From Galbibacter marinus (GTDB lineage Bacteria > Bacteroidota > Bacteroidia > Flavobacteriales > Flavobacteriaceae), in assembly GCF_000300875.1 (NCBI RefSeq), contig NZ_AMSG01000013.1, positions 1 through 64,000 on the forward strand: a stretch of DNA of 64,000 bases, in the 5' to 3' direction. Below, one piece after another: positions 1 to 64,000 of this stretch (the stretch's first letter is position 1; every line of letters starts with the position of its first letter). The notes beneath the pieces were generated by a model, which was not told the origin of the DNA, ran no database searches, and saw nothing but the letters and a program-made list of their open reading frames with translations. The translations under genes and the position numbers were made by a program.

Positions 1-120
1 CATCCTAAAAGAAGGGTTAAAACTATATCGGAAGGGACTGTCGATTACAAAGAGGATGATTCAGTCTACTACGGTAGCACGTCCGTTGAAACCCGAAGCC
101 TATCTATCGCATTAGCGTAG
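1..120 (+). CDS. C-terminal end of an unidentified protein (partial)
   Basis: The first frame is open from the window edge to a TAG stop and gives the last 39 residues of a protein (starts HPKRRVKTIS, ends SLSIALA). The stop lies 21 bases before the converging stop of the response regulator gene. I do not recognise the family from this tail. It is mixed charged/polar, with no membrane segment or sorting signal visible. It could be a chance open frame, but 40 codons without a stop in AT-rich DNA that end just before a convergent gene favours a real gene end. Confidence 0.5.
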   Translation, partial: HPKRRVKTISEGTVDYKEDDSVYYGSTSVETRSLSIALA

Positions 121-141
121 ATGGGTAAGTTCATAAGGATG

Positions 142-1305
142 CTATTTCCTAGCAAATAATTTTACTTCTTCTTCACTAATTTCTACTCCACCTAAAATGA
201 TAAGTCTTTCCACAACGTTTCTGAGTTCTCGTACGTTCCCAGTCCAGTCATACTCTTGAAGCAGCTTTACGGCCTTTTCTGTAAAAACTTTAGGCACACT
301 ACCTTGCTCTTCTGCAATTTTCTTTGCAAAGTGTTCGATCAAAAGCGGAATATCATCTCTTCTCTGGTTTAAAGAAGGAACATCAATTAGAATAACTGCT
401 AATCTGTGATAGAGGTCCTCACGGAAAGCACCTGCAGCAATTTCTTTCTTTAAGTCTTTATTTGTGGCTGCAATTACCCGTACATTAACACTGATATCCT
501 TGTCACTACCTACTCTCGATATTTTATTTTCCTGTAGAGCTCTTAAGACCTTTGCTTGGGCAGATAGACTCATGTCTCCAATTTCATCTAAAAATAGGGT
601 ACCTCCATTGGCAGCCTCAAATTTACCTGCTCTATCTTTAACTGCTGATGTAAACGCCCCTTTGATATGACCAAAAAGTTCGCTTTCTATAAGTTCAGAT
701 GGAATGGCAGCACAATTGACCTCGATCATAGGTTTTTTAGAGCGCTCACTCTTTTCGTGAATCCAGTGGGCTACTAACTCCTTACCAGTTCCATTAGGCC
801 CGGTGATCATCACTCTAGCCTCCGTTGGAGCAACCTTTTCAATGATTTCAATGATGAAAGAAATTTCTTTGCTTTCCCCAATCATCTGGTAATTTTTACT
901 AACCTTCTTTTTGAGTCTTTTATTTTCACTAACCAAAGCATTTCGATCCAAGGCGTTGCGAACTGTATTGAGCAAGCGGTTAAGATCAGGTGGCTTAGAA
1001 ATATAATCAAAGGCTCCGTAACGCATCGTATGGACTGCAGTTTCTAGGTCACCATGCCCGGAAATCATCACAAAGGGTATCTCTGGTTTTATTTTCTTTG
1101 AAGCTTGAAGCACTTCTACACCATCCATTTTTGGCATTTTGATATCGCAAATCACCAAGTCAAAGTCTTCCTTTTTCAGGAGTTCCATGGCCTTCAAGCC
1201 ATCTTCAGCCTCACTGAGTTGGTAGGAATCATTCTCCTCAGATAATATCTTTATAAGGACTCTACGAATCGCAGCTTCATCTTCGACCACTAATATCTTT
1301 GACAT
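142..1305 (-). CDS. Sigma-54-type response regulator (NtrC class) lacking a DNA-binding domain
   Basis: Two-component response regulator with a sigma-54 activator ATPase. Receiver domain at residues 1-120 has phosphoacceptor Asp54 (CDIKMP) and switch Lys104. The AAA+ domain (about 140-370) has Walker A GPNGTGKE (169-176), Walker B GGTLFLDE (234-241), candidate arginine fingers in FREDLYHR (294-301) and the sensor II motif GNVREL (356-361). The sigma-54-contact loop is GAFTSA (216-221), not the canonical GAFTGA. The protein ends at residue 387 right after the AAA+ domain; family members usually continue about 60 residues into a Fis-type helix-turn-helix, absent here. No histidine kinase gene is adjacent, so it is an orphan regulator. 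ATG start; acts in the cytoplasm. Confidence 0.93.
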   Translation of the reverse strand: MSKILVVEDEAAIRRVLIKILSEENDSYQLSEAEDGLKAMELLKKEDFDLVICDIKMPKMDGVEVLQASKKIKPEIPFVMISGHGDLETAVHTMRYGAFDYISKPPDLNRLLNTVRNALDRNALVSENKRLKKKVSKNYQMIGESKEISFIIEIIEKVAPTEARVMITGPNGTGKELVAHWIHEKSERSKKPMIEVNCAAIPSELIESELFGHIKGAFTSAVKDRAGKFEAANGGTLFLDEIGDMSLSAQAKVLRALQENKISRVGSDKDISVNVRVIAATNKDLKKEIAAGAFREDLYHRLAVILIDVPSLNQRRDDIPLLIEHFAKKIAEEQGSVPKVFTEKAVKLLQEYDWTGNVRELRNVVERLIILGGVEISEEEVKLFARK

Positions 1306-1378
1306 GCGTATAATTTAAAATTTCAACACCTACGAAGGTAGCATTCTTTTACAAATACACCATAACAAAAGCTCTGAT

Positions 1379-1393
1379 CAGGAATTATTCCTG
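1379..1393. promoter_or_regulatory. Small palindrome upstream of the response regulator
   Basis: CAGGAAT, one base, ATTCCTG: a perfect 7-bp inverted repeat in the 94 bases between the ABC permease stop and the response-regulator ATG. It has no T-run, so it looks more like a protein-binding site than a terminator. It could be chance. Confidence 0.25.
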
Positions 1394-1399
1394 GAATTC

Positions 1400-2734
1400 T
1401 TAATATCTAAGCCATTTATAAAGTTCCTTATAAGAAGGTTTCTTACCATACATTAAAATCCCTACTCTATATATTTTGGCTGCTAACCAAACGATTAGTA
1501 AAAAGGTAATCATTAGGATAACGATAGATGTAATAAGTTGCCACCAAGGCACCCCTCCATCACCTATTCCATTGGGCAAACGCATCATCATAACAATTGG
1601 AGATGTTAAAGGAAATAGCGAAAAGCCAACAGCAATTGGTCCATTGGGATTATCAAACACAGAAATAAAACCAACATAAATGGCCAGCATCAAAGGAGTT
1701 ATTACTGGAAAAACAAATTGCTGTGTATCTGTTTCATTATCTACCGCTGCACCTATAGCTGCATAAATAGAGCTGTAAATCAGATACCCTAATGAAAAGT
1801 ACAATATAAAAGACACCACAAGAGTAACCCATGGAATTTGTACAAGCTCATTGATGTATAGTTGTAAGGTATCTTTGGAAGCAGAAGCCTCTAAGGTTTC
1901 TATTGCTCCATTGGAGATATTGGCTTGGTGATTTATTACATCAAACTCTATACCCATAAAAGATAACATTACATAAGATAAAAGTCCCGCTGAGATAATC
2001 CAAATCACGAACTGAGTTATACCAGCAAGAGAAGTACCGACAATTTTACCTAACATTAATTGAAATGGTTTCACAGAAGAAATAATTACTTCAATGATTC
2101 GGGAGGTTTTCTCTTCAATTACGCTACGCATTACAAAAGCCCCGTAGATGATAATAAACATCATTATAAGATAGCCGAACCCACCTCCGATAATCGCTTT
2201 GATCTCAGAAATTCCTTTGACATTTTTTTGACCGCTAAAATTAACAATGTTCATTTCGAACCTTTGATTTAGCTTTTTTATTCCCTGTGGTGATATCTCC
2301 AATTCCTTTAATTTCTCATCACGTATGCGATGCTGGATCCGCTGTTCTAAAGAGGACAGAAAGTCTAAACCAGGAGACACTTTGGTGTAAAAGGTGATTT
2401 GATCCGCTACATCATCAATATGTGTCCCTGTTGGAATATAAAGCAATCCGTAGAAGCCCAATTGGTTTACCGAATCTAGGGCCGTTTGAAGTTTTATATC
2501 TTTAAATTCGACATAATTCTCCTGAACACTACTCTGAAAATGATAGTCGAAAAAAGAGCTTTCATCTAAAACGGCTATAACACGCTTATCATCGCTATTT
2601 ACCTTAGCCAGATAAACCACTAGAGCAATCATTCCTACAATCAAAACAGGACTAAGAACGGTTAGCACAATAAATGACTTATTTCTAACCTTTGCCAAAT
2701 ATTCTCGTTTGATAATCAATAAGAGCTTATCCAT
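1400..2734 (-). CDS. ABC transporter permease, NatB/ABC-2 exporter type
   Basis: Membrane subunit of an ABC-2 type exporter, paired with the ATPase just upstream. The 444 residues start with a basic cytoplasmic segment (KREYLAKVRNKSF) and a first transmembrane helix (about 20-42). A large extracytoplasmic region follows to about 180, then some five more helices (about 185-425). RSVIEEKTSRIIEVIISSVKP, just after the second helix, is the conserved coupling region of the NatB/YhaP-like family. The start overlaps the ATPase end by 8 bp, so the two are co-translated. The substrate is unknown; NatAB homologues export sodium, and others handle peptides or drugs. Confidence 0.9.
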   Translation of the reverse strand: MDKLLLIIKREYLAKVRNKSFIVLTVLSPVLIVGMIALVVYLAKVNSDDKRVIAVLDESSFFDYHFQSSVQENYVEFKDIKLQTALDSVNQLGFYGLLYIPTGTHIDDVADQITFYTKVSPGLDFLSSLEQRIQHRIRDEKLKELEISPQGIKKLNQRFEMNIVNFSGQKNVKGISEIKAIIGGGFGYLIMMFIIIYGAFVMRSVIEEKTSRIIEVIISSVKPFQLMLGKIVGTSLAGITQFVIWIISAGLLSYVMLSFMGIEFDVINHQANISNGAIETLEASASKDTLQLYINELVQIPWVTLVVSFILYFSLGYLIYSSIYAAIGAAVDNETDTQQFVFPVITPLMLAIYVGFISVFDNPNGPIAVGFSLFPLTSPIVMMMRLPNGIGDGGVPWWQLITSIVILMITFLLIVWLAAKIYRVGILMYGKKPSYKELYKWLRY

Positions 2735-3662
2735 TTACGTTGTCCTTTACAAATTCGATAAAAATTTCGTTAACTGTTGGAACAACCTCTACAAAATGAC
2801 TTACCATTCCAAGGCTAGTCAAATAATGTAGTAGATCGTTGGGAGAGTCCTTGTCATTGAGTTTTACTCGTAAACTAGAAGCACCATCAAAGGATTTGAA
2901 CTCCCCAGGGCTTACGCTAAACTTCTGTGCGAGTTGTTGCTCTAATTCAGATTGATTTTCACAATGAATACCGATCTCATATGTGCCGCTTTTAAAACTT
3001 CGCTTGATATCGACGAGTTTACCATCAAGAATTTTGTTCGATCGGTTTATAAGTGCTATTTGATCGCAAAGCTCCTCAACGGATTCCATGCGATGAGTGG
3101 AGAATATGATAGTTGTACCCTGTTGGTTAAGCCTTAAAATTTCATCCTTTATAAGATTAGCATTAATAGGATCAAAACCGCTAAAAGGTTCATCAAATAT
3201 TAGTAATTCAGGTTCGTGGAGTACAGTAACTACAAACTGAATCTTCTGGGCCATCCCTTTGGATAATTCTTGGATTTTCTTATCCCACCAATGCCCTATA
3301 TCCAACCGGTCGAACCAATAATGTAACTTTTCTTTAGCTTGGGCTTTGGACATTCCTTTGAGTTGTGCTAGATAAAGCGCTTGCTCTCCTACTTTCATGC
3401 TCTTATACAGTCCACGCTCCTCTGGTAAGTAGCCTATAGATTGGATATGCTTTTGATTAAGCGGTGCATTGTCAAAAATCACTCTACCACTATCAGGGTA
3501 AGTAATTTGATTAATGATACGTATCAAGGTTGTTTTACCTGCGCCATTGGGCCCTAAAAGACCAAAAATAGATCCTTTAGGAATTTCCAAGGAAACATTA
3601 TTGAGCGCAGTAAAGTTACCATAAGACTTAGATACGTTTTCGACAACCAATAAATTTGGCAT
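2727..3662 (-). CDS. ABC transporter ATP-binding protein, NatA type
   Basis: ATPase that drives the permease encoded immediately downstream. Residues 5-210 form a complete nucleotide-binding domain: Walker A GPNGAGKTT (37-45), signature LSKGMAQ (133-139), Walker B LLIFDEP (153-159) and H-loop His190. Residues 215-311 are a C-terminal extension of the kind seen in NatA/CcmA-like exporters (DUF4162 type). The 8-bp overlap with the permease gene indicates one transcript. A terminator-like hairpin for dnaJ lies upstream, so this pair is probably transcribed separately from grpE-dnaJ. Confidence 0.93.
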   Translation of the reverse strand: MPNLLVVENVSKSYGNFTALNNVSLEIPKGSIFGLLGPNGAGKTTLIRIINQITYPDSGRVIFDNAPLNQKHIQSIGYLPEERGLYKSMKVGEQALYLAQLKGMSKAQAKEKLHYWFDRLDIGHWWDKKIQELSKGMAQKIQFVVTVLHEPELLIFDEPFSGFDPINANLIKDEILRLNQQGTTIIFSTHRMESVEELCDQIALINRSNKILDGKLVDIKRSFKSGTYEIGIHCENQSELEQQLAQKFSVSPGEFKSFDGASSLRVKLNDKDSPNDLLHYLTSLGMVSHFVEVVPTVNEIFIEFVKDNVNG

Positions 3663-3705
3663 TTACATCAGGTTTTAGTTGAATACTTTTTTGCTAAAAT
3701 AAAAA

Positions 3706-3733
3706 CCCACCCTTAAAAAATATCAAGGATGGG
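3706..3733 (-). terminator. Rho-independent terminator of grpE-dnaJ
   Basis: Read on the minus strand: arm CCCATCCTT, 10-base loop, arm AAGGGTGGG (one G-U pair), then a run of five T. It lies 92 bases past the dnaJ stop and ahead of the ABC transporter genes, which fits an operon boundary. Confidence 0.8.
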
Positions 3734-3824
3734 AAAAAATTGCTATGAAAAAGAAAAAATTAACACTAGGTTAGAACCAGTGTGATTGCAAAGATATGTT
3801 TTTTTATAAAACACAAAAGTTAAA

Positions 3825-4952
3825 TTAAGAAAACATATCCTTTACTTTTTCAAAAAACGATTTATCACTCTTTTCCGGATGAGGAGTGAAGTTATCATCT
3901 CCCATCATACTCTCGAAAAATTCGCGTTGTTCTTTATTTAAGGTTTTTGGTGTCCATACATTTATATGTACTAATAAGTCACCACTTCCATAACCATTAA
4001 TGCTTGGAATTCCTTTGCCTTTTAACCTTAAGATTTTTCCAGACTGAATTCCTTCTTCTAGTTTAATTCTGACTTTACCAGAGACAGTGTCTATTTCTTT
4101 AGATGTCCCCAAGACAGCCTCCGCTATACTAATGTACAAATCGAAATGCAAATTATCGCCTTCACGTTTTAAAGTAGGATGATCAAGCTCTTCTATCAGC
4201 ACCAAAAGATCACCAGGGATACCATTATTTCCTGGAGCACCATTTCCTTTACCAGTAACTTTAAGTTGCATTCCATCAACCACTCCTCCTGGAATCTTTA
4301 TAGAAACGGTTTCTTCTTGAACCACCATTCCATGTGCATCAGCTTCAGCTGGCTTTTTATCTATAATTTGACCTACACCACCACAGCTAGTACAGCTTGC
4401 TGCGGTTTGCATTCTACCTAATATTGTATTAGTAACACGAGTAACTTGCCCTGTTCCCTGACATGTTGGACACGTTTTGAAAGTAACTCCATCGGCTTGT
4501 ACTTTACGTCGAACTTTAACCTTTTTCTCAACACCGTTAGCAACTTCCTCAAGACTCAGTTTGACACGTATACGAAGGTTACTTCCTTTGACATGTCCCC
4601 TTGCTCCTCCTCCAAAGCCAGAGAATCCTCCAAATCCACCTCCACCGAAGGCGCTTCCGAAGATATCACCAAATTGACTAAAGATGTCGTCCATGTTCAT
4701 TCCACCGCCGCCGTATCCGCCGCCGCCGCCTTCAAAGGCTGCATGACCATATTGGTCATAACGCTGTTTTTTGGCAGGGTCGCTTAAAACCTCATAGGCC
4801 TCTGCGGCTTTTTTAAACATATCCTCCGCTTCTTTATTCCCTGGATTTTTATCTGGGTGATACTTAATAGCTTGTTTACGGTAGGCTTTTTTAATTTCAG
4901 CAGCAGTTGCTCCTTTGTCAACTCCTAATATTTCGTAAAAATCTTGCTTCAT
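3825..4952 (-). CDS. dnaJ: Chaperone DnaJ with one of two zinc centres missing
   Basis: Hsp40 co-chaperone that delivers substrates to DnaK and stimulates its ATPase. J domain at 1-70 with the HPD motif at 32-34; Gly/Phe-rich linker about 74-118; zinc-binding insert and C-terminal substrate domains to residue 375. Classical DnaJ has four CxxCxGxG repeats. Here only repeats 2 and 3 remain (CPTCQGTG at 161 and CTSCGGVG at 187). The places of repeats 1 and 4 read VQADGVTF and EADAHGMV with no cysteine. One zinc ion, formed by the two retained motifs, should still bind. I recall this arrangement from other Flavobacteriia. The gene follows grpE by 69 bases in one operon. Confidence 0.96.
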
Positions 4953-5021
4953 GTAATTCTAAGTGTAGAAAGTTTAAACTTCCGTTAGTTAAAATTGTCA
5001 GGGACTAAACTGACAAAACGT

Positions 5022-5594
5022 CTATTGCTGTCCTACGACAACCTTTGGATGACGAATAATTTTATCGCTTAAGGTATATCCCTTCTCAATAACATCAACA
5101 ATTTTCCCTTTTAAATCTTCACTTGGAGCTGGGATTTGAGTGATAGCATCGTGAATTTCCGCATCAAAATTATCACCTGCAGCCGCCTCAATTTCAGAGA
5201 GTCCTTGACTTCCAAGAACAGTCTTCATTTTTTGGCGAATAAGTTCAACTCCTTTTAACAACTCCTTCTCCTTTGTTTTTGAAATTTCAGACATAGCTCT
5301 ATCAAAATCATCTAGCACAGGCAAAAGAGAGGACATAATATCTTGACCTGCTGTTTTAAACAATTCGATACGTTCTTTAGCGGTACGTCTCTTGTAGTTT
5401 TCAAATTCTGCGAAAAGTCTTAAAAATTTATCCTTTTCTATGGCCATTTCAGCTTCTAACTTTTCCAATTCACTTGGACCTTCATTTACTTCATCCTTTT
5501 GATCAACAGCAGCTTCCGTTTCTGGATTTTGTTGCTCCTTCTCCATTCCGTTTTCTGAGATGGGCTCCTTATTTATATCTTCTTTCTTTGACAT
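5022..5594 (-). CDS. grpE: Nucleotide exchange factor GrpE
   Basis: Co-chaperone that releases ADP from DnaK. The acidic, disordered N-terminus (about 1-50) is followed by a long coiled coil (about 40-95), including RLFAEFENYKRRTAKE, a hallmark of GrpE, and a C-terminal beta domain (about 130-190) ending in RHPKVVVG. The 190-residue length is normal. It precedes dnaJ in one operon; no dnaK or hrcA gene is in the window. The promoter is overlapped by a strong inverted repeat (5627-5650), suggesting repression under non-stress conditions. Confidence 0.96.
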   Translation of the reverse strand: MSKKEDINKEPISENGMEKEQQNPETEAAVDQKDEVNEGPSELEKLEAEMAIEKDKFLRLFAEFENYKRRTAKERIELFKTAGQDIMSSLLPVLDDFDRAMSEISKTKEKELLKGVELIRQKMKTVLGSQGLSEIEAAAGDNFDAEIHDAITQIPAPSEDLKGKIVDVIEKGYTLSDKIIRHPKVVVGQQ

Positions 5595-5626
5595 TGCTCT
5601 AATTGAATAATATTTATCTGCAATTC

Positions 5627-5650
5627 AATTGGCAAAAGTATTGCCAATTC
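5627..5650. promoter_or_regulatory. Inverted-repeat operator over the grpE-dnaJ promoter
   Basis: Perfect 9-bp inverted repeat AATTGGCAA / TTGCCAATT with a 6-bp spacer, 33 bases ahead of the grpE ATG. It covers the TACTTTTG element of the grpE promoter. It does not match the CIRCE element of HrcA (TTAGCACTC arms). The position on the core promoter suggests a repressor site. Confidence 0.6.
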
Positions 5651-5665
5651 TCTAAAAATGTCAAA
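5633..5665 (-). promoter_or_regulatory. Flavobacterial-type promoter of grpE-dnaJ
   Basis: On the minus strand TTG (5665-5663), 22 bases, then TACTTTTG (5640-5633). This matches the Bacteroidota consensus TTG-N(about 19)-TANNTTTG, about 39 bases upstream of the grpE ATG. Confidence 0.6.
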
Positions 5666-5753
5666 ATGTCACCAAAAAAATTCTCAAAAAATATTTCTAA
5701 CCAATGTACTTATATTTTATATTTTTACTTTCTAAATCTAAAAAACAACAATC

Positions 5754-6425
5754 ATGAAAAAAGCATTTATCACCCTACCACTAGTGGCTTGTATGGTATT
5801 CTTTACCGCTTGTAAGAGTGACAACAAAAATCAGACAAACGCCAAAGAAGCAGAGGCTGTTTCACAAATGAGCGCTGAGGCTATAAAGTATAAGATTAAC
5901 GCCGATCAAAGTACTATTGATTGGAAAGGCTCTAAACCTACAGGAACCCACACAGGTACTATCTCCATCGAATCTGGAGTAGTTACCATCAAAGATGGTG
6001 TAATTGAAAGTGGAAATTTTCTAATCGACATGAATTCCATTAATGTAACTGACTTAAAAGCCGGTGAAGGAAAAGAAAATTTAGAAGCACACCTAAAAGG
6101 CACTGCTGAAGGTAAAGAGGATCACTTCTTTAATGTTCAAGAACACCCAACAGCTTACTTCGAGGTAACCTCAAGCCAAGAAAAGGAAGGAAAAACCATC
6201 TTAAGTGGAAACTTAACAATCAAGGATATTAAGAAAAATGTATCGTTTCCTGTTAGTATTACAGAAGATGCTGAAGCAATTACTTTAACATCTGAATCAT
6301 TTACCATAGACAGAACCCAGTGGAATGTCAACTATGGATCTAAAAGCGTTTTTGATGATCTAGGAGACAAATTTGTCAACGATGAAATTGAACTTGTGGT
6401 GACTGTAAAAGGAAATAAAGCTTAA
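5754..6425 (+). CDS. YceI-family lipoprotein
   Basis: YceI proteins are lipocalin-like barrels that bind isoprenoid-type lipids in the periplasm; the ligand here is unknown. Residues 1-20 are a lipoprotein signal (MKKAFITLPL, lipobox FTAC with the modified Cys20). A polar linker follows, then the YceI domain (about 47-222) with typical strands such as YKINADQSTIDWKG, the central GNLTIKDIKKNVSFPV, and the FTIDRTQWNVNYGS motif near the end. It stands alone on the plus strand between grpE and a convergent epimerase. Its terminator lies inside the end of that convergent gene. Confidence 0.93.
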   Translation: MKKAFITLPLVACMVFFTACKSDNKNQTNAKEAEAVSQMSAEAIKYKINADQSTIDWKGSKPTGTHTGTISIESGVVTIKDGVIESGNFLIDMNSINVTDLKAGEGKENLEAHLKGTAEGKEDHFFNVQEHPTAYFEVTSSQEKEGKTILSGNLTIKDIKKNVSFPVSITEDAEAITLTSESFTIDRTQWNVNYGSKSVFDDLGDKFVNDEIELVVTVKGNKA

Positions 6426-6450
6426 AAAAAGCAGTATTCAAAATAATATA

Positions 6451-7389
6451 CTAAGCCAATTCTTCTAAGAGTTGGCTTTTTTCTTGCGATAAAGCATCCT
6501 TTAAAGCGGGCTTAAGGTTAGTGTAGTAAAAGTCATAACCCTGTTCTTCTATTTTCTTCGAACTCACACGCTGGCTACCCCATAAAAGCGAGGCCCGTTC
6601 TCCAATAAACAATTTCAACAAAACCACAGGAACTGCTGGTAAAACTATTGGCTTACCCATTGCACAGGCCAGCTCTCGAGTTAATTTTAAATTACTTACT
6701 GGATTAGGTGCAACTCCATTATATATACCGTCGAGTTGATTGTCGATACAAAACAAATAAATCGAGGCAATATCATGAATTTGGATCCAGCTTACCCATT
6801 GTTCTCCAGAACCAATAACAGTACCAAGATATTTGGCTGTCATTCCTCTCATTTTACCTAAAGCGCCACCTGATTCGGACAATACCAATCCCGTTCTTAT
6901 AATAGCAACTGGAAACCTGTGATTTTCTTTTATATTTTGTGCCTCGCGCTCCCAACTTTGTACCACCGTACCTAAAAAATCATTACTGAACTCTTTCTCA
7001 TCTTCTTCATAATAATTAGTGAAGGAATGCGGATAAATACCAATTGCGGAAGCTGTAGCAAAGGCTTTTATTTTATGGTTCTTAGGAATGCTTTTATTGA
7101 GAAGTTCAAGTGATCTTACGCGGCTGTTGAGAATTTTCTTTTTTCGAAATAAGGTCCATGGAGCTGCAATACTTTCTCCAGCAAGATTGATAATAGCATC
7201 CACATTTGAAAAGCATTCTATATCAATGTCATTTTTTGCAGGATTCCAATAAAAACCTTTGTAATTGTCTTGATTAGAAAGTTTGGATTTATCAGTAGTC
7301 AAAAAATGAACTACATCACCTCTATGATGACATAGCTTGGTAATTTGTTGACCAATTAAGCCACTAGCTCCTGCAATTAAAATTCTCAT
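6451..7389 (-). CDS. TIGR01777-family NAD(P)-dependent epimerase/dehydratase (YfcH-like)
   Basis: Extended short-chain dehydrogenase of unknown substrate. The N-terminal Rossmann fold starts MRILIAGASGLIG with the dinucleotide motif GASGLIG at 7-13. DAIINLAGESIA (about 84-95) is the family signature. SAIGIYPHS (about 113-121) holds a Tyr but not the usual YxxxK pair, as is common in this family. The C-terminal DUF1731-like part (about 260-312) contains GERASLLWGSQRVSSKK. The 312-residue length is typical. It is a single gene, 121 bases downstream of mnmD on the same strand. Confidence 0.88.
   Translation of the reverse strand: MRILIAGASGLIGQQITKLCHHRGDVVHFLTTDKSKLSNQDNYKGFYWNPAKNDIDIECFSNVDAIINLAGESIAAPWTLFRKKKILNSRVRSLELLNKSIPKNHKIKAFATASAIGIYPHSFTNYYEEDEKEFSNDFLGTVVQSWEREAQNIKENHRFPVAIIRTGLVLSESGGALGKMRGMTAKYLGTVIGSGEQWVSWIQIHDIASIYLFCIDNQLDGIYNGVAPNPVSNLKLTRELACAMGKPIVLPAVPVVLLKLFIGERASLLWGSQRVSSKKIEEQGYDFYYTNLKPALKDALSQEKSQLLEELA
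6453..6482 (+). terminator. Terminator of the yceI gene, inside the end of the opposite gene
   Basis: Arms AAGCCAATTCT and AGAGTTGGCTT (11 pairs, one G-U) with loop TCTA, running straight into six T. The hairpin DNA also encodes the last residues (about KSQLLEELA) of the converging epimerase gene. Confidence 0.8.
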
Positions 7390-7510
7390 CTCACTGTCGT
7401 ATTGCTATTTAAAAACCAAAATTAGCCAATATATACAGTATCCCATCGATGATTAAATAAGCTTTAACAATTAAATTATAGATATTTAACACTATAAGAA
7501 AGGAAGTGTC

Positions 7511-8185
7511 CTACTTTTTAACAGCTCTTAACATTTCTCGCTTCCCCGGAGGTCCAGGGAGCTTTTCAACTAAAAACCCTACCTCAAGCATGGCCCTACG
7601 AACACTACCCTTAGCCGCATAAGTAACTAAAATTCCATTTTTTCCTAAAGCGTTATACATTCTCTCAAACATTGAGACATCCCATAGTTCAGGTTGAACG
7701 CGAGCTCCAAAGGCATCGAAGTAAACAAGATCAAAACCCTCACATTCATCAATGGTATGGAAAAATTGTTTGCGTTTAAAAAGGGTAAAAGAAGAGTCAA
7801 TCTGTAAATCAGTACCCCAATTGCCTTGATGCATTAGGGTAAAGGATTCGTTAAAGTCTTGAGCATCGAGCTGCTGCACGTAATTAAGTAGAGCAACCTC
7901 TTGCGGACTTACTGGATAGGCCTCCACTCCATGATAGGTGATTTGAAGACCCATTTTGAAATGTTCTAAAAAAGTTATAAAACAATTAAGACCGGTACCA
8001 AAACCTATTTCTAAAATACGTAGATCTTTCGAATTATTACTCCTGGTCCAGTGACTAAGACCGTTTTTGATAAAAACATGATAGGCTTCCTGTATCGCAC
8101 CGTGTTTAGAATGGTAATGTTCATCCCACTGCTCGAGATAGATGGTGGTTGAACCATCATTGGTATTTATGATTTCTCTTTTCAT
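7511..8185 (-). CDS. mnmD: tRNA 5-methylaminomethyl-2-thiouridine methyltransferase MnmD
   Basis: SAM-dependent enzyme that methylates the wobble uridine side chain (nm5s2U34 to mnm5s2U34) in tRNAs. It corresponds to the methyltransferase half of enterobacterial MnmC; the FAD oxidase half is absent, as in most non-proteobacteria. Visible features are EQWDEHYHSKHGAIQE near the start (18-33), the SAM-binding motif ILEIGFGTGLN (57-67), DLVYFDAFGARVQPELW in the catalytic region, and the C-terminal GPPGKREMLRA. Length 224. It lies 15 bases after the DUF4920 lipoprotein gene, probably in the same transcript. Confidence 0.92.
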   Translation of the reverse strand: MKREIINTNDGSTTIYLEQWDEHYHSKHGAIQEAYHVFIKNGLSHWTRSNNSKDLRILEIGFGTGLNCFITFLEHFKMGLQITYHGVEAYPVSPQEVALLNYVQQLDAQDFNESFTLMHQGNWGTDLQIDSSFTLFKRKQFFHTIDECEGFDLVYFDAFGARVQPELWDVSMFERMYNALGKNGILVTYAAKGSVRRAMLEVGFLVEKLPGPPGKREMLRAVKK

Positions 8186-8200
8186 TTAGAGTACCTCAGG

Positions 8201-8695
8201 TTAGTTTTTCTTAATTAGTACCCCACTCGCCTGAAAGGTATAAGTGCTTTGTGGTTGAGTAATTTTCGCTATCTCCTGCTCACTCTTTCCTGCATCCTCC
8301 GCATAATGTTGTTGGTCCTCCACTGAAACTAGATCTACAAACGCAATACCTTCAAGGATAACTTCTTCCCCAGCGATATCCTTCGGAACAAAGAATCCGT
8401 AATCCTTAAAATGTACCATCACATCTTGATCTTGATTTAAATCTAATTTCATCCAACATCCTTTCTTTTTACACACTTCGGTAACCTTGGCTGTAATTTT
8501 GGTTGAAATGGTATCACCTGGCGATAATTCTTTAAACAACTCAGTTACTTCACTCATTTCCGCATTGTCGGCCACTATAATTGTATCCCCATATATATGA
8601 TAATTCTCAGCCACTTTTAGTTTCTGTTGTTGTTTATCAACCTGGCAGGAGCCAACAAGTAAAGCGATCGAAAAAATAGAAAATAGCGTTTTCAT
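8201..8695 (-). CDS. DUF4920-family lipoprotein
   Basis: Conserved Bacteroidota envelope protein of unknown function. I start it at the ATG at 8695, because MKTLFSIFSIALLVGSC is then a lipoprotein signal with Cys17 as the lipidation site. The longer open frame to 8755 would bury this signal. The mature part (about 35-164) resembles the OB-fold-like DUF4920 family. The CKKKGCWMKL stretch has a Cys pair and a nearby Met, which could bind a metal or form a disulfide; this is inference. It is just upstream of mnmD. Confidence 0.8.
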   Translation of the reverse strand: MKTLFSIFSIALLVGSCQVDKQQQKLKVAENYHIYGDTIIVADNAEMSEVTELFKELSPGDTISTKITAKVTEVCKKKGCWMKLDLNQDQDVMVHFKDYGFFVPKDIAGEEVILEGIAFVDLVSVEDQQHYAEDAGKSEQEIAKITQPQSTYTFQASGVLIKKN

Positions 8696-8783
8696 GAGTA
8701 ACGAAATTTTGATAATTAGTAATTCAACGCAAAATAAGGCATTTTTTGCAATCACAAATCAGTAATTACATTTAATATTTTGC

Positions 8784-8791
8784 TAATTTTG
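8784..8791 (+). promoter_or_regulatory. TANNTTTG promoter element of ilvE
   Basis: TAATTTTG ends 19 bases before the ilvE ATG and matches the Bacteroidota -7 consensus. No clear TTG at -33 is present. Confidence 0.5.
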
Positions 8792-8810
8792 TACAAAATA
8801 AAGATCCGTA

Positions 8811-9881
8811 ATGGAAAAGGATACAGTTGTGAATATAAAAATAGAAAAGGCTGAGACTTCAAAGATTAATGAAGTTGATTTCAGCAACTTAAGCTTTGGA
8901 AGTGTTTTTACTGATCACATGTTTATATGTGATTTTAAAAATGGAAGTTGGCAAGAGCCAACTATTATTCCTTACCAAAAATTATCCATGGACCCATCGG
9001 CTAAGGTATTTCATTACGGTCAAGCCGTATTTGAAGGCATGAAAGCTTATAAAGATGATCAGGACGAAGTCTGGTTATTTAGACCAGATGAAAATTTTCA
9101 TCGCATCAACAAATCTTCTGCAAGACTGGCCATGCCAGAGTTTCCTGAAGAGTATTTCTTTGATGGACTAAATCAACTTTTAAAATTAGATAAGCAGTGG
9201 ATAAAAAAAGGTTTTGGAAACAGTCTATATATCAGACCTTTTGTAATTGCAACCGAAACAGGAGTTTCGGCATCTCCTTCCACTGAGTATAAATTTATAA
9301 TTATATGCTCCCCAGCTCAGGCGTATTATGCTGGTGAGGTTCGCGTAAAAATAGCGGATCACTACAGCCGTTCTGCCAGTGGAGGCTTCGGTTTTGCTAA
9401 GGCTGCTGGAAACTACGCCGGGCAGTTCTACCCTACCTCTCTTGCAAATAAGGAAGGATTCCAACAGGTTATTTGGACCGATTCAAACACTCATGAATAT
9501 CTTGAGGAGGCTGGAACAATGAATGTTTTCTTTAGAATTGGAGATAAATTAATTACATGCCCAACCAGTGACAGGATATTAGATGGGGTTACTCGTAAGA
9601 GTGTTATCCAAGTCGCTAAGGACTTAGGTATTCAGGTCGATATAAGGCCAATTAAAGTAGTAGAAATCATAGAAGCAGCTAAAAACAACCAACTTAAAGA
9701 AATTTTCGGAAGTGGTACCGCAGCTGTTATCAATCCAATTCTAGGATTTGGATATAAAGGAGACAAATGGGAATTACCAAAATTGGAAGATTCCTATGCC
9801 TCTACCATCAAAAACACTATATTAGGCATTCAATACAATACTATAGAAGACAAATACGGTTGGAGAGTTAAAGTTGACTAA
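8811..9881 (+). CDS. ilvE: Branched-chain amino acid aminotransferase
   Basis: PLP-dependent fold-type IV aminotransferase that interconverts Leu, Ile and Val with their 2-oxo acids using glutamate/2-oxoglutarate. It is the long BCAT2-like form (356 residues). Conserved elements: VFHYGQAVFEGMKAY (67-80), the PLP lysine Lys197 in GFAKAAGNYAG, EEAGTMNVFF, and a C-terminal GSGTAAVINPI that holds the phosphate group. A single gene with its own promoter and a strong terminator (9910-9945). Confidence 0.96.
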   Translation: MEKDTVVNIKIEKAETSKINEVDFSNLSFGSVFTDHMFICDFKNGSWQEPTIIPYQKLSMDPSAKVFHYGQAVFEGMKAYKDDQDEVWLFRPDENFHRINKSSARLAMPEFPEEYFFDGLNQLLKLDKQWIKKGFGNSLYIRPFVIATETGVSASPSTEYKFIIICSPAQAYYAGEVRVKIADHYSRSASGGFGFAKAAGNYAGQFYPTSLANKEGFQQVIWTDSNTHEYLEEAGTMNVFFRIGDKLITCPTSDRILDGVTRKSVIQVAKDLGIQVDIRPIKVVEIIEAAKNNQLKEIFGSGTAAVINPILGFGYKGDKWELPKLEDSYASTIKNTILGIQYNTIEDKYGWRVKVD

Positions 9882-9909
9882 TCCAGACGGTAACTAAAGT
9901 AAACAAAAC

Positions 9910-9945
9910 AATAGCGGTAAGATTTTTTAGAATTTTACCGCTATT
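9910..9945. terminator. Bidirectional terminator between ilvE and the MazG-like gene
   Basis: Arms AATAGCGGTAAGATT and AATTTTACCGCTATT (15 pairs, one G-U) with loop TTTTAG. A/T-rich flanks on both sides (TTATATTTAAATTT on the plus side) allow it to work for both converging genes. Confidence 0.85.
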
Positions 9946-9976
9946 TATATTTAAATTTGAAAACAACTTCAAAGCA

Positions 9977-10369
9977 TTACTTCAGCAGCCCTAAATGTTT
10001 CTCTATATTTGGTTTAAAATAGCTAGGCCCTTTTAACACTTTACCATCCTCTCTGTAGATAGGTTTCCCATCAGCACCAAGTTTACTCATATTGCTCGAT
10101 TGTATCTCTGTAAAGACATCTTCGATCACATCCTGCATTCCATGTTCTAGGATAGTTCCACACAAAATATATAACATATCTCCAAGAGCATCGGCAACTT
10201 CTACCAAATCTCCGTTCTTTGCTGCCTCTAAATATTCATTATTTTCCTCTGCCATTAAACTGTGCCTTAAGGCGATTTTAGAACCTTCTAAAACGGCCTT
10301 TGGTGCTTGCGCTACACCTAGACCAAATGCCCTGTGGAATTTTTCCACGCATGCTAATTTATCCTTCAT
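9977..10369 (-). CDS. MazG-like nucleoside triphosphate pyrophosphohydrolase
   Basis: All-alpha NTP pyrophosphatase superfamily (MazG/HisE/dUTPase-2), probably housecleaning of non-canonical nucleotides; the substrate cannot be told from sequence. The metal-binding pattern is clear: EENNE (41-45), then EVADALGD (57-64) with Glu57, Asp60 and Asp64. The 130-residue length suits a single-domain protein. The C-terminal half (KPIYREDGKVLKGPSYFKP) is typical of the subfamily often annotated as phosphoribosyl-ATP pyrophosphohydrolase-like. No his genes are nearby, so a role in histidine synthesis is unlikely. Divergent from the small membrane protein at 10457. Confidence 0.85.
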   Translation of the reverse strand: MKDKLACVEKFHRAFGLGVAQAPKAVLEGSKIALRHSLMAEENNEYLEAAKNGDLVEVADALGDMLYILCGTILEHGMQDVIEDVFTEIQSSNMSKLGADGKPIYREDGKVLKGPSYFKPNIEKHLGLLK

Positions 10370-10456
10370 TATTATTGTGTTTATTTTTTATAAAGTGTTA
10401 GCAATTTAATAATTCCTAAATTCAATTTGATTAAATTTACCAAAAATTAATTCCAT

Positions 10457-10645
10457 ATGTTTACACAAGGACAGATGATTTTCGCTGGAATATTTGCCGT
10501 AGTATTTATCATAGTGATGATCGTGAGCTATAGACGCGATATAAAGATTCATAGAAAACAATACAAAGGTTCCTTATGGATACTCGTTGGGTTCCTACTT
10601 TTTATCGCCTTCTTACTGGTGGTTAAAAACTTGTCAAAAGGTTAA
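10457..10645 (+). CDS. Small two-helix membrane protein, function unknown
   Basis: A 62-residue protein with two predicted transmembrane helices (about 6-24 and 40-57) joined by a basic loop (YRRDIKIHRKQYKG), which by the positive-inside rule faces the cytoplasm. I recognise no functional family, though small proteins of this shape are common in Flavobacteriia. ATG start, with no neighbour close enough for an operon. The following 111 bases hold a promoter for the next gene. Confidence 0.7.
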   Translation: MFTQGQMIFAGIFAVVFIIVMIVSYRRDIKIHRKQYKGSLWILVGFLLFIAFLLVVKNLSKG

Positions 10646-10726
10646 TTCTAATCATAAAAACGGCCTCTATAATTGACAAAATGTAATTTTTTTACTTCTC
10701 ACGGAGAATTTATGACTTAAAATCCC

Positions 10727-10734
10727 TACCTTTG
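10727..10734 (+). promoter_or_regulatory. TANNTTTG promoter element of the 61-residue protein
   Basis: TACCTTTG ends 22 bases upstream of the ATG at 10757, an exact match to the Bacteroidota -7 consensus. A -33 TTG is not obvious. Confidence 0.5.
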
Positions 10735-10756
10735 CCTAAAGCAATCAACTTAGGCA

Positions 10757-10942
10757 ATGATGATTTTCTTTTCAATTTTATTTGGTTTGTTGGTCATTAA
10801 TATGGTTTTACTTGTATTCAGCGTCAACAAATTACCCAAAGCCAAAAAGCAAAAGGCAGTATACAACAAGCCTAATGCCAAGGCTATAGAGAACAAGGGT
10901 AAAGACAAAGAATACGATGTATCTTATAAAAAAGCCATCTAG
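10757..10942 (+). CDS. Small single-helix membrane protein with basic tail
   Basis: A 61-residue protein: one hydrophobic helix at the N-terminus (about 2-22) followed by a strongly basic, probably disordered cytoplasmic tail rich in Lys (KLPKAKKQKAVYNKPNAK). Function unknown. A consensus promoter element at the right distance supports it being a real gene despite its size. Confidence 0.6.
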   Translation: MMIFFSILFGLLVINMVLLVFSVNKLPKAKKQKAVYNKPNAKAIENKGKDKEYDVSYKKAI

Positions 10943-10991
10943 TACGACAAATTTTAAAAAAGCAATTTTAAATTCTTAACAGAGAAGGTTG

Positions 10992-10999
10992 TATTTTTG
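10992..10999 (+). promoter_or_regulatory. TANNTTTG promoter element of the SRPBCC/GyrI protein
   Basis: TATTTTTG ends 36 bases upstream of the ATG at 11036. A -33 element is not clear. Confidence 0.4.
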
Positions 11000-11035
11000 T
11001 ACTTTAACTGTTAACAATTTCTATTATTGTCCTCT

Positions 11036-12073
11036 ATGAGAATCTTAAAATATCTGATCTTTCTTCTTCTAATTTCAACTATTGGACTTGCCATATATGT
11101 TGCCATACAACCTGATGATTACAAAATTATAAAGACACGTGTTATAAAGGCTCCTCAATCCTTAATAAGGTCATATGTTGGTGATTTTACAAAATGGAAA
11201 CATTGGGGTGTATGGAATCTCAAAGATCCTGAAATGGACATTTCATATGGAGACCGCTTTAAAGGCGATAGTGCTTCTTGTAGCTGGAGTAGTAAAATCT
11301 ACGGTAGTGGAAGTATTACCACCACGTATTTTTCTAATGATTCTATTAGCCAAGAGGTTCATTATCAAAAACCCCATCGTGATACAGCTAGACGATTTTG
11401 GGCTTTTAACCCTACAGCAAATGGCGAAGGAGTCATTGTGACCTCTGGAGTAGAAGGCAGTTTTAGCTTTACAGATAAACTTCTAGCCTTGGTGGATCGC
11501 AGTAGAGAACAAAATTACGCGAGCGACTACTCTAAAGGACTTCATAATCTAGATAGCGTAATAGCGCAAAATATGAAACGTTATAGTATCGATATTTTGG
11601 GACCGACTCAATATGGAGGAGGTTTTTATCTATATCAGACAGTAAGTTCAAAATTCAATGAGCTAAACCCAACTACCAAACGAATATTCGTTGAGGTAGG
11701 AGCTTTTATGGAGCACAACGGTATAACCCCTTTAGGTAATCCCTTTGTAAAATATATAGAGCGGGATATTGCGGAACGAACTGCTATTATCTCTGCAGCA
11801 ATTCCAGTGAGCGACCGGATAATCACTCCGAAAGGAAGCTCTGTATTATGCAGTTATATTCCGGCTGGACGTTACTATAAAGCAACACTTTTTGGTGATT
11901 ATTCCAATGCAAAAGAAGCTTGGGCGAAAACAAGAGAGCACCTAGTCAAAAATGGGTACACTATTGATACACAAAGAGACGAAATGGAAATTTATACTAA
12001 AAGGCCAGACAACTACCCTAACCCTGCAGATTTAGAAACTAACATTTACATTCCTATATTAGGAACAGACTAA
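11036..12073 (+). CDS. Membrane-anchored SRPBCC plus GyrI-like small-molecule-binding protein
   Basis: Two ligand-binding folds in one polypeptide. An N-terminal hydrophobic anchor (about 1-22, LKYLIFLLLISTIGLAIYVA) is followed by an SRPBCC/polyketide-cyclase-like domain (about 28-165, KTRVIKAPQSLIRSYVGDFTKWKHW) and a GyrI/BacR-effector-like domain (about 185-345) ending in the typical EMEIYTKRP. The combination usually binds hydrophobic ligands; no enzyme motif is evident. A TTG lies three codons upstream; I prefer ATG 11036. crcB follows after 29 bases, so the two may share a transcript. Confidence 0.78.
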   Translation: MRILKYLIFLLLISTIGLAIYVAIQPDDYKIIKTRVIKAPQSLIRSYVGDFTKWKHWGVWNLKDPEMDISYGDRFKGDSASCSWSSKIYGSGSITTTYFSNDSISQEVHYQKPHRDTARRFWAFNPTANGEGVIVTSGVEGSFSFTDKLLALVDRSREQNYASDYSKGLHNLDSVIAQNMKRYSIDILGPTQYGGGFYLYQTVSSKFNELNPTTKRIFVEVGAFMEHNGITPLGNPFVKYIERDIAERTAIISAAIPVSDRIITPKGSSVLCSYIPAGRYYKATLFGDYSNAKEAWAKTREHLVKNGYTIDTQRDEMEIYTKRPDNYPNPADLETNIYIPILGTD

Positions 12074-12102
12074 CTGCTATTGATGACTTCAAACCAATTA
12101 AA

Positions 12103-12474
12103 ATGAAACAGTTCATACTCATATTCATTGGCGGAGGAACTGGAAGTATTCTACGATATGCCATCAGTAAACTACTCAACTCCCCAAGTAAAGGGATCCC
12201 CTACGGCACTCTTGTGGTTAATTGCCTAGGAAGTCTCTTAATTGGTCTGTTACTGGGGTATTCCTTAAAAAATCAAAGCCTATCATCAAACCAACTGGCA
12301 TTTCTAATCGTTGGATTCTGTGGAGGGTTCACCACTTTTTCTACCTTTTCTTATGAAAATACCATGTTTTTAAAATCGGGTGACTTTATATCTTTTATTG
12401 GCTACACCACTGCCTCACTGATTTTGGGAATCAGTTTTGTCCTCTTGGGGTTTTGGATCGTTAAATTCTTTTAA
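12103..12474 (+). CDS. crcB: Fluoride ion channel CrcB/Fluc
   Basis: Small dual-topology channel that exports fluoride and relieves its toxicity. The 123 residues form four transmembrane helices. Conserved Fluc motifs are GGGTGSILRY (10-19), NCLGSLLIGL (helix 2) and GFCGGFTTFSTFSYE (helix 3), the last containing the Phe and Thr/Ser residues lining the fluoride path. One copy is present here, consistent with a homodimer. There is no fluoride riboswitch in the 29-base gap to the preceding gene. Confidence 0.95.
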   Translation: MKQFILIFIGGGTGSILRYAISKLLNSPSKGIPYGTLVVNCLGSLLIGLLLGYSLKNQSLSSNQLAFLIVGFCGGFTTFSTFSYENTMFLKSGDFISFIGYTTASLILGISFVLLGFWIVKFF

Positions 12475-12780
12475 AGCGCACTTATTTAGTTTACCCTCTT
12501 CCTATCTGGAAGCTTTAATTCAGTAAACCTTATTTCTATCCCATTTCGGTACAAAAACTACGCTTAATCATAAAACAAAAAAGTAGTTGTGTACACCGTT
12601 TTGCATGGTAATCTGACAATTCCTAAAATTCAAGTTGTTAAAAAAAATTATATTTTTATACACACCCCTTATTTTGATAGGGGTCAAAATAACAATTTCA
12701 TAAAAATTATAAATACACCCCCTATTTTTTTACAAGTAAATCATAATTAACATAGTTTTATTCAAACAAAACTCTTAATT
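12475..12780. other. 306-base intergenic region between crcB and the PII gene
   Basis: No coding signal. It holds a nested hairpin (outer arms GTTTAC/GTAAAC at 12489-12494 and 12523-12528, inner arms CTTCC/GGAAG) that may end the crcB transcript. A weaker stem follows (AACTAC 12556-12561, GTAGTT 12583-12588). Three ACCCC(C)T boxes come next, described separately. The last 50 bases before the PII ATG are A/T-only and probably hold its promoter, though the best match (TAGTTTTA) misses one consensus base. Confidence 0.5.
12664..12723. promoter_or_regulatory. Repeated ACCCCT boxes upstream of the PII-ammonium transporter operon
   Basis: ACCCCT at 12664-12669 and its inverse AGGGGT at 12679-12684 form a perfect 6-bp inverted repeat with a 9-bp spacer. 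A third copy, ACCCCCT (12717-12723), lies in direct orientation, and both direct copies are followed by TATTTT-like sequence. These G/C islands stand out in A/T-rich DNA 60-120 bases ahead of the PII start and are the best candidate for an activator or repressor site. Confidence 0.4.
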
Positions 12781-13119
12781 ATGAAAAAAATAGAAGCTAT
12801 TATTCGCAAGTCAAAATTTGATCAAGTGCGCGACGCTCTTCTTCAAGTTGAGGTAAATTTTTTTAGTTATTGGGATGTCACAGGCGTTGGCAACGAAAAG
12901 AAAGGCCATGTCTATCGAGGGGTTAGCTATAGCACCACAGATATCCAGAGACGCTATATCTCCATTGTTGTTTCAGATGCTTTCGTAGATCGCACTATTG
13001 AAGCCATCCTTAAATCAGCCTATACCGGTAATGTGGGAGATGGCAAAATAGTCGTATCCGAAGTCTTAGAGGCATACAGAATCAGAACCCGAGAAAAAGG
13101 ACAAGAATCTCTGAACTAA
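12781..13119 (+). CDS. PII nitrogen-regulatory signal protein (GlnB/GlnK family)
   Basis: Trimeric sensor of 2-oxoglutarate and ATP/ADP that binds and gates the ammonium transporter encoded 26 bases downstream. The 112 residues match the family along their length: start MKKIEAIIRKSKFDQVRDAL, T-loop about 37-56 with Tyr50 at the usual uridylylation position (RGVSYS), B-loop TGNVGDGKI (about 82-90) and C-loop RIRTREKG. The T-loop base reads GVGNEKKGH; Gln39 of classical PII is not conserved in place, so effector binding may differ. Linkage to amtB makes GlnK the likely role. No GlnD-type modifying enzyme is in the window. Confidence 0.92.
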   Translation: MKKIEAIIRKSKFDQVRDALLQVEVNFFSYWDVTGVGNEKKGHVYRGVSYSTTDIQRRYISIVVSDAFVDRTIEAILKSAYTGNVGDGKIVVSEVLEAYRIRTREKGQESLN

Positions 13120-13145
13120 TCAACAATAACTTAAAAATTTATATT

Positions 13146-14375
13146 ATGGAATCAAATATTATAGAGGTAAATGCAGTTCTGGATATACTCTGGATTATCA
13201 TTGCTGGAATTCTCGTTTTCTTTATGCAAGCAGGATTTACCCTAATTGAATCAGGTTTTACAAGAAGTAAAAATGTCATCAATATCGTGATGAAAAACTT
13301 AGCTGATCTTTCTATTGGCGCTATTACATTTTGGTTTTTTGGATATACTCTAATGTACGGTGAATCCATTGGAAGCTTTATTGGATCCCCTTCCCTATTC
13401 TACAATGTGCGAGAAGACATGCATAATTTATTTTTTCAAACGGTATTTTGCGCTACCACGGCTACCATTGTCTCAGGAGCAATTGCCGAGCGTACCAAAT
13501 TTTCAGCCTACATCATCTTTTCCCTAATAATTACTACAATAATATACCCTATATCAGGACACTGGATATGGCAAGGTGAGGGTTGGTTAACTGATATAGG
13601 ATTCATAGATTTCGCTGGCTCTACAGCAGTCCACGGAGTTGGAGGTTGCGCCGCACTGGTTATGGCAGCCATGGTTGGCCCAAGGATCGGAAAATACACC
13701 GAAGGAAGTTCCAATGCCATTCCAGGACACAACATGATGTATGGCGCTTTAGGAGTTGTTATTCTTTGGATGGGTTGGTTTGGTTTTAACGGTGGCTCAG
13801 AACTAGCCATCAGCGGTGAAAGCGTATTTAATGTTCCTGCCATTATTATAAATACCAATCTCTCAGCAGCAACAGGCTTAATTACAGCTATTTTACTTAC
13901 TTGGATACGTTATGGCAAACCAGAAATCTCCATGAGTTTAAATGGAGCATTAGCTGGCCTGGTAGGTGTAACAGCAGGTTGTTCAGTAGTTAGTCCAGGT
14001 GGAGCTGCCATTATAGGAATTCTATGTGGAGTCGCTGTGATCTTCGCTATTGAATTTTTAGACAAAAAGCTTAAAATTGATGATCCCGTTGGAGCGGTGT
14101 CAGTACATGGTATTTGTGGAGCAATAGGTACTTTATTAGTGGGCATATTTGCCACTGAAGGAGGACTGTTATACGGAGGTGGATTTACACAACTTGGTGT
14201 TCAAGCAATAGGTGTTGTAAGCGTGTTCGCCTGGGCAATAGGAAGCTCTTTTATTGTGTTACTAATATTGAATAAAACAATAGGCCTTCGGGTAACCAAA
14301 GAAGAAGAAATTGACGGACTTGATATTCACGAACACCACGGGGATGCTTATCCTGACTTTACCATAGACCGTTAA
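13146..14375 (+). CDS. amtB: Ammonium transporter Amt
   Basis: Inner-membrane ammonium channel/transporter, 409 residues, about 11 transmembrane helices. The pore twin-histidine pair is present: His163 in GSTAVHGVGG and His321 in AVSVHGICGAIG. Other family marks are FFMQAGFTLIESG (25-37) at the first helix and MGWFGFNGGS (209-218). The cytoplasmic C-terminus (VTKEEEIDGLDIHEHHGDAYPDF) is the standard PII-binding tail. It sits 26 bases after the PII gene, the classical glnK-amtB pair. ATG start. Confidence 0.97.
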   Translation: MESNIIEVNAVLDILWIIIAGILVFFMQAGFTLIESGFTRSKNVINIVMKNLADLSIGAITFWFFGYTLMYGESIGSFIGSPSLFYNVREDMHNLFFQTVFCATTATIVSGAIAERTKFSAYIIFSLIITTIIYPISGHWIWQGEGWLTDIGFIDFAGSTAVHGVGGCAALVMAAMVGPRIGKYTEGSSNAIPGHNMMYGALGVVILWMGWFGFNGGSELAISGESVFNVPAIIINTNLSAATGLITAILLTWIRYGKPEISMSLNGALAGLVGVTAGCSVVSPGGAAIIGILCGVAVIFAIEFLDKKLKIDDPVGAVSVHGICGAIGTLLVGIFATEGGLLYGGGFTQLGVQAIGVVSVFAWAIGSSFIVLLILNKTIGLRVTKEEEIDGLDIHEHHGDAYPDFTIDR

Positions 14376-14403
14376 TATACTTTTGATTTTCGAGCAAAAA
14401 AGA

Positions 14404-14436
14404 TAACGGAGCAGTGTTTGGCGATATGCTCCGTTA
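14404..14436 (+). other. Stem-loop between amtB and the porin gene
   Basis: Perfect 10-bp arms TAACGGAGCA and TGCTCCGTTA with a 13-base loop, 28 bases past the amtB stop. No T-run follows, so it is not a standard terminator. It may protect the upstream mRNA 3' end or set the PII-amtB to porin expression ratio; this is inference. Confidence 0.6.
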
Positions 14437-14512
14437 CTTAGCTCACTCTCAAAAGATAATATCAAAGAAGTTATCATTCACTTAGTATCAACTCACATTA
14501 ACCTTATCAATT

Positions 14513-15583
14513 ATGAAAGCATTAGCCGCGTCAAATTACGCAAAAAAAATCCTCTTTTCCATATTCTCCCTCTCATGTTTTATTACTTTTGGACAGCTTG
14601 GAGAAAAGTTTAACCTTCATGGTTCAGCAGACCTTTATTGGAAAACAAATTTAACGGGCACCAATGAAGCCTTTGAGGACTCACAAGAAAATACATATTT
14701 CAACTCCCCAGCAACCGCCTTTGCTAACAGGAGCGGATTTTCCTTAGGAATGGCCAATCTAATCGTAAGTTATCAAGGAGAAAAGGTCGGTTTTGTAGCG
14801 GATCTAGCATTTGGTCCACGAGGAGAGGATGCTGTCTTTTTATCCACAGGCTCCTCTAATATTGTGAATCAACTTTACGTCTATTGGAATCTTTCAGAGA
14901 AGCTCAAATTAACAATGGGAAATTTCAACACCTTTCTAGGTTATGAAGTCATTTCTCCTGTGGGTAATTTTAATTACTCAACATCTTATATGTTTTCTTA
15001 TGGACCATTTTCCCATACAGGTATTAAAATGGATTTAACCCTTTCACAAGACTTCAGTCTAATGTTCGCCATTATGAACAGTACTGACTTTACTGAAATC
15101 AATTTAGACGGTAGCTATACAGCAGGAGCTCAGCTTGGATACAAGGGACAATACCTGAACTTCATATATGGAGAACAAACCGCAATAGAAGGCACTACTT
15201 TTCAAGTCGATTACACTGGTGGCTTTAATATCAACTCAACCCTGTATCTTGGAATAAATTCAACCTATAACACCACAGACGGTTCTGGATTTTATGGATT
15301 TGCAATTTACCCTCAACTCACCACCTCGGACCGCTTCTCTGTTGGACTCAGAGGAGAGTATTTTAAAGAGTTTGAAGGAGGGGTTGGTGTATTTGGATTA
15401 AACACCGGTCAAGATGCAGAAGTTTTTGAATTCACCATCACTGGTAATTATAAGATTGAGAATTTAACTTTTAAACCTGAACTGCGCTTTGACACAGCAT
15501 CAGAAGAGGTATTTTACGACATGGATGCCATGCCAAGTAATAGTTTGGCCTCCTTTCTATTAGCAGCCGTTTACTCTTTTTAA
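14513..15583 (+). CDS. Outer-membrane beta-barrel porin-like protein
   Basis: Secreted outer-membrane barrel, 356 residues. A signal peptide (about 1-27, KKILFSIFSLSCFITFGQ) is followed by alternating hydrophobic/polar strands with aromatic girdles throughout, ending in the terminal strand LASFLLAAVYSF with a C-terminal Phe as expected for BAM-inserted barrels. It resembles the BBP2-like family (phosphate-selective porin/OmpL-like) of Bacteroidota. Its place after PII-amtB suggests it lets small nitrogenous solutes cross the outer membrane. A strong terminator follows. Confidence 0.82.
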   Translation: MKALAASNYAKKILFSIFSLSCFITFGQLGEKFNLHGSADLYWKTNLTGTNEAFEDSQENTYFNSPATAFANRSGFSLGMANLIVSYQGEKVGFVADLAFGPRGEDAVFLSTGSSNIVNQLYVYWNLSEKLKLTMGNFNTFLGYEVISPVGNFNYSTSYMFSYGPFSHTGIKMDLTLSQDFSLMFAIMNSTDFTEINLDGSYTAGAQLGYKGQYLNFIYGEQTAIEGTTFQVDYTGGFNINSTLYLGINSTYNTTDGSGFYGFAIYPQLTTSDRFSVGLRGEYFKEFEGGVGVFGLNTGQDAEVFEFTITGNYKIENLTFKPELRFDTASEEVFYDMDAMPSNSLASFLLAAVYSF

Positions 15584-15602
15584 AAAGAAGCTAGCAAAAA
15601 GC

Positions 15603-15625
15603 ATATTCAATCAGCCATTGAATAT
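15603..15625 (+). other. Hairpin after the porin gene
   Basis: Perfect 9-bp arms ATATTCAAT and ATTGAATAT around CAGCC, 20 bases past the porin stop and 25 bases ahead of the UUCG terminator. No T-run. Perhaps an mRNA-stabilising structure. Confidence 0.5.
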
Positions 15626-15649
15626 AGTGAGTAATTACGCTTTACTTTT

Positions 15650-15674
15650 CCTGGTGGTTCGCCACCAGGTTTTT
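15650..15674 (+). terminator. UUCG-loop terminator of the PII-amtB-porin operon
   Basis: Perfect arms CCTGGTGG and CCACCAGG closed by a TTCG tetraloop, then TTTTTATTTTA. A textbook Rho-independent terminator marking the end of the nitrogen block. Confidence 0.95.
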
Positions 15675-15737
15675 ATTTTAAAAATTTTTAAATTTAAAAT
15701 AAAAAACCGAAATTGAGTTTACATTAAAAACCTTTAG

Positions 15738-16319
15738 ATGAATCCGAAAGTCGACTTTTTCTTCGAAAAACAAAGCAATTGGCAAGAGTGTTACAATCAA
15801 CTTCGCCGTATAATTCTGGATTGCGGATTACAAGAAGAATTAAAATGGGGCGTACCATGTTATACTTATCAAAAAACCAACATAATTCTAGTCCATGGCT
15901 TCAAACATTACTGTGCGATCTTATTCCACAAGGGTGTTTTATTAAAAGACCCATACAATATTCTGATTCAACAAACAGAAAATACCCAATCAGCAAGGCA
16001 TTTAAGGTTTACAACTGTTGAGCAAATAAGGCAATTGGAACCCAAAATCAGAGAGTATATCTTTGAAGCCATTGAAGTGGAAAAAGCTGGAATAAAAGTG
16101 AGCTTCAAGAAAACGAAGGATTTTGAGATGGTGGACGAATTTAAAGAAGCTTTGGATAATGATTCTGAGCTAAAAACTGCTTTTAATAATTTAACCCCAG
16201 GACGGCAACGCGCATACTTACTTCACTTCTCTTCTGCAAAACAAGCCAAGACCAAACGTTCACGCATCGAGAAATGTAGCCCTAAAATCCTAGAAGGAAA
16301 AGGATTAAATGACTTTTAA
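15738..16319 (+). CDS. YdeI/OmdA-type DUF1801 protein
   Basis: Cytoplasmic protein of 193 residues. The N-terminal DUF1801 domain (about 10-110) shows EELKWGVPCYTYQKTNI and VHGFKHYCAILFHKG, the usual sequence of this iron-chaperone-like fold. The C-terminal part (about 135-193) has the OmdA-like helical motif AFNNLTPGRQRAYLLHFSSAKQAKTKRSRIEK. B. subtilis YdeI and OmdA-like proteins are linked to stress and peptide resistance, but the biochemical role is not established. Single gene after a strong terminator. Confidence 0.85.
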   Translation: MNPKVDFFFEKQSNWQECYNQLRRIILDCGLQEELKWGVPCYTYQKTNIILVHGFKHYCAILFHKGVLLKDPYNILIQQTENTQSARHLRFTTVEQIRQLEPKIREYIFEAIEVEKAGIKVSFKKTKDFEMVDEFKEALDNDSELKTAFNNLTPGRQRAYLLHFSSAKQAKTKRSRIEKCSPKILEGKGLNDF

Positions 16320-16376
16320 AGCAACACTATAATTGGATCAATGTACTTGCTTTGTAATCAATAATTTACTTCAATT

Positions 16377-16706
16377 TTACTGTGAGATAATTACTGCACG
16401 GGTGCGACTATTAATACTATCTATTTGAATTCTGAATTGTTGATCATCTTTGGGATGGTTAATATAAACTCCAAAATTCAAACTATCAGCATAAAACATC
16501 AACACCGAACCTTGTTCATTTTCAAAATCCGCGTATCCATTAATATAACTATATGGCGGAATTTCACCGTCTAATTTATGATCAAAAAGCTGAATATTCG
16601 AAATTGTATAAGGTGTATTGTTTTCAATGCGATAACTATTTTGACAGTTTTTAGAATAAACAAAAGTGATCACACCAAGGACAATGAAATAAAAAACTCG
16701 AAACAT
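16377..16706 (-). CDS. Small secreted protein of unknown function, last gene of the tyrosinase operon
   Basis: A 109-residue protein with an N-terminal hydrophobic segment (about 2-17, FRVFYFIVLGVITFVYS) that can be a signal peptide. The mature part looks like an all-beta domain: alternating strands, many Asn/Tyr/Phe, one Cys, no sorting domain. I recognise no family. It starts 2 bases after the tyrosinase stop, so it is almost certainly co-translated. Streptomyces tyrosinases need a small secreted partner for copper loading; this gene has the right position and size, but no His-rich copper site is visible, so that role is only a hypothesis. Confidence 0.7.
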   Translation of the reverse strand: MFRVFYFIVLGVITFVYSKNCQNSYRIENNTPYTISNIQLFDHKLDGEIPPYSYINGYADFENEQGSVLMFYADSLNFGVYINHPKDDQQFRIQIDSINSRTRAVIISQ

Positions 16707-16708
16707 GA

Positions 16709-18094
16709 TTACATTTTAATTACTTTTTTCACCACCAAGGTTTTCCCTTGTGAATCAACGACTTTTACAACATAAGTTCCAGGTGCCAATCCATAAAGGT
16801 TTTTCACCTCTAAGGTATCGGTAAATTCAAAAACTTCTTGTTTAATCAGTGCTCCTACCATATTGTATATCTCAATTACACAATCACGTTTCTTATCTAG
16901 CTTAATAGTAATATGATTATCAAATGGATTAGGGAAAGTTTTAATAACCACCACCGCGTCGTCTGGATCAACATCTCCCTCACTCCATAGCCATACTTGC
17001 TCCAAATCCACTTGATCAAAATGGTTTACTTCTCGTTTAGTGCTAGTTTTTGAAGATCTAGCTAGTAATTCAGAACTTGATTGCTCATCTATTGTAATTA
17101 ATACATCTGCTCCACTTTGTGCTAGAAACCCAGGCTGCAATACCACCTGGTTTACGGACTCTAAAACCGCATTACTTCCAGTAGCAGCAATAAAGTTAGA
17201 ACCTGCTTGAATCGTATATTGATAGTAAAAATATTCTTGGTCATTATAGGTATTACTGACAATGTAATTGTTCAATTCAGCCAATTGATTCTCGGCGTAG
17301 AATACACCTAATGCACGTGTGTCTAAAATATCATTTGGATCTACCACAGGAAGAGTTTCTCCTGCAAAAACATAGGTTCCATCGTAACGAATCATATCAT
17401 TTCTCAAATAAAATGAAGTATGATGAAGCTCTTCCCAATCGTGCCATATTTTATCGATAAAGGCGTGGTGGAGGTAAAAAACAGGGTCTCTTGGAGAAGC
17501 AGAGGTAATCATAGCACCAGAAACCCATCGATGCGCCCCTGAGTGTGGTGGTTGTCGTTCAAATAAATCTGAAAATTCAAAAAAATCAGTCTCTAGCATT
17601 AAGTTAGATACACTACTAGGCGAAGGTAAATCATTATAGAGTCCTAAACGCCGTCCAAGCCCCCAATTCGAATTAAAGCTCCCCATAAAATCTACATCCC
17701 ATAGCTGAGAATTTGGAGATTGATCCTGGGAAGAATCCCAATAAGGTATACTAATTCTTGGATTCAACTCTTGCATTACCTGTTCCATTTCAAAAACAAA
17801 CTGACGGTGCCATGCGAGAAATATTTCTTTTTCAGGTTCATCCGGCAGGTTAAAATGGATATCCAATACATTGGGATTAATATTGTCATAGTTGAAAAAA
17901 TCCATATGGAAATTAGCCATATCCGTGATCCTATCAGGTGTAGTTGAACGAACCGTGTAGAAGGCATTTACCAATTCTGTTTTCTCATAATCGGTCATCT
18001 CACGGTAATCCTTACGGATACTTTGAGCATCGACCTGAGAATAAGCCAGCATTAATAAACACAAAACCTGAGTCTTAAATGCTCTAAAATTCAT
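16709..18094 (-). CDS. Secreted tyrosinase-family copper oxidase with type IX sorting domain
   Basis: Type 3 copper enzyme of the tyrosinase family (phenol/catechol oxidation by O2), exported and probably cell-surface attached. Signal peptide about 1-23. The CuA ligands are likely His63, His80 and His96 (in FLAWHRQF). CuB ligands are His184 and His188 (PPHSGAHRW) and one of the His209/210 pair in DPVFYLHHAFIDKIW. Residues 300-337 form a beta segment (VVLQPGFLAQSGADVLITI) common before sorting domains. Residues 385-461 are a type A type IX sorting domain (TFPNPFDNHITI to VVKKVIKM). It overlaps the FN3 gene upstream by 4 bp and leads the small unknown gene by 2 bp. The substrate is unknown. Confidence 0.9.
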   Translation of the reverse strand: MNFRAFKTQVLCLLMLAYSQVDAQSIRKDYREMTDYEKTELVNAFYTVRSTTPDRITDMANFHMDFFNYDNINPNVLDIHFNLPDEPEKEIFLAWHRQFVFEMEQVMQELNPRISIPYWDSSQDQSPNSQLWDVDFMGSFNSNWGLGRRLGLYNDLPSPSSVSNLMLETDFFEFSDLFERQPPHSGAHRWVSGAMITSASPRDPVFYLHHAFIDKIWHDWEELHHTSFYLRNDMIRYDGTYVFAGETLPVVDPNDILDTRALGVFYAENQLAELNNYIVSNTYNDQEYFYYQYTIQAGSNFIAATGSNAVLESVNQVVLQPGFLAQSGADVLITIDEQSSSELLARSSKTSTKREVNHFDQVDLEQVWLWSEGDVDPDDAVVVIKTFPNPFDNHITIKLDKKRDCVIEIYNMVGALIKQEVFEFTDTLEVKNLYGLAPGTYVVKVVDSQGKTLVVKKVIKM

Positions 18095-20202
18095 CGCTCT
18101 ACGGGGTAAGTGTTTAATTTGAGCTCTAAGGCTTCAATCTTATTTGCTAATTCTTTTAATTGCTCGTTCTGACTTTTTAACTGTTGTATTTGTTTTTCTT
18201 GAGCAATGGCATACAAGGTGAGTTCTTCAATTTTACGGAGCAGTTTGGCATCCATATCCCCAAGTGCAATACCTTGCTGTTGTACTTGATGAGCACTTGG
18301 AATATTCATAAGATGTTTATTGGTTTTGATGTGCTGCTCAACCGCTGCTAAGCTTGGTAATTCATAGGAGGTTTCGAAAACGAAATCTGGCCAATTTCCT
18401 TGTAAAGCAACCCTTACTTCTTCTGCTACTATATTTCCAGCAACCGCTAATCTATAGGCAGGATTAACTTGGGTCCCAATTCCTACATTACCACTAGCTA
18501 TAAAGTTATTGGACTGCCAATCAACAGTGGGTAGATTTGCATTTTCGGTTGTATAAGCAGTAGCTCCACCAGTTGGCGCTTCTAAGGTGGTTATGTTTAC
18601 CGAATTACTAATGGTAGAGATATTTCCTGAACCATCCATGGCAACAGCTGTAAAGGAATAACTTGTTTCCGGTGTTAGATTTGTCACATTAAAACTTGTT
18701 GCCCCTCCACTAAGACCAATACTAATACCGTCTTGAAAGATTTCATAATCAACCACTCCAACGTCATCCATAGAAGCACTCCAGGAAAGCGATGTACTAC
18801 TAGATGTTGTGGATCCTGCTACAAGATCTGTAATAGCAGTTGGCGCTTGGCTATCGGTTTCTCCTGTAGTTGTTAAATTGGCGGTATTACTAATCAAAGA
18901 CGTGTTCTCAGCTGCATCTAGGGCAATAGCAGTAAAAGCATAACTAGTTGCTGGGGTTAGATTCGTTACATTAAAGCTGGTTGCTCCTCCACTTAGGCCA
19001 ATACTAGTTCCATCTTGGAAAACTTCATAATCAACCACCCCTACATTATCCGTTGAAGCGCTCCATGAAAGGATTGCACTATTGGAAGTTATTGCACTAG
19101 CGATTAAATCCGTAATTGCTGATGGTGCCTGGGTATCAGCGGCAGCTGTTGTAGTTACATTAGCTGTATTACTTACTAAAGACGAATTTCCAGCGGCATC
19201 CATTGCAATGGCGGTAAAACCATAACTAGTAGCTGGAGATAGATTGGTCACATTAAAACTGGTTACTCCTCCACTTAGGCCAATACTAGTTCCATCTTGA
19301 AAAACTTCATAATCTACTACCCCAACATTATCCGTTGAAGCACTCCATGAAAGGGTAGTACTACTAGAGGTGGTAGCACTGGCGGTTAAATCAGTAATTG
19401 CTGATGGTCCCTGGGTATCAGCTGCAGTTGTAGTAGTAACATTGGCTGTATTACTTACTAAAGATGAATTTCCAGCGGCATCCAAGGCAATAGCAGTAAA
19501 AGCATAGTTAGTTGCTGGGCTTAGATTCATCACATTAAAATTGGTAGCTCCTCCACTTAGACCGATACTACTTCCATTTTGAAAAACCTCATAATCCACT
19601 ACCCCTATATTATCTGTGGAGGCACTCCAAGAAAGTGCTGTACTACTAGAAGTGGTAGAACTGGCCGTTAAATCAGTAATAGCTGATGGTGCCTCGCTAT
19701 CATCAACTAATGGGGTAATAGTGACTGCATCAAGCAAAATACCATCTCCAGAGACAGCTCCTCTATTAATTGGAGCTGTGTACGCCCGAATAACCGCAAC
19801 ATTCGAGTTTGCTGTTAACTCAAAGCTATACTCAGTCCATTGTGTTGTTAAAATAGATCGTTCGGAAAAGTTTGAAAACCCAGACCAATTGGCAAAGGCA
19901 GGTAAATAACTCTGCGGTGCCCTTTTAGCCCAAATTTTAATGGAATAAACTTGCCCGCTAGTGACATTAAATGTATAAGAGGCATCTCTTCCATTAGTCT
20001 GTCCAGTGGATGAGACTAACATGGAAAAGCTTCCATGCTCCACATCTGTAGATTCAGAAGAGATCACCGCCCCACCAGTCCATCCGGTTGTAGCATCTGA
20101 CTCATTGTCAATTGAAACAGCGTTTGACTGTGTATGAATTTCTTGAGACCACAGAGTACTAGAGAGTAAAAGAGTCAATAATAATGTAAAGGTTGTTCTC
20201 AT
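18091..20202 (-). CDS. Secreted four-FN3 surface protein with Bacteroidota tail module
   Basis: 703 residues. Signal peptide about 1-19 (LLLSSTLWSQ). Residues 25-166 look like a jelly-roll carbohydrate-binding module (CBM4/9-like: GWTGGAVISSES to GDGILLDAVTITP). Four fibronectin type III domains follow at about 170-258, 264-352, 358-446 and 452-540, near-identical and rich in Ser/Thr. Residues 560-703 are the common Bacteroidota module seen at the end of large surface proteins: NVGIGTQVNPAYRLAVAGNI, WPDFVFETSYELPSLAAVE, HLMNIPSAHQV, then a coiled coil with KIEELTLYAIAQEKQI. No type IX sorting domain is present. First gene of the tyrosinase operon (ATGA overlap). Adhesin or matrix scaffold is the likely role. 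Confidence 0.82.
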   Translation of the reverse strand: MRTTFTLLLTLLLSSTLWSQEIHTQSNAVSIDNESDATTGWTGGAVISSESTDVEHGSFSMLVSSTGQTNGRDASYTFNVTSGQVYSIKIWAKRAPQSYLPAFANWSGFSNFSERSILTTQWTEYSFELTANSNVAVIRAYTAPINRGAVSGDGILLDAVTITPLVDDSEAPSAITDLTASSTTSSSTALSWSASTDNIGVVDYEVFQNGSSIGLSGGATNFNVMNLSPATNYAFTAIALDAAGNSSLVSNTANVTTTTAADTQGPSAITDLTASATTSSSTTLSWSASTDNVGVVDYEVFQDGTSIGLSGGVTSFNVTNLSPATSYGFTAIAMDAAGNSSLVSNTANVTTTAAADTQAPSAITDLIASAITSNSAILSWSASTDNVGVVDYEVFQDGTSIGLSGGATSFNVTNLTPATSYAFTAIALDAAENTSLISNTANLTTTGETDSQAPTAITDLVAGSTTSSSTSLSWSASMDDVGVVDYEIFQDGISIGLSGGATSFNVTNLTPETSYSFTAVAMDGSGNISTISNSVNITTLEAPTGGATAYTTENANLPTVDWQSNNFIASGNVGIGTQVNPAYRLAVAGNIVAEEVRVALQGNWPDFVFETSYELPSLAAVEQHIKTNKHLMNIPSAHQVQQQGIALGDMDAKLLRKIEELTLYAIAQEKQIQQLKSQNEQLKELANKIEALELKLNTYPVER
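18583..19695 (-). repeat. Four tandem FN3-coding repeats of about 282-285 bp
   Basis: Each unit starts near (A/G)P(S/T)AITDL and contains SWSAS, GVVDYE(V/I)FQ and SIGLSGG at fixed spacing of 94-95 codons. The middle units are also highly alike at DNA level. This invites recombination and copy-number change, and may also cause assembly collapse. Confidence 0.9.
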
Positions 20203-20570
20203 TTATATATGCATTTGGTTGGTAGCATATTAAGAGGGTAAAACCATGTTTTAGAGCTGGGGTCTATTAATTGGATGTAAAATTAATTACAATCGTGATT
20301 CAAGGTATTAAAGCTCTACCAAGTCCCATAATAATCTATAAAAAGCTAAAAGCCCGCTGAAATGCTATATATGTCGCTGTACTACAACATGAAACACATA
20401 CGAATTCTTATAGATTACAAGACATTATTAGTCTAAAGACCAATTATTTAGGTCAAAATACATTCTTTATAATTTAAGCGATTTTAATTGCCTTTGGTAG
20501 AACATTTTTTATTCTAACTAGGGTTTGAAATAATTTTACCTCAATAATCCAACCTAAAACACAAAAACCC
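20203..20570. other. 368-base gene-free region between the FN3 operon and the PglC-like cassette
   Basis: Divergent spacer: the FN3 operon leaves to the left, the PglC-like cassette to the right. No convincing coding frame. The last 50 bases contain TTTG (20522-20525) and TAATTTTA, each close to consensus promoter elements but too tightly spaced, so the start site is not fixed. No palindrome or RNA gene is evident. Confidence 0.5.
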
Positions 20571-21179
20571 ATGTATAGAAAATTCATCAAACGCTTTATG
20601 GATATTCTTTTATCCTTGCTAGCCTTGATTTTCCTTTCTCCAATTATAGTTCTTTTGTGGATCTGCTTATTTGTTGTCAATTCTGGGCAACCGTTCTTTT
20701 ATCAATTAAGACCTGGCAAAGATGCACGTGTATTTAAACTTATAAAATTTAAATCCATGACTGATAAAAGGGACGAAAACGGAGAGTTATTGTCTTACGA
20801 AAAACGAGTCACTAAAATTGGTAGTTTTATACGCAAATACTCTTTGGATGAAATTCCACAACTTATCAATGTACTTTTAGGAGACATGAGTCTAATTGGT
20901 CCAAGACCACTTCTGGTTAAATATCTACCACTTTATAATGACTTTCAAAAGAAACGGCACCTTGTAAAGCCAGGAATCACTGGTTGGGCACAAGTTCATG
21001 GAAGAAATGCTATTTCATGGGATGAAAAATTTAACTATGATATTTGGTATATAGAGCATCTGAGTTTTACAACAGACCTTCAAATTATTTTGAAAACAAT
21101 TAAAAAAGTAATCATAAAAGACGGTATTAATTCAGGACCGAACCTAAACATGGTTGCATTTAAAGGAAACAAAACATGA
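20571..21179 (+). CDS. Phosphoglycosyl transferase, PglC/WcaJ-type monotopic
   Basis: Transfers a sugar-1-phosphate from a UDP-sugar to undecaprenyl phosphate, the first membrane step of a surface glycan or glycoprotein. The 202-residue length is that of the minimal PglC-type catalytic unit without the N-terminal helices of WbaP. Features: re-entrant membrane helix (about 10-36), KFKSM (58-62), the catalytic Asp-Glu pair in SLDEIPQLINVL, GDMSLIGPRPLL, and HLVKPGITGWAQVHGRNA. It heads three overlapping genes. No glycosyltransferase, flippase or polymerase is nearby, which is unusual for this enzyme. Confidence 0.92.
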   Translation: MYRKFIKRFMDILLSLLALIFLSPIIVLLWICLFVVNSGQPFFYQLRPGKDARVFKLIKFKSMTDKRDENGELLSYEKRVTKIGSFIRKYSLDEIPQLINVLLGDMSLIGPRPLLVKYLPLYNDFQKKRHLVKPGITGWAQVHGRNAISWDEKFNYDIWYIEHLSFTTDLQIILKTIKKVIIKDGINSGPNLNMVAFKGNKT

Positions 21180-21847
21180 GAGATAGATCAGTTATTATAG
21201 GAGCCGGAACCCAAGGGCAGATTTATGCATCCTATTTACTTGAAGCAGGTATTGATATTGTTGGTTTTATTGACGACAATCCATCACTATTTGGAAAAAA
21301 AGTTGTTGGTGTACCTGTAATCGGATGTTATAGTGATTTATTCACTTCCCGATTTAAAGAAAATATTCAAGCTGTCTATTGTCCTATAGGGGACAACCAT
21401 ATTCGGGTTGAATATCTTACAGAGCTACACAAAGAAGGTTATAAGATCCCAAGTTTTATTCATCCTTCGGTTTCTATAGGTCCTGATGTAACTTTGGGTA
21501 AAGCGATATACATGTTAGTAGGTAATATTGTAATGCCGCACACCACTTTAGGAAACTATATAATGATCAATCAAGCAAGCACCATTGCACACCATGTAAT
21601 AGTTGAAGATGGAACCTTTATGTCTTCCGGGGTTAATGTTGGCGCAGGTATTCGTGTTTGTGAAAAGACATACATTGGGATGGGTGTCACCGTTATGACC
21701 GGAGTTAAAAGTCTAGGCAAAAATTGCCTTCTTGGAGCTGGTAGTGTTATTATAAAGGATGTTCCAGAAAATGCTGTCATGGTAGGAAACCCAGGAAGAG
21801 TTTTAAAATATCAAAAAAACGATTATAATGTACAATGCAAACCTTAG
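21176..21847 (+). CDS. PglD/NeuD-like sugar O- or N-acetyltransferase
   Basis: Left-handed beta-helix (hexapeptide) acyltransferase. The N-terminal Rossmann-like part (about 1-85: SVIIGAGTQGQIYASYLLEAG, DDNPSLFGKKVVGVPVIG) binds the UDP-amino sugar in PglD. The helix part (about 90-215) has repeats such as SIGPDVTLG and the terminal GAGSVIIKDVPENAVMVGNPG. In PglD the catalytic His is followed by helix turns; here HH in IAHHVIVEDG (about 138-139) fits. The start overlaps the PglC-like gene by 4 bp (ATGA). Together they suggest synthesis of an acetylated (di)amino sugar on a lipid carrier. Confidence 0.9.
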   Translation: MRDRSVIIGAGTQGQIYASYLLEAGIDIVGFIDDNPSLFGKKVVGVPVIGCYSDLFTSRFKENIQAVYCPIGDNHIRVEYLTELHKEGYKIPSFIHPSVSIGPDVTLGKAIYMLVGNIVMPHTTLGNYIMINQASTIAHHVIVEDGTFMSSGVNVGAGIRVCEKTYIGMGVTVMTGVKSLGKNCLLGAGSVIIKDVPENAVMVGNPGRVLKYQKNDYNVQCKP

Positions 21848-23414
21848 TCACCCTATGGATTTATGTTTTATTGGGTCTGGTATATCATCCACATTTACTC
21901 TTATCCACCTTTTGGAAAACCGTATAGAGAATCAAACAAAAACTTTCCTAGAAATAGCTATTATAGAGAAGTACGAGGAATTCCATACAGGTATACCGTA
22001 TGGGAAGAGATCTGGTGATTCCGTGCTTCTTATTACTTCTCTTAAAAATTTTCTCCCTAATCCAGAATACACAAAATTCATACATTGGCTCCATGAAAAT
22101 TACCCCACCCTTATTAACAGGATGGAGTCCTCAGGTGGTGATTTAACTAAACAATGGCTCAAAAAATATAAAGAAAGTATAGATAAAGGTCAATGGGGTG
22201 ATCTATTTATTCCTCGACATTTTTTTGGGATTTACCTAAAGGATAAATTAAACCAATTAATTAATCAACAGAGCTCTAAAGGTGTTTTAAAGGTTCATTA
22301 CATTAATACCCAAGTAACTGATGTTACAAAAAATGATCCATACTTTACCATTATTGGAGGAGGACTACAACTTCAAAGTAAAAAAGTAATTCTTGGGATT
22401 GGTTCACTACCCAACCATAAAATTTATACTGACAAGAACATACTGACAAAAGATAAGCTCTTGTTAATCAATCAAATATACAACCCAAACTTGGATGAAA
22501 ATTTAGAACGAATTTCAAATTTCACTTCATCTTTACACCAATCTGGGAGTTTGTGTAACATACTTATAATTGGTGCAAATGCTAGCGCTTTAGAACTGCT
22601 ATATAAACTAAATGACAGACCACATAAAGGTGATTATACCACCAATTACTTCTTTTTATCAACCCATGGGGTACTCCCCGATTGTGAAGTGGACAGCAAA
22701 AAACAAGCAGATTATAATGCTATCCATCTAAATAATCTACAATCAGAAAGTGATTTAACGGCAGCTCAAATTGCAGAAGCAGCGGAACTAGATCTAGACG
22801 CTGCTGAAAAAATTCATTTGGGGGCTGCCTCCACTGTTGGAATAATATCCAATGCTTTTGGTAACCTTCTATCTAAATTAAATTCTGAAGAGCTGAAAAA
22901 TTTTGCCTGCCTATACGGTAATGAAATCGGTAGACGTCAACGCTGTGCAGGCCAACATTATCTGGATGTTATTGATGATTTAAATTCAAAAGGTCAATTT
23001 AGGCATCTGAAAGGGCGGTTCAGGGATTTAATAAAACAAAACAACGGGGACTACCATCTACTCTACCAGTGCCCCGAAGCAGATACACCAAACACTTCGT
23101 CAATGCCATTTCATGTGGTGATTAATTGTATTGGAAGCGCGAAATTTGGCGCAAATAATAACCAAGTGCCCACCTTACTAAAAAACCTAATAAATAAAGG
23201 TTTAGCACGCCCAAATGCTTCTCAAATAGGATTACAAGTGAATTCTAAATTAGAATGCTCTGAAAATATACATGTAGTAGGACCATTACTTGCCGGAAAT
23301 ATTATAGAATCTAAAGCCGTTTGGCATGTTGAGCACTGTGGAAGAATCATTTGGTTATCGGGAGTTTTAGCTAAAACTATTGTGCAACCTCAACAGGCGA
23401 CAATTACTAGTTAA
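21828..23414 (+). CDS. FAD/NAD(P)-binding oxidoreductase (COG4529-like)
   Basis: 528-residue flavoprotein-like enzyme with the NAD_binding_9-type Rossmann start DLCFIGSGISSTFTLIHLL (about 11-29), IIEKYEEFHTGIPYGK (about 45-60), a second dinucleotide motif CNILIIGANASALELLYKL (about 241-259), and the typical HVVINCIGSA towards the end. The C-terminus GPLLAGNIIESKAVWHVEHC may close the FAD site. Substrate unknown. The first ATG overlaps the acetyltransferase gene by 20 bp; a second ATG at 21855 just after its stop is an equally good start. Tight coupling to PglC/PglD-like genes suggests it oxidises or reduces a sugar or lipid intermediate of that pathway. Confidence 0.82.
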   Translation: MYNANLSHPMDLCFIGSGISSTFTLIHLLENRIENQTKTFLEIAIIEKYEEFHTGIPYGKRSGDSVLLITSLKNFLPNPEYTKFIHWLHENYPTLINRMESSGGDLTKQWLKKYKESIDKGQWGDLFIPRHFFGIYLKDKLNQLINQQSSKGVLKVHYINTQVTDVTKNDPYFTIIGGGLQLQSKKVILGIGSLPNHKIYTDKNILTKDKLLLINQIYNPNLDENLERISNFTSSLHQSGSLCNILIIGANASALELLYKLNDRPHKGDYTTNYFFLSTHGVLPDCEVDSKKQADYNAIHLNNLQSESDLTAAQIAEAAELDLDAAEKIHLGAASTVGIISNAFGNLLSKLNSEELKNFACLYGNEIGRRQRCAGQHYLDVIDDLNSKGQFRHLKGRFRDLIKQNNGDYHLLYQCPEADTPNTSSMPFHVVINCIGSAKFGANNNQVPTLLKNLINKGLARPNASQIGLQVNSKLECSENIHVVGPLLAGNIIESKAVWHVEHCGRIIWLSGVLAKTIVQPQQATITS

Positions 23415-23540
23415 AGAAAAGTCTTAACCCAAATAGTACTTTAAAAAGTAGCTCACCAGATGCCTATTGTTACTTCTGTTTTTAAAATTCCAGTCTAATT
23501 TTACATTTTTTTCTCTTGCAACTGTAACAAATTACAACTA

Positions 23541-24140
23541 GTGTTATCTTTAAGGAAAAGGAAATACTTTTTGAGCCAACAAGAGTTACATATTAATCAA
23601 CTAATACAAGAATGCTTACAAGGGAAGCAATCCGCTCAATTAGCGGTTTACAATCGCTATTATAAGGCTATGTACAACACAGCCCTTAGAATTGTTAAAG
23701 ATCCCTTTGAGGCGGAGGATGTTATGCAGGAATCGTTTTTAAACGCTTTCTCAAAATTAAAAAGCTATCGCGGGGAGGTCACCTTTGGTGCTTGGCTAAA
23801 ACGAATAGTCATTAATAATAGCATTCAGCATTACAGAAAATCAGCTAAGGTAGAACACATTTCCTTAGATGATGTTTTGTATAGGGTTGAAGACACTGAA
23901 GTAAATGCACCAGAGGTAACTTTTACAAACTTGAAGGCTCAAGAAATAGTACAAACAATGAAGTTACTTAAGGGTAATTACAGAATTGCTTTGACCCTTA
24001 AATTAGTTGAAGGTTATGACAATCAAGAAATATGTCAAATAATGAGCGTCAGTGATTCAAGCTGTAGAACCTTAATCTCTAGAGCGAAAGAATCCTTGAG
24101 AAAAAAATTAAATGAGATTGCTTATGAGACCAAAGGATGA
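23541..24140 (+). CDS. ECF RNA polymerase sigma factor
   Basis: Sigma-70 family, ECF subgroup. Region 2 (about 30-95) has RIVKDPFEAEDVMQESFLNAF; region 4 (about 135-190) has IALTLKLVEGYDNQEICQIM and a helix-turn-helix ending SVSDSSCRTLISRAKESLRKKL. No ATG is available at the front: the frame can start at GTG 23541 or TTG 23571 (MSQQELHINQLI). The TTG start gives the N-terminus more typical of the family. It overlaps the next gene, a probable anti-sigma factor, and heads a four-gene operon. Confidence 0.93.
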   Translation: MLSLRKRKYFLSQQELHINQLIQECLQGKQSAQLAVYNRYYKAMYNTALRIVKDPFEAEDVMQESFLNAFSKLKSYRGEVTFGAWLKRIVINNSIQHYRKSAKVEHISLDDVLYRVEDTEVNAPEVTFTNLKAQEIVQTMKLLKGNYRIALTLKLVEGYDNQEICQIMSVSDSSCRTLISRAKESLRKKLNEIAYETKG

Positions 24141-24705
24141 AATAGAGGAATTATTTGGGCGATTGGAGTCGAATTGGGATGCCCAAGAACCCAATAGCGG
24201 TCATCAACAACGGTTTTTAAATAGACTTCAGATGAACCAGGCCACCAAAAAGAACCACCAGAGTTCACAAAAATGGAAGTATATCTCTATTGCTGCTTCC
24301 CTTGCACTTCTGGTTACTATCGGAATTCAGTTCTATACACAACCACAACAAACGCAATCACAAACACAGGTTTCTGAGATCGAATCCGAAGGTAAATCCG
24401 AAAGGGTTCAACGAACTGAATATTATTTCAACACACTGATTGCTCAAGAGATTGAAATTATCGAAGAAGTCTCTAGTGAAAAAACTAAAAGATTGGTTGT
24501 TGATCTTAAAACACAATTATTACGTCTTGAAAACGATTACAAAGCCTTAGAGGCTGACCTTAACACCAAAGGAGATATAAAGCAAATTCTCAATGCAATG
24601 ATCGTTAATTTTCAAACCCGAATTAAGCTAGCTCAAGAGGTGCTGAACAAAGTTAAAGAAATAGAAGATTTAAAAAACAAAAAACATGAAGAACAAACTG
24701 TTTAA
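24124..24705 (+). CDS. Probable anti-sigma-like membrane protein
   Basis: Single-pass membrane protein of 193 residues. Cytoplasmic N-terminus (MRPKDEIEELFGRLESNWD to about 55), transmembrane helix (about 57-75, YISIAASLALLVTIGIQFY) and a periplasmic helical/coiled-coil part rich in Glu/Lys (about 95-190). Anti-sigma factors of ECF sigmas have this layout, and the gene overlaps the sigma gene. I see no zinc-binding HxxxCxxC motif, so it would be a non-ZAS type. ATG 24112 is an alternative start. Role inferred mainly from position. Confidence 0.65.
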   Translation: MRPKDEIEELFGRLESNWDAQEPNSGHQQRFLNRLQMNQATKKNHQSSQKWKYISIAASLALLVTIGIQFYTQPQQTQSQTQVSEIESEGKSERVQRTEYYFNTLIAQEIEIIEEVSSEKTKRLVVDLKTQLLRLENDYKALEADLNTKGDIKQILNAMIVNFQTRIKLAQEVLNKVKEIEDLKNKKHEEQTV

Positions 24706-25759
24706 AATCACATTAGCGCTTTGGTGTATTCCACTAGTCACCACAGCAAATATTGATCCAAAATTACATGGTAAATTCACCAAAGAAAAAACCATTAAAA
24801 AACAGTTCAATGTTAGCTCAGATGCCCTGCTAAAATTAGAAAACAGCTATGGTAACCTGCATATTACATCATGGGATCAAAATAGCACCACTATTGAGGT
24901 GCATATTCAAACCAGTTGCGATAATGAAAAGAAGGCCCAACAAAGGCTCGATCAAATAACTGTGGATTTCCAGGCCACTAACGCTATGGTCTCAGCTGAG
25001 ACAATATTTGGTAACAACAGATGGGGATGGAATGATAACAATGTAAGTATTCAAGTAAATTACACGGTAAAAGTCCCGGTTAACAACAAACTCGATTTAA
25101 GTAATGATTACGGTTCAATCTACTTAAACCAAATAAACGGAAGCACAGAGATTCAATGTGATTACGGAAGCATGAAAATAGGTAAACTCAATTCCACTTC
25201 AAACGATATTTCCTTTGATTACACCTCTGATGCAACTTTCGATTTTATCAATCGTGCCACCATTAACGCTGACTATTCTAATTTCACTATTCAAGATGCA
25301 AAACAAATCGAATTGGAAGCTGATTATAGTAATTCAAGCATCAAAAACGTTGAAATGATTGACTTCTCCTGTGAGTATGGTGAAATCAATATTGAAAAGG
25401 CAGGTAAAATCATCGGAGAGGGCGATTATCTAACCACGAAAATAGGTCATGTTGAAGAAGCTGTGAACATCGAAGGTGATTACGGCGATATCAAAATAAC
25501 AGAAATGACACCAAAGGCAAAAGACCTAACCATCAAAGGGGAGTACACCAATGTTGAAATCGGTTATAACCCTAGTTATCATTTTGATATTACAGCTGAA
25601 TTAGAATACACAAAATTCAAGCATGATAACAATATTCAATTTAATATTAAAAGAGAAAAATCTACTGAAAGCTACTATCAAGGCCACCATGGTAGTAAAG
25701 GGAAGAATTCAGTCCAAATCGATATTGAATTTGGCGGATTAAAAATGATTCGTCGATAA
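24686..25759 (+). CDS. Exported DUF4097-type repetitive beta protein
   Basis: 357 residues with a signal peptide (about 1-20, ITLALWCIPLVTTANI) and a long beta-helix-like body. Repeated short strands end in Tyr-Gly or Asp-Tyr pairs: NSYGNLHI, NDYGSIYL, CDYGSMKI, ADYSNFTI, EADYSNSSI, CEYGEINI, EGDYGDIKI, about every 20-25 residues from 50 to 300. The family is typical downstream of ECF sigma/anti-sigma pairs in Bacteroidota; function unknown. It overlaps the anti-sigma gene by 20 bp. ATG start. Confidence 0.8.
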   Translation: MKNKLFKITLALWCIPLVTTANIDPKLHGKFTKEKTIKKQFNVSSDALLKLENSYGNLHITSWDQNSTTIEVHIQTSCDNEKKAQQRLDQITVDFQATNAMVSAETIFGNNRWGWNDNNVSIQVNYTVKVPVNNKLDLSNDYGSIYLNQINGSTEIQCDYGSMKIGKLNSTSNDISFDYTSDATFDFINRATINADYSNFTIQDAKQIELEADYSNSSIKNVEMIDFSCEYGEINIEKAGKIIGEGDYLTTKIGHVEEAVNIEGDYGDIKITEMTPKAKDLTIKGEYTNVEIGYNPSYHFDITAELEYTKFKHDNNIQFNIKREKSTESYYQGHHGSKGKNSVQIDIEFGGLKMIRR

Positions 25760-25789
25760 ATCATGTAATCAACAAAAAATAAAACACAA

Positions 25790-26518
25790 ATGAAAAAAAT
25801 CATCTTACTTAGCTTTGTATTTCTTGTATCTCAATGGTCCACTGCTCAATGGTTTGGACAAAACACCATTAAGGGTAACGGGAATGTGATTAAAGAAAAC
25901 AGAAAAACGGCAGATTATGACCACATCAAAATGTTAGGATTTTTCGATGTCGAGCTCATCAGCGGCGAAGAAGGTTCCATTATAGTCACCGGAGAGGAAA
26001 ACCTCATAACTCATATCGTTACAACGGTAAAAGGAAATACCCTGACTATAGAAGTTGAAAGTGGTTACAACTTAAAACCAAGTAAACGAACTGGCATCCT
26101 TGTTAGGGTTCCTTTTGAGACCATAAACGAGGTCACTCTTACTGGATCAGGGAATGTCTATACCAAGGATGTTATCACAAGTGACAACCTTAAAACAACA
26201 CTTACAGGATCTGGGGATATCACCCTTAATCTCGAGGTCCAAAACCTAGAAACATTGGTCGTTGGATCAGGAGATGTCGAACTTTACGGAAATGCTCAAA
26301 AAGTATCCTATAAACTAACAGGTTCGGGTGATATCGAAGCGTTCAACTTAAAAGCGGAAGATGCTCAGGCAACCATTACAGGATCAGGTGATATAGACCT
26401 AAATTGTCAAAGTACTTTAAAGGTTAGAATAGCTGGTTCAGGTGATGTTACCTATACTGGTAACCCATCAAAAGAGGATAGCAAAATTTCAGGATCAGGC
26501 GAGGTTTCACGAGAATAA
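25790..26518 (+). CDS. GIN-domain (DUF2807) exported protein
   Basis: 242 residues; signal peptide about 1-19 (ILLSFVFLVSQWSTAQ). The body is a DUF2807/GIN domain, a parallel beta-helix-like fold. It carries seven copies of a G-S-G-(D/E/N) turn (LTGSGNVYT, LTGSGDITL, VVGSGDVEL, LTGSGDIEA, ITGSGDIDL, IAGSGDVTY, ISGSGEVSR) from about 120 to the C-terminus. The protein stops straight after the last repeat. Fourth gene of the ECF operon, 30 bases after DUF4097; probably envelope-located. Function unknown, perhaps a target or sensor of the sigma system. Confidence 0.85.
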   Translation: MKKIILLSFVFLVSQWSTAQWFGQNTIKGNGNVIKENRKTADYDHIKMLGFFDVELISGEEGSIIVTGEENLITHIVTTVKGNTLTIEVESGYNLKPSKRTGILVRVPFETINEVTLTGSGNVYTKDVITSDNLKTTLTGSGDITLNLEVQNLETLVVGSGDVELYGNAQKVSYKLTGSGDIEAFNLKAEDAQATITGSGDIDLNCQSTLKVRIAGSGDVTYTGNPSKEDSKISGSGEVSRE

Positions 26519-26541
26519 AAAATCATCAAAAAGCGAACGTG

Positions 26542-26579
26542 AAACACCCCTAGTAAGCATGAGTTTACTAGGGGTGTTT
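26542..26579. terminator. Bidirectional terminator between the ECF operon and trxB
   Basis: Perfect 15-bp arms AAACACCCCTAGTAA and TTACTAGGGGTGTTT with an 8-base loop (GCATGAGT), then TTTTATTATTTTTAAAT on the plus side; A-rich flank on the other side serves the converging trxB. Confidence 0.95.
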
Positions 26580-26613
26580 TTATTATTTTTAAATACAAAA
26601 AGGGGTAAGAAAC

Positions 26614-27582
26614 TTAGGCCTCAACCTCTTCTTTGCTTTCAACAGCAGCTAAATAACGCTCTGCATCTAATGCAGCCATACAACCAGTCCCAGCCGCCGT
26701 AATAGCTTGTCTGTATTCTTTATCTTGAACGTCACCACTAGCAAATACCCCAGGTATGTTGGTCTTGGTAGATTTACCATTTGTAATGATATACCCAGTT
26801 TCATCCATATCCAGTTGACCTTTAAATATATCAGTATTTGGCTTATGACCAATAGCTATAAATAAACCAGTCACTTGGATCTGTTCTTTATCTCCTGTTT
26901 GATTATTCACCAAACGAAGTCCTTCAACTACCTGATCCCCTATCACCTCTTCGATTTCAGTGAAATATTTCACCTCTAAATTAGCCGTGTTGTTAACTCG
27001 GTGTTGCATGGCTTTAGAAGCTCGCATTTCACCTTTACGCACCAATAGTGTTACTTTACTACAAATGTTAGCCAAATAAGTGGCTTCCTCCGCAGCGGTA
27101 TCCCCTCCTCCTACAATAGCGACATCTTGTCCCTTGAAGAAAAAACCATCACACACAGCACAGGCAGATACTCCACCTCCTCTTAGACGTTGCTCACTAG
27201 GCAGCCCTAAGTATTTCGCCGTAGCTCCAGTTGCAATGATAATAGACTCAGCTTCTAATGTAGATCCATTGTCAATTTCCACCTTATGGATTCCGCCATG
27301 AGCCTTACTAAGATCCACAGATGTGACCATTCCTATACGTACTTCAGTACCAAAGCGTTCAGCTTGTTGTTGAAGTTGAATCATCATGGTAGGTCCATCG
27401 ATTCCTTCTGGATACCCAGGGAAATTATCAACCTCAGTTGTGGTGGTCAACTGTCCACCTGGTTCCATACCTGTATACATTATTGGTTTCATATCAGCTC
27501 TTGCCGCATAAATGGCAGCGGTATACCCTGCAGGACCAGACCCAATAATCAAACATTTAATTCTTTCTACTGTATCAGCCAT
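26614..27582 (-). CDS. trxB: Thioredoxin-disulfide reductase
   Basis: Low-molecular-weight NADPH thioredoxin reductase. FAD motif IIGSGPAGYTAAIYAAR (about 12-28); redox-active CAVC in GVSACAVCDGFFFKGQ (about 134-149); NADPH motif AIVGGGDTAAEEA (about 153-165); C-terminal FAD motif GVFASGDVQD (about 278-287) and RQAITAAGTGCMAALDAE. The 322 residues are full length. Single gene with a consensus promoter element just upstream. Maintains reduced thioredoxin; in this organism it works alongside bacillithiol (see bshA). Confidence 0.97.
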   Translation of the reverse strand: MADTVERIKCLIIGSGPAGYTAAIYAARADMKPIMYTGMEPGGQLTTTTEVDNFPGYPEGIDGPTMMIQLQQQAERFGTEVRIGMVTSVDLSKAHGGIHKVEIDNGSTLEAESIIIATGATAKYLGLPSEQRLRGGGVSACAVCDGFFFKGQDVAIVGGGDTAAEEATYLANICSKVTLLVRKGEMRASKAMQHRVNNTANLEVKYFTEIEEVIGDQVVEGLRLVNNQTGDKEQIQVTGLFIAIGHKPNTDIFKGQLDMDETGYIITNGKSTKTNIPGVFASGDVQDKEYRQAITAAGTGCMAALDAERYLAAVESKEEVEA

Positions 27583-27610
27583 AACTTTAATTTCTATTAA
27601 TTCTCTATAG

Positions 27611-27618
27611 CAAAAGTA
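27611..27618 (-). promoter_or_regulatory. TANNTTTG promoter element of trxB
   Basis: TACTTTTG on the minus strand, 28 bases upstream of the trxB ATG. Exact match to the Bacteroidota -7 consensus; -33 not clear. Confidence 0.5.
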
Positions 27619-27791
27619 GCTATTTTGCCAAAAAGCTTACATCTAATTAATGAAAACATTTTATAAGCCAATAGAAAGTATTGATACCCCTAAATTTAAT
27701 TTTAAAATATTACTACAATATGCTGTAACCTAAACAATTATTCGTAAATTAACATAGGTTTATTTGTTAATATATCAAAACATATGCTGTT

Positions 27792-28235
27792 ATGAGAAAA
27801 ATAATTTATCCAATCGTTATTGTGTTCGGATTGATTTTACTTTCAGCAATTCCGATTAACAACACACATGAAAGTTCCATTCAAGGGGTTTGGGAACTCG
27901 TCGACCGCTATACCTATGATGGTAATCAGATCACTGATACAATTGAAAACACCAACGGCTATCGGCAAATAAAAATGTATAGCAATGACAAGGTCATGTG
28001 GACTAGATTTGTTCCACTAGACTCTGTAGAATGGTTTGGTTATGGATCATATTATACCAAGGATAGTTCACTTGTTGAAACTTTGGAATACGGATCTAAT
28101 TCTATGATGAAAATTATAGACACCATGAGAAAGTTCAAATTTAAACTGATGATAGATCATAACACCTATAGTCAGATTACTTTGGACAACGATGGTAATC
28201 CTATGTTTTCAGAAAACTACAGAAGGTTGGAGTAA
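27792..28235 (+). CDS. Exported lipocalin-like protein of unknown function
   Basis: 147 residues with an N-terminal hydrophobic signal (about 3-20, IIYPIVIVFGLILLSAIP). The mature part SSIQGVWELVDRYTYDGNQ opens like the lipocalin-like (DUF4488-type) proteins of Bacteroidota: GxW near the start, strands through YRQIKMYSNDKVMWTRF, and a final GNPMFSENYRRLE. No lipobox. It is alone on the plus strand and ends 7 bases before the converging galT stop, over a small CCACTAT/ATAGTGG hairpin (28240-28261). Confidence 0.65.
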   Translation: MRKIIYPIVIVFGLILLSAIPINNTHESSIQGVWELVDRYTYDGNQITDTIENTNGYRQIKMYSNDKVMWTRFVPLDSVEWFGYGSYYTKDSSLVETLEYGSNSMMKIIDTMRKFKFKLMIDHNTYSQITLDNDGNPMFSENYRRLE

Positions 28236-28242
28236 ATCACCA

Positions 28243-29274
28243 CTATCGCAAGCTATAGTGGACTCTTGACAACTTTCTTAGATTTTCAGCTGCAGCCTCT
28301 GCAGTAATATCTCGTTGTGGGTTAGCGAACATTTCATACCCTACCATAAACTTTTTAACCTCTGCTGATCGAAGAAGTGGCGGATAAAAAGACATATGAA
28401 AATGCCATTCATCATGAGAACCACCATCAGTTGGTCGTTGATGAATACCTGAGGAATATGGAAAGGAGGTCTCAAAGAGATTGTCATACAGGGTCGTAAG
28501 TTCTTTGATAATAGCTGCAAAGGCGATTTCTTCCTCTACATTTAACTGACTGATATCCTGATAGTGTTTTCTTGGAACAATCATTGCCTCATAAGGCCAT
28601 ACAGCCCAGTAAGGTACCAAAGCCACAAAGTGATCATTTGAAAGCAAAATACGCTCATCCAATTCAAGTTCTTGTTCTAGGTAATCCTTAAGAAGACTCT
28701 TAGAGTGTGTACTCCAGTAGTTGCGCTGACTAGTTTGTTTTTTCAATACCTCCTCAGGAATCGAAGATTGTGACCAAATTTGACCATGTGGATGTGGATT
28801 ACTACATCCCATGATAGCTCCTTTGTTTTCAAAAATCTGTACATAATTAATCCCCTCTTTTGCACCAAGTTCCAAAAACTCCTTCTTCCAAAGCTGTACA
28901 ACTTGGGTAATTTGTTCAACGCTCATAAGAGGAAGTGTTAGCCCGTGGTTGGGTGAGAAACAAATCACCTTACAAATTCCACTTTCCGTTTGACCTTGTA
29001 ACAATCCATTTTGATATTTTTCTACAGGCAGTTCAGGCATTAAAGCGGCAAAATCGTTGGTAAAACTATAAGTACCGTTATAATCAGGATTTGTATCTCC
29101 ACTTGCTCTTGTATTAGTTGGACATAAATAACATGTTTCATCATAGGTCTTATTCTCCAGGGTACTTTTAACATCCTTCTTCCCTTGCCATGGTCGCTTT
29201 GTTCTATGTGGTGAAACAAGTACCCATTCTCCAGTTAATATATTAAAGCGTCTATGTGGTTTATCGTTTAACAT
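28243..29274 (-). CDS. galT: Galactose-1-phosphate uridylyltransferase
   Basis: Leloir-pathway enzyme exchanging UMP between UDP-glucose and galactose-1-phosphate. Histidine-triad fold with zinc and catalytic sites: N-terminal RRFNILTGEWVLVSPHRTKRPWQG (8-31), zinc Cys pair CYLCP (about 48-52), and the catalytic motif GCSNPHPHGQIWS (about 156-168) with the nucleophilic His before Gln. The C-terminal half carries HQRPTDGGSHDEWHFHMSFYPPLLR. 343 residues, full length. It follows galK by 24 bases in one operon; no epimerase or mutarotase gene is beside it. Confidence 0.96.
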   Translation of the reverse strand: MLNDKPHRRFNILTGEWVLVSPHRTKRPWQGKKDVKSTLENKTYDETCYLCPTNTRASGDTNPDYNGTYSFTNDFAALMPELPVEKYQNGLLQGQTESGICKVICFSPNHGLTLPLMSVEQITQVVQLWKKEFLELGAKEGINYVQIFENKGAIMGCSNPHPHGQIWSQSSIPEEVLKKQTSQRNYWSTHSKSLLKDYLEQELELDERILLSNDHFVALVPYWAVWPYEAMIVPRKHYQDISQLNVEEEIAFAAIIKELTTLYDNLFETSFPYSSGIHQRPTDGGSHDEWHFHMSFYPPLLRSAEVKKFMVGYEMFANPQRDITAEAAAENLRKLSRVHYSLR

Positions 29275-29298
29275 GATAATGATTTTTGAAATTTTCTT

Positions 29299-30468
29299 TT
29301 ACTTAATTACTTCTACCGCGTCACTAATGCTCACTTCAATTGGTGTCAAGTCAATACCGAATTGCTTTCTATATGCTATTGAAATCCTTTCGATGTATGA
29401 AGAAATCTCGTCTTTGTGTACAACATTAATGGTGCAACCTCCAAATCCACCTCCCATCATTCTAGCTCCTAAAACACCTTTTTGTGTCTTGGCATAATCA
29501 ACCATAAAATCCAATTCCTCACAACTTACCTCATAGTTATTACGTAACCCGTGATGAGACTCAAATAATAACCTTCCAAATTCTTCAAAAAATCCTTTTT
29601 CAAGTGCTTCTGCAGCCAACTGGGTACGTCTATTTTCTTGGATCACATATGCTGCACGATCGAACATAGTGGGGGTTAAATCTTCTTTAAAAGACTTCAA
29701 CACATCTTCTGGTACATCGACCAAATAGTGGTAATTGGGATGGTCCTTTTCAATAATGGCAAGTGCAGCTTCACAATCCGCTCTTCTATTATTATATTCA
29801 CTACTGGCTAGATTATGCGAAACATTAGAATTTAAAAGTACTAAATGGTAAGGCTCTAGATCTGCTTGAATCATTCGGTACTCTAAATTTTGGCAGTTTA
29901 ACAATATCAGCCTGTCCTTTTGACCTCTTACCACGGTGAACTGATCCATGATTCCACATTTGGTTCCTACATAGTTGTGTTCAGCATCTCTGGAAAGATG
30001 AATAATCTCATCTTTAGTAAGTCCAATTGCAAACAAGTTGTTTAAACCTGTGGCTATTCCACATTCTAAAGCGGCAGAGGAACTTAATCCTGAGCCCATT
30101 GGAAGTTCACTCTCTACAATACAGTCAAACCCGTGGATAGATCCTGGGTAAATTTGATCAATGTAATGAATTACGCCTAAAATATAATTTTCCCACTCCA
30201 CATTGCTTATACCAACATCATCAATTGAGAATGAAAATCCATTATCAAAATTTTTAGACCATACATTACACTTCCTGGTATTATTTCTTTTTAGATAGAG
30301 TTTAATCTTCTTATCGATAGCTGCAGGGAGCACATGTCCCCCATTATAATCGATGTGTTCTCCTATTAAATTAATTCTTCCAGGTGATTCAACAATCAAT
30401 TCGTGCACAAAATTCTCTAAATTAAGGGCTATTGTTTGTCTATTTTCAGATTGAGTCGTATTTTTCAA
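29299..30468 (-). CDS. galK: Galactokinase
   Basis: GHMP kinase phosphorylating alpha-galactose with ATP. Family motifs are all present: the galactokinase signature PGRINLIGEHIDYNGG, the ATP-binding PMGSGLSSSAALE and the C-terminal MMGGGFGGCTI. Start choice: the only ATG in frame (30516) lies upstream of the promoter element TATATTTG (30499-30492). TTG at 30468 gives a 389-residue protein with PGRINLIGEH at residues 29-38, close to its place in E. coli GalK. I therefore use the TTG. First gene of galK-galT, divergent from a Nudix regulator with a palindromic operator between. Confidence 0.9.
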   Translation of the reverse strand: MKNTTQSENRQTIALNLENFVHELIVESPGRINLIGEHIDYNGGHVLPAAIDKKIKLYLKRNNTRKCNVWSKNFDNGFSFSIDDVGISNVEWENYILGVIHYIDQIYPGSIHGFDCIVESELPMGSGLSSSAALECGIATGLNNLFAIGLTKDEIIHLSRDAEHNYVGTKCGIMDQFTVVRGQKDRLILLNCQNLEYRMIQADLEPYHLVLLNSNVSHNLASSEYNNRRADCEAALAIIEKDHPNYHYLVDVPEDVLKSFKEDLTPTMFDRAAYVIQENRRTQLAAEALEKGFFEEFGRLLFESHHGLRNNYEVSCEELDFMVDYAKTQKGVLGARMMGGGFGGCTINVVHKDEISSYIERISIAYRKQFGIDLTPIEVSISDAVEVIK

Positions 30469-30491
30469 TTCAAATATGTATTTAACAAAAA

Positions 30492-30499
30492 CAAATATA
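30492..30499 (-). promoter_or_regulatory. TANNTTTG promoter element of galK-galT
   Basis: TATATTTG on the minus strand, 23 bases ahead of the TTG start at 30468. It touches the operator palindrome at 30499-30523, which would then cover the spacer region up to -33. Confidence 0.6.
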
Positions 30500-30523
30500 A
30501 TAAAAGTATAATTCACTTTTATT
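30499..30523. promoter_or_regulatory. Palindromic operator between galK and the Nudix regulator
   Basis: Perfect 9-bp arms AATAAAAGT and ACTTTTATT with a 7-bp spacer (25 bp in all). It lies upstream of both divergent genes, next to the galK -7 element and 18 bases before the regulator ATG. Likely the binding site of the NrtR-family regulator encoded at 30541. Confidence 0.7.
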
Positions 30524-30540
30524 GTTTTTTCAATTTATTT

Positions 30541-31245
30541 ATGATAAACAACCAAGAATCCTACTACACCGACGTTGATAAGATGCACGTAGCCACCGAT
30601 TGCATAGTATTTGGCTTTCATCAAGATGAACTAAAGTTACTGATTTTTAACAGAAGAGTTCAGCCACACAAAGGTGGTTGGTCACTCATCGGAAGCTTTG
30701 TAAAATTAAATGAAGATGTTGACCATGCGGCAAAAAGGGTACTACGCGATATCACTGGCCTTGACAATGTTTTTTTTGAGCAATCTAGGACATACGGTAA
30801 TGCAGAGCGTGATATGGGGGCTCGATGTGTTTCAGTAGCACAATTTGCTCTGATAAGAATAGACGAATATGATGAGGAGCTTACAGAGATGCGCGGTGCC
30901 TTTTGGTATCGCTTAGAAGAACTCCCTGAACTAGTATTGGATCACTATCAAATGGTCATTGACGCCTTAGATATCCTTAGAAGAAAGGCCAAACATCAGC
31001 CCATTGGATTTGAACTCCTACCGGAGAAGTTTACCATTCCCCAATTGCAAAGCTTATACGAGGCAATCTTTCAACGAAAATTAGATCCAGGAAATTTTAG
31101 AAAGAAAATATTGTCCTTTAAAATCTTAAATAGACTTAATGAAAAGGATAGAAGTTCGTCTAAACGTGGGGCTTTCTACTATACTTTTGATCATGACACT
31201 TATGAGAAATTGCTTAAATCTGGCTATAATTTTGATTTTTTATAG
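30541..31245 (+). CDS. NrtR-family (Nudix plus winged helix) sugar-responsive regulator
   Basis: Transcription regulator with a degenerate Nudix effector domain (about 15-150; TDCIVFGFHQDELKLLIFNRR, GGWSLIGSFVKLNEDVDHAAKRVL) and a C-terminal winged helix (about 155-234; LPEKFTIPQLQSLYEAIF, DPGNFRKKILSF, KRGAFYYTFD). The Nudix box (consensus GX5EX7REUXEEXGU) lacks most catalytic Glu residues (KLNEDVDHAAKRVLRDITGL), so it should bind rather than hydrolyse its ligand. Bacteroides AraR is of this family. Position opposite galK-galT predicts a galactose-pathway regulator. I use ATG 30541, since the open frame further upstream runs through the operator. Confidence 0.88.
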   Translation: MINNQESYYTDVDKMHVATDCIVFGFHQDELKLLIFNRRVQPHKGGWSLIGSFVKLNEDVDHAAKRVLRDITGLDNVFFEQSRTYGNAERDMGARCVSVAQFALIRIDEYDEELTEMRGAFWYRLEELPELVLDHYQMVIDALDILRRKAKHQPIGFELLPEKFTIPQLQSLYEAIFQRKLDPGNFRKKILSFKILNRLNEKDRSSSKRGAFYYTFDHDTYEKLLKSGYNFDFL

Positions 31246-31281
31246 AGCCATCCTTATCTCGAACAAACGGATAAAGAATCC

Positions 31282-32424
31282 CTACAGTTGTCCTTTTATT
31301 AATTTATTGTAAGCGATTTCATAGATTTCCTCATAAAGGGGAACTACATAATTGATATCAAATATACTGGCCTGATTTCGGGCTTGTTGTTTGAATTTCT
31401 CAAGTCGTTGATCATCACTTAGAATATGAAGTGCATTTGCTATCATATCATCCACATCACCAATGGGGCTTAAAAACCCACTTACACCATGTTTGTTAAC
31501 CTCAGGTATACCACCAGCATTACTAGAGATTACGGGCACTTCATTGACCATTGCCTCTAAAGCGGCCAATCCAAAACTTTCGGTCTCTGAAGGCAATAGA
31601 AAAAGATCAGAATAACATAATATTTTATCAACCTCATTACTGTTACCTAAAAACGCCACTTTATTCGCAATACCTAATTCCTGACATAAATCCTCAGCAG
31701 GTTCTTTTTCAGGCCCCTCACCTACCATAATCAATCTTGCGGGCATAACCTTTTGAATCCCGTGAAATATCTGTATCACATCATCTATACGCTTTACTTT
31801 CCTAAAATTGCTGATATGTGTAATGATGCGTTCATTATCTGCGGCCATAATACTACGTCCGCAATCGGCGTATTGTTTTTTATATTTAGTTAAATCAATA
31901 AAGTTTGGAATCACGTGAATATTATTCTCAATATCAAAAAGACGATTCGTATCGTCTTTTAAGTTTTTCGACACAGATGTCACTACATCGGATTTATTAA
32001 TACTGAAAGTAACTGCAGGCTTATAAAATGGATGATTTCCCACTAAAGTGATATCGGTTCCGTGCAAAGTCGTTACAATTGGAATGTGCACTCCTTGGGT
32101 CTTAAGCATCTCTTTAGCCATATAAGCTGCATAGGCATGTGGTATTGCATAATGAACATGTAGGATCTCTATTTTATAAAGTTTAACCATATCCACTAGC
32201 TTACTCGAGAGTGCGAGTTCATACGGCTGGTAGTGAAATAAAGGGTATTCAGGAACGTTTACCTCGTGAAAGTGAATTTTCCCACTCAAAAGCGCCAAAC
32301 GAACAGGCTGCTTGTAGGTTATAAAATGAATTTCATGACCTAGGTTTGCCAGTGCCATTCCAAGCTCTGTAGCCACTACTCCACTCCCACCAAAGGTGGG
32401 GTAACAAACGATTCCAATTCGCAT
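31282..32424 (-). CDS. bshA: Bacillithiol synthase subunit BshA (GlcNAc-malate glycosyltransferase)
   Basis: GT4-fold enzyme joining UDP-GlcNAc and L-malate, the first step of bacillithiol synthesis. N-terminal motif GIVCYPTFGGSGVVATELG (3-21) is characteristic, as is HFITYKQPVRL. The nucleotide half shows MVGEGPEKEPAED and the PSETESFGLAALEAMVNEVPV donor site. 380 residues, full length. Final gene of the long minus-strand run; converges on the Nudix regulator with a 36-base gap. Bacteroidota with BshA usually carry bshB/bshC elsewhere; neither is here. Confidence 0.95.
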   Translation of the reverse strand: MRIGIVCYPTFGGSGVVATELGMALANLGHEIHFITYKQPVRLALLSGKIHFHEVNVPEYPLFHYQPYELALSSKLVDMVKLYKIEILHVHYAIPHAYAAYMAKEMLKTQGVHIPIVTTLHGTDITLVGNHPFYKPAVTFSINKSDVVTSVSKNLKDDTNRLFDIENNIHVIPNFIDLTKYKKQYADCGRSIMAADNERIITHISNFRKVKRIDDVIQIFHGIQKVMPARLIMVGEGPEKEPAEDLCQELGIANKVAFLGNSNEVDKILCYSDLFLLPSETESFGLAALEAMVNEVPVISSNAGGIPEVNKHGVSGFLSPIGDVDDMIANALHILSDDQRLEKFKQQARNQASIFDINYVVPLYEEIYEIAYNKLIKGQL

Positions 32425-32517
32425 AACTATGTTTTTTAATCAAAATATTGCCTTTTGAGTCGAAACAACTTTCAATACATAACAAGATTTTTTTAGACAA
32501 GGGTTCAGAAAACGCTC

Positions 32518-35439
32518 TTAGGATTCATCACTACGCATGGCATCGTATATATAACCCTGAATATGACTCCGTATATCTTCCGAAATTAATTTTCTGTTCA
32601 TCATTGTTGGATAAGTCCTGTTAGATAAAAATACATACACCAAATTATATACCGGATCTACCCAAGTAAAAGTCCCTGTAAAACCACTATGTCCATAACT
32701 CAAGGTTGAAGAACAACCACACGTAGGGCCTGATTCACCTAATTGGGGTTTATCAAAACCGACGCCCCTTCTGTTATTCTGATCACAAAAATAGCAGTTG
32801 TTATACTTTTTTAAGGTTTGTTCACTGAAATAACGCAGGCCCCCATAATACCCTTTTTGAAGGAACATTTGCATAATTTTAGCCACATCGTTGGCGTTGC
32901 TAAATAGACCTGCATGGCCCGCGACTCCGCCTAACATAGCTGCTCCCATATCGTGCACGTAACCCTGAATAGTCTGTTGCCTAAAATAATTATCTACCTC
33001 AGTGGGTACGATCATTCCTTTTCTAAACTTCTCTAAAGGATTGAAACTGGTATGGTTCATTCCTAATGAGGCGTAAAAATGTTCATTTGCAACCTTATCC
33101 AAGGACTCGTTATAGTGATCCTCTATAAAGCGTTGCATGATTAAAAAAGCTAGGTCACTATATTTGTATTCAAGTCTAGAGCGCAATTCGCTATCCTTAA
33201 TAATGGTAAAGATACTGTCTTTATAATCTTTACGCATGTACAAATGATCCGCTACTTTTATATTAAATTTTCGGTCGGGCTCCGTTTTGTAATACTTCTC
33301 TAAAGGTAGATTAGAATTCTCTCCCACGGTAGCCTTGTAAAATGGTATCCATGCTACTAGACGAGCATAATGTGATAGTACATCTAATACTTTTAAGTTG
33401 CTCTTATTGCTATCACGTAATTCTGGAATTAATTCTCCAAGGGTAGAATCAAAAGAAAGCTCTCCTTTTTCTGATAATTGCATAAGTAAAGGCAAAGTAG
33501 CAGTAATCTTTGTTAGGGAGGCTAGATCATATATATGATCACTTTGAACTTCATCACCTCCATAGGTGGTCTTACCAAAATTCTTGTTGTAAACTACCAT
33601 CCCATCACGAGCCACCAATATTTGTCCCCCTGGAGTCATCCCAGAGCTCACCGCTACATTCATTAAAGAATCAACTTTACCAAGAGTCTTTGAACTTAGG
33701 CCTACTCGCTCTGGTATGGAATAACCTAAGCGTGATAAGCTATTGGTGATAAACCCTCTATTTTCTGGCAATTTTGCATGAGCCGTAACCGGTAGACTTC
33801 CTTTGGCTGCAATAGCACCAAAGATTACCTCTGCAGAGGTTTCTTGTGAGATTGGATCATTTAAATAGCTTACTATGATAGTTTCGATGTTGTCAATACT
33901 CTGTAAACCGAGTAATGCATATGGCTTCACAAATACATCCAAAATCACACGTTTGTTCCTAGCGATTTCATATAACCAGGTCTTTTCTTTATCCGTGAAA
34001 TCCGCTGCTTTCCATGGAGTCTCAGTTGATCGATGATGCCCAACAATAACCAGGTTAAAAGGCTCAAGGGCATTAATTAAATCTCCGAGATTATTGGATT
34101 GGACCAAGGTAACATCAGCATATTTCTTTAATGCATCGAAGAAGTGGTAATGTTTTCCATCGCCCATGGGTACATAAGCAATTTTTTGCTTGTCTAAATT
34201 TCTAATGGGAACTAACTGGTCATCATTCTTAGCCACCGTAATAGCATTTTCCATCACCTTTTCAAACAGAAGTTTATCCGAAACTCTGTTGAGATCCTTC
34301 GCTAAGTTCTTCGTGGAAACAGGATGATAGTGGTTTAAACCTACTTTGTATTTAGCTTTAAGTATCTTTTTTACTGAATGTGCTAGGCGCTGCTCAGTAA
34401 CAATTCCATTCTCATAGGCATCTTTAAGGGCTTTCACTCCTTTTGCTACATCTTCCGATATGAGTAATACATCATTTCCAGCTAAGAAGGCAGATAAATC
34501 TACATTACCACTCTGGGCATAATTGGCCACACCTTTCATCTCCAGAGCATCTGTAAAAATAAGACCATTGAATTGTAGTTTTTCTTTTAGTAGTCCCTCT
34601 ACAATAGCCTTGGATAAAGAAGATGGGAATCCAGGTCTACTTTCTAAACTAGGGACATTCAAATGCGCCACCATTACACTAGATAAACCTTCTGGGATTA
34701 GTTTTTTATATGGGTACAATTCCACGCTATCAATTCGCTCTTTGGTGAAATCTACTGTAGGTAAAACCTTGTGTGAATCTTGAGAGGTATCTCCATGACC
34801 TGGAAAATGTTTTGCATTTGCTAAAACTCCTGCACTTTGCATGCCACGCATAAAGGCAAGTGATTTCTCTGTAACGTTATCCCGGTTTTCTCCAAAAGAA
34901 CGATTACCGATAATGGGATTCTTTGGATTGGTGTTAATATCTACATCTGGCGCAAAATTAATATGCATACCAAGGCGTTTGGTATGCTCTCCAATATGTT
35001 TGCCAACTTGCTCAATTAATGAGTTGTCCTTTACTGCCCCTAATACCATATTATATGGAAAGGCAAAGGTGGAGTCCAGGCGCATGGATAATCCCCATTC
35101 GGCATCCATTGACATTAGTAATTTTACCTTAGATAGTTCCTGTATTTCGTTATTAAAGGTCGCTTGTCTATAGGGCCCTCCAGTTGAAAAAATCACACCA
35201 CCTACATGATAATCAGAGATCAATTTTCGTACCTGATCCAAGTGGGTTTCGCCTTTATCCGTAAAAGCTCTAATCATATACAATTGGCCTATCTTTTCTT
35301 CAAGACTTAAGCTATTGTAGATACTATCTACCCACTGCTGTTGCTCAAGGCGGTCTTCAGTAGCCAATGGATCTATTTGCTGACCATAGGACAGGCATAC
35401 TCCAAAAAACAATAAAGTAACAAGAAAATATTTTTTCAT
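32518..35439 (-). CDS. GH3 beta-N-acetylhexosaminidase fused to a beta-lactamase-fold serine hydrolase
   Basis: 973-residue envelope enzyme. Signal peptide 1-19. GH3 domain (about 40-370) of NagZ type: KHFPGHGDT (210-218, containing the His-Asp general acid pair of NagZ) and nucleophile Asp297 in FTDALEM. A GH3 C-terminal-like domain spans about 400-560. A class C beta-lactamase/PBP-like domain (about 580-965) has the catalytic SLTK (641-644), YSD later and a C-terminal HSGFTGT. It probably cuts GlcNAc-MurNAc links in peptidoglycan fragments, while the serine hydrolase acts on peptide or ester bonds. This fusion is known in Bacteroidota. The cell-wall amidase gene in the same run fits. Confidence 0.93.
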   Translation of the reverse strand: MKKYFLVTLLFFGVCLSYGQQIDPLATEDRLEQQQWVDSIYNSLSLEEKIGQLYMIRAFTDKGETHLDQVRKLISDYHVGGVIFSTGGPYRQATFNNEIQELSKVKLLMSMDAEWGLSMRLDSTFAFPYNMVLGAVKDNSLIEQVGKHIGEHTKRLGMHINFAPDVDINTNPKNPIIGNRSFGENRDNVTEKSLAFMRGMQSAGVLANAKHFPGHGDTSQDSHKVLPTVDFTKERIDSVELYPYKKLIPEGLSSVMVAHLNVPSLESRPGFPSSLSKAIVEGLLKEKLQFNGLIFTDALEMKGVANYAQSGNVDLSAFLAGNDVLLISEDVAKGVKALKDAYENGIVTEQRLAHSVKKILKAKYKVGLNHYHPVSTKNLAKDLNRVSDKLLFEKVMENAITVAKNDDQLVPIRNLDKQKIAYVPMGDGKHYHFFDALKKYADVTLVQSNNLGDLINALEPFNLVIVGHHRSTETPWKAADFTDKEKTWLYEIARNKRVILDVFVKPYALLGLQSIDNIETIIVSYLNDPISQETSAEVIFGAIAAKGSLPVTAHAKLPENRGFITNSLSRLGYSIPERVGLSSKTLGKVDSLMNVAVSSGMTPGGQILVARDGMVVYNKNFGKTTYGGDEVQSDHIYDLASLTKITATLPLLMQLSEKGELSFDSTLGELIPELRDSNKSNLKVLDVLSHYARLVAWIPFYKATVGENSNLPLEKYYKTEPDRKFNIKVADHLYMRKDYKDSIFTIIKDSELRSRLEYKYSDLAFLIMQRFIEDHYNESLDKVANEHFYASLGMNHTSFNPLEKFRKGMIVPTEVDNYFRQQTIQGYVHDMGAAMLGGVAGHAGLFSNANDVAKIMQMFLQKGYYGGLRYFSEQTLKKYNNCYFCDQNNRRGVGFDKPQLGESGPTCGCSSTLSYGHSGFTGTFTWVDPVYNLVYVFLSNRTYPTMMNRKLISEDIRSHIQGYIYDAMRSDES

Positions 35440-35543
35440 TTTGATGCAAGAGTTTTTTTTCCGCCTAAAACCAGTACCTTATTAAAAGAAATAAGCTATC
35501 GACACAACGGTTGCTATTAATTTTTTTCCCGTGCAACTGTAGT

Positions 35544-36029
35544 TTAGTTCATGAACCTAGCATGCCAACTATCCCTTGCAGGCACTTCCCAGTAATTCTG
35601 GTATTCTTCCTTATTGGTCACTAGGTTATTAAACACAATAGTGTTTTGTGAAACGGCCCTTTGCTTGGCCATTTTTTTAAAGTCAGAAAGGGGCTTGTAT
35701 GCAATATAATCTCCTTGACGATAAGACACGTTCATCTTATCCAATAAGTCTACATTGTACTGTTTTTCTAATTGCTGTATAAATCGTACAGAAGCATCAA
35801 TGGAACAGCCACTTGGTACGTTAAACTCCTGATCCAAGGCAATGACTATAAAACGCTTATAACGAATCTCATAGGAAGCCTTGAGGTTCGCTCCGTGTGC
35901 AGTCCACTGAGTTATAAATTCTTTTGATTTATCTTTAATTTGTTCGATTTCTTCTTCCGTAAAACTCCGGTTGGCTTGATAAATCCACACTCTGGCAGCA
36001 TCGGAAAGTTCATTAAATTCAACAAACAT
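35544..36029 (-). CDS. Conserved Bacteroidota protein, often mislabelled ABC transporter ATPase
   Basis: 161-residue soluble protein. Databases commonly call its homologues ABC transporter ATPase (from memory), but no Walker A (GxxGxGK[ST]), signature or Walker B motif is present, so that label is not supported. Seen instead: a helical N-terminus with FTEEEIEQIKDKSKEFITQWTAHG, a strand-rich centre IRYKRFIVIALDQEFNVPSGCSIDASVRFIQ, and a basic C-terminal half. No signal peptide. Function unknown. It follows the CCG Fe-S gene by 47 bases and is probably co-transcribed with it. Confidence 0.8.
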   Translation of the reverse strand: MFVEFNELSDAARVWIYQANRSFTEEEIEQIKDKSKEFITQWTAHGANLKASYEIRYKRFIVIALDQEFNVPSGCSIDASVRFIQQLEKQYNVDLLDKMNVSYRQGDYIAYKPLSDFKKMAKQRAVSQNTIVFNNLVTNKEEYQNYWEVPARDSWHARFMN

Positions 36030-36076
36030 GATCTTTTCAATTTAAATTATTCCTAATTCAAGCCTAATAGCTTATT

Positions 36077-36868
36077 TTACAAATCTTCGGCATCAGCCAA
36101 AAGCTCTGCAACGTCCATTACTTTAATGGATGTACTTTTCTCTTTAGATTTAACGCCATCGGTTAGCATTGTATTGCAGAAAGGACATCCCGCTGCAATA
36201 ATTTCTGCTTTAGAATCCATGGCTTCTTCGGTTCTAGCGATGTTAATCTCCTTATCCCCTTTTTCGGCCTCCTTAAACATTTGGGCTCCACCAGCACCAC
36301 AACATAAGCCGCGTTTTTTGCAGCTTTTCATCTCCACAAGTTCAGCGTCTAGCTTCTCGATCAATTCACGAGGCGCCTGGTAGACGTTATTTCCTCTACC
36401 TAAGTAACAAGGATCGTGGAACGTAATGCGCTTACCCTTGTACTTTCCACCTTCAATGGTAAGTTTTCCTTCCTCTAGTAAAGATCGTAAAAACTGTGTA
36501 TGGTGTACTACCTGGTATTGTCCTCCCAAGGAAGGATATTCATTTTTAATGGTGTTAAAGCAATGTGGACAACTGGTTACGATTTTTTTAATTTCGTAAC
36601 TATTTAAGACCTCAATATTGCTCATTGCTTGCATTTGGAAAAGCATTTCGTTTCCAGCGCGTTTGGCAGGATCTCCAGTACATCCTTCTTCGGTACCCAA
36701 TACTGCAAAATTAACACTTGCCTTATTAAGCAGTTTAACAAATGCCTTGGTTATTTTTTTTGCGCGGTCGTCAAAACTACCTGCACATCCGACCCAAAAC
36801 AATACATCAGGAATTTTCCCCTCAGCAGTCAATTCTGCCATTGTTGGCACCTTAATAGAATTACTCAT
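36077..36868 (-). CDS. CCG-domain Fe-S protein (HdrB/GlpC-like)
   Basis: 263-residue cytoplasmic protein with two cysteine-rich CCG domains, as in heterodisulfide reductase HdrB and GlpC/LutA subunits. Cysteines in order: WVGCAGSFD (about 25-33), TSCPHCFNTI, DPCYLGRGNN, SCKKRGLCCGAGG (the CCG core), and AGCPFCNTML near the C-terminus. It may hold a [4Fe-4S] centre that handles thiol or quinone electrons. Its partner is likely the membrane Fe-S protein two genes upstream (37436-38761). Such pairs occur in many Bacteroidota genomes, with an undefined electron donor. Confidence 0.9.
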   Translation of the reverse strand: MSNSIKVPTMAELTAEGKIPDVLFWVGCAGSFDDRAKKITKAFVKLLNKASVNFAVLGTEEGCTGDPAKRAGNEMLFQMQAMSNIEVLNSYEIKKIVTSCPHCFNTIKNEYPSLGGQYQVVHHTQFLRSLLEEGKLTIEGGKYKGKRITFHDPCYLGRGNNVYQAPRELIEKLDAELVEMKSCKKRGLCCGAGGAQMFKEAEKGDKEINIARTEEAMDSKAEIIAAGCPFCNTMLTDGVKSKEKSTSIKVMDVAELLADAEDL

Positions 36869-36916
36869 TTGTACTTTAATTTTGTGTATTCACAGCCTTA
36901 ACACCATTATATTTTT

Positions 36917-36945
36917 ACTACATATATTATTTTAAAATATGTAGT
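36917..36945. other. Inverted repeat between the HAD and CCG genes
   Basis: Perfect 9-bp arms ACTACATAT and ATATGTAGT with an 11-base loop in the 93-base gap. On the transcribed minus strand the downstream flank is A-rich rather than T-rich, so it is not a standard terminator. It may be a protein-binding site or an mRNA-processing hairpin. Confidence 0.45.
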
Positions 36946-36961
36946 GTGTAATTATAACAGC

Positions 36962-37408
36962 TTAATCGTGTTTTCCGTCATCAAACACCTGAATGGTAAC
37001 TTCCTTATCAATAAGATCAGTAAATTTACCATTGTAACGTGTAGCTTTAACTAAATGGTTGTCTATCCAGTGATAGTTCCCACCACGAGGTTTACCCATT
37101 AGCATTCCGTGGTATTTAAACCCGTGCTTATTTAACCATTTTTCAGTTACTTCTCTGTGTTCTTCAGTCCTTGAGGTAAAAAAGAAAATAATATGTCCTT
37201 GTTCATACCATTTATTCAAGGTCTTTAAGGCATCAGGATAAACATTAGCAGTCGCCATTCGTTCTGGCTCCTCATTAGGGATATCATCACAAACTGTACC
37301 GTCGATATCAATTAAATAATTTTTAATCCCTTCTGGTAATACTGGACTAATGTGTTCTCCGTCCTGCAATTTTTCACTTAACAATTTTTCCACTTCTTCT
37401 TTGTTCAT
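36962..37408 (-). CDS. HAD-superfamily phosphatase-like protein
   Basis: 148-residue haloacid-dehalogenase fold. Motif I DIDGTVCD supplies the nucleophile and acid Asp; motif II is the Ser/Thr in FFFTSRTEEHREVTEKWL; later Lys and the acidic IDNH resemble motifs III/IV. Homologues are often labelled phosphoheptose isomerase (from memory), which the motifs do not support. I start it at ATG 37408; the frame can be extended two codons to a TTG. It sits inside the Fe-S operon, between the membrane Fe-S gene and the CCG gene. Substrate unknown. Confidence 0.85.
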   Translation of the reverse strand: MNKEEVEKLLSEKLQDGEHISPVLPEGIKNYLIDIDGTVCDDIPNEEPERMATANVYPDALKTLNKWYEQGHIIFFFTSRTEEHREVTEKWLNKHGFKYHGMLMGKPRGGNYHWIDNHLVKATRYNGKFTDLIDKEVTIQVFDDGKHD

Positions 37409-37435
37409 TTTCAATTTTTATTTCTGATTCACTAT

Positions 37436-38761
37436 TTACTCATTTCTCCAATTCAGACGATCCATTTGATTATAAGGCCAAGGCGCTGCATTATTTTCAA
37501 TATTGGTCATCATGTTATTTAGTTCCATAGGCGCAGCAGATTGTTCCATCACTAAAAATCTACGCATATCAACAATAATGGACAATGGATTTATATTAAC
37601 TGGACATGCCTCTACACAAGCATTACATGTAGTACATGCCCACAATTCTTCTCTAGTTATATAATCGTCCAATAATTGTTTTCCATCCTCTTTAAACACC
37701 CCATTATTGGCATCAATATTCTTTCCAACTTCCTCTAAGCGATCCCGGGTATCCATCATTATCTTACGGGGGGATAACTTCTTTCCGGTTTGGCTAGCAG
37801 GACACTCACTTGTGCAACGACCACACTCTGTACAACTATAGGCGTTCATAAGTTGAACCCAGTTTAAGTCACCAACATCAGAAGCTCCAAACTTCGCTAC
37901 ATCTTGCTCATCACCTTCCTCGGGCATAGCATAAGGATCCGCTTCTGGATCCATCATCAATTTCACTTCACTGGTTACCGACTCCATATTATTCATTTGC
38001 CCTAGCGGGTTTAGGTCAGAAAACCAAGTATTTGGAAAAGCTAGCAAAATATGAAGGTGTTTTGAATAATACAAGTAGTTCAAGAAAATTAATATCCCTA
38101 CTATATGTAGCCACCAAGCTGATCGCTCAATTAAAATTAAACTACTTTCTCCTAGTGGGGTGATAAGATTGGATAAGTATTGACTAACTGGAAAAGCACC
38201 AGCCTGTTGGTAATGCTCACTACCTAACTGTTGTAGACTATAATCGGCCGCATTCATGGTTAAAAATAGCACCATTAATACCACTTCAAAGTACAATATA
38301 ATGTTCGCGTCTGACTTGGGCCAGCCTTTCATCTCTGAAAATAAAAACCTTCTCAGCTTAATAATATTTCTACGAATCCAAAATATCACTACTGATACAA
38401 TTACTAACAGCGCAAGTATTTCGAAACTCCCGATAAGAAAGTCGTAAAATCCGCCTAAAAAGCTAAGCACTCTATGGGTACCAAATAGGCCATCGATAAT
38501 AATTTCAATAACCTCAATATTGATAATGATAAAACCAACATAAACAATGATATGTAGTATACCAGCAATGGGTCTAACTACCATTTTTTGTTGACCTAAT
38601 GCAACGAGAATCATGGTTTTCCAACGTTCAGGCTTTCGATCAGTGCGTTCAAGGTCTCTACCTAATCGAATATTTCTAATAAGTCGCTTGAGATTAGCGG
38701 CAAAATAACCAATTCCAGCTATAAGGACCAGCGCAAATACTATTTGAGATACGTAATTCAT
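37436..38761 (-). CDS. Membrane-bound 4Fe-4S electron-transfer protein (HdrC/NarI-like)
   Basis: 441 residues. The N-terminal half has about five to six transmembrane helices (5-25, 68-90, 105-127, 155-175, 215-240) resembling a di-heme cytochrome b (NarI-like) module; His residues in helices (HIIVYVG, WWLHIVG) could be heme ligands. The C-terminal cytoplasmic part (about 290-400) has two 4Fe-4S motifs, CTECGRCTSECP and CTTCNACVEACP. It may move electrons between the quinone pool and the CCG protein encoded two genes on. Electron donor and acceptor are unknown. It follows the MlaD-like gene by 14 bases. Confidence 0.88.
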   Translation of the reverse strand: MNYVSQIVFALVLIAGIGYFAANLKRLIRNIRLGRDLERTDRKPERWKTMILVALGQQKMVVRPIAGILHIIVYVGFIIINIEVIEIIIDGLFGTHRVLSFLGGFYDFLIGSFEILALLVIVSVVIFWIRRNIIKLRRFLFSEMKGWPKSDANIILYFEVVLMVLFLTMNAADYSLQQLGSEHYQQAGAFPVSQYLSNLITPLGESSLILIERSAWWLHIVGILIFLNYLYYSKHLHILLAFPNTWFSDLNPLGQMNNMESVTSEVKLMMDPEADPYAMPEEGDEQDVAKFGASDVGDLNWVQLMNAYSCTECGRCTSECPASQTGKKLSPRKIMMDTRDRLEEVGKNIDANNGVFKEDGKQLLDDYITREELWACTTCNACVEACPVNINPLSIIVDMRRFLVMEQSAAPMELNNMMTNIENNAAPWPYNQMDRLNWRNE

Positions 38762-38775
38762 GATGCTACTTTGGT

Positions 38776-39741
38776 TTAATTTTTTTGCTCTATGTCGTCT
38801 TCTTGTTCATTAGGTTCATAAGGTTTGGCTTTTTTTCCAAAAAGTGAAAAGTGCACATAACGTTTTGGGTTCAAACGCATATCTTCAAGAAGTAATTCTA
38901 ACTCAAGACTAGCATCAGAGAGATTTGTGTATAACTCATCATCATTCATTAACTTCCCAATAGACCCTTCTCCTTGCTCTATTTTGCCCATGACCTGATT
39001 GAGTTTGATCATGCTGTTTTTTAAACTATTTACGGCAAGACCTATATCGGCATTGACAAGAGTGTCACTCAGACTTGCTAAATTCTCCGATAATTGGTCT
39101 ACATTGGTCAAAGTGCGATCTAGCTTTCCTTTATTGGTAGATAATAAGTTATTTAAGGTTTGACCTGCCTGATTAAAATTATAAGTAACCCCATCAAGAT
39201 TTTCAAGGGTGTTTTTTATATGTTGACGACTTGTGGAGTCCAAAATAGCATCTACTCCAATCATCACAGAGTCCGCATTTTTCAATATTGCATCTAAGCT
39301 TTCTTGTAGTGGTGCTAATTTTTGATTCACCAACTCCGTCAGACCTGGATCAATAGAACTCTGAAGGGTGTCGCCTTCTTTGGAGAGCTCAGCTTGATCA
39401 TAAATTGGAACTATCCTCAATCCTTTCCCTGCAATAATACCAGTATCATAAATTTCAGCAGTACTGTTTTTTGAAAATTGAAAATCATTATCAATGGTAA
39501 AGCTGACAAGCAAATGTCCTTTGGAATCCAAAAAGCGAATGTCCTGTATGGTACCAACCTTAAGTCCATTTATACTCACTGAGGTGCCTGGAGTAAGCCC
39601 ATTGACTTTTTCGTATACGGCGTAAAAAGTTCTACTTGAACTAAATATGTTAGTGGCTTTTAAAAAAGTAAAGCCCAAAATAAAAAGGACGATCCCGCCA
39701 ACAACTATGATTCCGGTTTTAAGTTCTCTGGTAAGTTTCAA
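38776..39741 (-). CDS. MlaD/MCE-family lipid-transport protein
   Basis: Periplasmic MCE-domain protein anchored by one N-terminal helix (about 8-27); the MCE domain at about 36-115 (TFYAVYEKVNGLTPGTSVSINGLKVG) forms hexameric lipid channels in relatives. The remainder (about 125-300) is helical, with heptad-like segments (LDRTLTNVDQLSENLASLSDTL). 321 residues. The only usable start is TTG 39741 (MKLTRELKTGI), which matches the usual family N-terminus and lies 23 bases from a consensus promoter element. No MlaE/MlaF genes are here; relatives often encode them elsewhere. Confidence 0.9.
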   Translation of the reverse strand: MKLTRELKTGIIVVGGIVLFILGFTFLKATNIFSSSRTFYAVYEKVNGLTPGTSVSINGLKVGTIQDIRFLDSKGHLLVSFTIDNDFQFSKNSTAEIYDTGIIAGKGLRIVPIYDQAELSKEGDTLQSSIDPGLTELVNQKLAPLQESLDAILKNADSVMIGVDAILDSTSRQHIKNTLENLDGVTYNFNQAGQTLNNLLSTNKGKLDRTLTNVDQLSENLASLSDTLVNADIGLAVNSLKNSMIKLNQVMGKIEQGEGSIGKLMNDDELYTNLSDASLELELLLEDMRLNPKRYVHFSLFGKKAKPYEPNEQEDDIEQKN

Positions 39742-39764
39742 ACTTTATTTTTTTGTGTAAGCAA

Positions 39765-39772
39765 CAAAATTA
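39765..39772 (-). promoter_or_regulatory. TANNTTTG promoter element of the MlaD-like gene
   Basis: TAATTTTG on the minus strand, 23 bases ahead of the TTG start. It indicates an internal promoter between the amidase gene and the rest of the run. The -33 element is not obvious. Confidence 0.5.
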
Positions 39773-39801
39773 GGAATTATTTTTTTAGAACGGGATTAAT
39801 T

Positions 39802-40920
39802 TCAATTGGATTTCAGCACAGACTGGACTTTAACCTTTTCACCATTTTTAAAGGCGACAATAAAGCTACTTTTATAGCCCTTTGAAATAGCATTTTGGCG
39901 CATCTGCTGAACTTGTTCGTAACTTGTGGTCTCACCGTAATAATACCTAAATACGGACCCTTCTTTTTCCCTGCTAATAGGATCTAATCCTTTGAAGTTA
40001 TAAGACTTAGTTTCTACCGCCTTGGAGCCTGCTGCAATTTGAACTCTAAAGCTCACCCCAGGTTCCACCACGCTGGCTGTTTGATTAGAGGTATCAGTTT
40101 GTCCATGATCACTTACCTCAGAAGAAAAATCAACACCGACATTCTCCTCCAAGTGAGTTTTATACTTTTTTACCGCATTGGCGATGGACTCTGCCATATC
40201 GCCTTTTCCTTTTTTAGAATTAAGGTAGGTTCCCTCTGGTTTATATGTTAAGAATCCTGTCTCAATTAACACACTTGGCATAAAAGTTTGGTGGAGCACA
40301 ATAAATCCTGCTTGTTTTACGCCTCGGTTAACTCGGTTTAGATTACTGGTAAAATTATCCTGAATAGCTTTTGCTAAAAATACACTCTGATCTAAAAATT
40401 CCTCTTGCATCATCGTGAGACCGATAAAAGATTCTGGAGAATTTATATCATAGGCCGCATAGTTTACCTCATAATCTTCCTCTAAATAGATCACTGAGTT
40501 TTCCTTTTTAGCAACTTCGAAATTACGCTTATTTGCATGCAAACCTAAGACAAAAGTTTCTGTCCCATGAGCACTGGAATTGTGAGCGTTACAATGTACC
40601 GAAACAAACAAATCAGCTTGAGCATCATTGGCTATTTTACCTCTTACATAGAGATCCACAAAACTGTCATCTTTCCGAGTGTAGACCACTTTAATATTAG
40701 GTGATTTTTTTAAAATTTCTCCTACCTTAAGCACGATGTCTAACGCGATTTCTTTTTCTTTAAATCCGCCTCCTAGGTTTCCTGGGTCGTGTCCACCGTG
40801 ACCTGCATCTAACACCACGGTAAATGGCTTGGTTTGATAAGTATTTAATTCTGAAGAAAAACAGAATTGAACTAGTAAGAGATTTGCAGTAAGTAAAAGT
40901 GAAACTATATATTTGTTCAT
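39802..40920 (-). CDS. N-acetylmuramoyl-L-alanine amidase (Amidase_3) with C-terminal SPOR-like region
   Basis: Zinc amidase that cuts the bond between MurNAc and the stem peptide, usually for daughter-cell separation. Signal peptide about 1-22. Amidase_3 domain (about 33-235): VVLDAGHGGHDPGN with zinc ligand His41, the acidic zinc ligand in KEKEIAL, DLFVSVHCNAHNS with another zinc His, and VLIETGFLT with the catalytic Glu. The C-terminal 75 residues (RVQIAAGSKAVETKS onward, ending KVKVQSVLKSN) look like a SPOR-type peptidoglycan-binding fold. 372 residues. Divergent from lptD. Confidence 0.93.
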   Translation of the reverse strand: MNKYIVSLLLTANLLLVQFCFSSELNTYQTKPFTVVLDAGHGGHDPGNLGGGFKEKEIALDIVLKVGEILKKSPNIKVVYTRKDDSFVDLYVRGKIANDAQADLFVSVHCNAHNSSAHGTETFVLGLHANKRNFEVAKKENSVIYLEEDYEVNYAAYDINSPESFIGLTMMQEEFLDQSVFLAKAIQDNFTSNLNRVNRGVKQAGFIVLHQTFMPSVLIETGFLTYKPEGTYLNSKKGKGDMAESIANAVKKYKTHLEENVGVDFSSEVSDHGQTDTSNQTASVVEPGVSFRVQIAAGSKAVETKSYNFKGLDPISREKEGSVFRYYYGETTSYEQVQQMRQNAISKGYKSSFIVAFKNGEKVKVQSVLKSN

Positions 40921-40999
40921 GGAACAATAACGATTTATTGCTGTTATTTATTTTGTTTAAAATTTTTTGATCTATACCAAAGAGAACAAAAAATATACG

Positions 41000-41007
41000 T
41001 AAGTTTG
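41000..41007 (+). promoter_or_regulatory. TANNTTTG promoter element of lptD
   Basis: TAAGTTTG ends 49 bases upstream of the TTG start at 41057. Matches the Bacteroidota -7 consensus; no clear -33 TTG. Confidence 0.45.
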
Positions 41008-41056
41008 GCAGGTCAAAAACCGAGCCACATTCAGTACAAAAATAGTATTAAAAGCT

Positions 41057-43753
41057 TTGCAAGCAAAGAAACTCAACATACTTTTATCGCTTTTCACCCT
41101 AATGATAGGGTGGCACACATATGGACAAGAAAGGCCTAAGGTTCAAGCGCTTAATATTCCTGCAGAAACTCAAATATTAGACAGCCTTTATGTCAGCGCA
41201 GATGAGGTGCTTCTAAGTCAAGCTGCAGTAGACACCATTCAGCGCGATAGCACTGCTCAAGATTCTACAAAACAAGGCTTCCTCCAAGGCATCATCAGTT
41301 ACAAGGCGAAGGATTACATGAAGATGAGCCGAACTGAAAATAAAATTTATCTATACAACGAAGCAGAGGTTATTTACCAAGATTATGAATTAAAATCTGG
41401 TATTATCGTTATTGATTACACCACTAACGAGGTTGATGCAGGCCGCATAAAGGACAGTGCAAATGCGCTGGTTCAACCTCCTTATTTTAAGCAAGGTAAC
41501 AATATTGTAGAACCCGATTCTATCCGTTTTAATTTCGATAGCAAAAAAGCCCTTATCTTCAATTCTAGAACCGAGCAATCAATGGGTGAAAGCATGAATG
41601 TATTTGCTCAAACAGTAAAAAAAGAAAATGACTCAGTATATTTTTTAAGAGAAGGTAAAATTACCACCGCCGATGATGTGGATAATCCAGATTACTATAT
41701 TCGAGTCCGAAAAGGAAAATTTGTACCAAACAAAAAGATTATTGCAGGTTTTAGTAATATGTACATCGCCGATGTTCCAACGCCTATTGCCGTTCCTTTT
41801 GCCTATTTCCCAATGTCTCAAGATCGTCGAAATTCTGGCGTAATAATGCCAACACCAGGACAAACAAACCGACGTGGCTATTCACTACAAAACGGTGGGT
41901 ATTACTTTGCCATAAGTGATTATTTTGATCTTGCGCTAATGGGAGATTACTATACAAATGGTAGTTATGGTGTCCGAGCAGAATCCAATTATGCAAAGCG
42001 TTACAAATTCCGAGGTGGATTGCGTATACGCTACGAAAACAATATTGAGAGTCAAAAAGGGTTTCCTGATTATTCCAGGGGGACCATCTATAACATTCAA
42101 TGGAACCACAGTCAAGATGCTAAGGCAAGTCCAAATTCTAGGCTCTCTGCATCGGTAAACTTTGGTAGTAGCCAGTATTATAGAAACTCATTAAATCAAT
42201 TCAATACGCCAAACTTCTTGAACAATACCTTACAATCATCAGTTTCGTATAACAAGACGTTCCCGGGTTATCCTATGGTCAATTTAAATGCCACTACCTC
42301 TATACAACAAAACACTAGAGATCAATCGGTAAATATGACTCTCCCAACCCTACAGGCAAGTATGGAACGTATTTTCCCGTTTGCCAAACGCGATGGTGCA
42401 AAAAAAGGAATTATTCAAAACATTAACTTTCAGTACAATTTCAGGGCAGAAAACAGACTGACAACCATCGATACTTTGTTATTCAAAAAAGAAATGTTTG
42501 ACAATGCCAAAGTTGGTTTTCAGCATTCGATCCCTATTAGCACAAACTTTAAGTTGTTTAAACACTTTAGTGTGTCCACTGGAGCAAATTACAATGAGGT
42601 ATGGCAACTTAAAACCATCAACAGAAATGACTACGACCCATTATTAGAAGAGGCTACTATCGACACCCTTAGTGGTTTTAACCGTTATGGAACTTATAAC
42701 TTTAACGCCAGTTTAGGAACCACTCTTTATGGTACCTTCACCTTTAAAGAAGGAAGTAAAATACAAGCAATACGACACACGGTCCGTCCTTCTGTAAGTT
42801 ATGGTTACACCCCATCGTTTGAACAATACTACGATGAGTACATCGACCAAAATGGTGAAGTACGACAATACTCTCCTTTTGAGAACGGTATTTATGGTGT
42901 TCCTGGGTTGCACAACTCTAACAGTGTTGGACTGTCGGTAAGTAATGTTTTAGAGGCCAAAGTAACAGATAGAGATACCACTGCAACCGAGCCAAAGAAA
43001 ATCATGCTGCTCAACAATTTAAATTTTAGCACTGCCTATAATATTGTCGCCGATTCTCTGCCTTGGAGCCCTGTAAGAATGAGTGGAGGTACTCAGTTCT
43101 TTCAAAATAAGATGAACGTGAATTTCGGTGCCACCTTGGATCCATACGCTATCGATAACAACGGGACTCGAATCGATGTATTCAATTACGAAAACGGAGG
43201 TAGTCTGTTTAGACTCACCCAGGCCAATGTCAATGTAAGTTATTCTTTTAATAGTAAGTCCTTTAGCGGGAAACAAGATGATGACAAAGTTGATAACACC
43301 CAAAGTGGTGGACGCGAAGATGACTTATTTGGACGCGCCCAAGACTTCAGTGATGAGCGTACCTTTGCCGATGATGAGGATGATGATCAAGAAGAGCTCC
43401 CTGCTGAGGCCTACGCTGCGAAACTACCTTGGGATTTAAGGCTCGCCTATTCCCTAACCTACTCCAATAGGAACAGGGAAAGTGAGATCACCAACAACTC
43501 CCTTATGTTCTCTGGAAATATTGATCTCTCACCTCAATGGAAAGTCGGTATTTCTTCAGGTTATGATTTTAAACAAAAAGGATTTACATACACCCAATTA
43601 CGTTTTGCAAGAGATTTGAAAAGTTTTAGATTAAACTTCAACTGGGTTCCATTTAGTAGTCGAGCTTCATGGTTCTTTTTTATTGGGATCAAATCCTCCA
43701 TGCTGAGCGATCTTAAGTGGGAAAAACGCAGTGAACCAGATAGACGACTATAG
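41057..43753 (+). CDS. lptD: LptD-like outer-membrane LPS assembly protein
   Basis: Outer-membrane translocon that inserts lipopolysaccharide into the outer leaflet. 898 residues: signal peptide about 1-23, an OstA-type beta-taco domain about 70-230 (NEAEVIYQDYELKSGIIVIDY, MYIADVPTPIAVPFAYFP), then a large barrel to the C-terminus. An acidic, disordered stretch (about 745-790, DDEDDDQEELPAEA) sits in a loop. Start: no ATG is in frame nearby; TTG 41057 gives MQAKKLNILLSLF, a good signal start. LptE is not adjacent. Divergent from the amidase gene and followed by ridA. Confidence 0.9.
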   Translation: MQAKKLNILLSLFTLMIGWHTYGQERPKVQALNIPAETQILDSLYVSADEVLLSQAAVDTIQRDSTAQDSTKQGFLQGIISYKAKDYMKMSRTENKIYLYNEAEVIYQDYELKSGIIVIDYTTNEVDAGRIKDSANALVQPPYFKQGNNIVEPDSIRFNFDSKKALIFNSRTEQSMGESMNVFAQTVKKENDSVYFLREGKITTADDVDNPDYYIRVRKGKFVPNKKIIAGFSNMYIADVPTPIAVPFAYFPMSQDRRNSGVIMPTPGQTNRRGYSLQNGGYYFAISDYFDLALMGDYYTNGSYGVRAESNYAKRYKFRGGLRIRYENNIESQKGFPDYSRGTIYNIQWNHSQDAKASPNSRLSASVNFGSSQYYRNSLNQFNTPNFLNNTLQSSVSYNKTFPGYPMVNLNATTSIQQNTRDQSVNMTLPTLQASMERIFPFAKRDGAKKGIIQNINFQYNFRAENRLTTIDTLLFKKEMFDNAKVGFQHSIPISTNFKLFKHFSVSTGANYNEVWQLKTINRNDYDPLLEEATIDTLSGFNRYGTYNFNASLGTTLYGTFTFKEGSKIQAIRHTVRPSVSYGYTPSFEQYYDEYIDQNGEVRQYSPFENGIYGVPGLHNSNSVGLSVSNVLEAKVTDRDTTATEPKKIMLLNNLNFSTAYNIVADSLPWSPVRMSGGTQFFQNKMNVNFGATLDPYAIDNNGTRIDVFNYENGGSLFRLTQANVNVSYSFNSKSFSGKQDDDKVDNTQSGGREDDLFGRAQDFSDERTFADDEDDDQEELPAEAYAAKLPWDLRLAYSLTYSNRNRESEITNNSLMFSGNIDLSPQWKVGISSGYDFKQKGFTYTQLRFARDLKSFRLNFNWVPFSSRASWFFFIGIKSSMLSDLKWEKRSEPDRRL

Positions 43754-43818
43754 AAAGATAATTAACTATTCTTTTGCCCTTTATTAAATTAAGTTGAATC
43801 AACAAAAAAAATAAATTT

Positions 43819-44199
43819 ATGAAAACGATTATCAATACGGACAATGCACCTGCGCCTTTAGGACCATACAACCAAGCCGTTTTAAAGGCAGACACACTTT
43901 ATATTTCAGGACAAATTGCCATTAACCCAGAAACCAACCAGCTTATTACCTCTGGGGTTGAAGATGAGGCAAGACAAGTGATGAAAAATTTAGATGCCGT
44001 TTTAAAGGCAGCATCCATGACTTTTGAAAATGTGGTAAAGAGCAGTATTTTTTTAAATAACATGGCGGATTTTGCTAAAATCAACGTTATCTACGGCTCC
44101 TATTTTGATGAAAAAACCGCACCAGCTAGAGAAACAGTTGCAGTTGACACCTTACCTAAAAATGTCAATATCGAAATTTCAATGATTGCGGTACGATAA
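43819..44199 (+). CDS. ridA: RidA-family enamine/imine deaminase
   Basis: Hydrolyses reactive 2-aminoacrylate and similar enamines made by PLP enzymes. 126 residues with the family signature: NAPAPLGPYNQAVLKADTLYISGQIAINPET, the carboxylate-binding Arg near the end in APARETVAVDTLPKNVNIEI, and the GQI core. Trimeric, cytosolic. It lies 65 bases after lptD on the same strand; a co-transcript is possible. It ends 38 bases before a perfect 46-bp palindrome. Confidence 0.95.
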   Translation: MKTIINTDNAPAPLGPYNQAVLKADTLYISGQIAINPETNQLITSGVEDEARQVMKNLDAVLKAASMTFENVVKSSIFLNNMADFAKINVIYGSYFDEKTAPARETVAVDTLPKNVNIEISMIAVR

Positions 44200-44237
44200 C
44201 TTACCATTTTAAATCTTTATTTACTATATAAGCCTTT

Positions 44238-44283
44238 ACTCCATTTATAATAGTAAAGATATCTTTACTATTATAAATGGAGT
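44238..44283. repeat. Perfect 46-bp palindrome without a loop
   Basis: Left arm 44238-44260 begins ACTCCATTTATAATAG; the right arm 44261-44283 is its exact reverse complement, meeting at GATATC with no spacer. It fills the gap between the convergent ridA and deoR-type genes and touches the latter's stop codon. Neither side has a T-run, so a classic bidirectional terminator is doubtful, although a hairpin with a 4-base loop would form in RNA from both strands. Confidence 0.95.
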
Positions 44284-45033
44284 TTAAATTATTTGGATAT
44301 TCTTATCTCGAAAAGAATCCAATCGCGCATCCATAGGATCAAGCTCGGTAAGAAGGATATCAACTTGATCAATATCACATACCTTATAACGCTGATCAGA
44401 GTGAAGCTTTTCAGAAATAACAGGACAAACCACTTTTTTCGACGCTTTTACCATTGCCTTTTTCAATTGAACAATTTCCCAATCGAATTCAGTCAAACCA
44501 TGTTTAGAATCTATAGAATTCGTACCTAAAAAACACATGTCCACCCGAATATCAGACAACATATTGATAGCATCCCCACCGATGGCTATTTGAGAACTCT
44601 TGGCCATTTTACCCCCTATAAAAATCAAATCTATATTGGGTTTTGTCATCAATTGATTTGCCACGGGCAAGCTAGGTGTAAAACAAGTAATCTGAAGCTC
44701 TACTGGAATAAGTCTTGCGAACTCCATGTTTGTTGTACCACCACTTAGTAGAATTACCTGCCCCATTTTAAGTAAACTTATTCCTTTTTGGGCAATTTTA
44801 GTTTTTAATTCTAGAGCATAGATATCTCCCCTGCCTATGTGAATATTATCAAAACCCAGGGATATTGCTCCCCCATGGACCTTTTTCAGCATTCGTTCTT
44901 TGTGCAACTCTGTGATGTCCCTACGAATTGTATCTACTGAAACATTAAGTGTTTCCGCTATATCTGTTAAAAGCACCCTATTGTGAATTCTAACTTCATT
45001 TAAAATGAATCTTTTTCGCTCCGCTTTAAGCAT
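44284..45033 (-). CDS. DeoR/GlpR-family sugar-phosphate-responsive regulator
   Basis: 249-residue repressor. N-terminal winged helix (about 1-60): LLTDIAETLNVSVDTIRRDITELHKERMLKKVHGGA, the DeoR signature. C-terminal DeoR sensor domain (about 75-235) with the phosphosugar loop LLSGGTTNMEFARLIP and IGGDAINMLSDIRVDMCFLGTNSID. It is divergent from the SusC gene, with 275 bases between that contain an imperfect inverted repeat (45140-45182). The likely targets are its own gene and the SusCD-GHL10 locus; the effector would be a sugar phosphate. Confidence 0.92.
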   Translation of the reverse strand: MLKAERKRFILNEVRIHNRVLLTDIAETLNVSVDTIRRDITELHKERMLKKVHGGAISLGFDNIHIGRGDIYALELKTKIAQKGISLLKMGQVILLSGGTTNMEFARLIPVELQITCFTPSLPVANQLMTKPNIDLIFIGGKMAKSSQIAIGGDAINMLSDIRVDMCFLGTNSIDSKHGLTEFDWEIVQLKKAMVKASKKVVCPVISEKLHSDQRYKVCDIDQVDILLTELDPMDARLDSFRDKNIQII

Positions 45034-45139
45034 GATCTTAATTGGTTGTTGAGAATAGCAAAATACCGCAAAATATTAACAAAACAAGCATATCCTCCTA
45101 AATTTATTGACTGAATTATAGCATAAGTTACCAAATAAT

Positions 45140-45182
45140 GTAAAATTATTGCACAAAACTGCATGTAGTTGCATTAATTTAC
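45140..45182. promoter_or_regulatory. Imperfect inverted repeat in the deoR-susC gap
   Basis: GTAAAATTATTGCA (45140-45153) and TGCATTAATTTAC (45170-45182) are near-complementary arms with 16 bases between, also including a GCATG core. The most structured part of the 275-base divergent region and the best candidate DeoR-type operator; the match is imperfect. Confidence 0.35.
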
Positions 45183-45308
45183 TTAATTTTAGCTTGCTAG
45201 TTCGCAAAATTTTTAACAATTATGTGCTAAATATTTATAAATACAACCACCAAACATCCTTAATGGATGTCGATAAAACAATTTAAATCAACTTTTAAAA
45301 CTCTAATC

Positions 45309-48300
45309 ATGAAAACAAAACTTAAAGCCTTCTTTTGGTTTTTCTCCCTTTTTTGTTGGCTTGCCGCATGGGGACAGACCAATCAAATAACGGGTATTGT
45401 CTATGATCCTCAAGGAGTTCCAATTCCAGGCGCAAATGTGTTACTAAAAAACACCACCACTGGAGTAGTGACAAATTTTGATGGAGAATTTTCCATAGAA
45501 GTGCCCCAGAACACAGATAATGTTCTAGTGTTTTCTTCCATAGGATTTGAAAGTAAAGAATTCCCTTTGCAAAATCAGACTGTTATCAGCATAACATTGC
45601 AGACCGATGTTACTGGTTTGGAAGAAGTTGTTGTAGTAGGTTATGGAAGTCAGATAAAAAGAAATGTAACTGGTGCTGTAGCCACCATTGACCCCGCTGT
45701 CTTAGAGTCACGACCCATTACGGATATAGGACGGGGTCTCCAAGGCGCCTCACCTGGCCTTACAGTACTCTCCTCTACTGGACAAATCGGGCAAGACCCT
45801 ATCATTAAACTCAGGGGATCAGTTGGTACCCTGGGAACATCTGGTGGAGCGGAGCCACTAATTTTAGTAGATAATGTTGAGATCCAAAGTCTTCAATTCA
45901 TCAATCCCGAAGATGTCGCAGATATCTCCGTTTTAAAAGATGCAGCCTCAACTTCCATTTACGGATCTCGAGGTGCATGGGGTGTAATATTAATTACCAC
46001 TAAAGATGGAAAACGCCAACAAGCCCCTTCCATACGATATTCTAACAACTTTTCTTGGGCAACACCAACAGAAACCCCTAAAATAGCACCAGCTGCTGAT
46101 GGAGCAGAGATGGCCTTTAAGGCTGTAAACCGAAGAATTCCATCTTTGGATGCATTTGGCACAGTTGGGATGTATGTCGATCAAATAGCTATTGAAAAAA
46201 TGAGAGAATGGGAGCGTGAATACGGCGGACAGGATCTTGGTTTGGAAATGGTAGAAGGAAGAGATTACGAGATCCGAGACGGGCGATTATTCTTCTATCG
46301 GTCCTGGGATCCTAGAAAGTTGTTTGTTAAAAAATGGGCTCTTCAACAAAAACACGATATTTCTGTATCTGGAGGAAGTGAAAAAACCAATTACTACTTG
46401 GGCTTAGGATATCTGAATCAGGGAGGTGTCTATAAAACCAACCCGGATGAGTATGAGCGCTACAATGTCAACCTGAGTGTAAACACATCAGTTACAGACT
46501 GGCTCGATGTAAGAGCAAAAATCTTACATACCAATTCCACTACCACAGAACCATTTAATTTCGGGTCCGCCACCTATGACGCTTGGTATTATACTACACG
46601 TTGGCAAGCCTATTACCCATATGGAACTGTGGATGGCAAACCTTTTAGAAGTCATATCTCCGAGGTGCAACAGGCCAATATGAACGAGATCGACAATTCG
46701 CTATCGCGACTAAATCTCGGGGCAACCCTTACTCCTTCAGATAATTTTACTCTAAACTTTGACTACACCCACGATCGTGTCGAGGAACATGAACACCAAG
46801 TTGGTGGAACGCTATGGGCTTATAACTTTTGGTCTCAGGGAGCTGACTTTTCTTATGTGCCATATAGTAGTGCCTCCTATGATAGAGTACAATACAACTC
46901 TTCATGGAGTCGAAGAAATACAGCTAAAGTGTATGGGGTCTACACTAAAAGTTTTGACGATATACACAAATTTGATTTTACTGCTGGTAGTGACATGGAA
47001 AAATACGAATATTGGTTTCAGTCATCCCAACGTCGCGAGCTCTTAAATCCAGATCAAGGGGAATTAGCCTTAGCCACAGGAGATCAATACGTGAGCGGCG
47101 ATCGCAATAAGTGGTCAACACTAGGGTTCTTTGCTAGGGTCAATTATGCATATAAAGATAAAGTACTTTTAGAGGTGAATGCTCGATACGACGGATCTTC
47201 TCGATTGTCGACAGACCAGAAGTGGGGATACTTCCCGTCGGTCTCCTTAGGGTATATTCTAACAGAAGAAGAATTTATGGACGCCTTAAATCCAACACTT
47301 TCATTTTTAAAGCTTAGAGGTTCCTATGGGTCTGTAGGAAATCAAAATACTTATCTATCTAATATATATAGAGTGATGTCCTCTTCTGGATCAAACTGGA
47401 TTATCGATGGCAAAGAACAGGTTACCGTGGGTACACCTGGAGCAATACCAGCTTCACTAACTTGGGAAACTGTTACAACATTAGACCTTGGTCTAGACGC
47501 TAAACTATTTGACAACAAAATGGGCGTTACTTTTGATTGGTACCAGCGAACTGTAAGTGATATGCACAGTCCTGGGGTTACCCTTCCAAGCTCATTTGGG
47601 ACAACTTCTCCGACAAGAAACTATGGTGAGCTTCAAACCACCGGTTGGGAATTATCAGTGGATTTTAGGCATCAATTCAATAACGGCCTTCATATCAGCG
47701 CCATGGCTACAGTAAGTGATTTCACTGAAGAGATCACCAAATATGAAAATCAAACCAAGGGGATAAACTCCTACTATCAGGGTAAGAAGCTAGGTGAAAT
47801 CTGGGGTTATGAAACAGATCGTTTTTTTACAGAAGATGATTTTAATGCCGATGGAAGTTATGCCCAAGGCGTACCGAGCCAAGAGCTTTTTGAGACCAAT
47901 GGCTGGTTCTATTATGGACCAGGCGATATTAAATACAAAGACTTAAATGGAGATGGCGTGATCGATTACGGGACTAGAACCGTCGGAGACAGTGGTGATA
48001 TGAAGGTAATAGGTAATTCTACTCCAAGATATCAATATGGATTTCAGTTAAATGCAGACTGGAAAGGCTTTGATTTTAGTGTATTTTTTCAAGGAGTTGC
48101 TAAAAGAGATTTTTGGGCCAATGGGCCGGTTTTTATTCCTGGATACCGATATGCAGAAGGGTGGTATGAACACCAATTGGACTACTGGACACCTGAGAAC
48201 CCAACAGCCTATTATCCTAGACCCAATGATCAAGGACAATCCAATAATGCGATGAATTTCTTACCACAGAGTAAGTACCTTTTGGACATGTCATATCTTA

Positions 48301-48536
48301 GGCTAAAAAACATATCTTTTGGATATACGATTCCTCAGGCGATTTCTTCAAAGTTTCATATCGATCGTTTTAGAGTGTATTTCAGCGGAGAGAATCTTTT
48401 CGAATTTACTGGAATACAAGTCCCTGTAGATCCAGAGGTTGATTATACAACCGCAGGATTAAATGACACTTCCTCCTTCGGCCGTGTTTACCCTTTTAGA
48501 AGATCATTTTCTTTTGGACTTCAATTAACCTTCTAA
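45309..48536 (+). CDS. SusC/RagA-family TonB-dependent outer-membrane receptor
   Basis: Outer-membrane importer of oligosaccharides or other polymers, working with the lipoprotein SusD encoded next. I start it at ATG 45309 (MKTKLKAFFWFFSLFCW), where a signal peptide begins; an in-frame ATG 14 codons upstream would precede the signal. About 1075 residues: carboxypeptidase-regulatory-like domain (about 27-100, ITGIVYDPQGVPIPGANV), then the SusC TonB-region motif LEEVVVVGYGSQIKRNVTGAV, plug (about 120-230) and a 22-strand barrel with C-terminal SFGLQLTF. The substrate is not readable from sequence. It opens the locus with SusD and a GHL10 hydrolase. Confidence 0.95.
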   Translation: MKTKLKAFFWFFSLFCWLAAWGQTNQITGIVYDPQGVPIPGANVLLKNTTTGVVTNFDGEFSIEVPQNTDNVLVFSSIGFESKEFPLQNQTVISITLQTDVTGLEEVVVVGYGSQIKRNVTGAVATIDPAVLESRPITDIGRGLQGASPGLTVLSSTGQIGQDPIIKLRGSVGTLGTSGGAEPLILVDNVEIQSLQFINPEDVADISVLKDAASTSIYGSRGAWGVILITTKDGKRQQAPSIRYSNNFSWATPTETPKIAPAADGAEMAFKAVNRRIPSLDAFGTVGMYVDQIAIEKMREWEREYGGQDLGLEMVEGRDYEIRDGRLFFYRSWDPRKLFVKKWALQQKHDISVSGGSEKTNYYLGLGYLNQGGVYKTNPDEYERYNVNLSVNTSVTDWLDVRAKILHTNSTTTEPFNFGSATYDAWYYTTRWQAYYPYGTVDGKPFRSHISEVQQANMNEIDNSLSRLNLGATLTPSDNFTLNFDYTHDRVEEHEHQVGGTLWAYNFWSQGADFSYVPYSSASYDRVQYNSSWSRRNTAKVYGVYTKSFDDIHKFDFTAGSDMEKYEYWFQSSQRRELLNPDQGELALATGDQYVSGDRNKWSTLGFFARVNYAYKDKVLLEVNARYDGSSRLSTDQKWGYFPSVSLGYILTEEEFMDALNPTLSFLKLRGSYGSVGNQNTYLSNIYRVMSSSGSNWIIDGKEQVTVGTPGAIPASLTWETVTTLDLGLDAKLFDNKMGVTFDWYQRTVSDMHSPGVTLPSSFGTTSPTRNYGELQTTGWELSVDFRHQFNNGLHISAMATVSDFTEEITKYENQTKGINSYYQGKKLGEIWGYETDRFFTEDDFNADGSYAQGVPSQELFETNGWFYYGPGDIKYKDLNGDGVIDYGTRTVGDSGDMKVIGNSTPRYQYGFQLNADWKGFDFSVFFQGVAKRDFWANGPVFIPGYRYAEGWYEHQLDYWTPENPTAYYPRPNDQGQSNNAMNFLPQSKYLLDMSYLRLKNISFGYTIPQAISSKFHIDRFRVYFSGENLFEFTGIQVPVDPEVDYTTAGLNDTSSFGRVYPFRRSFSFGLQLTF

Positions 48537-48547
48537 ATCAATAAAAC

Positions 48548-50260
48548 ATGAAAACCATAAATAAAATATTTATATCACTATTTTTCTTGACATCGTTTAC
48601 TGGCTGTGAGAAAGATTTTCTTGAAGTACCGCCACAAGATCAACTCGTGGATGAGACCTATTGGACTAACGAAGGGAATGTTCGCACTTTCGCTTTTGGC
48701 TTCTATAGCGCTTACTTCACTGGTTATGGCTCAGGGTACACTTGGGGAGATTACTTTTCAGGACAGTCCTTAAACGATGATTTTGCACCATCAAACCCTC
48801 CCATGTTTACACAACAAGTACCCACAAGTGGCGGAGGATGGACATTTTCTTGGGTACGCAAAGCAAATATATTTATCAATAGGGTTCAAGAAGTCCCCAT
48901 GGAACAAGAAGCTATTGATCATTGGACAGGTATTGGGCGATTCTTCCGCGCGTTAGAATATCACGATTTAGTGAATCGCTTTGGGGATGTCCCTTATTAT
49001 GACCACGAACTATCGGAGGTAGAAAACCAGGAGCTCTATAAGCCAAGAGAAGATAGGGCTATTGTTATGGATAAGGTATTGGAAGACTTTAGATTCGCTG
49101 CAGAAAATGTACGTGAAGATGTAGAATCACCTGGTTTAGAGGTTAATAAATCGATCGTTCTAGCTTTCATGTCAAGAGTATTTCTATTTGAAGGAACTTG
49201 GCAAAAATATCACGAGCAAAACAATTCTAAAGCTGCAGAATACTTAGAAGCAGCGAAATGGGCAGCCGATCAAATCATAAGTAGTGGGGAGTATGAACTA
49301 GCCAACTACAGAGCGGTCTTTAATTCCTTAAGCCTTTCCGATAATCCTGAAGTCATCCTATATAGAGAATACGAAGAAGGGGTTCTTACTCATGCTTTAA
49401 ACAGCTACAACAATATGGAAGCACAAACAGGAGCATCAAAGGATGCCATTGAGTCCTATTTGATGGATGATGGTTTGCCCGTATCATTATCGCCAAATTA
49501 TCAAGGAGATCATGGTATTGATGCCGTTATGCAGGGAAGAGATCCAAGAATGTACGAAACCTTCGTACCGAATACCTTACGACTCAATGGAATTGAAAGT
49601 AACTATTCTACCACAGGATTTGCTGTACATAAATTTTTAAACGAAGAAATTAAAGATGACCCAATTGGAAGTTCCAACCTAAACCCAACGGATGCTCCTG
49701 TGATACGTTATGGAGAGGTTCTAATGAATTATGCTGAAGCCTCTAAAGAACTTGCCTCGGTTGGTGGTCCAGCATTCACCCAAAGTGATCTCGATAAAAG
49801 TATCAATGTACTTCGCGATCGTCCAGGTGTGGGAATTCCTCATTTAGAGGTTTCAGGGGATGCTGCAGCGGTAGATGGCAGTGTATATGAAGACCCAAAC
49901 CGAGATCCAGATGTGACTCCAATTCTATGGGAAATACGTAGAGAACGTAGAATAGAACTTATGATGGAAGGGTTTCGATTGGATGATTTAAGAAGGTGGA
50001 AAAAATTAGCCTATACGGATATGACTACTAATACTGAGATTAATCTGGGTGCTTGGATAGACAAAGCTGATTACCCAGATACTGAACTTGAAAGCATCCG
50101 CCTTACAGAAGGAACCACTGGTTACATCATACCTGCCTATGCACCTGAATCATGGAGAACATTTGATGATCCAAAAGTATACCTCTACCCCATCCCTTTA
50201 GATCAAATTAAGCTCTATAGTGATCATGGGGTTGAATTAACCCAGAACCCTGGATGGTAA
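48548..50260 (+). CDS. RagB/SusD-family substrate-binding lipoprotein
   Basis: Surface lid of the SusC channel. 570 residues; lipoprotein signal with Cys20 (SLFFLTSFTGC), then the SusD-typical EKDFLEVPPQDQLVDETYW, tetratricopeptide-like helical core and the C-terminal PVIRYGEVLMNYAEASKEL and RRERRIELMMEGFRLDDLRRWK motifs. It follows SusC by 11 bases. The locus has no sulfatase or conventional glycan hydrolase, only GHL10, which narrows the likely ligand. Confidence 0.95.
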   Translation: MKTINKIFISLFFLTSFTGCEKDFLEVPPQDQLVDETYWTNEGNVRTFAFGFYSAYFTGYGSGYTWGDYFSGQSLNDDFAPSNPPMFTQQVPTSGGGWTFSWVRKANIFINRVQEVPMEQEAIDHWTGIGRFFRALEYHDLVNRFGDVPYYDHELSEVENQELYKPREDRAIVMDKVLEDFRFAAENVREDVESPGLEVNKSIVLAFMSRVFLFEGTWQKYHEQNNSKAAEYLEAAKWAADQIISSGEYELANYRAVFNSLSLSDNPEVILYREYEEGVLTHALNSYNNMEAQTGASKDAIESYLMDDGLPVSLSPNYQGDHGIDAVMQGRDPRMYETFVPNTLRLNGIESNYSTTGFAVHKFLNEEIKDDPIGSSNLNPTDAPVIRYGEVLMNYAEASKELASVGGPAFTQSDLDKSINVLRDRPGVGIPHLEVSGDAAAVDGSVYEDPNRDPDVTPILWEIRRERRIELMMEGFRLDDLRRWKKLAYTDMTTNTEINLGAWIDKADYPDTELESIRLTEGTTGYIIPAYAPESWRTFDDPKVYLYPIPLDQIKLYSDHGVELTQNPGW

Positions 50261-50286
50261 GATAAATCAACCAACCAATTAATTTG

Positions 50287-50320
50287 AAAAGTTCCTTGGG
50301 CAAAAACCGAGGAACTTTTT
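50287..50320 (+). terminator. Terminator after susD
   Basis: Arms AAAAGTTCCTTGG and CCGAGGAACTTTT with a 7-base loop, ending in five T. It separates SusCD from the GHL10 gene, so GHL10 either has its own promoter or is expressed by partial read-through. Confidence 0.85.
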
Positions 50321-50363
50321 ACCTTCACCAAAACTTTAGACATATAATTCTAACAAATATTTC

Positions 50364-51923
50364 ATGATAAGGAATCACATAAAAGGACTCTTCCCTCTAT
50401 TGTTATTTATTTGCTTTGCGGCAGGTTGTAAATCAACCTCACCAATAGTAAATTCCAACCAAAATGACGGAACTTACGTTGTTTCTAACCCTAGTGATGT
50501 TTGGGATCCAAAAGCCCCTTATGTTTTGGAAGAATTCAGGGCGGCATGGATTGCCACGGTAGCCAATATTAGTTGGCCTAGTAAGCCAGGTCTTTCAACT
50601 GCTGAGCAAAAACAAGAAGCCTTGGAATTACTAGAATATCTATCGACTCAAAACTACAATGCAGTGGTATTACAGGTACGTCCTCAATGTGATGCCTTAT
50701 ATCAAAGTGAACTGGAACCGTGGTCCTACTATTTAACTGGACAACAAGGCATCGCCCCTTCTCCTTGGTATGATCCTTTAGAGTTTTGGGTAGAAGAGGC
50801 ACATAAACGCGGGCTTGAATTACATGCATGGCTCAATCCTTACCGCGCGCATCATTCTTCGGCAAAAGCTCTAAAAGAAACATCTATAGTAAGAAAGCAT
50901 CCGGAACTAGTGGTAGAACTTGCCAATGGAATGTGGTGGATGGATCCCGCTTTAGAAGAAACTAAAAAGCATTCTTTAGCAGTAGTAGAAGATTTAGTGA
51001 AACGCTATAATTTAGATGGTATTCATTTCGATGATTATTTCTATCCTTATGAATCATATAATGATAATAAAGATTTTCCAGATCAAAAAAGCTGGAATGA
51101 ATACCTAAATACTGGAGGAAAAATGAATCGCGGTGATTGGCGACGGGGCCATGTCAATGATTTTATCCAGCGTGTATATCAGCTTATTAAAACAGAAAAA
51201 CCCTATGTCAAATTAGGGATTAGTCCTTTTGGAATCTGGAAACCTGGATATCCAGAATCTGTCGTTGGCTTTAACCAGTACGACAAGCTCTATGCAGATG
51301 CTAAATTATGGCTCAATAAGGGATGGGTCGATTATTTCACTCCACAACTCTATTGGAAAACAGGTAAAATAGGACAAAGTTTTCCAGAGCTCCTAGGTTG
51401 GTGGAAAAGTCAAAACACTCAACAAAGACATTTATGGCCAGGAATTCGTATTGATTACGGAGGAGACGAATTAAACGCACAAGAAACCATAGGTCAGATC
51501 ATGATTACCCGTGGAATGCTTCCTAAAAGTAAAGGAACCGTACATTGGAGCATAGGCCCGTTAATGAAATACGACTCTCTTTCAAGTAAGATTCGAAAAG
51601 GCCCATATAATAAAAAAAGCTTGATTCCAGCCAGTCCATGGCTCGATAATTCACCCCCAGAACAGCCAGAATTTCAAGTAACTAAGATTGACACCGTAGC
51701 TAAAGTTCAATGGAAACCCAAAGATGCCCAAGACATCCACCACTATGTGTTTTACTTTCAATATCGGGGCAAACCATGGGATTATAAAATATTAACCAAG
51801 AATGATTTGAGTATAAAAATCCCGCTTACTGATCCCAATTCAAACACCCAACTTATAAGGGTAGGACTCACTGGGCTGGATCGTAGCTGGAATCAAAGTC
51901 TATTCCAACAAAAGGAGATTTAA
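50364..51923 (+). CDS. GHL10-family (DUF187) glycoside hydrolase-like lipoprotein
   Basis: 519 residues; lipoprotein signal with Cys22 (LLLFICFAAGC). The GHL10 TIM-barrel (about 50-365) begins LEEFRAAWIATVANISWPSKPG and contains LQVRPQCDALYQSELEPWSYYL, ELHAWLNPYRAHH, and the catalytic-looking DGIHFDDYFYPY. The C-terminal part (about 425-515) is FN3-like. The E. coli GHL10 protein DigH (YddW) cuts peptidoglycan strands lacking stem peptides, so an action on bare peptidoglycan-type glycans is plausible. It lies 103 bases after SusD, beyond a terminator. Confidence 0.9.
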   Translation: MIRNHIKGLFPLLLFICFAAGCKSTSPIVNSNQNDGTYVVSNPSDVWDPKAPYVLEEFRAAWIATVANISWPSKPGLSTAEQKQEALELLEYLSTQNYNAVVLQVRPQCDALYQSELEPWSYYLTGQQGIAPSPWYDPLEFWVEEAHKRGLELHAWLNPYRAHHSSAKALKETSIVRKHPELVVELANGMWWMDPALEETKKHSLAVVEDLVKRYNLDGIHFDDYFYPYESYNDNKDFPDQKSWNEYLNTGGKMNRGDWRRGHVNDFIQRVYQLIKTEKPYVKLGISPFGIWKPGYPESVVGFNQYDKLYADAKLWLNKGWVDYFTPQLYWKTGKIGQSFPELLGWWKSQNTQQRHLWPGIRIDYGGDELNAQETIGQIMITRGMLPKSKGTVHWSIGPLMKYDSLSSKIRKGPYNKKSLIPASPWLDNSPPEQPEFQVTKIDTVAKVQWKPKDAQDIHHYVFYFQYRGKPWDYKILTKNDLSIKIPLTDPNSNTQLIRVGLTGLDRSWNQSLFQQKEI

Positions 51924-51951
51924 TTACTTGATTTTCAGTGAATTAAAATTC

Positions 51952-51987
51952 AAACCACTGTGATTCTTTTTTACAGTGGTTTTTTTT
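51952..51987 (+). terminator. Terminator after the GHL10 gene
   Basis: Perfect 10-bp arms AAACCACTGT and ACAGTGGTTT with an 11-base loop followed by a run of eight T (51980-51987). Confidence 0.92.
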
Positions 51988-52033
51988 AAAGTATTGGTTG
52001 CAACCCCTTTATACTTATAGCCAAATGTAAAAA

Positions 52034-52069
52034 CAAAAAAACCTTTGAAAATTTAAGAATTCTCAAAGG
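52034..52069 (-). terminator. Terminator of the kinase gene (minus strand)
   Basis: Hairpin CCTTTGA / TCAAAGG (extended by AATT/AATT across one mismatch) at 52042-52069. On the minus strand it is followed by a run of T (complement of 52034-52041). Together with the plus-strand terminator it insulates the two converging genes. Confidence 0.85.
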
Positions 52070-52116
52070 CCATATATTTTAAAACTAAGAATAGATAACA
52101 AAGTTAGATTGGTTAC

Positions 52117-52980
52117 TTATTCATCATCAAATAATATTGATTTGTGGTAATCAACCAATCCATCAATAGGACGCCGAAGCACTTTTCCAAGATTTAACCC
52201 ATTGTCTTTAAAGACCTGTTGTAATTCATCTTGTAAGTAATAGGCAATACTTCCTATAAAGTGAATTGGAACCTCCTTAGCTTGTTCGTATTGAGAGATT
52301 GCATTGTCTATAAACAATTGCATCCCTTTTCTAATTAGTACTTGGCTGTACTCTTCATCTTTATTTTGGATTAAAAACCGCGCAAAAGTTGCCAAATAGG
52401 TATTTGGGTTTGGCTCCTTATAAAGGCTATTTTTAATACTATCCTCATCTAAATCGTATTCATCGCTAAACTTACTTGCTAGCTTTTCAGGGATTTTATG
52501 ATAATAATAATCTCTTAGGAGTTGACGTCCAAAGTAATTTCCACTACAGTCATCCATTAGGATATACCCTAGGGAGGTTACTTTTTGGAAAAGTTCTTTA
52601 CCGTCCCAATAACTACAGTTAGATCCCGTACCTAAAATACAAACGATCGCTTGTTGATCTGGGTCTACAGTGGCATAAATGGCCGCATAGGTATCTTCCT
52701 TTACTTTTATTCGTGCGCTGGTGAAATACTCCTTAAAAATATCTCCTAAAAATTTACGCATCCGTTCAGTTCCACAACCTGCGCCGTAAAAAAACAATTG
52801 AGTAACCTCTTTTCGGTGCTTGTAAAGTTCGAAATTATTGGTCAAACGCTCTCGAATAATTTCCTTGGTCAACACTTCAGGACTCAATCCTAAGGTCTTG
52901 GTAACAAAAAGCTTATTCCCATGTTCATCCAAAGCAATCCAATCGGCTTTAGTCGCCCCACTATCTACGATTAAAATCAT
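52117..52980 (-). CDS. BadF/BcrA-family ATPase, N-acetylglucosamine kinase-like
   Basis: ASKHA-fold kinase of 287 residues. Phosphate 1 loop ILIVDSGATKADWIALD (2-18); phosphate 2 loop CILGTGSNCSYWDG (about 107-120); adenosine region FIGSIAYYLQDELQ. Vertebrate N-acetylglucosamine kinase and Bacteroidota homologues share this fold, so phosphorylation of GlcNAc or a related amino sugar is the best guess; a BadF-type reductase activator is ruled out by the lack of its Cys ligands. It neighbours the SusCD-GHL10 locus and lies on the strand of gapA, separated by 186 bases. ATG start. Confidence 0.8.
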   Translation of the reverse strand: MILIVDSGATKADWIALDEHGNKLFVTKTLGLSPEVLTKEIIRERLTNNFELYKHRKEVTQLFFYGAGCGTERMRKFLGDIFKEYFTSARIKVKEDTYAAIYATVDPDQQAIVCILGTGSNCSYWDGKELFQKVTSLGYILMDDCSGNYFGRQLLRDYYYHKIPEKLASKFSDEYDLDEDSIKNSLYKEPNPNTYLATFARFLIQNKDEEYSQVLIRKGMQLFIDNAISQYEQAKEVPIHFIGSIAYYLQDELQQVFKDNGLNLGKVLRRPIDGLVDYHKSILFDDE

Positions 52981-53050
52981 ACTTGTTCTGAGTTATTAGC
53001 TAGCTTAAGTGCTTAATCTAAATATAAAATAGAAAGTAGTATATCACCAA

Positions 53051-53088
53051 GGAATAATTTAAGGCGTTAGCATTCCTTAAATTACTCC
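53051..53088 (-). terminator. Long hairpin downstream of gapA
   Basis: Arms GGAATAATTTAAGG and CCTTAAATTACTCC (13 of 14 pair) with a 10-base loop, 79 bases past the gapA stop. No strong T-run follows on the minus strand, so it could be a weak terminator or an mRNA-stabilising structure. A GCAGTGC direct repeat (53140-53157) lies nearer the stop. Confidence 0.45.
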
Positions 53089-53166
53089 CCGTAAAGGTGA
53101 AACACAAATTAGTTTAGTTTATTATTTAGTACAATTAAAGCAGTGCAATTGCAGTGCTTAACTGAA

Positions 53167-54174
<1,008 letters not shown>

Positions 54175-54208
54175 CTAAGTTTTAATTAATTTTCTATTTT
54201 ATTATTTT

Positions 54209-55195
54209 TTATGTAGACATGATTTCACAGACTCTCATCAAATCCGAATCCACAGATGACTTTCCTTTTATAGCATCTACGATCGGAGTAATTACAATCT
54301 CATCTTTAATCATACCAACCATGTAATTTGATTTACCTTCCATAAGGGATTCAACCGCTTTCACTCCCATTCTACTGGCAAGCACACGGTCGAAGCAAGT
54401 TGGCGCTCCACCTCGTTGCATATGTCCAAGTACAGAAACTCGAATATCATAATTGGGTAAATTCTCCTCCACATACTCTGCAAGCTGAAATACGCTTTTA
54501 CCGGTCTTATCACCTTCAGCAACTACCACAATACTGGAAGATTTTCCTGTATTTCTACTGCGTTCAAGGGACTCCAATAATTGCTCTAAACCTCGATTAG
54601 CCTCAGGGATAAGAATCTCCTCTGCACCAGCACCAAGACCTGCATTTAAAGCAATATGTCCGCAATCTCTTCCCATAACTTCTATAAAGAACAATCGGTC
54701 GTGAGAACTAGCTGTATCGCGAATTCTATCAATTGCGTCCACTACGGTATTTAATGCCGTATCGTATCCAAGAGTATACATGGTTCCGTCAATATCATTA
54801 TCTATAGTACCAGGAATACCTATAATTGGGAAGTTATACTCCTCATTAAAGAGCATTCCACCTGTAAAGGTTCCATCACCCCCAATAAGAACTAACGCAT
54901 CGATTTGATTCTTTATCAATTGTTCATGGGCTTTTGCACGGCCTTCTTTAGTTTTAAACTCCTGTGAACGAGCCGATTTTAAGAAAGTCCCCCCTCTGTT
55001 AATGATATTACGAACACTTCTAGCGCTAAGATCTTCGAAATCACCTTCAATAAGGCCTTGATATCCTCTATAGATACCAACACACTCAATTTGGTGATAC
55101 GCACAAGTCCTTGCTACTGCTCGAATCGCTGCATTCATTCCCGGTGCATCACCACCGGAGGTCAATACTCCTATTTTCTTGATGTTTGTAGACAT
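54209..55195 (-). CDS. pfkA: ATP-dependent 6-phosphofructokinase
   Basis: Commits fructose-6-phosphate to glycolysis. 328 residues, PfkA type: IGVLTSGGDAPGMNAAIRA (8-26), ATP site IGGDGTFTGG, the active-site PGTIDNDIDGTMYTLGYDTA, substrate motif VEVMGRDCGHIAL-like FFIEVMGRDCG, and GHMQRGGAPTCFDR. GGDGT rather than GGDDS points to ATP rather than pyrophosphate as the phosphoryl donor. First gene of pfkA-gapA. Confidence 0.97.
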   Translation of the reverse strand: MSTNIKKIGVLTSGGDAPGMNAAIRAVARTCAYHQIECVGIYRGYQGLIEGDFEDLSARSVRNIINRGGTFLKSARSQEFKTKEGRAKAHEQLIKNQIDALVLIGGDGTFTGGMLFNEEYNFPIIGIPGTIDNDIDGTMYTLGYDTALNTVVDAIDRIRDTASSHDRLFFIEVMGRDCGHIALNAGLGAGAEEILIPEANRGLEQLLESLERSRNTGKSSSIVVVAEGDKTGKSVFQLAEYVEENLPNYDIRVSVLGHMQRGGAPTCFDRVLASRMGVKAVESLMEGKSNYMVGMIKDEIVITPIVDAIKGKSSVDSDLMRVCEIMST

Positions 55196-55446
55196 TAAAT
55201 TGTATTATTTTGGTACGTAAAACTACCAAAGAATTTTCAATTTTATTGTATAGATTTCATTAAAAATCAATTATTAAACGATTCAATCGTTTTCGTTAGT
55301 AAATTATTAACAAATACCATGATATATTTTAAAGAATAACTTCCAAATTAGGAGATTTCTGCATTGTTTCCCCTGACTTTCTGAGGTGTAAATAATACTT
55401 TCTTAGGATAAAATACACACTTTTAAAACTGTGAATCACTGATAGA

Positions 55447-58400
55447 TCACTCCTGCTGTTTTGATTTTTTGGTTTGGAAATTCACCAAACCATTACCCAT
55501 TGATTCCTCTTGTTGTTCTTGTTCTTCTTCCTCGGGCTCACCTAATCCAATTCCATTGGAATAACTTTCGGTTTTTCCCTCTAGAATACGTTTAACAAGC
55601 TCACGGAAGGTATCAAATTCAACTTGATAAGATAAGCCAACACCTTGGGTATAACCTTGCTGTTGAGCAAAAAATTGTTGAATCTCACTTTCTCTATTGA
55701 AAATTCTCGCAATAAGACTTCCATCATCATTCAAAAGAATCTGAATTTCCACATCTCCTGCCACTACAGTTTCAGTTACTCCTCCAACAGGGACACCGAT
55801 TTTTCCGTTAATCAGAACGCGTTCGCTGATTTGTGTAGAAACCGTTACACCAAGACGATCCTCAGAAACATAATCTAATTCAGGGTTGCGTTCTCCTATT
55901 TCATATGAAACACCAACATCAAATTTTCCTTCTCCAGCATTTAGCACTTGATTAAACAAGCTAGAGGCAGTTTGCACAAGGTTCCCGGTTACCGCCGTTT
56001 GATTAATACTTAACTCATCCAGAAAAACCCCTTGTGAAAGCAGTGAGAATGCCTGCAACTCTCGCTTTGCATTATCGTCCAAGTGATACTGAAGTTCTGA
56101 GGTAACCACTGCATTTGTATTAGGAAAGGTGATCTCATAATCCAAAGTAGGCTGCATTAATTGTCCTTCAAGTCGTATGGTCACATCTGTGGCAATTTTT
56201 CTAGTAATTTGAGCATTATCCATTAGAATACCTGGATTGGCATAGAGGGAGTATTTAGCAGCAATATTCATATCAGCATCATCAACAGGGTCACCTTCCC
56301 AATTAATGGTTCCCCCAGGCTGCACTACAAAGCGCTTATTGATAAATCCACCGTATTTAAACAAAAATTCCCCTGTATAGGTAATAAAGTCACCATACAT
56401 ATTAAATTTGCCATTGGTATTTATTTCAATAAGCAAATTCCCTGCTCCAGTACCTTTAAGTGTACTCCTAGTCTTTGGATCGACCACAATTTCGATTTCT
56501 GCTTGTGGAGTAACATCCAAATCAAATTGCATTTCGATTCCTTGAACATCAGCTACTTTACGTTTCGCTGCTTCAGCATCCGTCTCATTCTTATCAATAA
56601 AATTTATAAAGGAAGTGTCTCCGATCTCGGTGACATCACTAAGAGGAATTACAAAGCTCGTTCCTTTTTCAGTCCGCGCGTTTACATCTATATTTAGAAT
56701 CTCACTTGTCAGACCATAAAGTTGTGCTGTACCGCTGATAAAACCAGTACCATAATATAGTTCATCAGGGGAAGATTTGGTGTTTAAAACTAAGAATCGT
56801 TCGCCTTTGGTATCCATATATAGATCCAAATACCAATCTTTAAAGCGATCATAGGTCACCGACCCGCTTAGATTCATCCTAGTATGATATTGTGTGTCGG
56901 TAAAGGTGAGATCTTCCAATACAAAAGACCTACCTTCTAGTCTTACCTCTGCAAGTTTAGGCATATTCATGTCCACATTTAAGTAGGGAATGTTTAATCC
57001 TCCGTCTTGGATTTGTAAAGCTCCACTCATCTCAGGGTTTCCAAGTTCTCCCGTTAACCTAAAGTCACCCGAAGCAAATCCTCTTATATCAGAAATAACG
57101 TCCGCGCCTAAAGGACTGAGAATTTCCAAGTTCAGATTATCTAGTTGACCCTTGAGATCTACAATAGTCCCATTAGTATCGGCATTAATGTCCCCTAATA
57201 TATTTAGGGTTTCTTTGGAGTCCTCTACTATCTTAGCATTCACTCCGAAATGCGTAAGGTCTTGATTCCCTAAAATGGACAAAAATAAATTCCCCATATC
57301 TAAGTCATTCACCGCAAAATCAGATATTTTCACATTGGAAGAAGGCGTGTAAATTTTATTGCGTTGCAACACATTAAGATAACCATCCACCTTTCCTTCT
57401 AACTTTAAGCTGTCAATATCTGGAAGGATTTTATCTAAGGTTACATTTTCAAATTCAAGATCAACATCTTTATAAGTACTATCAATGAGCATTCCTTCAA
57501 GTCGAATTTGTTCCTCGTTGTAGTTCATCACCACTTGACTTATATTCACCGTATCAAGGGACCTGCTGAAACTCACCTTATTATCGGTATTATTATTGGC
57601 ATTAATAATCCAGTCACGCCCTTTAAAACCGAGCCTAGATCGTTTTAGACCAATAACAGATTCTTGCTTCTCATTAAATGTATGATAAAAGTTAAGGTTG
57701 TAAATGTCATTAAACTGTTCCCCCCCTTTGAATTCGGTTCTAAAAAATAGTGTGTCGTCAATCTTAGTATTAATGAGTCTAAAATCACTGACATCATAAA
57801 TATTAGATTCTATTTCACTGACCTCAACAAAGGTATTATAGAGTGGATTTTTATTATCTATTTCTATTTGAATCTGATCAAATTCATTACCAGAGGCACT
57901 TATTTTTGGTGAGGTAAAATTCAATTTAAAATCCTCCTGATCTGCATCCACAGAACCACTAATTGAGGTATTACTTCCAAATTCAAGCTGTGGAAAAAAT
58001 ACTCCGACAATTTTATTGTAAATTTTAAAATCAAAATCCACATATTGCCCTGGTGTTACAGGCTCTGGATTATAGTTGGTATAAATACTTCCAATGGAGT
58101 TTTTAATAATGTTTCCTAGTTCTCTAATGTGGTATTTACCACGCAGAGAGCCTGTGATAATATCGGGAGAATTAATTGCTATAATATGTTCTTGATCAAT
58201 AAATTCCGAGGTAATGGTAAAATCGTCAAAATAATAACTGTCGTTTTGATTGGTGTAATTTGTTCTTCGGAAATTCATCTCCCCTGCAAGTTCGTACAAA
58301 GAATTTCCAGACATATCTGCGGTAATATTTCCTTTAAAAACAGAGATACTATCACGGCTGACGAAATTCAGTTTATTCAGATCAACATTGCGCACAGAGG

Positions 58401-59889
58401 CTACAAATTTAAACTCATTAGTAGCTCCCGATAAATCAGCCAATCCCTTAAAGTTAATATCAAAATTTTCATCCACTGAGGTAATTGAACCGTCGAAAAG
58501 TTGATCCTTTACAACACCAGAAACCTTGATCCCATTATATTCATATCCATTGTAAACAATCGAATATAATTCACCAATGACTTCCGTATTGAGTGTTTCT
58601 TGCTCGAATCCAAAACCATCTACACTAATATCTAAATCCGTTTTACCTAATAGGTCATTCTCTAAAAATGCCCCCAAATCAAAATCTTGTAATGATAAAA
58701 TCCCTTTATAGGCGGCATCTTCGGATTGATTTATGTTTGATAAAGTAAGGTCAGAATATCCTTTCCCAATATCCGAGATTAAATTCACTTTGGCATATAC
58801 CGATTCCTCAGTAATTCGCATATTTCCAAATATTGAAAGTTGCCCAAAGCGATCGAAGGAATTTGGTAGTGCTTTTCCCAGAATACCAGGTAATAAACCA
58901 ATAAGCTGATGATAGTTTGAGGAAACGTTTCTGGCATGCACATCAATGCTAAATTCCTTGTCTTGCTCAAACATATTGTTAAAAACAAAATCACCATCAA
59001 TTAGTGTATTACCGGAAGTCATATAAAGATTATCCATTTCCAAACGATTCAGATAACCCGTGAAATCCGTGGATAATTCTACCTGTTTATCTTTTCCAAA
59101 TTCGTCAAAATACAAATTGATTTCATCCAAAGCCACCGTAGATTCTCTGAACTTACCACTTATTTTAACCTTGTTTAAAAAGTCTTGAAAATCTCCAGGC
59201 TGGTAATCAAAAACAGCCTGACCTTGAATGTTTGATCCTGGAGTTTGAATATGCAAACTATCCAAACGCATCTGAGACTTAGTGTAAGAAAACTCGCTCT
59301 GAAGATGATTAACAATCACGCCCTTTTTAGAGGTGAATTTTAAATCTCGAACATTTAAACTCACATCCGGACCTAGAATTAAAAAATCGTCGGATTCTAT
59401 ATTTAAGTTCTCTAAGCCTAAAATAACTGGGTTTTCATTATTCTGATCAATGAGTCTATACTCACTATCTCTTACGCTGATATGAGTAGATGTCATCAAA
59501 AATGGATTTTCAGGATTCCCTTCCCCTTCATCAAGTTTTTCTACAAAGACATCTAAATTGGTATTCGTTTCACCCTTATAGGTCTTCATATTGAACAACA
59601 AACGGTCTACAGATATAGCTCCAAATTCTAGATCTCCTGAGACCAACTCTCTAACATTTACAATCGAAGTATTAAGTTTGTTAATGTAGATTAAGGTATC
59701 TTTTTTATAGTCCTCAACATAAACACCTTTTATACTTACATCACCCCAAAAAGGAATAAAATGAATTTCATCAATATTAATATTGGTACTATAGGTTTGG
59801 TTTAAGAAATTTGTGGCACGTTTAGCAAGATGAGTTTGAACCACAGGTAGGGACAGAAAAAAACTTACCAAAACTAGTATAAGCAACAA
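55447..59889 (-). CDS. tamB: TamB-like envelope bridge protein
   Basis: 1480-residue AsmA/TamB-type protein: one N-terminal membrane helix, a very long repeating-beta (beta-groove) body and a C-terminal DUF490/TamB domain (about 1090-1440) ending in the VGVSYEIGERNPELDYV and VNGK-like barrel-contact strands. In relatives the groove moves phospholipids between membranes and the C-terminus contacts an Omp85 protein. The listed start is a TTG; in-frame codons upstream read KKLRKILIRTLL, the basic flank expected before such a helix, up to a stop at 59938. The true start is therefore probably a non-standard codon slightly upstream. Divergent from tsaD. Confidence 0.9.
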   Translation of the reverse strand: MLLILVLVSFFLSLPVVQTHLAKRATNFLNQTYSTNINIDEIHFIPFWGDVSIKGVYVEDYKKDTLIYINKLNTSIVNVRELVSGDLEFGAISVDRLLFNMKTYKGETNTNLDVFVEKLDEGEGNPENPFLMTSTHISVRDSEYRLIDQNNENPVILGLENLNIESDDFLILGPDVSLNVRDLKFTSKKGVIVNHLQSEFSYTKSQMRLDSLHIQTPGSNIQGQAVFDYQPGDFQDFLNKVKISGKFRESTVALDEINLYFDEFGKDKQVELSTDFTGYLNRLEMDNLYMTSGNTLIDGDFVFNNMFEQDKEFSIDVHARNVSSNYHQLIGLLPGILGKALPNSFDRFGQLSIFGNMRITEESVYAKVNLISDIGKGYSDLTLSNINQSEDAAYKGILSLQDFDLGAFLENDLLGKTDLDISVDGFGFEQETLNTEVIGELYSIVYNGYEYNGIKVSGVVKDQLFDGSITSVDENFDINFKGLADLSGATNEFKFVASVRNVDLNKLNFVSRDSISVFKGNITADMSGNSLYELAGEMNFRRTNYTNQNDSYYFDDFTITSEFIDQEHIIAINSPDIITGSLRGKYHIRELGNIIKNSIGSIYTNYNPEPVTPGQYVDFDFKIYNKIVGVFFPQLEFGSNTSISGSVDADQEDFKLNFTSPKISASGNEFDQIQIEIDNKNPLYNTFVEVSEIESNIYDVSDFRLINTKIDDTLFFRTEFKGGEQFNDIYNLNFYHTFNEKQESVIGLKRSRLGFKGRDWIINANNNTDNKVSFSRSLDTVNISQVVMNYNEEQIRLEGMLIDSTYKDVDLEFENVTLDKILPDIDSLKLEGKVDGYLNVLQRNKIYTPSSNVKISDFAVNDLDMGNLFLSILGNQDLTHFGVNAKIVEDSKETLNILGDINADTNGTIVDLKGQLDNLNLEILSPLGADVISDIRGFASGDFRLTGELGNPEMSGALQIQDGGLNIPYLNVDMNMPKLAEVRLEGRSFVLEDLTFTDTQYHTRMNLSGSVTYDRFKDWYLDLYMDTKGERFLVLNTKSSPDELYYGTGFISGTAQLYGLTSEILNIDVNARTEKGTSFVIPLSDVTEIGDTSFINFIDKNETDAEAAKRKVADVQGIEMQFDLDVTPQAEIEIVVDPKTRSTLKGTGAGNLLIEINTNGKFNMYGDFITYTGEFLFKYGGFINKRFVVQPGGTINWEGDPVDDADMNIAAKYSLYANPGILMDNAQITRKIATDVTIRLEGQLMQPTLDYEITFPNTNAVVTSELQYHLDDNAKRELQAFSLLSQGVFLDELSINQTAVTGNLVQTASSLFNQVLNAGEGKFDVGVSYEIGERNPELDYVSEDRLGVTVSTQISERVLINGKIGVPVGGVTETVVAGDVEIQILLNDDGSLIARIFNRESEIQQFFAQQQGYTQGVGLSYQVEFDTFRELVKRILEGKTESYSNGIGLGEPEEEEQEQQEESMGNGLVNFQTKKSKQQE

Positions 59890-59926
59890 TGTAAGGAGCG
59901 TTCGAATTAATATTTTCCTTAGTTTT

Positions 59927-59953
59927 TTGATAGTCTTTTATGTTTTACCTTTG
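59927..59953 (+). promoter_or_regulatory. Flavobacterial-type promoter of tsaD
   Basis: TTG (59927-59929), 16 bases, TACCTTTG (59946-59953), the -7 box matching the Bacteroidota consensus exactly. It lies 28 bases upstream of ATG 59982 and covers the earlier in-frame ATG at 59940, so the later ATG is the real start. Confidence 0.6.
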
Positions 59954-59981
59954 TTACTCCAATTTTTTATTTCAAAGATAT

Positions 59982-61007
59982 ATGAATACCCAAGATGTTT
60001 ATATAATTGCTATAGAATCTTCATGTGATGATACATCCGCGGCTGTTCTTTTAAACGACCAGGTATTGAGCAATGTTGTTGCGAATCAGAAAATTCACGA
60101 ACAATACGGAGGAGTCGTTCCCGAACTTGCCTCTAGAGCACACCAACAAAATATTGTACCTGTAGTTCATCAAGCCTTAAGCAAGGCAAATATCGATAAA
60201 AAACAATTATCCGCAATAGCTTTTACCCGAGGACCTGGATTAATGGGCTCTTTATTAGTGGGAACCTCTTTTGCAAAATCGTTATCCCTTGCTCTAGACA
60301 TTCCGCTAATTGAGGTTAACCACATGCAGGCTCACATTTTAGCACATTTTATAAAAGAGAAAGACACCCCAAAACCAGAGTTTCCTTTTATTGCCTTAAC
60401 TATTAGTGGTGGGCATACCCAAATTGTGAAAGTCAACAATTTTTTTGATATGCAAATCATAGGAGAAACCCTTGATGATGCCGTTGGTGAAGCATTTGAT
60501 AAGTCAGCTAAGATTCTTGGACTCCCCTATCCTGGCGGTCCTTTAGTAGACAAGCTTGCAAAACAAGGTAATCCAAAAGCTTTCATTTTTCCAAAACCTA
60601 AGGTACAGGATCTTAATTTTAGTTTTAGCGGACTAAAGACCGCTGTGCTTTATTTTGTACAGAAACAAACTAAAATTCAACCAAATTTCGTTGAAGAGAA
60701 TCTTGAAGATATTTGCGCCTCCATTCAGTATACCATTATAATCATTCTAATGGACAAACTTAAAAAAGCCTCCAAAAGCACAGGTATTAAGCAAATTGCC
60801 ATTGGCGGTGGAGTCTCAGCAAATTCAGGTATTCGAGAAGTCTTAAAGCAAGGAGAAAAAAAATATGGCTGGACAACCTATGTTCCAAAATTTGAATATA
60901 CTACAGACAATGCAGCAATGATTGGCATTGTAGGCTATTATAAGTATTTGGATAAATCCTTCACAGACCAAAGTGTAGCAGCAAAGGCCCGGTTTTCGTT
61001 ATCTTAA
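59982..61007 (+). CDS. tsaD: tRNA N6-threonylcarbamoyladenosine synthase subunit TsaD
   Basis: Transfers the threonylcarbamoyl group to A37 of ANN-decoding tRNAs, with TsaB and TsaE. ASKHA fold: IIAIESSCDDTSAAVL near the start, metal-binding HMQAH, phosphate loop LTISGGHTQIV, and the later DDAVGEAFDKSAKILGLPYPGGP. 341 residues from the ATG after the promoter, a normal length; the open frame begins 14 codons earlier. It leads rsmE by 55 bases. Essential in most bacteria. Confidence 0.96.
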   Translation: MNTQDVYIIAIESSCDDTSAAVLLNDQVLSNVVANQKIHEQYGGVVPELASRAHQQNIVPVVHQALSKANIDKKQLSAIAFTRGPGLMGSLLVGTSFAKSLSLALDIPLIEVNHMQAHILAHFIKEKDTPKPEFPFIALTISGGHTQIVKVNNFFDMQIIGETLDDAVGEAFDKSAKILGLPYPGGPLVDKLAKQGNPKAFIFPKPKVQDLNFSFSGLKTAVLYFVQKQTKIQPNFVEENLEDICASIQYTIIIILMDKLKKASKSTGIKQIAIGGGVSANSGIREVLKQGEKKYGWTTYVPKFEYTTDNAAMIGIVGYYKYLDKSFTDQSVAAKARFSLS

Positions 61008-61062
61008 AATACTAGATAAAGAAAAAGAACTAAGCCAATAATCTTATTTAAAATTTGACCAT

Positions 61063-61782
61063 ATGCAATTGTTTTACGCACCCGATTTAGTTGAAACCTC
61101 CAAAGAATATCAATTTGATAAAGAAGAAAGTCGTCATATACATAAAGTCCTTCGCAAAACCATTGGAGACAGTCTTCATATTACCAATGGTAAGGGCTGG
61201 ATATTTGAGGCGAAAATTTTGGCATCGGATGCAAAACAATGCAGTGTTCAACTATTGAGTTCAACTTTTAAAAATCCTAGGCGTTATCGCCTTCATATGG
61301 CCGTTGCTCCCACTAAAATGAATGATCGTTTTGAATGGTTTTTAGAAAAAGCAACAGAAATTGGCATTGATGAAATCACTCCTATAATCTGTGATCATTC
61401 TGAACGAAAAGTGGTCAAATTAGAGCGTTATGAGAAAATCATTCAATCGGCCGCTAAACAGTCTCTAAATCCATATCTCCCTGTGCTGCACCCTCCACAA
61501 TCCTTTAGCGATCTGATAGGTAGTGTTTCAAAGCAGGCTGTAAATGAGCAACTCTTTATCGCTCACTGTGAAGACCAACAAAAGCAGACTTTGCAACAGG
61601 CTATAGAAAAACAACAAAGTGCGCTAATACTTATTGGTCCAGAAGGCGACTTTTCCCCTTCAGAAATAATCACTGCTTTGGCGAATGATTTTAAAGCAGT
61701 AAGTCTTGGTGACTCAAGACTAAGAACAGAGACAGCAGCTATAGTAGCTTGTCATACTTTCGCCCTAGTTAATCAGATTTAA
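61063..61782 (+). CDS. rsmE: 16S rRNA m3U1498 methyltransferase RsmE
   Basis: SPOUT-fold SAM methyltransferase for U1498 in 16S rRNA. 239 residues; N-terminal PUA-like region (about 1-70: HIHKVLRKTIGDSLHITNGKG), then the SPOUT domain with KATEIGIDEITPIICDHSERK, LIGPEGDFSPSE and the knot motif LGDSRLRTETAAIVA. It ends 1 base before the converging lrp-type gene stop, so their transcripts overlap. Confidence 0.95.
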   Translation: MQLFYAPDLVETSKEYQFDKEESRHIHKVLRKTIGDSLHITNGKGWIFEAKILASDAKQCSVQLLSSTFKNPRRYRLHMAVAPTKMNDRFEWFLEKATEIGIDEITPIICDHSERKVVKLERYEKIIQSAAKQSLNPYLPVLHPPQSFSDLIGSVSKQAVNEQLFIAHCEDQQKQTLQQAIEKQQSALILIGPEGDFSPSEIITALANDFKAVSLGDSRLRTETAAIVACHTFALVNQI

Positions 61783-61783
61783 A

Positions 61784-62254
61784 CTAAAGCTTTAAATCGG
61801 TAGTATTTTTCACCTCTTCAATCATAAACACACTATGTGTACTCCCAATATGGCTTAAGGTTGTTAACTTTGAGGTCATAAATTCTCTGTAGGCCTCCAT
61901 ATCAGGGACATTAATTTTCAACATATAATCATAATCACCACTTACGTGATAGCATTCTAGCACTTCTTGAAGCTGAACGACTTGTTTTTCAAAGTCCACA
62001 AGTTGCTCCTTTATATGTTTGGTTAACCTCACATGACAAAACACCACAAAGGCCATGTTCGTTTTATGACGATCAAGCAAGGCCGTATACTTTTGTATAA
62101 CCTTTTGCTTTTCCAATTTTTTAATACGTTCGTATACAGCAGTTTTAGACAAATTTAACTTAAGCGCTAACACCTTAGTTGTCTGCTTTGCATCGCTTTG
62201 AAGTAACTCTAGTAACCTTTTGTCAATCGGGTCAAGTTTAACGATCTGACTCAT
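61784..62254 (-). CDS. Lrp/AsnC-family transcription regulator
   Basis: 156 residues. N-terminal helix-turn-helix (about 8-55: RLLELLQSDAKQTTKVLALKLNLSKTAVYERIKKLEKQKVI) and the C-terminal RAM effector domain (about 68-145: CHVRLTKHIKEQLVDFEKQV, VLECYHVSGDYDYMLKI). It binds an amino acid or derived ligand. Divergent from a Cys/Met-metabolism PLP enzyme with 145 A/T-rich bases between, which include an AGAT/ATCT arm pair at 62318-62330 as a possible Lrp-type box. That enzyme is the likely target. Confidence 0.93.
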   Translation of the reverse strand: MSQIVKLDPIDKRLLELLQSDAKQTTKVLALKLNLSKTAVYERIKKLEKQKVIQKYTALLDRHKTNMAFVVFCHVRLTKHIKEQLVDFEKQVVQLQEVLECYHVSGDYDYMLKINVPDMEAYREFMTSKLTTLSHIGSTHSVFMIEEVKNTTDLKL

Positions 62255-62399
62255 ATTCTATTTTTAAAATTAAAACTGAACATATTTAGAACTATATACT
62301 AATATATAAAATTATATAGATCATTAATCTAATAATTCAAAATCGTATTGATAAATAAACTTAAAATTTAGTACTTTATAGAATAAAAAGTAATAAAAC

Positions 62400-63599
62400 A
62401 TGAAGTTTAAACCAGCAAATAATATTCAAGATTTACAGTATTTCGGAGAATTTGGAGGTGTCAATCCTTCTATTTCAGATTCTTCTACTTATACGTTCCT
62501 TTCTGCAAAAACAATGTTTGACACCTTCGAAGGCAATACCGAGGGATGTTATCTTTACAGTAGACATTCCTCCCCATCAAACCTATATTTAGGTGAGGCT
62601 TTAGCAGCTATGGAAAACACGGAAACAGCCAATGTAACCGCTAGTGGAATGGGTGCTATTACGGCCACAATATTTCAACTTTGTAATGCAGGTGATCATA
62701 TCGTCTCAAGTAGGACCATCTATGGTGGCACGTATGCTTTTATGAAGAATTTCTTACCCAAATTCAATATTAAGTGCAGTTTTGTCGACAGTACAGACCT
62801 TAATGCTGTTGAACAGAGCATCACAAAGAAAACTAAAATGATCTACTGTGAAACTCTGAGTAATCCCTTGTTGGAAGTCTCAGATATAGCAGCTCTATCC
62901 AAATTGGCAAAGAAATATGACCTTCCACTAGTTGTCGATAACACCTTCTCACCACTTAGCATCACTCCCGCGGTATTGGGTGCGGATATTGTAATTCACA
63001 GCCTTACTAAATTCATCAACGGAAGTAGTGACGCAGTAGGTGGTGTGGTGTGTGCAAGTAAAGATTTTTGCTTGAGCTTAAAGGATGTAAATCAAGGCGC
63101 AGGTATGCTATTAGGAAGTACTCTTGACAGCATAAGAGCGTCCTCCATCCTAAAAAACCTAAGAACACTTCACATAAGAATTAAAAAGCATAGTGAAAAC
63201 GCCCTCTACCTTGCTGAAAACTTCGAAAAAGCTGGATTAAAAGTAGTTTACCCAGGATTACCCTCGCACCCGGGTCACGAGAAATTCAAAAAACAGATGA
63301 ATTCAGAATACGGTTTTGGTGGATTACTCACCTTAGATGTTGGCAGCTTGGAAAAAGCCAATGAACTTATGGAAATGATGCAAAAAGAAAACCTAGGATA
63401 CCTAGCGGTAAGTTTAGGGTTTTACAAAACATTATTTAGCGCATCTGGAAGTTCTACCTCCTCTGAAATTCCTGAAGAAGAACAACGAGAAATGGGACTT
63501 AGTGATGGTCTTATCCGATTCTCCATTGGAATAGATAATGACATCAATAGAACATGTGAACTTATGATGGACTGCATGAAAAAGTTAGAAATCCTATAA
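62400..63599 (+). CDS. Cys/Met-metabolism PLP enzyme (methionine gamma-lyase or cystathionine gamma-synthase type)
   Basis: 399-residue fold-type I PLP enzyme. YSRHSSPSNLYLGEALAAMENTE (about 53-75) and SGMGAITATIFQLCNAGDHIV hold the substrate-side and phosphate-site residues; PLP-lysine in VIHSLTKFINGSSDAVGG (about 197-214). The C-terminal half has FSASGSSTSSEIPEEEQ and ends in DCMKKLEIL. Family members split into lyases and synthases with no safe diagnostic residue visible by eye; divergence from an Lrp regulator suggests amino acid catabolism (methionine gamma-lyase) as more likely. Possible substrate of RidA chemistry through released 2-aminoacrylate-type products. Confidence 0.85.
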   Translation: MKFKPANNIQDLQYFGEFGGVNPSISDSSTYTFLSAKTMFDTFEGNTEGCYLYSRHSSPSNLYLGEALAAMENTETANVTASGMGAITATIFQLCNAGDHIVSSRTIYGGTYAFMKNFLPKFNIKCSFVDSTDLNAVEQSITKKTKMIYCETLSNPLLEVSDIAALSKLAKKYDLPLVVDNTFSPLSITPAVLGADIVIHSLTKFINGSSDAVGGVVCASKDFCLSLKDVNQGAGMLLGSTLDSIRASSILKNLRTLHIRIKKHSENALYLAENFEKAGLKVVYPGLPSHPGHEKFKKQMNSEYGFGGLLTLDVGSLEKANELMEMMQKENLGYLAVSLGFYKTLFSASGSSTSSEIPEEEQREMGLSDGLIRFSIGIDNDINRTCELMMDCMKKLEIL

Positions 63600-63644
63600 T
63601 ACACTTTTCTATCAAATAACTCAATTAAGTGTTAATAACTAAAT

Positions 63645-63709
63645 GAGGTTGTGGTATTCTATCAAAGTTGAGGGTTAAATTAAAAAACATATAGATCAAC
63701 CACAGCCTC
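63645..63709. other. Long-loop inverted repeat downstream of the PLP enzyme
   Basis: GAGGTTGTGGT (63645-63655) and ACCACAGCCTC (63699-63709): ten Watson-Crick pairs and one G-U (in RNA) around a 43-base A-rich loop, in the 269-base gap before nhaC. It lacks a T-run. The remaining gap shows no coding frame. Confidence 0.35.
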
Positions 63710-63868
63710 TACTACTATATTTAAATCGAGATAGTTACCACTACAATGAGGATAAAGAAAACCTTCAGATCTCCAAGAATAAATTTAAATCTTAATTCTC
63801 TTGGTTCGAATTCTATAAAATCTTTGTATTTTTCCGCTTATTTATTCTACTAAAGTACCGCCTAATTA

Positions 63869-64000
63869 ATGAAAGACGAAAAGATTATTCAGAATAAAGA
63901 GCTCTCTATCTGGGAAGCATTACTTCCAGTGATTATTCTAGTGGCACTACTTGCCTTTAATGTATTTGTTTATGGGGATGATTCCTTGGGAGGCTCGAAC
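63869..64000 (+). CDS. Na+/H+ antiporter NhaC family, N-terminal fragment
   Basis: The last 132 bases open with ATG and give MKDEKIIQNKELSIWEALLP, a first hydrophobic helix (PVIILVALLAFNVFVYG) and GDDSLGGSN at the edge. This N-terminus is characteristic of NhaC-type sodium/proton antiporters of Bacteroidota. Only 44 codons are inside the window, so the family call rests on the N-terminal pattern. Confidence 0.7.
   Translation, partial: MKDEKIIQNKELSIWEALLPVIILVALLAFNVFVYGDDSLGGSN

Follow-up and report, generated by a model that had tools for sequence, protein, structure and literature searches.

A T9SS-exported candidate phenol oxidase and a carbohydrate-binding-type scaffold form a conserved gene unit in Galbibacter marinus and related flavobacteria

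A tyrosinase operon with a small partner gene is known from Streptomyces (melC1-melC2), whose tyrosinase is exported by the Tat pathway. The Streptomyces caddie is reported to share one mRNA with the tyrosinase (PMC11608171). In this study we analysed a window of Galbibacter marinus DNA, that is, the whole stretch of 64,000 nucleotides from contig NZ_AMSG01000013.1, which likewise holds a tyrosinase operon with a small partner and the same catalytic fold, whereas the window set differs from melC1-melC2 by a T9SS sorting domain, a CBM-FN3 scaffold, the lack of a MelC1 match and a linkage to ligase and polysaccharide genes. The catalytic fold is also shared with the tyrosinase of Bacillus (Priestia) megaterium (Foldseek E 7.1e-14, the best among the bacterial tyrosinases matched; TM 0.68 by target length), from which the window enzyme is distinguished by a weak GCX_COOH-type match after the catalytic domain (22.8 bits, below the cut-off of 26), the T9SS sorting domain and a Ser at HisB1+1. 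A PaaK-type ligase (BagE) and a tyrosinase-type oxidase (BagH, an o-aminophenol oxidase) belong to one system, as here, in the bagremycin/ferroverdin pathway, which is a small-molecule pathway; in contrast, the window oxidase is predicted to be exported and has a scaffold, and the NCBIfam scores are far below the cut-offs (tyrosinase against BagH, 92.4 of 630; ligase against BagE, 28.3 of 800). In mussel glue and insect cuticle, the quinone products of phenol oxidases glue or harden material outside the cell (PMC7504153). The likeness to the window is an analogy of mechanism only, with no homology claimed, and the phenolic matrix of the window organism is putative. Among the matches listed in literature searches, we found neither an account of bacteria with a dedicated set of genes for quinone gluing or hardening nor a description of a scaffold-tyrosinase-small protein system.

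The three genes form one minus-strand operon of three open reading frames, in agreement with the tight gene row proposed in the preliminary description: the scaffold and tyrosinase genes overlap by 4 bp (18091-18094), and a 2-bp gap (16707-16708) separates the tyrosinase gene from that of the 109-aa protein. The features are presented in Table 1. A sugar transferase gene is divergent from and adjoins the scaffold gene in all five Galbibacter tyrosinase loci. The trio is part of a larger conserved set, the remaining parts of which are partly elsewhere in the genome of the window. Linkage was counted over 35 distinct tyrosinase loci within the fetched DNA, and presence or absence was surveyed in 397 genomes, 17 with the tyrosinase and 380 others. 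Since most initial matches of the tyrosinase search were to T9SS tails only, the catalytic domain was used as query thereafter.

Table 1 Features of the operon and its divergent neighbours (positions in the window).
Feature	Coordinates	Strand	Basis or remarks
Small exported protein, 109 aa	16377..16706	-	predicted 7-strand beta-sandwich; no described family matched
T9SS-exported tyrosinase (predicted), 461 aa	16709..18094	-	Pfam, NCBIfam, residue alignment, Foldseek
T9SS type A sorting domain of tyrosinase, residues 387-460	16715..16936	-	PF18962 and TIGR04183 above cut-off
Tyrosinase catalytic domain	17300..18025	-	copper ligands H63, H80, H96, H184, H188, H210
Scaffold protein, 703 aa	18091..20202	-	signal peptide (by eye), CBM_4_9, four FN3 repeats, coiled-coil tail
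Scaffold C-terminal NVGIGT / NWPDFVF / coiled-coil tail	18091..18549	-	sequence
Four FN3 repeats of scaffold, residues about 167-551	18550..19704	-	PF00041, four stretches
CBM_4_9-type N-terminal domain of scaffold, residues about 20-166	19705..20145	-	PF02018 26.4 bits, cut-off 25.9
Bacterial (initiating) sugar transferase, divergent neighbour	20571..21179	+	PF02397 E 1.3e-62
NeuD/PglD-type sugar acetyltransferase	21176..21847	+	TIGR03570 164.3 bits, cut-off 160.8
FAD/NAD(P)-binding protein	21828..23414	+	PF13454; linked homologue also in L037 and L040/L044

The central domain of the tyrosinase matched PF00264 with 94.3 bits (curated cut-off 22.6), and its C-terminus matched Por_Secre_tail PF18962 with 39.6 bits (cut-off 27). 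All six copper histidines are present in the window enzyme, and across the family H63, H96, H184, H188 and H210 are found in 32 of 32 aligned sequences and H80 in 31 of 32. The residue at HisB1+1 is variable across the family, so monophenolase activity should not be assumed. The best structural matches were the Bacillus and Streptomyces (MelC2) tyrosinases; in the sequence ranking multi-domain hemocyanins came first, followed by these tyrosinases, and the MelC2 equivalog NF047834 stayed below its cut-off (114.2 against 450 bits). The fold of the sorting domain matched the CTDs of RemA and NucA in the T9SS translocon, and SprA, the T9SS component tested in the genome of the window, scored 2843 bits (cut-off 200). 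The tyrosinase patterns had no match in viral contigs. Judged from its sequence, the protein is a candidate phenol oxidase and a predicted T9SS type A cargo.

Within the scaffold protein, Pfam fn3 was found in four stretches (E 1.7e-36), and the CBM_4_9 profile lay marginally above its curated cut-off in the window copy and matched at E ≤ 0.01 in 6 of the 13 aligned members. The domain further resembles xylanase modules in PDB (1k42, E 1.9e-4; 3jxs, E 5e-4), and the scaffold carries a predicted carbohydrate-binding-type module. Its C-terminal tail is presumably tail-fibre-like, and the coiled coil is of a type that we take to be common in Bacteroidota; a phage origin of the tail was rejected, PHROGs having returned a single weak family of unassigned function. 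The tyrosinase is almost always accompanied by the scaffold. At 31 of 35 loci a scaffold-type gene lies directly upstream on the same strand, with gaps of -20 to +95, which places the coupling beyond chance, and 16 of the 17 tyrosinase genomes carry the CBM domain (E ≤ 1e-40) versus 1 of 380 others. The sorting domain, fold match, CBM_4_9 module and linkage thus bear out the earlier proposal that a T9SS-exported, predicted phenol oxidase is coupled to a carbohydrate-binding-type scaffold, as a conserved unit.

The small protein showed a different distribution. Strong relatives of it were found in 12 of the 397 genomes, each of which also has the tyrosinase, so the earlier idea of a co-occurring trio held from the side of the small protein; it did not hold from the side of the tyrosinase, which is found without the small protein in close relatives (Galbibacter sp. 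L044, Mangrovimonas L054 and L065), and the trio is therefore not obligatory. Likewise, in the neighbourhood survey the scaffold was near-constant, whereas 12 of the 30 loci with 5 kb or more of downstream DNA lacked the small protein. Weak matches were found at 15 places (E 1e-10 to 1e-3); near the 11 of them whose regions were examined, one being in tyrosinase genome G297, there was neither a tyrosinase nor a scaffold tail. An AlphaFold2 model, a beta-sandwich, had a mean pLDDT of 89, yet the structure prediction suggested earlier yielded no telling fold relative: no entry in PDB reached E ≤ 0.001 in Foldseek, where 2mca came nearest (E 1.6e-3), and when Foldseek's matches were re-examined with VIA, the PepT2 extracellular domain ranked first (Z 9.5), followed by many ordinary beta-sandwiches, including the AlgF N-terminal domain (Z 7.8). 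We regard the modelled fold as a widespread one that says nothing about function. The matches listed by Foldseek and VIA did not include MelC1; this does not argue for a difference in fold. In 9 of 17 relatives there is a crude lipobox-like pattern, the window's own copy not among them.

The small protein had previously been suggested as a metallochaperone-like partner. This role is not supported and was rejected, because the 17 aligned members have no conserved His, Cys or Met column (start Met aside) and because of the gene's distribution, 12 loci lacking it. In favour of a MelC1-like chaperone loading the tyrosinase with copper, the gene comes straight after the tyrosinase gene at 8 of the 18 loci possessing it, and strong matches are restricted to tyrosinase genomes; set against this are the two observations just given, the occurrence of remote relatives in genomes without this tyrosinase and the finding of no Pfam family at E ≤ 0.1, hence no match to MelC1 PF06236, and we consider such a chaperone very improbable.

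A PaaK-like ligase was overlooked in the preliminary description; 15 of the 17 tyrosinase genomes have one at E ≤ 1e-50, versus 39 of 380 others (Fisher p 1.7e-12, kinship ignored). At E ≤ 1e-100 it was present in 17 of 19 tyrosinase genomes, in 15 of these 17 within 10 kb of the tyrosinase. TSGSTG and RYDTGD, which we take to be the nucleotide-binding motifs of adenylate-forming ligases, are invariant in 24 tyrosinase-linked copies. We call the protein "PaaK-like" only, since no named NCBIfam cut-off was reached by the L055 copy (best 80.8 of 300 bits, DVU1553 family; 54.2 of 646.3, PaaK), and avoid the name CapK because it denotes another protein in S. aureus. In Galbibacter the ligase is present in five of five tyrosinase genomes and in neither of the two genomes without the tyrosinase; in the window's genome it is on another contig, unlinked. 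Four loci (L041, L047, L064, L220) have two ligases of different groups, and in all four the tyrosinase-proximal copy clusters with the copies closest to a tyrosinase at other loci and the second falls among generic ligases, at a branch support for the tyrosinase type of only 71/56. G129 has the small protein and lacks the ligase, and G023 is a tyrosinase genome with a distant ligase only; its genus, g18, runs opposite, G023 having the tyrosinase without a close ligase and G298 the ligase without the tyrosinase.

The polysaccharide genes and a pair of TonB receptor and HMA protein had also been overlooked. A polysaccharide-initiating sugar transferase is present at 18 of 35 tyrosinase loci within the fetched DNA, and Mangrovimonas and Pricia loci (L042, L054, L065, L059, L069) have the ligase without it there. 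The TonB/HMA pair was found at 14 of 35 loci, and in the window's genome the HMA, TonB and ligase genes form a group on another contig, with EpsG, pyruvyl transferase and glycosyltransferase genes close by. HMA relatives were not enriched (14 of 19 tyrosinase genomes versus 8 of 12 hand-picked others). Because the TonB receptor had no PDB sequence match at E ≤ 0.001, "copper" derives for this pair solely from the CxxC and profiles of the HMA protein. Neither ligase, small protein nor TonB/HMA pair was found at L053, L058, L071 and L073, in fetched locus DNA extending more than 5 kb downstream.

Starting from the observed gene content, copper ligands, T9SS signal, CBM_4_9 module, co-occurrence and linkage with the ligase, and polysaccharide genes at about half of the loci, we tentatively read the operon as the extracellular half of a polysaccharide-matrix module, a possible reading that falls short of probable; of the roles considered for the enzyme, that of a surface oxidase working on the matrix of its own cell is the likeliest. 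The PaaK-like ligase would activate an aromatic (phenolic) acid and aid its placement on a polysaccharide or precursor, and the CBM-FN3-coiled-coil protein would be a multimeric scaffold bound to the polymer. Phenols would then be oxidised by the T9SS-anchored tyrosinase to o-quinones, which could couple to each other or to amines, so that the matrix is cured or glued. The TonB receptor and HMA protein, where present, may supply copper, and the small beta-sandwich protein may be a surface accessory rather than a metallochaperone. This reading is weakened by the 39 genomes that hold close ligases and lack this tyrosinase, by the finding of the sugar transferase at only about half of the loci within the fetched DNA, and by the four loci at which ligase, small protein and TonB/HMA pair were all missing from that DNA. 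G129 and G023, the low branch support of the tyrosinase-type ligases, the unenriched HMA relatives and the variable residue HisB1+1 likewise speak against it.

Other explanations must be weighed against the matrix module. Since polysaccharide loci are variable, the scaffold-tyrosinase pair may be real and its nearness to ligase and polysaccharide genes a result of the shared genomic traffic of surface genes, with no common function; the four loci without partners, the unlinked ligase in the window's genome and the contrary pattern of genus g18 fit this, whereas the presence and absence of ligase and tyrosinase agree in Galbibacter even where unlinked and the tyrosinase-nearest ligases group together in all four two-ligase loci, and we hold it to be rather unlikely. 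An extracellular detoxification or breakdown of environmental phenols (e.g. algal polyphenols), in which the scaffold would keep the enzyme attached to polysaccharide of the alga, would suit several carriers (Cellulophaga, Arenibacter and Pricia), which are marine or alga-associated, as well as the similarity of the CBM to xylanase modules. It is nevertheless unlikely, given that the genes recognised nearby serve polysaccharide synthesis at about half of the loci and that the ligase association is left unexplained. The same ligase link is unaccounted for if the enzyme makes a protective melanin or other pigment on the cell surface, starting from free tyrosine or another small phenol; the structural closeness to Bacillus and Streptomyces (MelC2) tyrosinases speaks for this, these enzymes ranking behind hemocyanins in sequence, but a diffusible pigment needs neither T9SS anchoring nor a near-constant CBM scaffold, and we regard a pigment function as decidedly unlikely.

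If the matrix-module reading is correct, some flavobacteria may chemically harden or glue their outer polysaccharide coat, by analogy with what mussels do with their glue. A complete bacterial counterpart of mussel glue in Flavobacteriaceae, in which a dedicated gene set puts phenolic groups on the cell's own exopolysaccharide through the PaaK-like ligase, a multimeric CBM-FN3 scaffold binds it and a T9SS-exported, copper-supplied tyrosinase cures it, would go further, and we judge it to be unlikely. If true, wet adhesives and chemically cured biofilm matrices could be studied in the genera named here as tractable models, and a concrete, testable context would be gained for the family of the small unknown protein and for the ligases found at polysaccharide loci.

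In agreement with the tightly coupled three-gene order of the preliminary description, the trio consists of three minus-strand ORFs, with a 4-bp overlap between scaffold and tyrosinase and a 2-bp gap between tyrosinase and small protein. The N-terminal domain of the scaffold was assigned as a CBM_4_9 module (26.4 bits against a cut-off of 25.9) and is followed by the FN3 repeats and then by a coiled-coil tail of a type common in Bacteroidota. A PDB search with this N-terminal domain returned the xylanase modules 1k42 and 3jxs; the CBM_4_9 profile matched 6 of 13 scaffold members, and lengths of up to 1430 and 3241 aa are seen among the scaffolds of relatives. For the small protein, neither Pfam nor NCBIfam gave a match at E ≤ 0.1. 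The trio adjoins a sugar transferase gene. On the opposite strand, a protein combining DUF1801 and OmdA domains (15738-16319) adjoins the small gene, and no homologues of it were flagged in the fetched neighbour loci.

Genes of the trio in the window
Feature	Position	Strand	Basis
Scaffold, four FN3 repeats	18091-20202	-	ORF call and Pfam
Tyrosinase with T9SS sorting domain	16709-18094	-	ORF call and Pfam/NCBIfam
Small protein	16377-16706	-	ORF call

All six copper histidines (H63, H80, H96, H184, H188 and H210) are present in the window tyrosinase; among 32 aligned tyrosinases, five are kept in every sequence and H80 in 31. Structure searches with the AlphaFold2 model (mean pLDDT 85) related the catalytic domain to Priestia/Bacillus and Streptomyces tyrosinases, and the C-terminus to PorZ and to RemA/NucA sorting domains in the T9SS translocon; SprA scored above its cut-off in the same genome. 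By sequence, multi-domain hemocyanins ranked first and tyrosinases next. At the position following the first CuB histidine, the window's enzyme has Ser, and other members carry Arg, Ala, Asn, Thr, Val or further residues; passages of a review (PMC11608171) place Ser or Ala here in named true tyrosinases, so monophenolase activity would be possible. Glu179, kept in 32/32, might at a guess be the "water keeper". A second tyrosinase lies between the first and the ligase in G132 (L221 10260-13313, with a von Willebrand A domain by Pfam) and in Pricia antarctica (L059 11853-14651).

Scanning genome contigs with the catalytic domain gave 79 loci. The close group (L044-L076), together with the window, L037, L041 and L042, comprised 37 rows, from which L066 (an additional copy sharing the contig of L065) and L076 (same MAG as L075) were dropped before counting. 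In 31 of the 35 remaining loci, the gene directly upstream of the tyrosinase and in the same orientation was of scaffold type, as judged from its tail (gaps -20 to +95), the exceptions being L052, L073, L074 and L075. The CBM part was matched in 22 of the 31; contig ends truncated seven, and neither L067 nor L072 gave a match. The predicted exported phenol oxidase and its CBM-bearing scaffold form a conserved unit. The small-protein family occurred in 18/35 loci, a PaaK-like ligase in 20, a sugar transferase in 18 and the HMA/TonB pair in 14. Less than 5 kb of downstream sequence was available in five loci (L056, L063, L072, L074, L075); in the other 30, with at least 5 kb, the small protein was absent from 12 and the ligase from 10. 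L053, L058, L071 and L073 had no small protein, ligase or HMA/TonB pair at the locus. Among 46 distant tyrosinase loci (L077-L122), neither small protein nor HMA/TonB pair was found and the ligase was weakly matched in one; a tail-type protein lay upstream in two, both from Bacteroidota (L080 5476-6228, E 3e-19; L085 2599-3486, E 1e-4), and the pairing may therefore predate the Flavobacteriaceae. In addition, a second CBM_4_9-FN3 protein with its own T9SS sorting domain adjoins the tyrosinase locus of G129 (L217 11664-12830). At a contig end of an uncultured Algibacter (L043/L074), a diverged tyrosinase without an upstream scaffold is directly followed by a collagen-like protein (PF01391, 22.3 bits, under the cut-off of 27).

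Profile searches of 397 Flavobacteriaceae genomes found the tyrosinase in 17 (E ≤ 1e-100), with weak matches in six more. The CBM domain (E ≤ 1e-40) was present in 16 of these 17 and in 1 of the 380 others (G032), while G339, also without the tyrosinase, gave weaker matches (best E 1e-20); since many seeds of this profile came from tyrosinase genomes, its absence elsewhere is the informative part. The small protein (E ≤ 1e-20) occurred in 12 genomes, all within the 17, and the ligase (E ≤ 1e-50) in 54, namely 15/17 against 39/380. Fisher p values, with kinship ignored, were 2e-26 (CBM), 2e-19 (small protein) and 2e-12 (ligase). Within Galbibacter, genomes with and without the tyrosinase differed in ligase (5/5 vs 0/2), small protein (4/5 vs 0/2) and HMA protein (4/5 vs 0/2). 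In genus g15, tyrosinase, CBM domain, small protein and ligase are all present in G297 and all absent from G020; genus g18 showed the opposite trend, with a diverged tyrosinase lacking partners in G023 and a ligase without tyrosinase in G298.

A frequent gene order was scaffold, tyrosinase, small protein, ligase, and the inverted HMA-TonB pair stood before the small gene in Arenibacter/Cellulophaga and after it in Galbibacter. Sugar transferases, NeuD-type acetyltransferases and glycosyltransferases surrounded many loci; the Mangrovimonas-type loci L042, L054 and L065 have the ligase and no surrounding polysaccharide-type genes. In the window's genome, HMA, TonB and ligase genes lie apart from the trio on contig C2, where a beta-helix protein and then EpsG, pyruvyl transferase and glycosyltransferase genes come next; this ligase is 68% identical to that of L037. 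The Galbibacter locus L040/L044 carries scaffold, tyrosinase, ligase and glycosyltransferases contiguously, with no HMA/TonB pair or small gene. The MAG G297 encodes a scaffold-type protein immediately before a ligase, and its tyrosinase is on a separate contig. A beta-helix protein adjoins the ligase in L183 (11058-12962; PF13229 above cut-off) and L067 (12026-13855; below), and is possibly a polysaccharide-modifying enzyme.

None of 20 ligase loci taken from genomes that lack this tyrosinase showed a scaffold tail, and 11 showed a sugar transferase; the ligase alone is therefore already a pointer to polysaccharide loci. In a tree of 54 ligases, one branch (support 71/56) separated the 23 tyrosinase-nearest ligases, the unlinked copy of the window's genome and that of G297, together with three second copies and one from G446, a genome lacking this tyrosinase. 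Given this support, a separate group of tyrosinase-type ligases is suggestive only. At the four two-ligase loci whose copies fell in different groups (L041, L047, L064, L220), the tyrosinase-nearest copy stood with its like and the second, a long branch in L041, with generic ones.

A CxxC motif is present in the HMA protein, which exceeds the Pfam HMA cut-off but matches CopZ-type NCBIfam models below theirs. Its relatives occurred in 14/19 tyrosinase genomes vs 8/12 hand-picked others and are therefore not specific, and copper supply by this protein would be an add-on at most. The metallochaperone-like role once suggested for the small protein was not borne out, as no metal ligands are conserved among 17 aligned members. 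Its model is a predicted 7-strand beta-sandwich, for which structure comparison gave no clear relative of described function. A crude pattern found a lipobox-like cysteine in 9/17 members; remote relatives are small, several with a lipoprotein-like start, and lie in unrelated loci, with no scaffold tail at any of 11 such loci. We read it as a surface accessory.

The conserved oxidase-scaffold unit is the firm result; it is associated with the ligase and, in roughly half the loci, also with polysaccharide synthesis. This proximity could reflect the shared genomic traffic of surface genes around a real scaffold-tyrosinase unit, an explanation we consider unlikely; it gains, and the readings that invoke a matrix lose, from the restriction of sugar transferases to 18/35 loci and from the lack of HMA enrichment. 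A bacterial counterpart of mussel glue, in which a phenolic exopolysaccharide is scaffold-bound and tyrosinase-cured, appears improbable. Of the cross-linking or adhesion system first proposed, the conserved surface oxidase and scaffold stand, and cross-linking is inferred: the ligase would supply a phenol, and the resulting quinones would cross-link the polymer. PMC7504153 describes quinone chemistry of this type in mussel glue and in the cuticle of insects. Most simply, the oxidase would act on the cell's own matrix, and we tentatively regard it as possible that the operon is the extracellular half of a polysaccharide-matrix module.
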